In this document: piece by piece, positions 1 to 31,334 of the stretch
Numbering within the stretch: position 1 is the first letter of the stretch
How the letters are laid out: each line of letters begins with the position of its first letter
IMG/VR virus record: IMGVR_UViG_3300042564_000329
Span: 1-31,334 of that record
DNA length: 31,334 nucleotides
Reading direction: 5' to 3' (one strand)
Source of the DNA: a virus
The notes under the pieces: model-generated
Databases searched by the model: none
Told to the model about the DNA's origin: nothing
The model's input: only the letters and a program-made list of their open reading frames with translations
Made by a program: the position numbers and the translations under genes

Positions 1-1869
1 CATTGCTTGAGCACTTGACCCACCGCTATAAAATTGAATGAATCGTTGACTGCTTGATGTGGTTGCAGAACCCTTGTTCATAACAAGTGAAGGGGATGCG
101 TCAGCCCCAGTTGAGGTATCTAGGTTACTAAAAGAATATACACCAACACCCCCGCCACTACTAGCTCCAGTAAAAGAACCTTGTGTAGAATTATTCCAGT
201 TGGTTTGACTGCCAGTAAATAAAAAACCAGCAAAATAGTTTTTGTCAGAACCACCCGCTTGATATAAACCCCATCTGTTTGTAACAGTACTACCAGCGGC
301 ATTTATTGCTTCTAAATAATGACCATATACGGTTGTAACCGTTGTACCAGCCGTTAAATTTGGCCCCGTGTACATATTGAAAAGGGTTGATGTAACAGTA
401 TTTGGGTATGTTGGGTTAAGCACCAAACCAAACTGATTTGAACCTGATGTTGTAGCACCTGAAAACGCTGCGTTAATTAAACGATCACTTGAAGTTCCAT
501 TATTGCTAAATGCAATCCTACCGCTTGAGTCTATACGAGCACGTTCTGTGTCGTTGGTTCTCCAAACTACATTGTCCCTACCTATAGTTTGCATAACAAA
601 CCGATTGGTTCCGTTATTGTGAATCCATGAGCAATTTTCGTTGCTAACACCAGACAGTTCCCATTCTGTTCTTGACGCGCCGCGCACAGAATAAGCAAGT
701 GAGATGCCGTTGGAGTCAGCGCCTTGGTCTACATAAAGCCTAGTGGCGGGACTCGTAGCACCAATACCCATGTTGCCGTTTGAGGCTATACGGGCACGTT
801 CTGTTAAAGTTGCTGACGCCGCTGTAGAAAAAGTTAAAGCACCATTGCGGGTATTTCTATCTGTTACAAGACCGTAAATGCTTGCAAGAACATCAGGGTC
901 AGCCGCTACAGTATTAAAACCAAATGCAACACCAGCCGATACGTTAGTTCCGTTTGACGTATTTCTTAAAGAAAGTTGCGTCTCAGTTCCTGAATTACTG
1001 CTTGTAACAACATCCAACCTTTTTGAAGGGGAAGTCGTGCCGATACCGAGATTGCCTGAGGAGTCGAGGCGCATACGCTCTGAACTTCCAGTACCAAAAA
1101 CTAAAGCACTAGATGCGTATTGAATAAAGGCTGGAGTTGATCCGCTTTGTGTTGTATCAAAAGCAATATAAGGCGTTGCACCGCTAATAAAAATATTTCC
1201 AGCAACACCCAACTTTGCAGAAGGACTACTTGTACCAATACCCAGACCTGTGCTGGTTAGGCGCATTTGTTCTGCGCCACCAATTAAAAATCTAGTTCTA
1301 CTTGACCCAGCAGAATCTAAATCAAATGCAAAAGCATCAGTATATGAATAGCCAATTTCGCCATACGATACGCCTGTGTTTCTAAAACCAATTCGTGAAC
1401 CAGTACCAACACCGCCACCGCTATTATCAAAATACGCAGGGTAAGTTACAGATGCGCCAGTTGTCGCTGTTGCAGTCAATGTTGTTCCGTTATAAGTAAG
1501 CGCAGAACCGCTTGTAACAACCTTAGAGCCGTTTAAATACGCTACTCCGTTAGCAGTACCTCCAGAGAGGGTTACAGCGTTCGTAACCGTCAAAGCATTT
1601 GCTGTCAGCGTAGTGCCGTCAAACGTCATGTTTGAAGAACCAGCCAATGCACCAGAAGAGTTGAACTGAACCTGAGTGTTTGAGCCACCAGCGGGACCAG
1701 CCGTTGCACCGGCGAGCAATGTCACGACACCGGCGTTGCTCTTGTAGTACAACTTACCGTCGGTGATGTTGATCGCCAACTCGCCGCTCGCGAGGTTTCC
1801 GGCAGTAGGAACAGCCGCCGCAGTGGTGCTGTAGTACAGTTGAATGGGTGTGTAGCCTGTAGCCGCCAT
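1..1869 (-). CDS. Tail fibre protein with GIGT-SP repeats (3' end outside window)
   Basis: An open frame of 623 codons without a stop runs from the ATG at 1869 off the left edge, so the C-terminus is missing. The N-terminal ~45 residues (YTPIQLYYSTTAA, then ASGELAINITDGKLYYK) resemble the particle-attaching start of many phage fibres. The middle carries at least three copies of a G-hydrophobic-GIGTTSP-type repeat (LGIGTSSPSAKL, LGIGTTSPSKRL, MGIGATSPATRL), each preceded by an ER-(M/A)-R-(L/I) segment. This is the beta-rich shaft repeat common in phage fibres that often end in a self-cleaving intramolecular chaperone domain. That domain, if present, lies off the window. The protein is rich in Ser, Thr, Gly and Asn and has almost no Cys. 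It is the last gene read in the virion operon, 4 bp after the DUF5856-like gene. A host-recognition role is inferred from family and position. Confidence 0.85.
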   Translation of the reverse strand, partial: MAATGYTPIQLYYSTTAAAVPTAGNLASGELAINITDGKLYYKSNAGVVTLLAGATAGPAGGSNTQVQFNSSGALAGSSNMTFDGTTLTANALTVTNAVTLSGGTANGVAYLNGSKVVTSGSALTYNGTTLTATATTGASVTYPAYFDNSGGGVGTGSRIGFRNTGVSYGEIGYSYTDAFAFDLDSAGSSRTRFLIGGAEQMRLTSTGLGIGTSSPSAKLGVAGNIFISGATPYIAFDTTQSGSTPAFIQYASSALVFGTGSSERMRLDSSGNLGIGTTSPSKRLDVVTSSNSGTETQLSLRNTSNGTNVSAGVAFGFNTVAADPDVLASIYGLVTDRNTRNGALTFSTAASATLTERARIASNGNMGIGATSPATRLYVDQGADSNGISLAYSVRGASRTEWELSGVSNENCSWIHNNGTNRFVMQTIGRDNVVWRTNDTERARIDSSGRIAFSNNGTSSDRLINAAFSGATTSGSNQFGLVLNPTYPNTVTSTLFNMYTGPNLTAGTTVTTVYGHYLEAINAAGSTVTNRWGLYQAGGSDKNYFAGFLFTGSQTNWNNSTQGSFTGASSGGGVGVYSFSNLDTSTGADASPSLVMNKGSATTSSSQRFIQFYSGGSSAQAM

Positions 1870-1873
1870 GGTG

Positions 1874-2218
1874 TTACCTCAAATTCTCAAGTTTGTACAA
1901 AGTTTTCATATGCAAGCCGGTGAGTTCATCAACGATATTCTCTAAGGCTGGGACACCTTTAGCAACTTTGCTACGGTTTTCATTCAGCCAAATTATATCA
2001 TCATGAATCAGTTTTGCAATGCTTTTTTCCTGTTCATCGACTTTACCGATGATTCCGAAAGTACCCTGATACGCCTCAATCAGCTCGTCTAGCTGCTCGA
2101 TGACGTCTTCGTAATAATGCCCGAGGGCTTTATGCTCAGCGTATGATTTTGTTTTCCAGTGTGCAATGTGGGCTGCGTTTCGGGCGTGGAATAGACGCTC
2201 GATTAGTTCTTCAATCAT
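1874..2218 (-). CDS. DUF5856-like ferritin-fold phage protein (114 aa)
   Basis: A 114-residue mostly helical protein. Its N-terminal HIAHWKTKSYAEHKALGHYY segment, followed by a DELIEAYQG stretch, matches what I recall of a small phage family (DUF5856) thought to adopt a ferritin- or Dps-like helical bundle. Histidine and acidic residues are spaced along the predicted helices (HW..., EH, H..YY, E...D), but I cannot show metal binding from sequence alone. The ATG shares one base with the TGA of the upstream 784-aa fibre gene (TGATG), so translation is probably coupled. It lies between two fibre genes, a place where related genes often sit in other phages. Its function is unknown. Confidence 0.7.
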   Translation of the reverse strand: MIEELIERLFHARNAAHIAHWKTKSYAEHKALGHYYEDVIEQLDELIEAYQGTFGIIGKVDEQEKSIAKLIHDDIIWLNENRSKVAKGVPALENIVDELTGLHMKTLYKLENLR

Positions 2219-4572
2219 CAGAATGTGCCTCCGCTGATGCCAACAAAAGTTGTTCCGGTGATAGTCGTACCCGTTATTGCGGCGGCGGTTGCTCCACCAA
2301 TAACCATATTATTGATCGTGCCTGCTGTCGCGGGATTAACTGTCAATGTTCCTGTACCTGTTGGCGCAATAGAAATAGATGCGTTGGCGGGGTTCATGTT
2401 AAACGCGCCGTCAAGCGTCAAGTTAACACCGCCGCCCGCACCCCATTGTAAGCAAGCCGAACCACTACTAGTCCTTAAAGACCCGCCACCTGAACCGCTT
2501 GCGTCATAATTAGAGCCGCTAAATTTAGTTGAAGCTGTTACAGTTGTACCCGTCACTGCCGCCGCTGTTGTACCACCTATAGTTGTTCCATCAATCGCGC
2601 CCCCCGTCACCGCCACAGAGTTTGCGTTCTGCGTGGACATTGTGCCTAGACCGGACACTTGCGTATTTGCGATTGCGATGTTGGTATCGGCTAAGGCGGT
2701 TAATTGACCTTGAGCATTTACAGTAGCCGTTAAAGTCTTGCTAGCGCTACCATAAGACGCCGCAGTAACAGCTGTGTTAGAGATGCTGAACGACGTGCCG
2801 GTCAGCGTTAAGCCAGTTCCGGCAGAGTAAATTTGCGTAGCTGAAATCTGAACGAAAGTGATCGCGGTCGTGCCGAAGGTGATAACACCCACGGTATTAC
2901 AGACGTAAGTCTCTCCAGCGCCTGTAGCACCGGACGTGATGAAGAATGCGTCGCCGTTACCTAAGCCGTTAGGGTCTTTCAAAGCATACGTATCGGCATC
3001 AGAAGCGCGGGTTAACACCCATGCCACCGCGCCGCTACCGACTGTCGTCACGACGTAGACGCCGTTTTCAGCTGGGTTGGTCTGATTGTAAACCAGAATA
3101 CGGTCATTCACCGAGGCGACTGTGCCGTCCGGTGTAAACGCAACCAAAGTACCCGCGTTAGTCAGCGTAGCGCCGACACCGGCTGTGCCGTTGTTGTAGG
3201 TCGCGTTGAGGTTGCCAGAAGGCACTTCATATTTGACTGGCGTATGATAAGTGATACCTGAAGACACCAAAGTGTCCACGTACTGCTTAGTTGCTACTTG
3301 TAAGTTGGTTGTCGGGTCTTGCGTCACTGCGACCGAAGTCAGACCGCCTAGCGTCAAGCTAGAAGCGCCCAATGAGATTGCAGTAGTTCCGACAGTCACA
3401 GCCGAGTTTGTCAGACTCGCGTTTGCGATGTTTGTCAGAGTGTTGCTCGAGCCGCTAATCGTCTTGTTGGTCAGCGTCTGAGTGCCCGTCAGCGTGGCTA
3501 CAGTAGAATCAATCGCGATCGTGACTGCGGTAGAACCATTGTAAGATGTACCTGACAGACCGGTTCCGATTGTCAAAGCGTTTGACGCTGTGGCGGTGAC
3601 CGTGACCGAACCGCCCAAGCTCACAGAAGAGCCGTTGATGGTGATAGCGCTGTTCGTCAGGCTCGCATTACCGATGTTGCTCAATGTGTTTGTTGCGCCT
3701 GAGATTGACTTACCGGTCAAAGTGGTCGGTATGTCAGCGTTGACTAGCAAGCGGAAAGACGTTGGGGCAGAACCGCCCGCAGTCGGACCAGCGTACACGT
3801 AATTCGCAGGCTGATCTGACACGATCAAAGCTGAACCCCAGCTCGGAGCGTTTGAACCGCCTGAAACCAGAACCTGCCCTAGAGAGCCAGAAGGACCGAC
3901 GTACAAGCCGTCAGCGCCTGACCAAATTACAGCTCCTGGTTGCATCACCAAACTACGCGCCGTACCGCCGTTACCGAGACCTAGAATGTTGTCCACCTCG
4001 TCATCAGCTGACAAATCAACTGCGGGGTGCTTGTGGTCGCTACGGGCGAGGGTATTCGCGACGCCCGCTGAGCCGGTTTGAAAGCCCGACTCCGGTGCGC
4101 TGGCGCTATAACTGGCAGCGAGTGTGATATTAGCGCTCAACGCCCCGCCACCGGTCAAGCCGTTACCAGCAATGACTTGACGAGTCGTAGGCACGTAACC
4201 TGAAACAGTCGCAGGGGTCGTAGTAGCAGCGGTCACGCGACCGGTGCTGTCAACAGTGACCACAGGAATGTTAGTAGCATCACCGTAAACACCAGGAGTT
4301 ACGCCAGTGTCTGACAACAGCGTGCCGTTGACACCTTTCGGGGCAACGCTCAGGGTCACATTGCTAGACAATTGACCGCCGCCCGTCATACCTGTACCGG
4401 CAATCACCTGACGAGTCGTAGGCACACCGGCAACGCTCAGCAGGTCACCGACGCGGATCTGGTAGTTGTTACCCTGATACACGATCATCATCAAGCTGTT
4501 TTCGTCAGCCACAGGGGCGACGGGTAACTGCGTGATTCGCGTCGGTATTAGATTGCTTGGGACATCAGACAT
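2218..4572 (-). CDS. Large repetitive tail fibre / tail appendage protein (784 aa)
   Basis: 784 residues, low in charge and very rich in Thr, Ser, Gly, Ala and Asn. Internal repeats are plain. The block TTRQVIAGxGxTGGG occurs twice near the N-terminus. A block of the form LTGxxxLTNKTISGSSNTL followed by NASLTNSAVT occurs twice around residues 280-400, once in variant form. Near the C-terminus there are two or three copies of a GTTIGG / AAAVTGTT motif. A distinct non-repetitive domain (about residues 430-580) begins ATKQYVDTLVSSGITYH and contains NGVYVVTTVGSGAVAW, a domain seen in several phage fibres. The N-terminal PTRITQLPVAPV stretch may dock onto the tail. The ATG follows immediately after the TAA of the 100-aa gene. 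The fibre role is inferred from composition, repeats and position. Confidence 0.85.
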   Translation of the reverse strand: MSDVPSNLIPTRITQLPVAPVADENSLMMIVYQGNNYQIRVGDLLSVAGVPTTRQVIAGTGMTGGGQLSSNVTLSVAPKGVNGTLLSDTGVTPGVYGDATNIPVVTVDSTGRVTAATTTPATVSGYVPTTRQVIAGNGLTGGGALSANITLAASYSASAPESGFQTGSAGVANTLARSDHKHPAVDLSADDEVDNILGLGNGGTARSLVMQPGAVIWSGADGLYVGPSGSLGQVLVSGGSNAPSWGSALIVSDQPANYVYAGPTAGGSAPTSFRLLVNADIPTTLTGKSISGATNTLSNIGNASLTNSAITINGSSVSLGGSVTVTATASNALTIGTGLSGTSYNGSTAVTIAIDSTVATLTGTQTLTNKTISGSSNTLTNIANASLTNSAVTVGTTAISLGASSLTLGGLTSVAVTQDPTTNLQVATKQYVDTLVSSGITYHTPVKYEVPSGNLNATYNNGTAGVGATLTNAGTLVAFTPDGTVASVNDRILVYNQTNPAENGVYVVTTVGSGAVAWVLTRASDADTYALKDPNGLGNGDAFFITSGATGAGETYVCNTVGVITFGTTAITFVQISATQIYSAGTGLTLTGTSFSISNTAVTAASYGSASKTLTATVNAQGQLTALADTNIAIANTQVSGLGTMSTQNANSVAVTGGAIDGTTIGGTTAAAVTGTTVTASTKFSGSNYDASGSGGGSLRTSSGSACLQWGAGGGVNLTLDGAFNMNPANASISIAPTGTGTLTVNPATAGTINNMVIGGATAAAITGTTITGTTFVGISGGTF

Positions 4573-4875
4573 TTAAAACTCCAAGTAGCCATTACCATCT
4601 TCGGTAATGAAAAACTCATCACCGGCTTCTTGAATGACGCCCGCAGGATGAGTGTTAATCGGGGTGTCCGGACGATTGAACGGGAGGACGATTTGATCAG
4701 GACGACGCGGCGCAAGGCGGTAAGGGTCGTACTCATCGCGGTCTTCTTCGCAGACCATAAGACCTGGATAGTTCGGGTCGGGGGACAACTCAGAAAGCAA
4801 CATCTTACGCGAGCAACGACCGCAGATGGCGATGCCATAAGTCGGTTGTCCGCTCGGGTCAAGAAAGACGCTCAT
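4573..4875 (-). CDS. Small zinc-ribbon-like phage protein (100 aa)
   Basis: A 100-residue protein with C18-x2-C21 and C42 in an ICGRCSRK...MVCEEDRDEYDP context, suggesting a small metal-binding knuckle, although a fourth ligand is not obvious. It continues with a proline/arginine-rich stretch (RLAPRRPDQIVLPFNRPD) and an acidic tail. Similar small proteins sit beside tail or adaptor genes in other phages, but I know no proven function. Its ATG overlaps the TGA of the adaptor gene by four bases (ATGA), and its own TAA abuts the fibre ATG, so it is locked into the adaptor-fibre transcript. Confidence 0.7.
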   Translation of the reverse strand: MSVFLDPSGQPTYGIAICGRCSRKMLLSELSPDPNYPGLMVCEEDRDEYDPYRLAPRRPDQIVLPFNRPDTPINTHPAGVIQEAGDEFFITEDGNGYLEF

Positions 4876-5852
4876 TTAGTGTAGACCCCGATGCCAGGAT
4901 TAATCTGAATAGGCGAGCCGTCATTGTCACCGTCCCACGCACGCTGCAAGCTCATAGCGGCTTTCTGATCAAGCATAGGAATGAGTTGCGCGTCAACTTG
5001 CGGAGTCTCAGAGGCGACCTTAGCTGTCAAGTTGTCAACAATCGCATTTAACCAGCGCTGAGGCACTTCTACGTCTTGCTGAAGGTTCGCAGTGTCCATG
5101 ATCTGACGATGACGCCAGAGGATCAACTGAGCCTGCTCAGCAGCAATGAACGGCGCTGGCCAGAGGTAAACCACCGGCTCAGGCAGGTCGCGCTGAAAAT
5201 AGTAATTGCTAGGGCGACCAGGAAACACTTTATTGCTCTGGTTGACGTAACTGTCGCGGTTCAGCTGCCCGAGGGGGATCTCTTGAGGCATATTACCTAA
5301 GCTGATTACCGCATAGTTGAAAGTTGCCGTAGAGGTAATTCTGAAGTACTGATAGGGTAATGCCCCAGAAATGTCTGTCCACGTAATCTCGCCCGCGCTC
5401 GCGGTGTCTGTGTACGTCCCTACGGTAACCCAAACTGTCCCGTTCGTGCTCACTTGAAAAGTCAAGGGAGTAGACGCGCCCGACCATTCAACACCGACCG
5501 TATCTACGACAGTCTGGGTGGTGAAGTTTACGGTGTATGAGGTTGACGTAGATACAGTAGCGCCAGTCACCGGCTGGAGCGTACGATAGTTCAGGTTGAG
5601 GACTTCAACAGTGCCGTTAGGCAGGGTAACAATCGGCTGGTTCTGGTACATCGGCAGTACCATCTTCTCAATACACCAGCTAGGTGTTTTGATGCTCGCC
5701 AACTCTGACAGGAACAAATACAGAGACTCTAGAGCATAGGTCTGCATTTCGGCTGAGATAGCCTGAGCGGGCAGACGACAGCGCCTGAAGGCGTGGTCTA
5801 CCACCTTCAGCGCGTTAAACGTCGTCGTGCTCACTGTGCCGGAATATGCCAT
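4872..5852 (-). CDS. Head-tail adaptor / tail accessory protein (P22 gp4-like), with inserted beta domain
   Basis: 326 residues. The N-terminal ~60 residues are helical (FNALKVVDHAFRRCRL, then ALESLYLFLSELASIKTP), the layout of P22 gp4-type adaptors that ring the portal. Residues about 93-187 form a Thr/Ser/Val-rich beta domain (STNGTVWVTVG, YQYFRITSTATFNYAVISLG) that looks like a discoidin-type sandwich inserted into the adaptor. The adaptor part resumes with MPQEIPLGQLNRDSYVNQ, then FPGRPSNYYFQR, then PVVYLWPAP, a pattern typical of the family. It is likely to sit under the portal and join it to the tail. The start at 5852 follows a promoter (5909-5936) and a GGGGTTAGT stretch. The adaptor call is by pattern, not by search. 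Confidence 0.65.
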   Translation of the reverse strand: MAYSGTVSTTTFNALKVVDHAFRRCRLPAQAISAEMQTYALESLYLFLSELASIKTPSWCIEKMVLPMYQNQPIVTLPNGTVEVLNLNYRTLQPVTGATVSTSTSYTVNFTTQTVVDTVGVEWSGASTPLTFQVSTNGTVWVTVGTYTDTASAGEITWTDISGALPYQYFRITSTATFNYAVISLGNMPQEIPLGQLNRDSYVNQSNKVFPGRPSNYYFQRDLPEPVVYLWPAPFIAAEQAQLILWRHRQIMDTANLQQDVEVPQRWLNAIVDNLTAKVASETPQVDAQLIPMLDQKAAMSLQRAWDGDNDGSPIQINPGIGVYTK

Positions 5853-5908
5853 ACTAACCCCATTTTGTAGTCAGATGGCTGCTGTCCTAGCACGCCCGAT
5901 ATTGACAA

Positions 5909-5936
5909 ATTATAATTCAACCTTGCTGAAAAGCAA
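5909..5936 (-). promoter_or_regulatory. Sigma70-like promoter for the adaptor-fibre operon
   Basis: On the minus strand TTGCTT (5936-5931) stands 16 bp upstream of a perfect TATAAT (5914-5909). Transcription would start near 5902 and give a leader of about 50 bases before the ATG at 5852. The -35 region continues as TTGCTTTTC, close to the block seen at other promoters here. It also forms a small TTGCT-TTTC-AGCAA stem-loop just after the upstream gene's stop. Confidence 0.55.
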
Positions 5937-5942
5937 AGGAAA

Positions 5943-6338
5943 TTAGCAGTTTTTACCTTTACCCTTGGACATAGCCATGCCGCCTTTGTTCATCATCATT
6001 TTTTCTCCAGGCAACTTAGGCGCGGTGTGCATGCGAGTTTCACCAGGATTCTTATTGCCGACAACACCCAAAGTACCGCGATTTTTTAACATCTCGCGAC
6101 CGCCTTGATTCATAGCGCCGCCTTTAGCCATACCTTTGAGTTCGTTCTTGTCATAGCGCATTTCAGAACGAACACGAGACATCTCTTGACCCGCGTCACG
6201 CTGCTTAGCGGAAACGCGGTTCAACTCTTGGCGCTCATTGCGAATAGTGTCTTTGACACGAGCCTCACCACCTTTAGCATAGCCTTTAGCCATGCCGCCT
6301 GATGAGAAATTGAAATCTTTAACTTTTCCGACTGTCAT
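5943..6338 (-). CDS. Basic Gly/Lys/Met-rich virion-type protein (131 aa)
   Basis: 131 residues beginning MTVGKVKDFNFSSGG. The start at 6338 is chosen over longer options because AAGGGGATAAAC precedes it directly; an upstream extension would run into the 137-aa gene. The protein has repeated glycine/lysine patches: GGMAKGYAKGGEA near the N-terminus, MAKGGAMNQGG in the middle and NKGGMAMSKGKGKNC at the C-terminus. A charged predicted coiled coil (RNERQELNRVSAKQRD) lies between. It ends in a single Cys. I do not recognise a named family. The high positive charge and its place among virion genes suggest a minor structural or DNA-contacting protein; this is inference. Confidence 0.65.
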   Translation of the reverse strand: MTVGKVKDFNFSSGGMAKGYAKGGEARVKDTIRNERQELNRVSAKQRDAGQEMSRVRSEMRYDKNELKGMAKGGAMNQGGREMLKNRGTLGVVGNKNPGETRMHTAPKLPGEKMMMNKGGMAMSKGKGKNC

Positions 6339-6348
6339 GTTTATCCCC

Positions 6349-6762
6349 TTAGTTGCTAGTGGCGTAGGTTTTAAGACACTCAAGCACGATGGTGTACATG
6401 TCACCCGCACTAGCGTCTCTCGTAGTGAACAACACGTCACCGGTTTTACCCGCACCGGCGTTGTTAGGGATACCGCCGAAAGACGAGAAGTCCATCAAAT
6501 AGTTTGAGTTTTGCGGGATCTGCCAAGCAAACACATCGGTCGTGGCGTCCCAAAGAATTTGGACTTCAAAACCATGCGTAGTTCCGTAAATCTTGTTCAG
6601 CTTTACGCCGTTGCACGCTAGGCCGAACGAGTTAGGGTTCAGCGTTGAGACGTCAATTTTGACGACACCGGTTTCACCCGTGCCGTCTGAAAAATTAGTA
6701 AATTTTGCGATGAACAGACGTTCACCGTCAAGGATCGTTTGCGATGTTACTGCATCTGCCAT
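6349..6762 (-). CDS. Conserved phage virion protein, beta-rich (137 aa)
   Basis: 137 residues, mostly predicted beta (GVVKIDVSTLNPNSFG, VKLNKIYGTTHGFEVQILW, DVFAWQIPQNSNYLMDFSSFGG). A strong AGGAG site stands 7-8 bases before the ATG at 6762, which supports the start and good expression. It resembles uncharacterised proteins that follow capsid genes in environmental phages. A decoration, fibre or head-surface role is possible but unproven. A terminator-like hairpin lies just upstream, so expression may depend on read-through from the preceding virion gene. Confidence 0.7.
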   Translation of the reverse strand: MADAVTSQTILDGERLFIAKFTNFSDGTGETGVVKIDVSTLNPNSFGLACNGVKLNKIYGTTHGFEVQILWDATTDVFAWQIPQNSNYLMDFSSFGGIPNNAGAGKTGDVLFTTRDASAGDMYTIVLECLKTYATSN

Positions 6763-6780
6763 GTTTATCTCCTGAAGTTA

Positions 6781-6808
6781 AAATGAGAGGGGTTCACCCC
6801 TCTCATTT
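6781..6808 (-). terminator. Perfect 12-bp hairpin after the 131-aa virion gene
   Basis: AAATGAGAGGGG and CCCCTCTCATTT are perfectly complementary around a 4-base loop (ttca). Read on the minus strand it begins three bases after the TAA of the 6811-7206 gene and is followed by TTTTAAC, a short T run. It fits an intrinsic terminator or attenuator, or a 3' stabiliser of the upstream mRNA. Confidence 0.7.
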
Positions 6809-6810
6809 AA

Positions 6811-7206
6811 TTAAGCGGCAACAGCGCCGTTCAGGGCAACGATGTCCCAACCTGCGGCGGTGTAAATCAACATAGTGCTATCACCAACATTGGTAAAAGT
6901 AATTGTTGTAAAACCGATTTTAGTTGTAGGTGTCAATACAGCTGAGCCACCATCAACCACGTGGCTGATGATTTTGATTTGACCGACAGTGCCGTTAGCC
7001 AACGTCAAAGCCTGTGCTGCACCGGTGGTTGTCAAACTGGTCAACATGTCAGTGATGTTAACTGCGCCAGCGCCGGAAAGAGCTTGGTTTGTAGCGAACA
7101 CGTCGCCTGTGATGTTACCGGTTACATTACCGGTAATGTTACCAGTGACAGCACCGATGAAGCCGTTTGTGGACGTAACTGGTCCGGAGAAGGTAGTAGA
7201 AGCCAT
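6811..7206 (-). CDS. Small beta-repeat virion protein (131 aa)
   Basis: 131 residues starting MASTTFSGPVTSTNGFIG. The N-terminal third carries GNITGNVTGNITGDV, a short repeat that often forms a beta-helix or triple beta-spiral stem in phage fibres and head fibres. The C-terminal part (GQIKIISHVVDGGSAVL, TFTNVGDSTMLIYTAAGWDIVALNG) resembles a small trimerising head domain seen in several environmental phage structural proteins. AGAGGA precedes the ATG at 7206. It lies between two hairpins and next to the major capsid gene, which suggests high, separately tuned expression. A head fibre or decoration protein is the best guess. Confidence 0.65.
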   Translation of the reverse strand: MASTTFSGPVTSTNGFIGAVTGNITGNVTGNITGDVFATNQALSGAGAVNITDMLTSLTTTGAAQALTLANGTVGQIKIISHVVDGGSAVLTPTTKIGFTTITFTNVGDSTMLIYTAAGWDIVALNGAVAA

Positions 7207-7236
7207 TTTAAAATTCCTCTCATGCGAGTAAAAAGT

Positions 7237-7281
7237 GAAGTGTCTGTCTGCATGACGTCAGCTGGGACTGTCAGACACTTC
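7237..7281 (-). terminator. Inverted repeat upstream of the 131-aa virion gene
   Basis: GAAGTGTCTG (7237-7246) pairs with CAGACACTTC (7272-7281), a 10-bp perfect inverted repeat with a 25-base spacer. On the minus strand the downstream arm is followed by ACTTTTTAC. It could be a second weak terminator, an mRNA-processing hairpin or a protein site. It sits between the capsid terminator and the next start codon. Confidence 0.4.
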
Positions 7282-7293
7282 GGGGAAACCCAG

Positions 7294-7320
7294 AAAAAGA
7301 AGGGAGCCGAAGCCCCCCTC
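7294..7320 (-). terminator. Rho-independent terminator after the major capsid gene
   Basis: On the minus strand GAGGGGGGC-TTCG-GCTCCCTTC forms a nine-pair stem, including two G-T pairs, capped by a stable UUCG tetraloop and followed directly by TTTTT. It starts four bases after the capsid stop codon. This is a textbook intrinsic terminator layout. Confidence 0.85.
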
Positions 7321-7324
7321 TTCC

Positions 7325-8239
7325 TTATACGCCAGCAGTACCGTACACACCACGTGGGTCAGTCCAACCCACTGTGTAACGCTCAGTAGCCTTGTAGCGC
7401 ATTGAGTCAGTCTCGAAATCGCCTTCCATAGACTTCTCCAAGCCACGACGCATCAACAACTTCAAGCCTTCTGGCGCGTCGGTCTGCACCCACCATGCGG
7501 TAGATGAAGTGATACGAGACAAGTTAGCTTGGCCATCAGCCAGCAAGCCCATGGACTTAACTGGGTTGATGTCGTTGTCGGCTGTGCCGGTGCGCAAGAC
7601 GCTCTTCAAGAGGACTTCAGCTTGGAACACGTTGGAAGGACCGGAAACGATCTTCTTAGGTGTCAGACGGATACGCTTACCGTTGTTGTCAACGGCGTTG
7701 CGGATCTGAATCAGCATCTGCTCAAGGGAGGTCTGTGACAAGTTAGCGGGGGTGGTCAGCTGATTGCTGAACGTGCCGTTAACGATGGGGTGGGCAGTGT
7801 TAGTCAACGACACGCCATCACCACCAACATACGCGCCGTTGAAGGCACGATTCAAGATGTTAGCAGAGAGGGTTTCCTTTGTCTCGATCAAAGACTGCGC
7901 CAAGTGCTTGGCGTAGGTCTGACCGATACGGATGTGGTCGCCGTCTTCTACGAGGACTTTGGTCAAGCTGAATGCGAGACCGTAGACTTTGTAGAGGTAA
8001 CGCTGCAAGAACAACACGCCACCAGACTGGTAAGAAACAGCCATACCGTCGGGCAGTTCAGGCGCTGCGCCAAAACCATAAAGAACGGGTTCTTCATGGT
8101 AGTTGCGAGGAATGCCTTTTTGCTCGCGGAAAACCATCTTCCACTCGTCAGCACGTTGGTCATAAACACCGTCAAACACTTCGTTGAGGATAGGCTCAAC
8201 TACGGATCTAAAGTCCGTACTACGCATTGGGGTAGCCAT
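7325..8239 (-). CDS. Major capsid protein
   Basis: 304 residues. The pattern is that of an HK97-fold shell protein of the Mu gpT-like or environmental podovirus type: an N-terminal helix (FRSVVEPILNEVFDGVYDQ), a long region (YLYKVYGLAFSLTKVLVEDG, YAKHLAQSLIETKETLSANILNRAF), the segment GDGVSLTNTAHPIVNG, a LTPKKIVSGPSNVFQAEVLLKS block, and the C-terminal ERYTVGWTDPRGVYGTAG. The preceding Shine-Dalgarno AAGGAGG is strong, and a UUCG terminator follows, which fits a very highly made protein. Its place after the scaffold and decoration-like genes agrees. I am confident of the role and less so of the exact subfamily. Confidence 0.85.
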   Translation of the reverse strand: MATPMRSTDFRSVVEPILNEVFDGVYDQRADEWKMVFREQKGIPRNYHEEPVLYGFGAAPELPDGMAVSYQSGGVLFLQRYLYKVYGLAFSLTKVLVEDGDHIRIGQTYAKHLAQSLIETKETLSANILNRAFNGAYVGGDGVSLTNTAHPIVNGTFSNQLTTPANLSQTSLEQMLIQIRNAVDNNGKRIRLTPKKIVSGPSNVFQAEVLLKSVLRTGTADNDINPVKSMGLLADGQANLSRITSSTAWWVQTDAPEGLKLLMRRGLEKSMEGDFETDSMRYKATERYTVGWTDPRGVYGTAGV

Positions 8240-8252
8240 AATTTAGCCCTCC

Positions 8253-8846
8253 TTAAACAGAATTCACAGCAGCTTTGTAGTGGTGTTCGTTGATACGAAC
8301 AGACACAACTACATACGCGTCAGTGAGGGAGTCAGTGATTTCATATCCAAAGCCGGTGATCTGGAATTGACCAGAAGTGGCTTGAATGGCGGTCAGGAAA
8401 GTGTTTGACAAACCTGTTTGTGTTGAGCCACCAGGAGAGGCGACTGTCCAATCACACTCTTCGCCGACAGCTGTTTGCACAGTTGTACCAGCAGAAGGGT
8501 TGTTGTATTGAACATCAAACAGTGTTTCAGGGTCATCATACACCCAAGCTGTGATCTCAGTCCCAGTCGTGCCAGAAGGCCAGAAAGGAGAGATTGAAGG
8601 CTTGCCGCTGGCGTCCAAATACTGAACACCTGCGAAGATGCCCAACAAAGAAACTCCATCGGTAGTGCCTGAACGAGTACCGTCAGACGTGCCGAGTTGA
8701 ATAACGCCGTTGTCAGTCAACTTAACGGGGTCACCGCTAAAAATGTTGGCTGCGTAGGCGCTGGCGATAACGTAGGCTTTCGGGCGCATCTGACCACTGT
8801 TGTGGTAAGACGCACGAAAACCAAAGGGTGCGCTTATCGAAGACAT
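8253..8846 (-). CDS. Capsid decoration / stabilisation-like protein (197 aa)
   Basis: 197 residues beginning MSSISAPFGFRASYHNSGQ, beta-rich and without Cys except one in EECDWTV. The opening ISAPFGFRxxYHxSGxxRP is a pattern I associate with a conserved virion protein encoded just upstream of the major capsid gene in many environmental phages. The domain SGDPVKLTDNGVIQL...LLGIFAGVQY resembles capsid-coating proteins. AGGAG precedes the ATG at 8846. The next gene's Shine-Dalgarno overlaps this gene's stop region, so it should be co-translated with the capsid protein. The decoration role is inference. Confidence 0.6.
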   Translation of the reverse strand: MSSISAPFGFRASYHNSGQMRPKAYVIASAYAANIFSGDPVKLTDNGVIQLGTSDGTRSGTTDGVSLLGIFAGVQYLDASGKPSISPFWPSGTTGTEITAWVYDDPETLFDVQYNNPSAGTTVQTAVGEECDWTVASPGGSTQTGLSNTFLTAIQATSGQFQITGFGYEITDSLTDAYVVVSVRINEHHYKAAVNSV

Positions 8847-8875
8847 AATTGCTCCTAATGGATTAAAAAGTTGCG

Positions 8876-9406
8876 TCAGGAAAGATCAAACTGAGCTTCC
8901 CGCTGTTGCCCTATTTCCATATTGCCGTCTCCCATGGTCAAGCGCGACTTAGACGTACGAGCTTGCTGCTCGAGGAACTCAGCCGTGTCGGTGAGTTTCT
9001 CTTCTTCACGCAGGGGTGCATCGTGATGCGCCTCCTTCATGTATTTCTCATAAAGAGAAATAGGCAGCTTAAAAGCCAACATCTCATTCACCCCAATGAA
9101 CCCCACCCAGTCACCCGTCTTAAGGGTTGCGTATTCCCAGCCAGGAACGTCTTCTGGCTTCAAAGGCTCGTAGCCTAAGCGGATCCGCATCTGGATCGAA
9201 TCACGAGGGTTAGTCGTGGTCAGCCAGCAACAATGCCAGCCGGAGAGTTTCGGTAAGTCCGGTAAAGAGGACTGAAAAAACTGCTGACGGAACATTTCAA
9301 CCCGCTCATCTTCGGTCACCTCGCGGTTTTGTGTTACTGCGCGATCTAACATCGCACGATTCTCACGACCTTCTCCTGCGGATTTCTTCAAGCGTTCGTC
9401 TGTCAT
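8876..9406 (-). CDS. Conserved phage protein of the head module (176 aa)
   Basis: 176 residues: a charged N-terminus (EGRENRAMLDRAVTQNREVTEDERVEMFR), a compact core (LSGWHCCWLTTTNPRDSIQMRIRLGYEPLKPEDVPGW), then KTGDWVGFIGVNEMLAFKLPISLYEKYM, and a helical tail with EEEKLTDTAEFLEQQ. The core recalls unnamed proteins found between scaffold and capsid genes in other phages. No enzyme motif is visible. AAAGGAGCG precedes the ATG at 9406, and a good promoter lies 30-60 bp upstream, so it is the first gene of the capsid transcript. Confidence 0.65.
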   Translation of the reverse strand: MTDERLKKSAGEGRENRAMLDRAVTQNREVTEDERVEMFRQQFFQSSLPDLPKLSGWHCCWLTTTNPRDSIQMRIRLGYEPLKPEDVPGWEYATLKTGDWVGFIGVNEMLAFKLPISLYEKYMKEAHHDAPLREEEKLTDTAEFLEQQARTSKSRLTMGDGNMEIGQQREAQFDLS

Positions 9407-9436
9407 AATACTCGCTCCTTTCAGCGATTGAAACCA

Positions 9437-9465
9437 ATTATAGGGTTTGAAAATTAAAAAGCCAA
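9437..9465 (-). promoter_or_regulatory. Sigma70-like promoter for the capsid genes
   Basis: On the minus strand TTGGCT (9465-9460) and a perfect TATAAT (9442-9437) are separated by exactly 17 bp. Transcription would start near 9430 and give a leader of about 24 bases that includes the AAAGGAG site of the 176-aa gene. The -35 block reads TTGGCTTTTT, like the other promoters here. Confidence 0.7.
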
Positions 9466-9479
9466 ATCATTCAAGCGTT

Positions 9480-10436
9480 TCACGCTTTGTTAGTACGGTC
9501 GTACTCGGCGTAGCGCTTGACGTATTTCATGCGCAACACTGGATCATCCCACACGCCAGCCTCAATCAATGCCTGCTTGCGCTCAGGACTGACGTAAATT
9601 TCTTTACGCGTAGAAGCCGGTGCGTGCTCACGTCCGGAACCCACTGCGGGACCACCGCGAGGAGTGCGTTCCTCCCTAGAGTCACGGCGTTCATTCTTGA
9701 ACTTTTCAGGCAATCGGCGGGCAGCACGCTTGCGCAATTCATCCCAGTATTCCTCTGACTGTGGATTGTAACCGTCCTTGGCTAATGATTGGTCAATAGC
9801 GATAACAATCGCAGAGTCTTCATCGCGACCCTGTGAGTCGTACCATGGATTCTCTTTGATGAACTCATTAGCGTAATGCATGGTCATGTCATCAAGCTGC
9901 TGACCCTGTGGCTGGGGGCGCTGTTGGGCGGCTTGTTGCTTGGCGTACTGGAGCTGCTGCACTTTCTGCATAGCTTGATCGCGGTACTTGAGCGCCTGAG
10001 CTACGTCCTTGCCGTTGCCCGCCTCCACCGCCTTAGCGATGACGCGCTCCGCCATCTCGGCTTCCTTCGCCGCGCTAGCAATGTGTGCGTCGTACGTGCC
10101 GAGGTCTACTTGATGCGCTCGGTGCTCTTGAAGAGATACGCGGCGCTCAAGGTCATCATTTCGTTTACGCAGGAAGTCCAGCTCGAGTTTGTCGCGCTTG
10201 ATGGCTTGATCGCGGCGGTCTTTACGCTCGAGCTTTTCAAGGCGGCGTCGCTCACGTATCGCCTCTCGCTCGTCGTCATTGCCGTCTTCGGCTGCTGAGG
10301 ACGCGGTTCGTTCATCACCGCTGTCATCTGAATCATCGTCCTGCTCTTCCTGTCTGTCGGTTAGTTTTGACTCGTCTTCGACGATGATGATTTCTTCACC
10401 ACCGCGTTCGTCGTCTTCTTTCATCACATTAGCCAT
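9480..10436 (-). CDS. Probable capsid scaffold protein (318 aa)
   Basis: 318 residues, very polar. Residues 5-65 are strongly acidic (EDDERGGEE, EEQDDDSDDSGDE). Residues 65-190 are predicted coiled coil or helix rich in Arg, Lys, Glu and Gln (RRRLEKLERKDRRDQ, EMAERVIAKAV, QQLQYAKQQAAQQRPQPQ). Residues 190-260 hold a conserved-looking block (MTMHYANEFIKENPWYDSQG). The C-terminus is basic. This composition and a place just before the capsid genes are typical of P22-type scaffolds. AAAGGAG stands before the ATG at 10436. No protease is encoded nearby, which fits a scaffold that leaves the shell intact as in P22; that part is inference. Confidence 0.7.
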   Translation of the reverse strand: MANVMKEDDERGGEEIIIVEDESKLTDRQEEQDDDSDDSGDERTASSAAEDGNDDEREAIRERRRLEKLERKDRRDQAIKRDKLELDFLRKRNDDLERRVSLQEHRAHQVDLGTYDAHIASAAKEAEMAERVIAKAVEAGNGKDVAQALKYRDQAMQKVQQLQYAKQQAAQQRPQPQGQQLDDMTMHYANEFIKENPWYDSQGRDEDSAIVIAIDQSLAKDGYNPQSEEYWDELRKRAARRLPEKFKNERRDSREERTPRGGPAVGSGREHAPASTRKEIYVSPERKQALIEAGVWDDPVLRMKYVKRYAEYDRTNKA

Positions 10437-10449
10437 AAATCATCTCCTT

Positions 10450-10863
10450 TCAGATGAATGCTCGGATTGCCAACGGGTCGCCAGTTACCTGCCCGATGAT
10501 GTCCAAGTCGTTAAAAATCACAAACATAGCAGATCCGTCAGTGTCAGGAATCTTGACTTCCCAACGATCACCGCCGTACTTAGCCACGCGAACGTATTCA
10601 CCGGCTTTGCACCACTCACCCTCTGGCCACGTCTTCATGTCATTGCGGTTCTTGAAAGCCAGCGGACCCAAGGCAACCACTTTGCCAATCTGAGTGTTCC
10701 ACTTCTCTGTATCATTAGTACCCGCGATGTCAATAATAATGCCACCAGCTGATTTCTTTTTCGGTGTGCGAATCTGAATCAGAACACGGCTCCCGAAAGG
10801 CTGAATTCCAGCATCTACTGCTGGGAAAGCCTCCGCCATTGCGTCCTCATAAGTCATTGTCAA
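10450..10863 (-). CDS. GroES-like co-chaperonin
   Basis: About 135-137 residues with the Cpn10 pattern: PFGSRVLIQI near the N-terminus, a mobile-loop-like TPKKKSAGGIIID, WNTQIGKVVALGPLAF (GroES G-xV-xxVGxG-like strand), AGEYVRVAKYGGDRWEV, and a closing FVIFNDLDIIGQ. It is longer than the ~97 residues of bacterial GroES because of an N-terminal extension and a C-terminal tail. It would cap the host GroEL and help fold the capsid protein, as T4 gp31 does. A TTG at 10863 lies 7 bases from AGGAG, whereas the first ATG (10857) lies 13 bases away, so TTG is the better-placed start. It overlaps the preceding 65-aa gene by 17 bases. Confidence 0.75.
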   Translation of the reverse strand: MTMTYEDAMAEAFPAVDAGIQPFGSRVLIQIRTPKKKSAGGIIIDIAGTNDTEKWNTQIGKVVALGPLAFKNRNDMKTWPEGEWCKAGEYVRVAKYGGDRWEVKIPDTDGSAMFVIFNDLDIIGQVTGDPLAIRAFI

Positions 10864-11044
10864 GGTTTTTCTCCTGGTCTAGAAGGTTTAAAAGTACGTC
10901 GATTGCTGCCTCATAACCAGCAACCATTCCCACGCGATACCCGTACTCAAAAGTATCGCGAGTCTGGGGTCGTCTCAAAGCGGTAACAGCGAATGACTGC
11001 TGTTCTGCTTTCAGACGATTCAGAAGTTGAGACTCAATGTTCAT
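10847..11044 (-). CDS. Small conserved phage protein (65 aa)
   Basis: 65 residues, helical and amphipathic: MNIESQLLNRLKAEQQSF, then TFEYGYRVGMVAGYEAAIDVLLN, then an acidic tail. The FEYG-x-RVG-x-xAGYEAAIDVLL block recurs in small phage proteins beside portal and scaffold genes. I know no function. Its ATG overlaps the TGA of the 45-aa gene by four bases, and its 3' end overlaps the co-chaperonin gene, so all three are probably translationally coupled. Confidence 0.65.
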   Translation of the reverse strand: MNIESQLLNRLKAEQQSFAVTALRRPQTRDTFEYGYRVGMVAGYEAAIDVLLNLLDQEKNLDNDL

Positions 11045-11178
11045 GCAGGAGTCTTAGGTGTAGAAGGCGCAGCGGGCAGGGTCTGACCGTTCAGCTTCTC
11101 ACCCGCCGCTAGGCGGTGTTTCTGTTTCACAAATGCGCCAGTCATAGGGACTGTGCCAGGAGTAGGTTTATCGCTCAT
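11041..11178 (-). CDS. Very small protein between portal and 65-aa gene (45 aa)
   Basis: A 45-codon gene. It starts MSDKPTPGTVPMTGAFVKQK and ends in an Ala/Pro/Thr-rich tail. GAGGAAAACATC precedes the ATG at 11178, and its TGA overlaps the next ATG (ATGA), which is the pattern of true genes in this phage. It starts 11 bp after the portal stop. I do not recognise the family; the sequence looks flexible apart from the central KQKHRLAAGEKL. Confidence 0.6.
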   Translation of the reverse strand: MSDKPTPGTVPMTGAFVKQKHRLAAGEKLNGQTLPAAPSTPKTPA

Positions 11179-11188
11179 GATGTTTTCC

Positions 11189-13681
11189 TCAAGGGTTAGG
11201 GTTAATACCAGTTCCAGTGCTCACTGCGACCTTCTCACCCGTAGCCATTTCGGCAGCGGCAAGCAGTTTCGCGGTGTCGTTGTCAGCCGTGTTCATGCGC
11301 TCGCGGGTCTCAAGATCAGCGGCGGTGCGTTCGTTTTCGGCTTGTTGTCTCATCTGCTCGGTCTGCATGCGCTCAGACTCGGCTTGTTGATCAGCAGCCA
11401 ACTTAGCCGCTTCAAGCTGCTGCTGTGTTTGCATCTTCTGCTGCTCGATTTGCAACTTAGCTTGGTCAATCTGCATACGCTGCTCCAGCGCTTTACCTTG
11501 GACTTGCGCGTTGAGCTGGGCGACCTCCATGCTCTTGTCAGGCGGCATGGGTGGCTGGGGCTTGAACTGCTGAGCGGCTTGATCAATCTGCGCCAACTCT
11601 TGACCGAAGCTCCCGAGCTGTGCCTCGATGAATTTCTGCACTTCTAAGATGACTTTGACCTGATCTTCGGCTTCTTCAGGGATCAACTCCTCACGCTGCG
11701 CCTTGTCAACAGCGTTGTGCGCTTCGACTAGGTAGTAATTGAGCAGGTGATCACGCAAATGCGTCGCCATCGGGTACAAATACGTCTTTGCGATAGCGGG
11801 ATTTGACCCGAACAGCGGCGATTTCAGGAAAGGGATGTGCGTCATGAAATGCGCCATGTGATCTTGCGACGGGAGCACGTAAATTGGGCGTCCCATGGCG
11901 GCTGCGACGTTCTCGCTCACCGGATCCATGTCCTCGCTTCCTGGCAACGGCTGCAGCACCTCATTTGCAGGCACTTTCATGTTGCGGAGGAACATTTCCT
12001 CAACTTTGCGTGCGTCATACATCTGCGGCATGGCTTGTGCACGCTGCATGATTGCCTGAGTTTGCGCAAAACGCTGGGTTTCGCTGAAAATTGCGGGGTC
12101 GCTGACCGGAATGATGTCCATCGGACCGTCAAAATCAGACGGATCAATTTCAAGACCGGCAGATTGTGCCTCAATGTCCTCAGTCGTCAAGTATGCGCTG
12201 TTGATGCGGTGCAAAATTTTGAAGCAACGCGCCATCGAGCCATGCAAACGGCTGTGAATTGACGAAAACACCACCATGCCCTGCTCAATGAGCGCCATGG
12301 TTGTGCCTACAGGCTGGTTAGGGTTCTGGTCAGATAGCTTCTCAAAGGACGTTTGCACCACACCCTTGCCTGCGTCTACGAGGAAACCCAGAAGCGAGAA
12401 CAAAGTTGGGCTGGGACCGTTAAACGGCAGCGGCATTGCCAGCTTGCGCACGTCATCGATGAGCGCCCCACCCTCCATCTCAACCACTTCTGTCGGTTGG
12501 ACGTTCAGCGTCTGGCCTCCTGGTCCCCCTTTGAGCTTCAACAGCGTGGGCACGTTCTGAATGTGAGCCGAGTCAAGCAGGGCGCGGAGTGCGCCAGTGG
12601 CTGCGCCGCTCAAGCCGCCAATCATGTGCGTCAGACCGATGGGGTACGCGCCACGCCAAGGCACAAACGGGAACTCCACAATCCAATCTAGCTCAAGCTG
12701 GCGCGGGTCATCAGGCTCCCAGTTACGGTACAACCCCAAGCCGAGGTTAGTCGTCTTGTCAATGCTCAGAATATACGGCTCCGGACCATCCCCGAAGTCA
12801 AGGTACGTGTAAACTTCAAAGATCGTACGTAAGCCATCTTCGTTGTAGCTCAGGTCTTTACGTCCCTCAATCTTGTCGTTAGCCTGAGTGGACTTGCTGA
12901 ACTCGGGATCTTCCGGCATACCCAAGTCAACGTCAATGTACATACCAGACTTGACGCGACGCTGGTACTCAAACTTCGTGATGTACTGCACGTGCGTCTT
13001 ACGCTCGGCGGTGTAGAAGTTGGTCGCCGCAAACGGCAGGTAGATGTCATCAATAGCGATGAACTCAGCACAGGGGCGGCGGTGCAACGGGTTCCACATG
13101 AACTTCATGTACTGACCGCCGCCGAGCGGGAGCTGCGTGCTCAACTGCTCAAGCTCTCCGCGGAACTCCACCATCTGCTCAGTCGTCTGCCAGTTCATGA
13201 ACTCGGCTTTACGCTCTGCTTTCTGAATCTTAGACTTGTCCCGCTCGCCCAGCACCTTGCTCTTGACGGGACCACTAGGCGGGAAGACCTCCTTCATGAA
13301 GCGGGCAGAGAAGTCCACGCACGCCTCGACGAGCATCGGGTGCACGACCTTGTTTGCGCCGGTGAACTGAGCGCCTCCTGGTGCATCATCACCTAAGCCC
13401 GTACGACGCAAGCCCTCCTCGTACTGCTTGTCACGCTTCTCACGAGCCTCTTTGTCGTTGCCGATCTTTTCCACAAGGTCGCTAATCGCGGTCTTGAGCA
13501 GGTCTTGATCGACCTCGTCAACGATGTTGGCAAAGTGGGCGAGCTTATCGGCGAGGTCTTCCTCATTCTTCTCACGAATGATTGCCCCGCCGTCTTCGGT
13601 GTCTTCTACCTCGTTGTCGACGTCCTCAAGCTGAACTGTCTCGCCTTCGGGCAGGTCGTCTTCCATTCTTTCAATAGCCAT
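11189..13681 (-). CDS. Portal protein (P22 gp1-like, long form)
   Basis: 830 residues, about the size of long podovirus portals. The N-terminal 40 residues are acidic. The core contains GANKVVHPMLVEACVDFSARFMKEVFPP, QLPLGGGQYMKFMWNPLHRRP, FIAIDDIYLPFAATNFYTAER, FPFVPWRGAYPIGLTHMIGG, GALRALLDSAHIQNVPTLLK and ALIEQGMVVFSSIHSRLHGSM, which is the order of clip, stem, wing and crown elements in P22-type portals. From about residue 690 the tail is a long Gln-rich coiled coil (QLNAQVQGKALEQRMQIDQAKLQ...), like the P22 barrel helix that projects into the capsid. It would form the dodecameric ring for DNA packaging and exit. It is followed closely by the co-chaperonin and scaffold genes. Confidence 0.9.
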   Translation of the reverse strand: MAIERMEDDLPEGETVQLEDVDNEVEDTEDGGAIIREKNEEDLADKLAHFANIVDEVDQDLLKTAISDLVEKIGNDKEAREKRDKQYEEGLRRTGLGDDAPGGAQFTGANKVVHPMLVEACVDFSARFMKEVFPPSGPVKSKVLGERDKSKIQKAERKAEFMNWQTTEQMVEFRGELEQLSTQLPLGGGQYMKFMWNPLHRRPCAEFIAIDDIYLPFAATNFYTAERKTHVQYITKFEYQRRVKSGMYIDVDLGMPEDPEFSKSTQANDKIEGRKDLSYNEDGLRTIFEVYTYLDFGDGPEPYILSIDKTTNLGLGLYRNWEPDDPRQLELDWIVEFPFVPWRGAYPIGLTHMIGGLSGAATGALRALLDSAHIQNVPTLLKLKGGPGGQTLNVQPTEVVEMEGGALIDDVRKLAMPLPFNGPSPTLFSLLGFLVDAGKGVVQTSFEKLSDQNPNQPVGTTMALIEQGMVVFSSIHSRLHGSMARCFKILHRINSAYLTTEDIEAQSAGLEIDPSDFDGPMDIIPVSDPAIFSETQRFAQTQAIMQRAQAMPQMYDARKVEEMFLRNMKVPANEVLQPLPGSEDMDPVSENVAAAMGRPIYVLPSQDHMAHFMTHIPFLKSPLFGSNPAIAKTYLYPMATHLRDHLLNYYLVEAHNAVDKAQREELIPEEAEDQVKVILEVQKFIEAQLGSFGQELAQIDQAAQQFKPQPPMPPDKSMEVAQLNAQVQGKALEQRMQIDQAKLQIEQQKMQTQQQLEAAKLAADQQAESERMQTEQMRQQAENERTAADLETRERMNTADNDTAKLLAAAEMATGEKVAVSTGTGINPNP

Positions 13682-13689
13682 TACTCACC

Positions 13690-16689
13690 TCACATAAACT
13701 GGTTAACGATCGCATCTACGCGACCGGAGTCGTACGCCGACACACTGCCGCCCTCGGCATAATTCTGCGGGGCGCTGATGCTGCTCATGATTTGCTCAAT
13801 GCGTGACGGGTCGTAAGACACCGAACCGCCCTCGGCGTAACGCGTGGCTTTGACTGTGTCAGGCTTCAACGAGGCGCGACCCTTCTGAGTGGCGGGCGTG
13901 CCGCGCTTAGCTTCACGCTCTACGGAGTCCAACAACTCCTGCAGCGAGCGGGTGTCCTTGCCCAGCTGAATGCCGAGCGCGTTGTTGTGTACGTCGGTCG
14001 GGTAGTCAGAGCGCGGCTCGCTCAGACCCATCCAGTGACCGGCGGTGCGGAAGGGGGCTTCCTTGAACTCGTACGCTTTGCCTAAGAAGTCCGCAATCCC
14101 TGGACTGGTCTTCTGCGCAGCGAGCGCCGAGGCGAGCATGTGTCGTGCGGCATCGCGCTTGACGTTGTCGCGCTCGTTGGGGAACATCTCCTGCGCCACG
14201 GTCTCAGAGTAAAGTCTCAGGTTCATAAGCGTCGGGTCGGGTAAGCCCTCACCAGCACGCGTGACTGAGCCGCCTTCGGCGTAGCCTTCTCTACCTAAGC
14301 TAGGATCAACAAACTCGCGGAACTGACTACGAGACATAAAGCGCGGCGCGTTTGGTGATTGGCCAACGGCTTCGTAAAAAAGCGCTTTACCCTTTTTAAA
14401 ATCATCAGGGAAAAGATCATTGACATATCTCATCAGACTGTTTGAATCTTTCAAGTCAACGATGTCGTAATGGTCAAGATCGTTAACTCTACCCCACTCG
14501 CCAGTGTTCAAAAACTTAAGCACCGAGTCGGTGATCTTAGCTTTGTACTGAGGGTCGCGCTTCACGTATTCACGGGCGCGTTCGCTGTTAAAAGTATTCT
14601 CAACCGGCTTCAGCTCTACAATGTTTTTAGGCGGTTCTGGAAAGTCGTTGAGTTGAGCTTGTATCTCTGGGCGCTGCATCAGCTCGTTAAGAACTTGCTT
14701 CTGTCTTTCGAACGCTTTGCCTTGGGACGACCAACCTTCAATACCCGTCACAGCCTGCACCTCTTTCAGCAACTCAGCTTGTGTGCTGTCCGACAAACGA
14801 TTGAAGGGGTTAGAAAACATCTTACCTTCTGGCGAATAATCGGTCATCGCCTGTGCGTGCGGACGACCCTCAGCATCGAGCAATGTGGCGAGGCGGCGGT
14901 CGCCTGAGCCGTAAGCCTTGGCGAGACTTTCACCTTGCGTACACCAACCGGCTTGTTTGCCGATCGTCGTGCAGAGCTTCATAGCCGACTCGTCAACAGT
15001 CGCCGGAATATCAACCCAAGTCATTCCTGGTTCTTTGACGAACGAAAGTTGCGTATCAGGTATCTGCATTCTCGGTGTGGCGGTCAGGTTACCCATCATG
15101 TCGCCCAGCTCAGCCTTAGCTGCTTCCTCGGAGCGCCACTTGTTGACTGCGTCAACTTTCTCCACCATCTGCTTCATCGTCACCTTGTCAAGCTGCTGAG
15201 GTGTCAAGCGTAACGCGGCGGGCAAACCTGACTCGGGGTCAAGCATGTTCTGAATCTCGTCAGCCATGTGATTGAACCCGAGGTTCTCATTGAGATCCAT
15301 AGGTCTGTCAATCTTATAAATCGGAGTCTCTGGGGAGAGCTTTTCAATCCAAGGGTTACGCTCCGCTATCGCAATTTCTTGCTTACCGTTACTTACAAAG
15401 TTGGGCATTTCACGCGCCATACGGAAACGATCTTGAAATTCCCGCGCAGGGGTAGCGGTGATCTCGGCGTCCGAAAGAGCTTCCCACATCTCAGCTTTGC
15501 GAGAGTTAACTTCCATGTTCTCAGGATAACCCGCGTCTGCGTGTTTCTTGACGGCGAACCCTTCCTCGGGGTAACCCGCTTTAACACGCATAGCGGCTAC
15601 GTCTTCAGGTAGCCACATGCCGAGTTCTTCCGCTTCACCAGGAATATGCGAGTAGCCTTGCTCGTGCGCTAGACGGATCGGGTCGTCCGGTGTGCCCATC
15701 TCGTTGCGGATGTACTTTTCGAGCTTAGTGTCAAGCCACTTGTTGAGCGCTAATCTGTCTTCGCCGTAGAGCTTTTCTAAGACGTCAGGTCTGTTTTCTT
15801 TTAGCCACGGGACAGGAGAATTGTAAGCACTAGGACCCAGATCCACCATTTTTGACCAGAGGTCTTCACCAGCGGCTTGGTTGATCATATCGCCGCTCAT
15901 GACTTCAGGATTACGCTTCAGCGGTTGTACTGACATAGTAACGCTGTCTCTTGAACCCTGCGGCGGTTGCCAGTTGCCACCCTTCGGCTTCACCGCGTAC
16001 AGGGGCTTAGCCGCCTGTGGTACGAGCTTAGCCAGTGGTCCGCTGTTGTCAAGAATGGCTCGGTTGAGTTCCTCGCCGACCATACGTGCTCCGGCTACAC
16101 CGGTTTTCTTAGCGACTCGACCGAGTGGTCCCGCCATCGGTGCGACCAACATCGCCGCCTCAGCCGTATCATCGGGCAGCAGGGGGACGTTAGCCTTGTT
16201 GACGTTGGTGATGGGTTGCCCGTAGCTCAAGCGCTCAGCAGTACGAGCTAGCGCTGGCACACCGAGGAACTCCATCGTCCCCTGCATCTGCTGCGTGCGC
16301 CGTGGCGAGTAAGTCTGCTTCAGGAACTCCGCAATAGAACCCAACGCGGCGTTCTGCGGCTGTGCGCGCATTGAACCGCCGTCGTAGTAGTTCGTCTTGA
16401 CGAACCCGCCATCTGCCCACTTGACCTTGTTTGCCCAATACGCTGGACTGCTCGGACCCTTAGCAATGTTCTTTGCGTGACGTGACTTGAACGAGGCTCG
16501 CTTAGCCTTCATGCGGTCGGACTCGCCCTCCTTGGGCTTACCTGCTGTGCTAGCGCCCTGCTCGCCGAAGCGAATGATCTTCTCCTTGCCGTCTACCTTC
16601 GTCTTCACGATGTGTGACTTAGTAGGATGGCTCGGTGTGCGCCGTGGTTGATTCAGCGGCAGGCTGTCCTTGTCAACGCGGTTGGTCAT
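13690..16689 (-). CDS. 999-aa multidomain virion-type protein with YAEGGSV repeats
   Basis: 999 residues with no family I can name for the whole. Residues 1-91 form a basic module (RTPSHPTKSHIVKTKVDGKE, then FKSRHAKNIAKGPSSPAYWA) that looks like a small phage protein fused in. Glycine motifs ADGGFV (92), YYDGGSM (101) and three exact YAEGGSV copies (803, 951, 977) punctuate it. Residues about 573-615 (CTTIGKQAGWCTQ, then GDRRLATLLDAEGRPHAQ) recall the conserved core of PcfJ-like phage proteins. Residues about 820-920 contain DAARHMLASAL and TDVHNNALG, the D-RH...HNN-G signature of DUF6973-like domains. It lies between terminase and portal, ATGA-coupled to the 54-aa gene. A packaged or ejected protein is possible; no function is proven. 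Confidence 0.75.
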   Translation of the reverse strand: MTNRVDKDSLPLNQPRRTPSHPTKSHIVKTKVDGKEKIIRFGEQGASTAGKPKEGESDRMKAKRASFKSRHAKNIAKGPSSPAYWANKVKWADGGFVKTNYYDGGSMRAQPQNAALGSIAEFLKQTYSPRRTQQMQGTMEFLGVPALARTAERLSYGQPITNVNKANVPLLPDDTAEAAMLVAPMAGPLGRVAKKTGVAGARMVGEELNRAILDNSGPLAKLVPQAAKPLYAVKPKGGNWQPPQGSRDSVTMSVQPLKRNPEVMSGDMINQAAGEDLWSKMVDLGPSAYNSPVPWLKENRPDVLEKLYGEDRLALNKWLDTKLEKYIRNEMGTPDDPIRLAHEQGYSHIPGEAEELGMWLPEDVAAMRVKAGYPEEGFAVKKHADAGYPENMEVNSRKAEMWEALSDAEITATPAREFQDRFRMAREMPNFVSNGKQEIAIAERNPWIEKLSPETPIYKIDRPMDLNENLGFNHMADEIQNMLDPESGLPAALRLTPQQLDKVTMKQMVEKVDAVNKWRSEEAAKAELGDMMGNLTATPRMQIPDTQLSFVKEPGMTWVDIPATVDESAMKLCTTIGKQAGWCTQGESLAKAYGSGDRRLATLLDAEGRPHAQAMTDYSPEGKMFSNPFNRLSDSTQAELLKEVQAVTGIEGWSSQGKAFERQKQVLNELMQRPEIQAQLNDFPEPPKNIVELKPVENTFNSERAREYVKRDPQYKAKITDSVLKFLNTGEWGRVNDLDHYDIVDLKDSNSLMRYVNDLFPDDFKKGKALFYEAVGQSPNAPRFMSRSQFREFVDPSLGREGYAEGGSVTRAGEGLPDPTLMNLRLYSETVAQEMFPNERDNVKRDAARHMLASALAAQKTSPGIADFLGKAYEFKEAPFRTAGHWMGLSEPRSDYPTDVHNNALGIQLGKDTRSLQELLDSVEREAKRGTPATQKGRASLKPDTVKATRYAEGGSVSYDPSRIEQIMSSISAPQNYAEGGSVSAYDSGRVDAIVNQFM

Positions 16690-16850
16690 TTCTTCCTCGC
16701 CGCTCTCATGTTGTCGACGAGGTTGGGGTAAGGGCGTCCGGCGCTCTTTGCTGCCGCCTTGGCGGATGACTTAGCCGCTGGTGACAGCGTCTTGCTCTCG
16801 CCGAGGCTCTTGGGGCGGGCTTTGTCCCAGATTGGTTTCTTAGGCTGCAT
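16686..16850 (-). CDS. Small basic phage protein with GRPYPNLVDNMRAA motif (54 aa)
   Basis: A 54-residue lysine/alanine-rich protein that begins MQPKKPIWDKARPKSL and ends GRPYPNLVDNMRAARKK. The final motif recurs in tiny proteins near the terminase and portal genes of many environmental phages, so I judge this a real gene despite its size. The 5' end overlaps the 3' end of the large terminase gene by 11 bases, and its TGA overlaps the ATG of the 999-aa gene (ATGA). The net positive charge suggests nucleic-acid contact, but no function is known to me. Confidence 0.7.
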   Translation of the reverse strand: MQPKKPIWDKARPKSLGESKTLSPAAKSSAKAAAKSAGRPYPNLVDNMRAARKK

Positions 16851-18411
16851 ATGGGTTTATCCTCGGTTTGTTAGAGATGCGAGGCTCGTCGATATCTTTT
16901 GCTTGAGGTAACTCAAACCATCCATCATTCTTGAGATAAATGATAGCTTGCGTAAACGTGTCAACATAATCATCATGCTCCGCTACTGGGAACTTGCCCA
17001 GTTGTTTGAGGAAAGACGCCGCCCAGCTCACTGGTTGACCGAGGTTCTTCTTTGACTCCGGTACCCACAGCAACCCCAGCTCAAGGGTCGGCGCGGCTTG
17101 GTGCGCCCGTGATACCTTGTCAGCCTGACCTGGATTATAGCCCACTGCTGGCACTTTCGCCAAGCGCAAGTCCTGCAACAATGATTGCCCACTCGCCTTC
17201 GCTTCCACCAAGATACGGTCAGGGCGTTTCGCTCGGGAGTATGGCGAGTCCTTCGTCATCCCTCCGTATTCAGTCGTCCAGTCTTTCACGGCTCGTGCTC
17301 GCAGGTCTGGATAGCTCAGGTGTTCATCCCACGCATCAATCAACATCGCATTGCGTGCGCCCTTGTGCGTGAACATCGCCCAGACCGAGCAGGCGGTCGG
17401 GTCGCCGGTCGTCTTCTCGGTGAACGCACAGTCGTATGACTGCAGTATGTACTCAAAGGGCGGCAAGCCTGATGACGCTGGCCAGAGCCTGAAGTTGTTG
17501 ACCTTCAGGATCCCGCCCTCGCTCGGCGTGGGGTCTTGCTGTAGCTGACCCGCCGTGCCGTATGTACCCAGCAGTTGCTTCAGCGTGGTGATCTCTTTCT
17601 CGCCGAACCGCTCGGGGCAGATCAACTCGCCTTTCTTCTTGCGGGGGTCGTACACACCGAGGCTGGTCTTGCGCACCTTGCCGTCCCACTCTGCCGGAAT
17701 GCAGATATGCTCCCAGCCCTTGATGTCCTCAAGTATGTGCCCGCTGATGTCGCGCTCGTGTAGGCGCTGCATGACGGTCACCATCGCATCGGTCTTCGGG
17801 TTGTTCAGTCGGGTAGACCATACCATGTCAAACCATTCAAGGTCTGACTCTCGCATCACCTCCGACTGCGCGGCTTGAGCGCCGTGCGGGTCGTCAAGTA
17901 TCAGGCGCGAGCCGCCCTCACCGGTCGCCGTGCCACCGACTGAGGTCGCGAGCCGGTAGCCGGTCTTGTCGTTCTCAAAGCGCTGCTTAGCGTTCTGATC
18001 TCCGGCGAATGAGAACATATGCCCCCACCGCTCTTGATACCATGGGGACTGCAACAGTCGCCGCGTCTTCAAGTTGTCACGTGTGCTCAGGTTGCCGGAG
18101 TACGAAGCGCACAGGAACTTCTGAGCAGGGTCAGTGAGCCACTCCCACGCTGGCCACATCACCGACACAATCGTAGACTTTGAATGTCGCGGCGGGATAT
18201 TGATGAGCAGGCGATGAATGTCACCGGCGCTCACGGCTTCAAGATGCTCGCAGATTGTCTCAATGTGCCAACTCGGTATGAACGGGATTCCTGGTTCAAC
18301 CACGTGCCACGACTGCTTCACGAACTCGTACAGCGAACCCGACGCCGCTCGGCGCTCTTGCTCTCGCTTGACGAGGTCAAGCATGACAGCGGGGTTCATT
18401 GGTGCGTTCAT
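16840..18411 (-). CDS. terL: Terminase large subunit
   Basis: 523 residues. The ATPase part has an adenine-binding-like HIETICEHLEAV, Walker A INIPPRHSKS (70-79; the usual motif has Gly where this has Ser), Walker B RLILDDPH (169-176) and a coupling motif VMQRLHERD (213-221). The nuclease part has QSYDCAFTEK (D327), RILVEAKASGQSL (E403) and HDDYVDTF (D480/D481/D484), the three acidic groups of the RNase-H-like headful nuclease. It cuts and pumps DNA through the portal. The ATG at 18411 overlaps the small-terminase TGA by four bases; a second ATG 15 bases further on is possible. The overall pattern matches Terminase_6-like enzymes of environmental podoviruses. Confidence 0.95.
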   Translation of the reverse strand: MNAPMNPAVMLDLVKREQERRAASGSLYEFVKQSWHVVEPGIPFIPSWHIETICEHLEAVSAGDIHRLLINIPPRHSKSTIVSVMWPAWEWLTDPAQKFLCASYSGNLSTRDNLKTRRLLQSPWYQERWGHMFSFAGDQNAKQRFENDKTGYRLATSVGGTATGEGGSRLILDDPHGAQAAQSEVMRESDLEWFDMVWSTRLNNPKTDAMVTVMQRLHERDISGHILEDIKGWEHICIPAEWDGKVRKTSLGVYDPRKKKGELICPERFGEKEITTLKQLLGTYGTAGQLQQDPTPSEGGILKVNNFRLWPASSGLPPFEYILQSYDCAFTEKTTGDPTACSVWAMFTHKGARNAMLIDAWDEHLSYPDLRARAVKDWTTEYGGMTKDSPYSRAKRPDRILVEAKASGQSLLQDLRLAKVPAVGYNPGQADKVSRAHQAAPTLELGLLWVPESKKNLGQPVSWAASFLKQLGKFPVAEHDDYVDTFTQAIIYLKNDGWFELPQAKDIDEPRISNKPRINPYAA

Positions 18412-18989
18412 TTCTGTCCGGCTTTAGCGAGCAGGCGGCTCATGTTCTCAAGCTCGTCATCACTGAGGTTCTTCAGGTCTACCGCCGCGAGCGCGATCGG
18501 ACCGCCGTTTGAACCGGTGTGCTCTTGTGTGATCTTGTCGCCGTAGACCTTCGGTAGCATCTTGCTGAGCATCCACTTGCGGGTGTCAATCTGAACCCGC
18601 TTGTGCGCGATGACGTCGCTGTTGAGCGGCATCAGCATCTGCTTGAGCAGGGGTTCACCCTTCTCATCAAACATCGGGTCGCCCTGCGGGTCGAGCTTCT
18701 GCACCGTCACCCACTCGTGGGTCTTGTCGCTTAGTGCGACGATCTCGTCGGCGAGGAGGGCGTAGCCAATCTCTCGCGCGTGCGCGTAGTCCTTGCCCAC
18801 GCCGCTGGGGTCTTTGTTGACCCACTCAAGAAAGGTCGCGACAGAAGGCATCCCCTCTGCTTTGCAGATAGACTCAAGAGAGCGCCCGAGCTTCAGCTCC
18901 TCGCAGATCTGAGCAGAGACGACCTCGCGGTCGTACTTGCGTGCTGACAGGTGCACTGCGCCTTTGGTGTTGTGTTTTGTGGTAGCCAT
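18408..18989 (-). CDS. terS: Terminase small subunit
   Basis: About 193 residues from the ATG at 18989 (MATTKHNTKG). An upstream TTG extension would overlap the promoter -35 and is rejected. The N-terminal part (REVVSAQICEELKLGRSLESICKAEGMPSVATFLEWVNKDP) is a helix-turn-helix DNA-binding segment typical of small terminases. YAHAREIGYALLADEIVALSD follows, then VIAHKRVQIDTRKWMLSKMLPKVYGDK, a block I recognise from this family, and a short acidic C-terminal helix (LSDDELENMSRLL) likely to contact TerL. It would recognise the packaging site on the concatemer. It is the first gene after the repeat-rich control region and overlaps terL by ATGA. Confidence 0.85.
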   Translation of the reverse strand: MATTKHNTKGAVHLSARKYDREVVSAQICEELKLGRSLESICKAEGMPSVATFLEWVNKDPSGVGKDYAHAREIGYALLADEIVALSDKTHEWVTVQKLDPQGDPMFDEKGEPLLKQMLMPLNSDVIAHKRVQIDTRKWMLSKMLPKVYGDKITQEHTGSNGGPIALAAVDLKNLSDDELENMSRLLAKAGQK

Positions 18990-18996
18990 GGTTTTG

Positions 18997-19025
18997 ATTA
19001 TACCTCTCTGTTTCAAAAAAGACAA
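18997..19025 (-). promoter_or_regulatory. Sigma70-like promoter for terminase and head operon
   Basis: On the minus strand TTGTCT (19025-19020) and perfect TATAAT (19002-18997) are 17 bp apart. The expected start site (about 18990) falls next to the terS ATG at 18989, which would give a leaderless or almost leaderless message. The only GAGG stretch lies within the promoter, upstream of the expected start site. The -35 extends as TTGTCTTTTTTGAAA. Confidence 0.7.
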
Positions 19026-19069
19026 GTTAGAAAGTGATCGGTCGTTCGTCTATATAGAGAGGGACCGAA

Positions 19070-19343
19070 CGAACGATTACTTTCGCCTACAAAATGACAA
19101 AGTCTGAAAATTCCCGAACGATTACTCCGAACGATTACCCGAACGATCACCTCACAGAACATACGAAACCCTCACTCCGTTAGGCTCTTGAGACGTTCGG
19201 TGAACCTTCTGATCGGCTCCGGAGAGAGGACGACAGTCCCTCTCCTCCGGCGTTCCGAACGTATCCAGACAAGGCAAAAACCTAATCGTTCGTTCGGCGC
19301 TATCGTTCGAACGATTACCCGAACGATTAAACCGAACGATTAC
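19070..19343. repeat. Array of CGAACGATTAC boxes in a gene-free control region
   Basis: The stretch 19026-19348 has no convincing gene. It contains CGAACGATTAC or one-mismatch forms at 19070-19080, 19115-19125, 19128-19138, 19140-19150, 19308-19318, 19320-19330 and 19333-19343 on the plus strand, plus an inverted copy at 19282-19292 and a partial inverted copy at 19301-19309. Within each cluster the copies are 12-13 bp apart, so they would lie on about the same helix face. The two clusters flank a strong hairpin. They may be operators for a phage regulator or iterons of an origin; the sequence cannot decide between these. Confidence 0.85.
19219..19250. other. Large stem-loop between the repeat clusters
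   Basis: CCGGAG-AGAGG-AC pairs with GT-C-CCTCT-C-CTCCGG, a stem of 13 pairs with two single-base bulges and a GACA loop. Neither strand has a T run after it, so it does not look like an ordinary terminator. It could be an origin or regulatory structure, or act in the RNA at the end of the early transcript. Confidence 0.6.
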
Positions 19344-19348
19344 TTTTC

Positions 19349-19660
19349 TCATGTGTTTTTCTCTTTGAGTTTGGCTTCAACTGATCGGTAAATATTTTTT
19401 ATATCAAAAGTCCCCATAAGCCGAACTTTGACCGCCATATGTAAATCATCAATTTCCTCATCCGTCAGCCCCACCCACTCACGCTTCTCAAAGTGGTAAG
19501 GTTGCCCCATGTCACGCAGAATCTGCTTGCCGAGGTTGCTGTGCTTCTCAACGGCGTTGAACGCTTCTTCCTCTTCAGGTGTCCAGTCAGGGCATTTGCA
19601 GGCGCTTGCCGTTCCTAGTTCCCATCGCTGATTGCAATTGTTACAGTGTCTAAAGAACAT
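19349..19660 (-). CDS. Zinc-ribbon protein with GLTDEEI motif (103 aa)
   Basis: 103 residues from the ATG at 19660, chosen because AAGGAG stands 7 bases upstream. The N-terminus has C6-x2-C9 and C21-x-C23 (MFFRHCNNCNQRW, CKCPDW), a likely zinc ribbon. The middle is acidic and helical. The C-terminal half has REWVGLTDEEIDDL and ends SVEAKLKEKNT. The same GLTD-x-EI motif and the same ending occur in the 53-aa gene at 20482-20643, so the two are likely relatives. It is the last gene before the repeat-rich control region. Function unknown. Confidence 0.65.
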   Translation of the reverse strand: MFFRHCNNCNQRWELGTASACKCPDWTPEEEEAFNAVEKHSNLGKQILRDMGQPYHFEKREWVGLTDEEIDDLHMAVKVRLMGTFDIKNIYRSVEAKLKEKNT

Positions 19661-19671
19661 TGTTTTTCTCC

Positions 19672-19770
19672 TTAATTTAACGGCAACAGGCAATTCAAAA
19701 TGCTTGCGGCAACAACACAGCCGACAAGCCCCAAAAGAAAAGCAAGAACATATTCATACCAATAGTTCAT
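19672..19770 (-). CDS. Tiny membrane protein (32 aa)
   Basis: A 32-residue gene that is almost wholly one predicted membrane helix (YVLAFLLGLVGCVVAASILN), with two Cys and no charged residue except one Glu near the start. AAGGAGAGAAC precedes the ATG at 19770, which overlaps the TGA of the 209-aa gene by four bases. The good ribosome site and the overlap support it as a gene. It could alter the host membrane; there is no evidence for holin or spanin function. Confidence 0.6.
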   Translation of the reverse strand: MNYWYEYVLAFLLGLVGCVVAASILNCLLPLN

Positions 19771-20396
19771 GTTCTCTCCTTGATGTCATAGAACCAGTCA
19801 TCACCGGCAGACCACTTACGTGTGCCGTCCACAGTCCAGAGCCGTTGCGCCGCTTGAAAGTCGGGGAACTTCGTCTCAGCGGGTATCAAGCTCTGGTCGT
19901 ACCACAGGCATCGGTTGTTCGGTTGACAGGCGAACTGCCCGTTGTCAAGCGCGATCCAGTTGAAGCTCTTATGCTCCTCAGCTTGCTCCGTAAAGGTCGT
20001 GTCCAGCTCCATGCCGTCGGCGCAGAAGTCTACGGTGAACAGGTAGCGCCCAAAGTGCCACTCCTTGTCCTTACCGAGAAACTTCACACCGAGGTTGCGC
20101 AGGGCGATCTTCTCAATGATTGTGAACCGGTAGCTCATGCAGTCCCAAAGTTGAAGCGTATCAACAGGCAAGTTGCCCGCGTCAGCATGCCACACGTAAG
20201 CGTGGATGGGTAGCTTATCGTACAACGCGCCGTAGTTGGGCAGCAACGACTCAATGCGGAACACCTGACCGCGCAGGGCTTTCAGGCTCACCCATACTGC
20301 GGGTTCAAGCTCGTTGTGACCCTTGTGGTCGTTGTAAAGGAACTCACGCTTGACAAAGCACTTGAGCGGCGGTAATGAGGCAATGAGGTAACTCAT
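19767..20396 (-). CDS. Conserved phage protein of unknown function (209 aa)
   Basis: 209 residues. Segments PPLKCFVKREFLYNDHKGHNEL, LPNYGALYDKLPIHAYVW, LQLWDCMSYRFTIIEK, FGRYLFTVDFCADG, HKSFNWIALDNGQFACQPNNR and LWYDQSLIP are ones I recognise from a protein that recurs in environmental phages without assigned function. Many His, Asp, Trp and Tyr residues and the DNGQ-x-ACQPNNR block suggest a folded, perhaps beta-rich domain. AGGAG lies 6 bases before the ATG, inside the 30-aa gene whose TGA overlaps this start. It belongs to the early small-gene cluster between replication and packaging genes. Confidence 0.75.
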   Translation of the reverse strand: MSYLIASLPPLKCFVKREFLYNDHKGHNELEPAVWVSLKALRGQVFRIESLLPNYGALYDKLPIHAYVWHADAGNLPVDTLQLWDCMSYRFTIIEKIALRNLGVKFLGKDKEWHFGRYLFTVDFCADGMELDTTFTEQAEEHKSFNWIALDNGQFACQPNNRCLWYDQSLIPAETKFPDFQAAQRLWTVDGTRKWSAGDDWFYDIKERT

Positions 20397-20485
20397 TTGA
20401 TACTCCTCATGAACGTGTTACACCTGACACATTTGTAGATCGGTTGTCCTTCAACGGGTTCCCAGCGATGTTTACACTCTGTCAT
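20393..20485 (-). CDS. Tiny zinc-finger-like protein (30 aa)
   Basis: A 30-codon gene reading MTECKHRWEPVEGQP, then a CVRC knuckle and a basic end. C4, H6, C19 and C22 could bind one zinc. AAGGAG lies 8 bases before the ATG at 20485. The ATG overlaps the stop of the 53-aa gene and its TGA overlaps the start of the 209-aa gene, both as ATGA. These features make it a credible gene. Confidence 0.6.
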   Translation of the reverse strand: MTECKHRWEPVEGQPIYKCVRCNTFMRSIK

Positions 20486-20643
20486 GTATTCTTCTCCTTT
20501 AGTTTTGCTTCAATGGCTCGGCAGAGTGCAAAGTGTTCAGTGTTTTGCGTAGTTAACTCTGCATCCATGATGTCTACGATCTCTACATCTGTCAAGCCGC
20601 GCCATGGGCGCACGTAGTCTTGAATGTCGTCATCGTCTTTCAT
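20482..20643 (-). CDS. Small protein with GLTDVEI motif (53 aa)
   Basis: A 53-residue acidic protein beginning MKDDDDIQDYVRPWRGLTDVEI and ending AIEAKLKEKNT. The W-x-GLTD-x-EI and EAKLKEKNT segments match the C-terminal half of the 103-aa zinc-ribbon protein (19349-19660), so it looks like a short paralogue without the ribbon. It overlaps both neighbours by four bases. WxGLTDEE(I/V) is a motif I associate with small phage proteins of unknown role. Confidence 0.65.
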   Translation of the reverse strand: MKDDDDIQDYVRPWRGLTDVEIVDIMDAELTTQNTEHFALCRAIEAKLKEKNT

Positions 20644-20855
20644 GACTTCATGCCCCTCACGTAGCAGGCAAAGCTGGCAGCGGTATCGCCGAACGGCATG
20701 CGGTCGAACTGTTGCGCTACCTCCTCAAGCACCTCGTTGCGGTGCGCTGAGTTGTAGCACTTTGCGGGGGTTGGGCACTCTGATGTGTAACATCCTGGGC
20801 ACACGAAGTCGAGCTTCATCTGCGCGGATTCTTTTTTGCTTTGAAAGCCGGTCAT
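20640..20855 (-). CDS. Cys-rich small phage protein (71 aa)
   Basis: 71 residues with C19-x2-C22, C27 and C33 (FVCPGCYTSECPTPAKCYN), a compact knuckle likely to bind zinc, and a further C64. The C-terminal half is helical (NEVLEEVAQQFDRM). An internal ATG (MKLDFVCPGC) could be an alternative start, but the upstream ATG makes an ATGA overlap with the 78-aa gene. Function unknown; part of the coupled early cluster. Confidence 0.6.
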   Translation of the reverse strand: MTGFQSKKESAQMKLDFVCPGCYTSECPTPAKCYNSAHRNEVLEEVAQQFDRMPFGDTAASFACYVRGMKS

Positions 20856-21088
20856 TGCATTCTCCCCCGCATAGCGGCGATCTGCGCCCGCTGTTGATCC
20901 ATCAACTCATCGCGCTGACTGCTCGCCAATTCGTACATACGACCCAACGTCTCAAGCTGCATCTGAACTTTCTCACGCTCATGCCGAGCTACGAGCTTAG
21001 CAAAGGCTTCAACAACTTCGTACTGCTCGCCTTTGATTTTTGTGCCGTTGGCGGCATGCCACATGTTAATAATTTCATCTTGCGTCAT
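20852..21088 (-). CDS. Small helical phage protein (78 aa)
   Basis: 78 residues, almost all helix: MTQDEIINMWHAANG, then EVVEAFAKLVARHEREKVQM, then a Gln/Arg-rich coiled coil (LASSQRDELMDQQRAQIAAMRG). The MTQDEII...FAKLVA pattern is widespread in phage early regions, often in several copies per genome. No function is known to me. It overlaps both neighbours by ATGA. Confidence 0.65.
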   Translation of the reverse strand: MTQDEIINMWHAANGTKIKGEQYEVVEAFAKLVARHEREKVQMQLETLGRMYELASSQRDELMDQQRAQIAAMRGRMQ

Positions 21089-21396
21089 GCTTGTCCCCTT
21101 GCTCGGATGGCATCACGGTTATCAATACAAGCCGCCCATGCCGACTGCGTTGTTGGGTTTTGCTCAAGCCCCGCATAAACATCAGCGTGTTTCTTACAAA
21201 CTTCGGCACACGCCTCTCTTTCGGCAAGCACAGCCTTCTGCACCAAAATCTTGATGTTGTCATCAATAGCCTCAAGAACCAGCTTGGCTGCGTCATCAGC
21301 AGGGATGTCAGGGTTAGCCCAAATACCGTCTTTAGACAAGCGCAAAACTTCTACGCTTGGCTCGTTGCTGAAAAATCGAATAGAGTTGGTTATCAT
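21085..21396 (-). CDS. Small phage early protein (103 aa)
   Basis: 103 residues. The first half is beta-rich (SVEVLRLSKDGIWANPDIP), the second helical with LAEREACAEVCKKHAD and the ending DAIRARGQA. The EREACAEVC...AIRARG layout is common in phage early proteins that resemble the neighbouring 78-aa family. No catalytic motif can be seen. It overlaps its neighbours by ATGA at both ends. Confidence 0.65.
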   Translation of the reverse strand: MITNSIRFFSNEPSVEVLRLSKDGIWANPDIPADDAAKLVLEAIDDNIKILVQKAVLAEREACAEVCKKHADVYAGLEQNPTTQSAWAACIDNRDAIRARGQA

Positions 21397-21566
21397 GCTG
21401 TAGCCCTCTGCGGGGTGCGCTCTTGAAACTGCTCAGGCGGCAGGGGGGTCATCTTCTCGCTAGGAGGAGTCCAGCCGTACTTGCGCCAGAGCGCCTGCAC
21501 GTCAGCGCCGGTTGTCCATTTGAAGTCGGGGTGACCGACGGGGATCCAAGGTGTAGTCTTTTTCAT
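21393..21566 (-). CDS. Small conserved phage protein (57 aa)
   Basis: 57 residues beginning MKKTTPWIPVGHPDFKW and continuing ALWRKYGWTPPSEK with a Pro/Gln-rich end. The WIPVGHPDFKW...WRKYGWTPPSE pattern is one I recognise from small phage proteins near replication genes. The ATG at 21566 follows an AGAGGAT stretch, 17 bases after the primase-helicase stop; its TGA overlaps the next ATG. Confidence 0.65.
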   Translation of the reverse strand: MKKTTPWIPVGHPDFKWTTGADVQALWRKYGWTPPSEKMTPLPPEQFQERTPQRATA

Positions 21567-21583
21567 CTCTAAGTTATCCTCTA

Positions 21584-23719
21584 TTAAATGCCGAACTTAC
21601 CGCGTTCGATTGCGGCAACCACTTCTTCATTCACACGCAGGTAGTGGTTGGCTCGTCCCTGCGGCTTCTCTAACTCAATGCGCTCGAGCGATCCGTCATT
21701 CAGCAGGCTGGTAACGGCGCGTTCTTTGCGCTCTTGAGATGCTTTGACGCCGCCCTGTGCCACGGGCAGACGTTCATAGTAGGAGCGGCTCTTGCCCGCA
21801 TCACGGCGTACGAGTTCGATTATGTCGTCGCAGATACGTGACCATTGCTCCTGCTCTTTTTGTTCTTTGCGATCTTCTTTCATCTGGGTGCGCTCTCCTG
21901 GTTTGAGAGGGCGGGCGACTGAGTGGCTAAACCAGATCTCTTTGTCGTAGCCTAGCACGTCCTTATGGTTCTCGCGGTTTGACACGAGGTCAAAGGTGAG
22001 TTCAGCGAATGCCGTGGGGAACCTGACCTTTGTCGCTTTGAGCACGCGGGGGGCGTCGGCATGCTCACCGTCTTTGAACACTGTGTAAACCCCTTGCGCA
22101 TCACCCGTCCACGCTGACGCACCGCGAGGTGAAAGGAAGTCTGACTCTGATGAGCCGAGCGCCTTTGCCGTATGACTGACGATGATTATGGGGAAGGTGG
22201 CGAATGCCTGCTTGATGTACGCCATTGCCCGCCCGACTTCAGCATTGTCGTTTTCGTTCTCCAAATCAAATACCGCGTTCGCAGTATCAAACACCACCAG
22301 AGGCAGCGCCGCGTGATACGTACCATCAGCCTTCTCATTGTCTACCGTCCATTCTTTGTACTCCTCAGCTACTTGAGCTACTATTTTGGGATCCATGCGT
22401 TGCGCGTTGATGACTCGCACCCGCTCATCAAAGTCACGCGTATGCATGCCGGTGTAGCCCCACGAGTACAGCGAGTAAATGACCCGTTGAACCTGAACGA
22501 CCGACTCGGTTATGATGATGACGTTGCGCCTAACGGCGGGCTTGAGCGTGTAGTCATGCGGGCAGAGGTGCGCAGTGGCTAACGCCATAGGCACGATGAG
22601 GGTTGTCTTACCGACACCAGGAGCACCGGCGACCACGTTGACACCGGTTGACATAAAGTCCTCGTACACGTACTCAAAGACATTAACTTCACCCGCGCCT
22701 GAGGCGACCGAGTTCTTGAGACTGAGCGGGTGAACTGCGGGTTTACCGTCAGGAGTCGTTGTAGCTTGTGGTGCTTCGTGAGTGTTGCCTGCCCAGCCGT
22801 TGTCAATCGCCATGCGGAAGATTGAGCGGTAAGTGATTGAGTGTGGGGTGCTGATGTCACGCTCCCACTTGCGGCGTTGCGCGGCGGCATCAAACTTGTC
22901 ACTGGTCGCCGCCCACTCTGTCCAAATTTTGTAGCCATTCTCGCCGTAAGGCTTGAGCACCATACCGACGTTGACCCACGTTGTGTAGTCATCAGCGTCA
23001 ACGTGTTTGAGCGCCGAGCGCAGGTCATCAAAAGTCTGAGCCGTAGCCACCGGAACGCCACCGCGCTCGGTCAGGCTATAGTTCACTGGAGGTCGTGCCT
23101 TACTCGCTATCAGCTGAGGCAAGGGGGAGGGTTTTGCCGGACGGGTTTGACTGAGCGGCGAGCGCCCTTGTTGCCATTTGTAATCACCGGAGGGTCCGAG
23201 CGTAGGAGCGACGCAGATGTAACCATGATGCTTCAGGTCAAGCCCTTTGCCCAGTGTGCCAGGATACGTCATGTCCTCATCAGCGGTGAACAGCCTATGC
23301 TCCCCGCCGCCTTGAGTCACCGCCGTACAGTCGGAGTGCATGACGCCGTGTTCGGCTTCTAGCTCTGCCAGTGACTCAACACCGCCATTCTGCGGGTCAA
23401 TGTCCAGCGCCAGCAGACCTGACTCAGCGAGGGAGATACCGATACCCGCGTCGGGGTCAGTTGCCCACCAGTCGCGGATGACTTGTTCATCAACAGTTGC
23501 GTCTTGATGCCCATGCGGAACTAACTCAGACTGGGGGTGCTTGCCCGCCTTATGACCTTTCTCAGTATTAGGGCGACCGCACCGGCATTGGCCATGCGAG
23601 TCCACCGACCACACGGGCAACACGTACCAACCGAGCCTTGCGTAAGCTAACGCGAAGTCTAAAGTTTTTGGTCCGTCAGTGTCTACTGCCCACACGTGCT
23701 TAGGCGTCTTGCTCGTCAT
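21584..23719 (-). CDS. Primase/polymerase - RecA-like helicase fusion (711 aa)
   Basis: Three domains can be seen. Residues 20-190 are a bifunctional primase/polymerase (Prim-Pol): AYARLGWYVLPVW, GKHPQSE, LLALDIDP with metal ligands D106 and D108, and TQGGGEHR with H141. Residues 228-310 match a PriCT-2-type primase linker (ALKHVDADDYTTWVNVGMVL, then KIWTEWAATSDKFD and RKWERD). Residues 345-580 are a RecA/RepA-like ATPase with Walker A GAPGVGKTT (366-373) and a Walker B LVVFDTA. The C-terminal ~90 residues are charged and may hold a winged helix. It should prime and unwind DNA at the phage fork. Its ATG overlaps the helicase TAA by one base (TAATG). Confidence 0.9.
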   Translation of the reverse strand: MTSKTPKHVWAVDTDGPKTLDFALAYARLGWYVLPVWSVDSHGQCRCGRPNTEKGHKAGKHPQSELVPHGHQDATVDEQVIRDWWATDPDAGIGISLAESGLLALDIDPQNGGVESLAELEAEHGVMHSDCTAVTQGGGEHRLFTADEDMTYPGTLGKGLDLKHHGYICVAPTLGPSGDYKWQQGRSPLSQTRPAKPSPLPQLIASKARPPVNYSLTERGGVPVATAQTFDDLRSALKHVDADDYTTWVNVGMVLKPYGENGYKIWTEWAATSDKFDAAAQRRKWERDISTPHSITYRSIFRMAIDNGWAGNTHEAPQATTTPDGKPAVHPLSLKNSVASGAGEVNVFEYVYEDFMSTGVNVVAGAPGVGKTTLIVPMALATAHLCPHDYTLKPAVRRNVIIITESVVQVQRVIYSLYSWGYTGMHTRDFDERVRVINAQRMDPKIVAQVAEEYKEWTVDNEKADGTYHAALPLVVFDTANAVFDLENENDNAEVGRAMAYIKQAFATFPIIIVSHTAKALGSSESDFLSPRGASAWTGDAQGVYTVFKDGEHADAPRVLKATKVRFPTAFAELTFDLVSNRENHKDVLGYDKEIWFSHSVARPLKPGERTQMKEDRKEQKEQEQWSRICDDIIELVRRDAGKSRSYYERLPVAQGGVKASQERKERAVTSLLNDGSLERIELEKPQGRANHYLRVNEEVVAAIERGKFGI

Positions 23720-25272
23720 TATTCTGTTTCTCCGTTGAAATACTCCTCAAGCACATTCCAGTAGCGCCCAGACTTGCGTACAGTGACCGCGACCGGTTGT
23801 CGAGCGCCTTTCAGTTGCCAAGTGAGTGAACGAGCAGGGGAGGGTAAGTTTACCGCAAGGGCGCGTTTTTTGAAAAACGCTACCGTTTGCGATGTGGGTG
23901 TTTCGGTGCTGATGAAAGTAGAAGCATCAATACGCGCCCCCTCATCTGTGATGCAGGCGTACTGCACGAGCAGCACCGGTTGATTGGGGTTACGCCGCGT
24001 AAATACTGCGACGCAGTTGACGTTGCTGACCTTGGCGGTGATGACCGAGTCATCAGTAACCTCGAGTCCGGTCATGGGGTCAATGGGTATGATGGTGCGC
24101 ACACCAGGATAGACTTTGCGCTCTTTCTTGACGTAAGGCTTAGTGGGCACTGCGGGTAGCTCTTCCGCTTCAGCGTCAAGGCGCTCGCGGTAGAACTTTT
24201 CATACATGTCTACGCCGCCTAAGCGTTGCAGGTTACCCACAAAGTCAAGCACGAGGCAGTTCTTTTTGCTGTCGTGTAGGCGAGTGCCCCGACCTTGAAT
24301 CTGAACCCACAGAGAGGAGGAGAGAGTTGGCCTCAGGCACACGATGCAATCCAGCGCGGGGAAGTCAAAGCCGGTGGTAATCATATCAACCGAGCAGAGC
24401 ACACGGGTCTCGCCGCTCTGGAACCGGTTCATGATGTCATCCCGCTCAGTACCCTTCATGCTACCCGCCATGACTTCTGTTGACCAGCTCGTCACATAGG
24501 CGATAGCTTCAGCGGCACGCACGGCGGCGGTAATGGTCGGGCAATAAACCGCGAGGTGCTTCCGGTTGCTGGCGAGGGTGAGCAATGACTCAGCCATTGA
24601 CTGAAGCCAGTCCTCCATCAACATCTCATCTACCTCGGTCTGAACGAAGTCCCCACTCACGCTCACGTTGTCTAGGTTGAGCTGAAACGCGGTCTCAACA
24701 CCTACTAGCGGGCAGAGCCACCCGTCGTGAACGGCGCGGGGTACAGGGTAGTTATAGGCGAGGCGGTCAAACCAGAACTGCTCCCCGTCACCGTAAATGA
24801 TCCCGTTGTCCATGCGCCACGGCGTAGCGGTCATAGCGACGCGTTGAGCAGCAGGATAACGGCGCAGTATTGACTCATAGAGCGTCGGCTCGCCCTCGTT
24901 GTGCGGGACGCGGTGAGCTTCGTCTATAATGATGAGGTCAGGCGCTTGCATTTCAGCTAGGACACCCATCATGCTTTGAATGGTGCCGAAGGTAACTTGC
25001 CCGTCAACGTCTTTGCGGTTCAGTCCTGCGCAGACGATTGCCGGCTCTAGCTCGCTATAACGAGTGTAAGTGGCAGCGTTTTGTTTGACGAGTTGCTGAA
25101 CGTGGGTGAGTACCCAAATGTTTTTGCCAGCCGCCCTATAGAGGCTAGCTATAGCGGCGATGATGAGAGACTTGCCCGTACCGGTGGCGAGTTGAAGCAC
25201 AGGGTTGACCCCTTTCCCTAGCGCGGCTATAGCGGCGCGGGTTGCTTCGTCTTGGTAGGGTCTGAGTTGCAT
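23719..25272 (-). CDS. SF2 DNA/RNA helicase (DEAH, ResIII/UvsW-like)
   Basis: 517 residues. Motifs in order: Q-like LRPYQDEA (3-10), Walker A ATGTGKS (29-35), Ia VLTHVQQLV, II DEAH (117-120), III TATP (148-151), IV VYCPT, V TTGFDFPALD (299-308) and VI QIQGRGTR (324-331). This set is typical of ResIII-family helicases in phages, as in UvsW or RadD-like proteins, which remodel forks and recombination intermediates. A further ~150 residues at the C-terminus are not assigned. It is the first gene of the leftward transcript. GGAG stands 10 bases before the ATG and a promoter 35-65 bp upstream. Confidence 0.9.
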   Translation of the reverse strand: MQLRPYQDEATRAAIAALGKGVNPVLQLATGTGKSLIIAAIASLYRAAGKNIWVLTHVQQLVKQNAATYTRYSELEPAIVCAGLNRKDVDGQVTFGTIQSMMGVLAEMQAPDLIIIDEAHRVPHNEGEPTLYESILRRYPAAQRVAMTATPWRMDNGIIYGDGEQFWFDRLAYNYPVPRAVHDGWLCPLVGVETAFQLNLDNVSVSGDFVQTEVDEMLMEDWLQSMAESLLTLASNRKHLAVYCPTITAAVRAAEAIAYVTSWSTEVMAGSMKGTERDDIMNRFQSGETRVLCSVDMITTGFDFPALDCIVCLRPTLSSSLWVQIQGRGTRLHDSKKNCLVLDFVGNLQRLGGVDMYEKFYRERLDAEAEELPAVPTKPYVKKERKVYPGVRTIIPIDPMTGLEVTDDSVITAKVSNVNCVAVFTRRNPNQPVLLVQYACITDEGARIDASTFISTETPTSQTVAFFKKRALAVNLPSPARSLTWQLKGARQPVAVTVRKSGRYWNVLEEYFNGETE

Positions 25273-25306
25273 TAAATAATTCTCCAGTTATACGTTATCA
25301 CTGCGA

Positions 25307-25335
25307 ATTATGCCTGAGATTTTTTGAAAAGGCAA
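25307..25335 (-). promoter_or_regulatory. Leftward promoter for the replication genes
   Basis: Minus-strand TTGCCT (25335-25330) and CATAAT (25312-25307) are 17 bp apart. The -35 block TTGCCTTTTCAAAAA is identical to that of the rightward promoter at 25449. The expected start lies near 25300, about 28 bases upstream of the helicase ATG. Confidence 0.65.
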
Positions 25336-25448
25336 ACTCTTTGAAAAACTTTCTTTCCGCGGGATTGAATCACCTACTCCGGAAGCCTAATGTTTATAGG
25401 GGAAATAACCAATAACCAACTGCGGTGAAGGGTCATTAAAAATATCGC

Positions 25449-25478
25449 TTGCCTTTTCAAAAACATTCAACCTATAAT
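25449..25478 (+). promoter_or_regulatory. Rightward promoter for the early/hypermodification operon
   Basis: TTGCCT (25449-25454) and perfect TATAAT (25473-25478) are 18 bp apart. It begins with the same TTGCCTTTTCAAAAA block as the leftward promoter, so the pair are mirror images across about 115 bp. The expected start lies near 25485, some 50 bases before the first ATG (25536). The rest of the space between the divergent promoters (25336-25448) holds no gene that I can see. Confidence 0.7.
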
Positions 25479-25509
25479 TCATTCATTGGTTGGCGCAGTG
25501 CTGACCATG

Positions 25510-25535
25510 ATAACTCAATAACTGGAGAACTCACT
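25510..25535 (+). repeat. Repeated leader, copy 1
   Basis: ATAACTCAATAACT followed by GGAGAACT and a 4-base gap to the ATG at 25536. The same sequence precedes the genes at 25873 and 27288, and a shorter form the gene at 26076. Confidence 0.75.
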
Positions 25536-25835
25536 ATGAACATCAACAAAACAATCATCGCTCGCATCGAAGAGTACCGCGCTACTAACAAGAACCCTTG
25601 CAAGAGCTACGCCACTGAAGCCGCTGCTGAGAAGGCTACTGCTCAAATGGCGCAAGACGCCGCTAACTACTTCCACAAAGAGCGCGGTGTTGAGGCTCGT
25701 CCCGCTCAGTACGTCGTCATCTATAACGAGGCATGGGGTCGCTGGGTTGGCGCGATCAACATGACCGAGCTGATCCAGCGCTCATCAAGCACTGGCGGCT
25801 ACATCGGCTACTGCACAGGCTTCTTCGTTTTCTAA
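25536..25835 (+). CDS. Early small phage protein (99 aa)
   Basis: 99 residues from ATG 25536 (MNINKTIIARIEEYRATNK). Longer readings from an upstream TTG would cover the promoter and leader and are rejected. Ala-rich helices (TEAAAEKATAQMAQDAANYF) lead into a beta part with RPAQYVVIYNEAWGRWVGAINM, and a Gly/Tyr/Phe-rich end. It is the first gene after the rightward promoter, with a clear GGAGAA site. I recall similar proteins in other phages without function. Confidence 0.7.
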   Translation: MNINKTIIARIEEYRATNKNPCKSYATEAAAEKATAQMAQDAANYFHKERGVEARPAQYVVIYNEAWGRWVGAINMTELIQRSSSTGGYIGYCTGFFVF

Positions 25836-25844
25836 TCACCCCTC

Positions 25845-25872
25845 AATAACTCAATAACTAGGAGAACTCAGC
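25845..25872 (+). repeat. Repeated leader, copy 2
   Basis: AATAACTCAATAACTA followed by GGAGAACTCAGC and the ATG at 25873. It matches copies 1 and 4 almost base for base. Confidence 0.75.
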
Positions 25873-26058
25873 ATGACTCAACAAATCGTTATCCGCGTGA
25901 CTAAGAACTACGGTAATACCGTGGTTTACCCTGCTTGCGAGACTTCCAAGAAGCTCGCCGAGCTGATTGGCACTAAAACCTTCACTAACGCCGCCCTCCA
26001 CAAGCTCGTTGACTTAGGCTACGAGATGACTGTTGAGCAAACTCAATTCTCCCTTTAA
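25873..26058 (+). CDS. Early small phage protein (61 aa)
   Basis: 61 residues: MTQQIVIRVTKNYGNTVVYP, then CETSKKLAELIGTKTFTNAALHKLVDLGYEMTVEQ. A short beta hairpin followed by helices. The LAELIGTKTFT...L..LGYE pattern recurs in small phage early proteins, which may carry a DNA-contacting fold, but nothing proves it. AGGAG and the repeated leader set the start. Confidence 0.65.
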   Translation: MTQQIVIRVTKNYGNTVVYPACETSKKLAELIGTKTFTNAALHKLVDLGYEMTVEQTQFSL

Positions 26059-26075
26059 TAACTGGATAACTTATC
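26056..26075 (+). repeat. Repeated leader, short copy 3
   Basis: TAATAACTGGATAACTTATC ends at the ATG at 26076 and begins with the stop codon of the previous gene. It keeps the AATAACTGGA core but lacks the tandem CAATAACT unit. Confidence 0.6.
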
Positions 26076-26444
26076 ATGAAAAGCACTGCTTGGAAAAAAG
26101 ATTACTTGGTCGTGATGCACAGCGACTTTGACGACACTTGGACTGACAAGACCATCCCCTGCACATTTATGCAGGCGATCCGCTACGTCCGCGCTAGAAA
26201 CTGGACTCACGCTATGGACAAGGGCACTGTCCGCATCGTTACTCTCGCCGAGTTCGCGGCTCTCTCCGCCAAGCCTGAACTGACTATCGAGCAGGTCAAC
26301 AAGCAGTTGCTCGAGGCTTGCTACGAAGCCACCGCTCTCTTTGACAACTATCCTCAGTGCTACGAATCAATCGGCACTCACCAAGTGTTGCACAGCGCTA
26401 TCGCCGCCGCTCTCCGATTCCTGAACAAAGAGGTGAAAGCATGA
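26076..26444 (+). CDS. Early phage protein of unknown function (122 aa)
   Basis: 122 residues. The N-terminal half (DYLVVMHSDFDDTWTDKTIPCTFMQAIRYVRAR) is mixed alpha/beta. The C-terminal half is helical (TIEQVNKQLLEACYEATALFDNYPQCYESIG, VLHSAIAAALRFLNKE). No known family is recognised. It begins after the short leader copy, and its TGA overlaps the next ATG (ATGA), tying it to the zinc-finger protein. Confidence 0.65.
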   Translation: MKSTAWKKDYLVVMHSDFDDTWTDKTIPCTFMQAIRYVRARNWTHAMDKGTVRIVTLAEFAALSAKPELTIEQVNKQLLEACYEATALFDNYPQCYESIGTHQVLHSAIAAALRFLNKEVKA

Positions 26445-27262
26445 ACACGATTGATCACTCAGTAGAAGTCGAGCAGGGCTATCGCGACACCTGCGCTAAA
26501 TGCGGCGGTGATGGTCGCTGGAAGGGCTTTGGCGACTGCACCGGCGACATGCGCTGCACTATGTGCAACGGCGCTGGCTTCAAAATGTTCAAAACCTCCT
26601 CAGACGAACGCGCTAAGGCTCGCGAAGCCGCCGCCCGCGCTAAGGCTAAGAAGGAAGCTGAACTCCGCGAACGCGCTGAGCAGTGGTTCGCCGCCCATCC
26701 CGCTGAAGCCGCATGGATGCGCGAGTCTGCCGAGGGCTTTGAGTTCGCTCAGTCTATGATCGACGCGGTGAACACGTATGGCCACCTGACCGAGCGTCAG
26801 ATGGAGACTGTGCAGCGGCTCACTCAGAAGTCTTTAGAGCGTAAACAGCAGTGGGCTAAGGAACGTGCTGAGCGCGAAGCCGCAGCGCCAGAGGTTACCT
26901 CTGAGCGTCTTGAGCAGTCATTCCGCAACGCCAAGGCTAAAGGTCTCAAGTGGCCACGCATCACCATGGGCGAAATGGTCATCAAGCCTGCAGGAGAGAA
27001 CAGCAAGAATCCTGGTGCGCTCTACGTGACTGAGTATGGCGCGTACCTCGGCAAAGTGATGAATGGTAGATTCCTGAAGGTGCGCGAGTGCGGCACTGAG
27101 CAAGAGCAGAAGGTCGTTGGTTTGATCAACGATCCCGTGGGCGCAGCCGAGGCATACGGTCACCTGACCGGTCACTGCTGCATTTGCAACCGAGAGCTGA
27201 CCAATCCTGAGAGCGTTGCTCGCGGTATCGGTCCAATCTGCGCCGATAAATTCGGCTGGTAA
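26441..27262 (+). CDS. Double zinc-finger protein: DnaJ-like Cys-rich N-terminus and DUF6011-like C-terminus (273 aa)
   Basis: 273 residues from ATG 26441, which overlaps the previous stop. The N-terminus has two CxxCxGxG-like knuckles (CAKCGGDG at 18-25 and CTMCNGAG at 39-46), as in the DnaJ cysteine-rich domain, but there is no J domain. A long Ala/Glu/Arg/Lys coiled coil follows (residues about 55-180). The C-terminus HCCICNRELTNPESVARGIGPICADKFG (245-272, quoted here only by its key residues C246, C249, C267) fits DUF6011. It is likely a nucleic-acid or protein adaptor; function unknown. Its stop merges into the repeated leader of the next gene. Confidence 0.7.
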   Translation: MNTIDHSVEVEQGYRDTCAKCGGDGRWKGFGDCTGDMRCTMCNGAGFKMFKTSSDERAKAREAAARAKAKKEAELRERAEQWFAAHPAEAAWMRESAEGFEFAQSMIDAVNTYGHLTERQMETVQRLTQKSLERKQQWAKERAEREAAAPEVTSERLEQSFRNAKAKGLKWPRITMGEMVIKPAGENSKNPGALYVTEYGAYLGKVMNGRFLKVRECGTEQEQKVVGLINDPVGAAEAYGHLTGHCCICNRELTNPESVARGIGPICADKFGW

Positions 27263-27287
27263 TAACTCAATAACTAGGAGAACTGTA
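27262..27287 (+). repeat. Repeated leader, copy 4
   Basis: ATAACTCAATAACTA followed by GGAGAACTGTA and the ATG at 27288, nearly identical to copies 1 and 2. Confidence 0.75.
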
Positions 27288-27464
27288 ATGGTATCACGCA
27301 TGACATTCCTGCTAGTCCTGATCGCCATGGGGGCGGTTGGGACGTTTGATTACGACAACGCGGTCGATGAGGAAGCCGCGTATTGCGACCGCCTGCAAAA
27401 CAAAGTGCATACGGACTACGACAATCTGAAGAGCGTTTGCGCCGCTCGCCACTGGAGCAACTAA
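27288..27464 (+). CDS. Small exported or membrane-anchored protein (58 aa)
   Basis: 58 residues from ATG 27288, set by the leader's GGAGAA. The N-terminus MVSRMTFLLVLIAMGAVGTF is a hydrophobic signal or anchor. The rest (YDNAVDEEAAYCDRLQNKV, then VCAARHW) is polar with C33 and C51, which could form a disulfide outside the cytoplasm. There is no lipobox. Similar tiny proteins occur in phage early regions; function unknown. Confidence 0.6.
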   Translation: MVSRMTFLLVLIAMGAVGTFDYDNAVDEEAAYCDRLQNKVHTDYDNLKSVCAARHWSN

Positions 27465-27465
27465 C

Positions 27466-28170
27466 ATGTCAACACGAATCCACTGGTCTACAGCCGAGCG
27501 AGCGCTCATCAATCAAGCGCTGACTGAGGCGTTCATCGCTAGCCCCATGCTCACCCGCCGCGAAGCCCTTAGCCGCGCCCAGCTCGTCCTGCCGTATGAG
27601 CGCCGCCGTAAAATCACTGATCAAGTCGCCTATAACGAGCGCCCTGTGATTGAGGCTGCGCAGGTTGCGGCTGAAAAAGCACCTAAGCCTGAACCCGCGC
27701 CGGTGAGCGCCCCTGTAGTTGAGCAGCCGCCGGTTAACCCCCTGCTCAAGATCTTTGACGACCTACTAGACGCGCTAGCTGACCGCATAGCCGAGCGCCT
27801 GCGTCCGCAGATGACTCAGGCTGAAGTCAAGCAGCACATCGACGCTGAGTTTGACACGCAGTTCAAGCGCTACAAAGTTGAAGCTACGCCGCCTAAGCCC
27901 CGTAAGCCCTCAGTGTTGATCGTCGGTTTGAACGGCGTTCAGATGACTAGCGTCAGTCGGAACTATCCCGATGTCAAATTCACATTCATGACGGGTGAGG
28001 AAGCCGCGAGCCGTAGCCAGTTCCGCGCTGATCATACAATTTTGATGACTAAGTTTATCAATCACAGCGCTCAGAATAAGTACCGTCAAGCGCCTAACCT
28101 GCATTACTGCAATGGTGGTGTGTCTGACCTGTCAACTACGTTGTACATGATTCAGAAGGCAGGCGTATGA
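27466..28170 (+). CDS. Two-domain early protein with DUF2325-like C-terminus (234 aa)
   Basis: 234 residues. The N-terminus (HWSTAERALINQALTEAF, then TRREALSRAQLVLPYERRRKI) looks like a Myb- or wHTH-type helical domain. A Pro/Ala/Val-rich linker (residues about 68-90) leads to a helical stretch. The C-terminal ~85 residues (SVLIVGLNGVQM, TFMTGEEAASRSQF, HTILMTKFINHSAQNKY, LHYCNGGVSDLSTTLYM) have the Rossmann-like pattern of DUF2325-type domains. GGAG precedes the ATG two bases after the previous gene. I infer a DNA- or nucleotide-binding regulator but cannot prove it. Confidence 0.65.
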   Translation: MSTRIHWSTAERALINQALTEAFIASPMLTRREALSRAQLVLPYERRRKITDQVAYNERPVIEAAQVAAEKAPKPEPAPVSAPVVEQPPVNPLLKIFDDLLDALADRIAERLRPQMTQAEVKQHIDAEFDTQFKRYKVEATPPKPRKPSVLIVGLNGVQMTSVSRNYPDVKFTFMTGEEAASRSQFRADHTILMTKFINHSAQNKYRQAPNLHYCNGGVSDLSTTLYMIQKAGV

Positions 28171-28277
28171 ACAACTGGCCATTCCCACCCGCTACTGGTC
28201 CCGTGCCGTGGACTGCTAAACAAATCCGTGAGTATGCTCGCAAGCAAATCGAGCAGACCGAAAAAGCCCCTTTTTAA
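28167..28277 (+). CDS. Tiny protein (36 aa)
   Basis: A 36-codon gene reading MNNWPFPPATGPVPWTAKQI and ending in REYARKQIEQ plus a short tail. Its ATG overlaps the stop of the 234-aa gene (ATGA). The WPFPP...PWTAKQIREYA pattern is one I have seen in tiny phage proteins. Function unknown. Confidence 0.55.
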   Translation: MNNWPFPPATGPVPWTAKQIREYARKQIEQTEKAPF

Positions 28278-28302
28278 TTAGAATTTTCCTTGGAGATTTG
28301 AA

Positions 28303-28731
28303 ATGAATACAGTAAACTTTTCCAGCATGACGACCCCACAATTAGTGTCGTTTTATAACCGCCACAGCACAACACCGGTCAAGCGCTTTAGTGACCGTAA
28401 AACCGCCGAGCGGCGTTGCGCTGAGGTTTTTGAGAGCTTGCTCTCCCCTGTACCTACTAGCAAAGTGATTAAACAAGTGGTTGACACCTCTACCCGCCCC
28501 GTCATGAAGGACTCGCTCAAGCTCGACCGCACCATCATCTGCGTGAACACCGGCGACACGTGGAAAAATGCGTATCAGATGTGGCGCGACAATCCTGATT
28601 GGATGACTAGCGCTCAGCAAGACCGCCTCACTGCACAGCTCTACGCCGCCGCTAAGGTCGGTGAGCAGAAGATCATTGAAATCAACGCACGCAGCTTCAT
28701 GCTGGTTAACATTAAAGGAGTCAAGAAATGA
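28303..28731 (+). CDS. Early phage protein with FSDRKTAERR motif (142 aa)
   Basis: 142 residues. The N-terminus (MTTPQLVSFYNRHSTTPVKRFSDRKTAERRCAEV) carries a module common in phage and plasmid small proteins, with a likely helical nucleic-acid-binding character. The C-terminal half (TIICVNTGDTWKNAYQMWRDNPDWMTSAQQDRL, IIEINARSFMLVNIKG) is unfamiliar. TTGGAGA precedes the ATG. The gene starts the tightly overlapping block that ends in the DNA-modification genes, so a part in that pathway is possible but unproven. Confidence 0.65.
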   Translation: MNTVNFSSMTTPQLVSFYNRHSTTPVKRFSDRKTAERRCAEVFESLLSPVPTSKVIKQVVDTSTRPVMKDSLKLDRTIICVNTGDTWKNAYQMWRDNPDWMTSAQQDRLTAQLYAAAKVGEQKIIEINARSFMLVNIKGVKK

Positions 28732-28952
28732 ACGAGAACGCGCCTGTATTGGCGGATGTCAAGTGGTTCACCACTGGTAAGGGTATCGTGGGCATCGCGG
28801 CTATGAGGACTGAGACAGGTGACCTCACTTTCCGCATCTGCCCAGTTGATGGTTTTAACGAGGTGATTGACGCTAATCTGGTCATGTCACATGGGGCGGT
28901 TTTCCCTGAGGACGCCGGTTACGCAGTATTCGCACGAGAGGATTCAGAATGA
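28728..28952 (+). CDS. Small protein leading the modification genes (74 aa)
   Basis: 74 residues, beta-rich and acidic (VKWFTTGKGIVGIAAMRTETGDLTFRICPVDGFNEVIDAN, then HGAVFPEDAGYAVFARED). It overlaps both neighbours by ATGA, so it is co-translated with the 142-aa protein and the PLP enzyme. I do not recognise the family. The context suggests an accessory subunit or a regulator of the modification enzymes. Confidence 0.6.
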   Translation: MNENAPVLADVKWFTTGKGIVGIAAMRTETGDLTFRICPVDGFNEVIDANLVMSHGAVFPEDAGYAVFAREDSE

Positions 28953-29905
28953 ACACAGTATTTCCTGAGTTAGCTATTGACCGTAACGTGGTCAAGTGGG
29001 AGCAACACCTCGGCACGCACACCCCGTGGGAGAACCGCAAGGGTATGTGGTTCAAGCGCGATGATTACTTCGCCCCCCTCGGCTACAGTGGTCCGAACGG
29101 CTCAAAGATGCGCCAGCTGATTTGGTACGTCAACAAGTTCCGTCAGGGTAAGACCCACATCGTTACTGGTGCTAGCATTCAGTCTCCTCAGCTGAGCATG
29201 AGCGCTATCGTTGGTGCACATTACGGCTTACGCGCTCGGCAGATCGTCTATAGCAAGCCTGAGACTGTGTTGCGTCATGAGAACCCTCGCATTGCCTACG
29301 GCTTTGATGCTGAGTTTGAGTTCGCTTCTGGTCCGTACAACCCTATCCTGCAGCGCAAGGTGGTTGACCTGACGCAACCGACTTCGCTCGTTGTTGAGTA
29401 CGGCATCACTGTGCCGCATGACCGCTACCCTGAGGAAGATGTGCGTAAGTTTCACGAGGTCGGCGCTCATCAGACCACTAACATGCCGCCCGAAGTCAAG
29501 CGCCTCATCGCCCCTGCTGGGTCGTGTAACTCGCTGACGAGCATCATGCTCGGCTTGAGCCGCGACTCGCATAACATTGAGGAGTTGTTCACTATAGGGA
29601 TCGGTCCCGACAAGCGCGGTTGGATGCGCCAGCGTCTCGCCTACATCGGCGTGGACGTTGATAAGCTGCCGTTCAAGTGGAAGCACTATAGCCTGCACGA
29701 TAGCGGCTACAGCAAGTATAGTGATCACTTTACCGGTGAGAACTATGACGGCATCAAATTTCACCCGACCTACGAGGCTAAGATGTGGCGCTGGTTGACA
29801 CACCATGACCAGTTAGATTATGATGACCAGACCGCCTTCTGGATTGTGGGCAGCGCCCCAGACACGAAGATTGTTGAACCCTTTTACACTAGGAAAGCAT
29901 CATGA
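28949..29905 (+). CDS. PLP-dependent fold-type-II enzyme (ACC-deaminase/D-cysteine-desulfhydrase-like), DNA-modification linked
   Basis: 318 residues. WFKRDDYFAPLGYSGPNGSKMRQL (31-57; key residue K53) matches the PLP-lysine region of ACC deaminase and D-cysteine desulfhydrase (KRxDxxxxxxGGNKxRKL). TGASIQSPQLSMSAIVGAHYGL (73-94) matches the substrate loop and following helix (GGVQSNH...A). APAGSCNSLTS (188-198) fits the glycine-rich phosphate-binding loop. Known members act on amino acids; here the gene is ATGA-coupled to an amino acid:DNA transferase and a DNA kinase. It may therefore act on the amino acid after attachment to thymine, or make the donor. A plain metabolic role is the alternative. 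Confidence 0.75.
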   Translation: MNTVFPELAIDRNVVKWEQHLGTHTPWENRKGMWFKRDDYFAPLGYSGPNGSKMRQLIWYVNKFRQGKTHIVTGASIQSPQLSMSAIVGAHYGLRARQIVYSKPETVLRHENPRIAYGFDAEFEFASGPYNPILQRKVVDLTQPTSLVVEYGITVPHDRYPEEDVRKFHEVGAHQTTNMPPEVKRLIAPAGSCNSLTSIMLGLSRDSHNIEELFTIGIGPDKRGWMRQRLAYIGVDVDKLPFKWKHYSLHDSGYSKYSDHFTGENYDGIKFHPTYEAKMWRWLTHHDQLDYDDQTAFWIVGSAPDTKIVEPFYTRKAS

Positions 29906-30903
29906 AAGATTACCGCCTGCCGGAAAACCGGTCAGAGTATTTCACCGCGCTTTACAAGATGAACCTTGAGCACGGGGTAATGCCAGGACTCGTCTACCTG
30001 TACATGCCTGAACTCGCTCGCCGCTACAAGTGGAACGCCGAGCAGAAGCTCTGGTTCGCATTCTTGAACGGCATGACTCAGAACCCAATCACGTCGCTGC
30101 GCATATTTGATCAGCTGCCGATGGTTCCCCCAGCTAGCGCCGCGCTGACTAAGTTTGAAGAATGGTTCAACGCCGAGTGGGACACGCTTCAGTTTGACAC
30201 CGACCGCCGGTATCAAAAGAAAGACACACTGCCCGCTATCAAGGCTTACGCTAAATTGGTCGAGGAGTTCGGCTCTCAAGAGGCGATGCTGACTGGTAAG
30301 CCCTACGAGACGCTGTGGGACATCGTACGTAACCGCTACCACAGCTTTGGTCGCCTGTCATCGTTCAGCTACCTTGAGTATGTTCACCTGAACGGCTACG
30401 GCGCTGACTGTGATGACCTGCTGTTTAGTGACAAGTCAGGTAGCAAGTCACACCGCAACGGGATGCTGTTCTTGATTGGCAAAGATGAGCTGGTCTGGGA
30501 CAAGCGCCTACCTAACGGGCAGGACGGCAATTACCCTAAATTCAACTTGATGTGCGGCTTCCTCGCGGCGGGAGCTGATAAGGTCATTGATGACTTCAAA
30601 GCCGCTCACCCTGATGTGCCTAATGCGGGTCGCTTCACTATGGAGTCAAACCTCTGCACGTTCAAGAATCATTTCTTCGGTCGTCGGTACCCAGGAGTCT
30701 ACGCCGACATGGCACAAGAGCGTATTGAGTGGGCTGACCTACGCGGTCAAGACGCATACACCGACGTGTTCAAAGACATGCGGTCTCAACTGCTGCCCGA
30801 CTGGTTGCGTGTTGAATGCGAGAGTTCACCTATGACTGTGAAGCAGAAAGCCGCCGTGTTCCCTGAGACCGGTTCACCCTATAGAGCGGAGTACTTCCTA
30901 TGA
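29902..30903 (+). CDS. Amino acid:DNA transferase (ADDT / aGPT-PPlase group)
   Basis: 333 residues. The opening YFTALYKMNLEHGVMPGLVYLYMPELA, then KLWFAFLNGMTQNPITSLRIF (residues 12-70), is one I recognise from the family first called alpha-glutamyl/putrescinyl thymine pyrophosphorylases and later assigned as amino acid:DNA transferases. Further blocks are FGRLSSFSYLEYVHL, DGNYPKFNLMCGFLAAG and CTFKNHFFGRRYPGVYAD. In phages with hypermodified thymidine these enzymes displace pyrophosphate or phosphate from activated 5-hydroxymethyl-dU in DNA with an amino acid or amine. The gene overlaps the PLP and kinase genes by four bases on each side, as expected for one pathway. Assignment rests on recall and context, not a search. 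Confidence 0.75.
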   Translation: MKDYRLPENRSEYFTALYKMNLEHGVMPGLVYLYMPELARRYKWNAEQKLWFAFLNGMTQNPITSLRIFDQLPMVPPASAALTKFEEWFNAEWDTLQFDTDRRYQKKDTLPAIKAYAKLVEEFGSQEAMLTGKPYETLWDIVRNRYHSFGRLSSFSYLEYVHLNGYGADCDDLLFSDKSGSKSHRNGMLFLIGKDELVWDKRLPNGQDGNYPKFNLMCGFLAAGADKVIDDFKAAHPDVPNAGRFTMESNLCTFKNHFFGRRYPGVYADMAQERIEWADLRGQDAYTDVFKDMRSQLLPDWLRVECESSPMTVKQKAAVFPETGSPYRAEYFL

Positions 30904-31334
30904 CCCAGATTGTCAATATTCGCGGCTGTAATGGTTCTGGCAAGACCACAATCGTACGGCGCTTTCTCACTAAGCTACCGACTCAGGCGCTGGGTGGTAA
31001 ACCTGACCGCCCGTTGGGTTACAAAGTAGACGCCTCTGCTTGGGGTATTATGACTCCTGTGTTTGTAGTAGGTAGTTACGAAAACACATGCGGCGGCGCA
31101 GACGGGATCAAGACGCAAGAGGAGATCGCTGATCGCGTAGTAAAGGCGCATGGTCATGGTCATGTGCTCGTTGAAGGGTTGCTGATGAGCAAGTCAAGCA
31201 GCGGCGGTCATGTGGCTCCGATACTGAAAGACCATGGCGCGATATTTTCATTCTTGGATACCCCGTGGGAGGTCTGCCTTGAGAGAGTGTTAGCTCGTCG
31301 CGCAGCGGCGGGTAATGATAAAGTATTTGACCCT
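30900..31334 (+). CDS. P-loop kinase, probable 5-hydroxymethyl-dU DNA kinase (3' end outside window)
   Basis: The first 145 codons are present and run off the right edge. The N-terminus MTQIVNIRGCNGSGKTTIVR has a P-loop (GCNGSGKTT, K15). PVFVVGSYENTCGGADGIKT (53-72) and GHGHVLVEGLLMS (85-97) with a Walker-B-like VLVEG match what I recall of 5-hydroxymethyl-dU DNA kinases, as does the FLDTPWEVCLERVLAR segment (118-133), a nucleotide-kinase lid-side helix. These kinases phosphorylate hydroxymethyl-dU within DNA and so activate it for the transferase. The ATG overlaps the transferase stop (ATGA). A general nucleotide kinase is less likely given the CGG-x-D motif and neighbours. Confidence 0.75.
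   Translation, partial: MTQIVNIRGCNGSGKTTIVRRFLTKLPTQALGGKPDRPLGYKVDASAWGIMTPVFVVGSYENTCGGADGIKTQEEIADRVVKAHGHGHVLVEGLLMSKSSSGGHVAPILKDHGAIFSFLDTPWEVCLERVLARRAAAGNDKVFDP

Follow-up and report, generated by a model that had tools for sequence, protein, structure and literature searches.

Architecture of the region upstream of terS

The DNA analysed here (the window) comprises the 31,334 bases of one virus record and is probably a fragment, because near-complete relatives measure 54-58 kb. It carries a replication module encoding a DEAD/ResIII helicase and a protein that combines a primase domain (PF09250, Prim-Pol) with PriCT_2 and a RepA-like ATPase matching AAA_25 in Pfam. The first of the late genes, terS, encodes an Sf6-type terminase small subunit and adjoins a gene-free space of about 360 bp (18990-19348); the original prediction had rightly noted this space but gave its length as 320 bp. 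Within it, an 11-base box (CGAACGATTAC) forms two arrays in a stretch of ~300 bases, and a stem-loop lies between the arrays (Table 1).

When the whole window was searched, eight copies of CGAACGATTAC were found at 0-1 mismatch, all within 19070-19343, and no copy with at most one mismatch was detected elsewhere in the 31 kb. Shuffled sequences contained 0.38 ± 0.58 such matches, and none of 100 shuffles reached eight. The prediction of at least seven same-strand boxes plus inverted copies was thus correct; inside the clusters the pitch was measured as the 12-13 bp previously described, and the genome-wide search that had been proposed as a check found the box confined to this stretch of the window rather than scattered. 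The inverted box pair nearest to terS surrounds a short hairpin that is often TTCG-looped in relatives. Beside the central hairpin the AT content exceeds the locus mean by ~6-11 points, an excess that any intergenic region might show.

On its terS side the element is bordered by a sigma70-type promoter. Of 63 non-identical loci, 59 have a -10 sequence close to terS that matches at 5/6 positions or more, in most cases 7 nt ahead of the ATG; across the family (window 18989-19025 and relatives) TATAAT usually stands at this distance from the terS start codon. Judged from this sequence arrangement, the terS mRNA is probably leaderless.

Table 1. Coordinates of the element and associated genes in the window, with variant boxes and stand-alone winged-helix ORFs of relatives
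Feature	Position	Strand	Basis
terS, Sf6-type terminase small subunit; first late gene, adjoins element	18408..18989	-	phrog_1482 E 3.9e-36; PF20901 E 1e-29
terS promoter, sigma70-type, TTGTCT-17-TATAAT; -10 ends 7 nt before ATG	18997..19025	-	sequence
Inverted box pair around short hairpin, terS-proximal	19030..19084	.	sequence; fold
Exact boxes	19070, 19115, 19128, 19308, 19333	+	sequence match
One-mismatch boxes	19140, 19320 (+); 19282 (-)	+/-	sequence match
Two-mismatch inverted boxes	19034, 19299	-	sequence match
Box 1, CGAACGATTAC, outlying	19070..19080	+	sequence match
Cluster A, boxes at 19115, 19128 and 19140 (the last CGAACGATCAC)	19115..19150	+	sequence match
Central structure-conserved stem-loop, GC-rich; two helices joined via internal loop	19206..19261	+	covariance model R1, 68.3 bits (window sequence in training set); covariation
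Inverted boxes 19282-19292 (1 mismatch) and 19299-19309 (2 mismatches)	19282..19309	-	sequence match
Cluster B, boxes at 19308, 19320 and 19333	19308..19343	+	sequence match
Primase-polymerase/helicase (Prim-Pol, PriCT_2, RepA-like AAA_25); proposed initiator	21584..23719	-	Pfam, PHROGs; co-occurs with element
Primase-helicase C-terminal region, predicted winged helix; candidate box reader	21587..21904	-	AlphaFold2 pLDDT 86.6
DEAD/ResIII helicase, same replication module	23719..25272	-	phrog_16 E 6.5e-78
Variant boxes of relatives	ACACGATTA (L103); ACCCGTTA (L152); CACTTGATCA (L157); CTAAATAA (L137); CGAACATTTA (L143); CGAACGTTTA (G013/L162); CACACGGTT (L104)
Stand-alone winged-helix ORFs of relatives	L104:4838-5350; L162:910-1311; L133:7928-8353; L097:11200-11607; L105:13076-13753; L043:4555-5130; L118:13612-14163

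Conservation of the stem-loop and variation of the boxes

Dozens of IMG/VR contigs, from a large uncultured phage family whose members range from 42 to 67% GC, share the element. A pattern of two adjacent boxes was found in 42 IMG/VR contigs, nearly all of which have the same layout upstream of terS. Among near-complete relatives, which measure 54-58 kb, the box core CGAACGATYA occurs at this locus alone, with the exception of G002, which has one extra copy 3 kb from the element; genomes with other box types contain few or no copies. The 101,830-base IMG/VR record G003 is a tandem of two related phage genomes; both the element and the primase occur twice in it, ~57 kb apart. Exact overlaps of 55-127 nt between the contig ends mark five relatives as circular assemblies, which open at varied positions relative to the element. 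Contig ends had looked frequent near the element among L009-L050, but that search was biased toward the element and the observation was discarded.

A search of a phage collection found no isolated phage with a close primase, and Roseobacter phage CRP-901 (TerL 46%) has neither similar repeats beside its terS nor a match to the hairpin model. A search of species genomes gave four matches, the best two being 34-35% identical and the other two weak and partial, so no host is inferred. The family also shares a gene set (window 28949-30903; 8552-11088 in G005, L059) comprising a 5-hmdU DNA kinase-like protein and its helical partner (PF18748 weak, PF18723 strong), a thymidylate synthase homologue and the neighbours g318b and g333; the gene content suggests hypermodified thymidine in the phage DNA.

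The large stem-loop that had been predicted between the clusters is real and fits the family covariance model R1 (Table 1). The DNA fold of the window hairpin alone is unexceptional relative to shuffles (z -1.3), and the structure is established instead by comparative covariation. In an alignment of 22 stem-loops, 86.6% of the cells in the stem were paired, a figure favoured by construction since the structure was derived from folds of the same sequences. Double changes are the stronger evidence: 14 of the 20 stem pairs had changed on both sides, and double-change cells numbered 61, as against 20.3 ± 4.6 in shuffles, with 0/500 shuffles as high. The covariation score was 0.363, whereas shuffles gave 0.137 and slid controls did not exceed 0.085. 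The bulge and internal loop of the hairpin are conserved as well. The covariance model finds one strong match per genome, even where the box differs, and also recognizes sequences outside its training set, with 71 bits in L162, 75 bits in L191 and 73 bits in L242, and further matches in L133, L138 and L174.

Relatives with variant boxes (Table 1) encode primases 51-86% identical to that of the window and carry the other box around the same kind of hairpin, the array-hairpin-array design being retained with ACACGATTA, ACCCGTTA, CACTTGATCA, CTAAATAA, CGAACATTTA and CGAACGTTTA. L097 has another repeat, GATCAGTC, and gave no match to the hairpin model. At L222:3115-3420, AACCCGGCGAA arrays flank an unrelated hairpin directly after a divergent primase-helicase gene.

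Linkage of the element to the primase-helicase gene

The element travels with the primase-helicase gene and not with the adjoining packaging gene. When TerL-anchored loci with 4 kb or more of upstream sequence were compared, it was found in 7/7 loci with the primase gene and 1/21 without it (Fisher p 7e-6), and the contig of this sole exception ends 2.8 kb past the element. In the compact relatives L099, L106, L111, L113, L115 and L153 no more than tens of bases lie between the primase stop codon and the start of the element; the corresponding gap in the window is 2.2 kb and contains several small genes. As judged from sequence, box type likewise follows the primase-helicase and not TerS. When same-box and different-box pairs were compared among 31 dereplicated genomes, the AUC was 0.90 for the primase, 0.85 for its winged helix and 0.68 for the neighbouring helicase, as against 0.61 for TerS, 0.57 for TerL and 0.54 for the DNA-binding part of TerS, these values being descriptive because the pairs are not independent. 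The box tracks the whole primase, with the winged helix performing no better than the rest, and shared ancestry contributes to this linkage.

Three candidate roles had been put forward in the original prediction, of which origin iterons are now best supported, a pac/TerS site is disfavoured, and operators of a late-gene regulator are possible. If the element were a packaging site (pac or cos), TerS would bind both box clusters and terminase would cut in or near the hairpin, as at phage P1 pac, whose cut region, beside pacA, lies between two short-repeat clusters. We recognize the same plan here, two short-repeat clusters around a central region beside a terS gene, and the element always lies upstream of terS, even in the L027/L109 group, where the primase lies several kb off in inverted orientation. 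However, the repeats do not follow TerS as this model would predict. The same box is retained in L011, L016 and L022, whose TerS proteins have a very different DNA-binding part and share only the C-terminal tail with that of the window, and among same-box pairs identity in the DNA-binding part falls to 12%. Moreover, no element is present in L189 and L190 (TerS 74% and TerL 90% identical to those of the window), which have coding sequence directly upstream, in L185 (TerS 75%, TerL 95%), or in L253, despite its same type of TerS-TerL. The poor tracking of box type by TerS and the varied positions at which circular contigs open also argue against packaging. Together, the swaps of TerS and the absence of the element beside close TerS-TerL pairs rule out a pac/TerS site as the best reading, and we regard it as unlikely.

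Alternatively, the region could regulate the late operon: a phage protein would bind the boxes as operators and so repress or activate the terS promoter. The conserved promoter at the element's edge and the boxes arranged at helical pitch upstream of its -35 are consistent with such control. Yet an operator would need less than a covarying hairpin and some ten boxes across 300 bp, the element is missing in relatives with closely related terS-terL, and the family-wide proteins that were checked included no conserved transcription factor, making an operator an improbable explanation. Because the sigma70-type promoter borders the element, it is nonetheless possible that the region has a regulatory function, in addition to serving as an origin or in place of it. 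Finally, the hairpin could act as RNA, serving as a leader, small RNA or processing signal on transcripts that continue from the primase operon into terS. The strong covariation with its conserved bulge and internal loop, and a better fold of the hairpin region as RNA than in shuffles (z -3.5), would suit this role, but it is very unlikely given that the hairpin region matched no Rfam family, that no U-tract follows the hairpin on either strand, that terS mRNA from the terS promoter lacks the hairpin because the promoter lies downstream of it, and that DNA boxes and hairpin are kept together. No intrinsic terminator was called at the central hairpin.

A candidate origin of replication

The primase-helicase ends in a region of 106 residues for which AlphaFold2 predicts a helix-turn-helix followed by a two-stranded wing (pLDDT 86.6). 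Most of its best structural matches (Z about 9) are winged-helix proteins, MecI and MarR among them, a resemblance that indicates fold and not function. The origin-binding domain of P4 alpha was absent among the structural neighbours listed, which decides nothing, and a PDB sequence search with the primase alignment gave no match. One segment, GGVKASQERKERA, is near-invariant in genomes with the canonical box and often altered in those with variant boxes, with exceptions: L104 and L133 have altered boxes and yet retain the canonical winged-helix motif. As the sole determinant of the box, the recognition helix was rejected, since it performs no better than the primase core.

Stand-alone ORFs resembling the primase C-terminus lie between the element and terS in seven relatives (Table 1). 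L104, L133, G013 and further exceptions to the GGVKASQERKERA pattern have such a separate winged-helix gene, and it is plausible that its product is a second putative box reader that accounts for them; in L043, L105 and L118 the stand-alone gene occurs together with the canonical box. A 234-aa protein of the window (27466-28170), which the original prediction had listed for a gel shift and which has a weak DUF2325 match, was not found in the close relative G005. It is an unlikely box reader, since G005 has nearly the same element.

Several replication systems offer precedents. Replication of plasmid pRN1 depends on a 100-nt stem-loop that lies downstream of the PrimPol gene, pRN plasmids keep the stem-loop structure while its sequence varies, and Bordetella phage BIP-1 has a similar stem-loop behind its replication gene (PMC4234260). 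At other origins, repeats are bound by the winged helix of P4 alpha, and iterons are combined with primase-recognised hairpins in RSF1010 (PMC4234260). PrimQH primases, which have RepA-type ATPases and a C-terminal winged helix, have been proposed to recognize origins (PMC5862659).

The element resembles pRN1 and BIP-1 in having a single stem-loop site just downstream of a PrimPol-helicase-winged-helix gene, with structure more conserved than sequence. It differs in that pRN1 has an SF3 helicase and no iterons, whereas here the ATPase is AAA_25/RepA-like and two iteron arrays flank the stem-loop; in the window, unlike the pRN1 type, other genes also lie between the stem-loop and the primase. 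With P4 alpha the candidate initiator shares the union of primase, helicase and C-terminal winged helix in one protein and the short-repeat arrays at the origin, but the P4 primase is of the Toprim type and no sequence relation is shown. As expected of an iteron origin in the style of P4 alpha or PrimQH, the array of short repeats is unique in the genome and linked to the gene of the candidate initiator. The P4 origin has its two repeat clusters kilobases apart and is not known to include such a hairpin. RSF1010 oriV (RepC iterons, RepA helicase, RepB' primase, ssiA/ssiB hairpins) similarly combines iterons, priming hairpins and a RepA-type helicase, although it uses three separate proteins and two hairpins where this family has one fused protein and one central hairpin. 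Thus, the element joins iterons and a stem-loop in one site and is neither a P4 alpha system, because the primase is Prim-Pol and not Toprim, nor a strict pRN1 system, because AAA_25 stands in place of SF3 and iterons are present.

Because the proposed initiator ends in a predicted winged helix, and in view of the primase linkage, the stem covariation and these precedents, we infer that the element is probably the replication origin of this phage family, a composite of iterons and stem-loop. The GC-skew check suggested with the original prediction gave this reading no support: the skew runs with gene direction, its turning point is close to the helicase/early-gene junction, and it shows no switch at the element. 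The L027/L109 group, in which the element has stayed beside terS at a distance of several kb from the inverted primase, also speaks against an origin. In the proposed mechanism, the winged helix of the primase-helicase would read the boxes, a task that may fall instead to the stand-alone paralogue encoded beside the element in some relatives. Binding at the two arrays would load the RepA-like helicase and the DNA between them would be opened, after which the central stem-loop could fold in the single-stranded state and serve primer synthesis or helicase loading. Activity of the adjoining terS promoter may be coupled to initiator binding.

More tentatively, the element may exemplify a class of composite origins. 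Each would have, between two winged-helix iteron arrays, a single obligatory stem-loop that a fused PrimPol-RepA initiator uses in single-stranded form. Origin specificity in this class would change when the winged-helix domain is duplicated as a separate gene next to the origin, whose product then reads the boxes, as suggested by L104, L133, L097 and G013, among other relatives.

As a caution from this locus, repeats that lie upstream of a terS gene should not be taken for a pac site by default. Little is known about the origins of phages that have archaeo-eukaryotic-type primases, and in the literature searched a stem-loop had been suggested for one, BIP-1. This uncultured family constitutes a natural experiment in which the boxes vary, the hairpin is kept by compensatory change, terminase genes are swapped and the element stays with the primase, variation that makes the roles of winged helix and hairpin directly testable.
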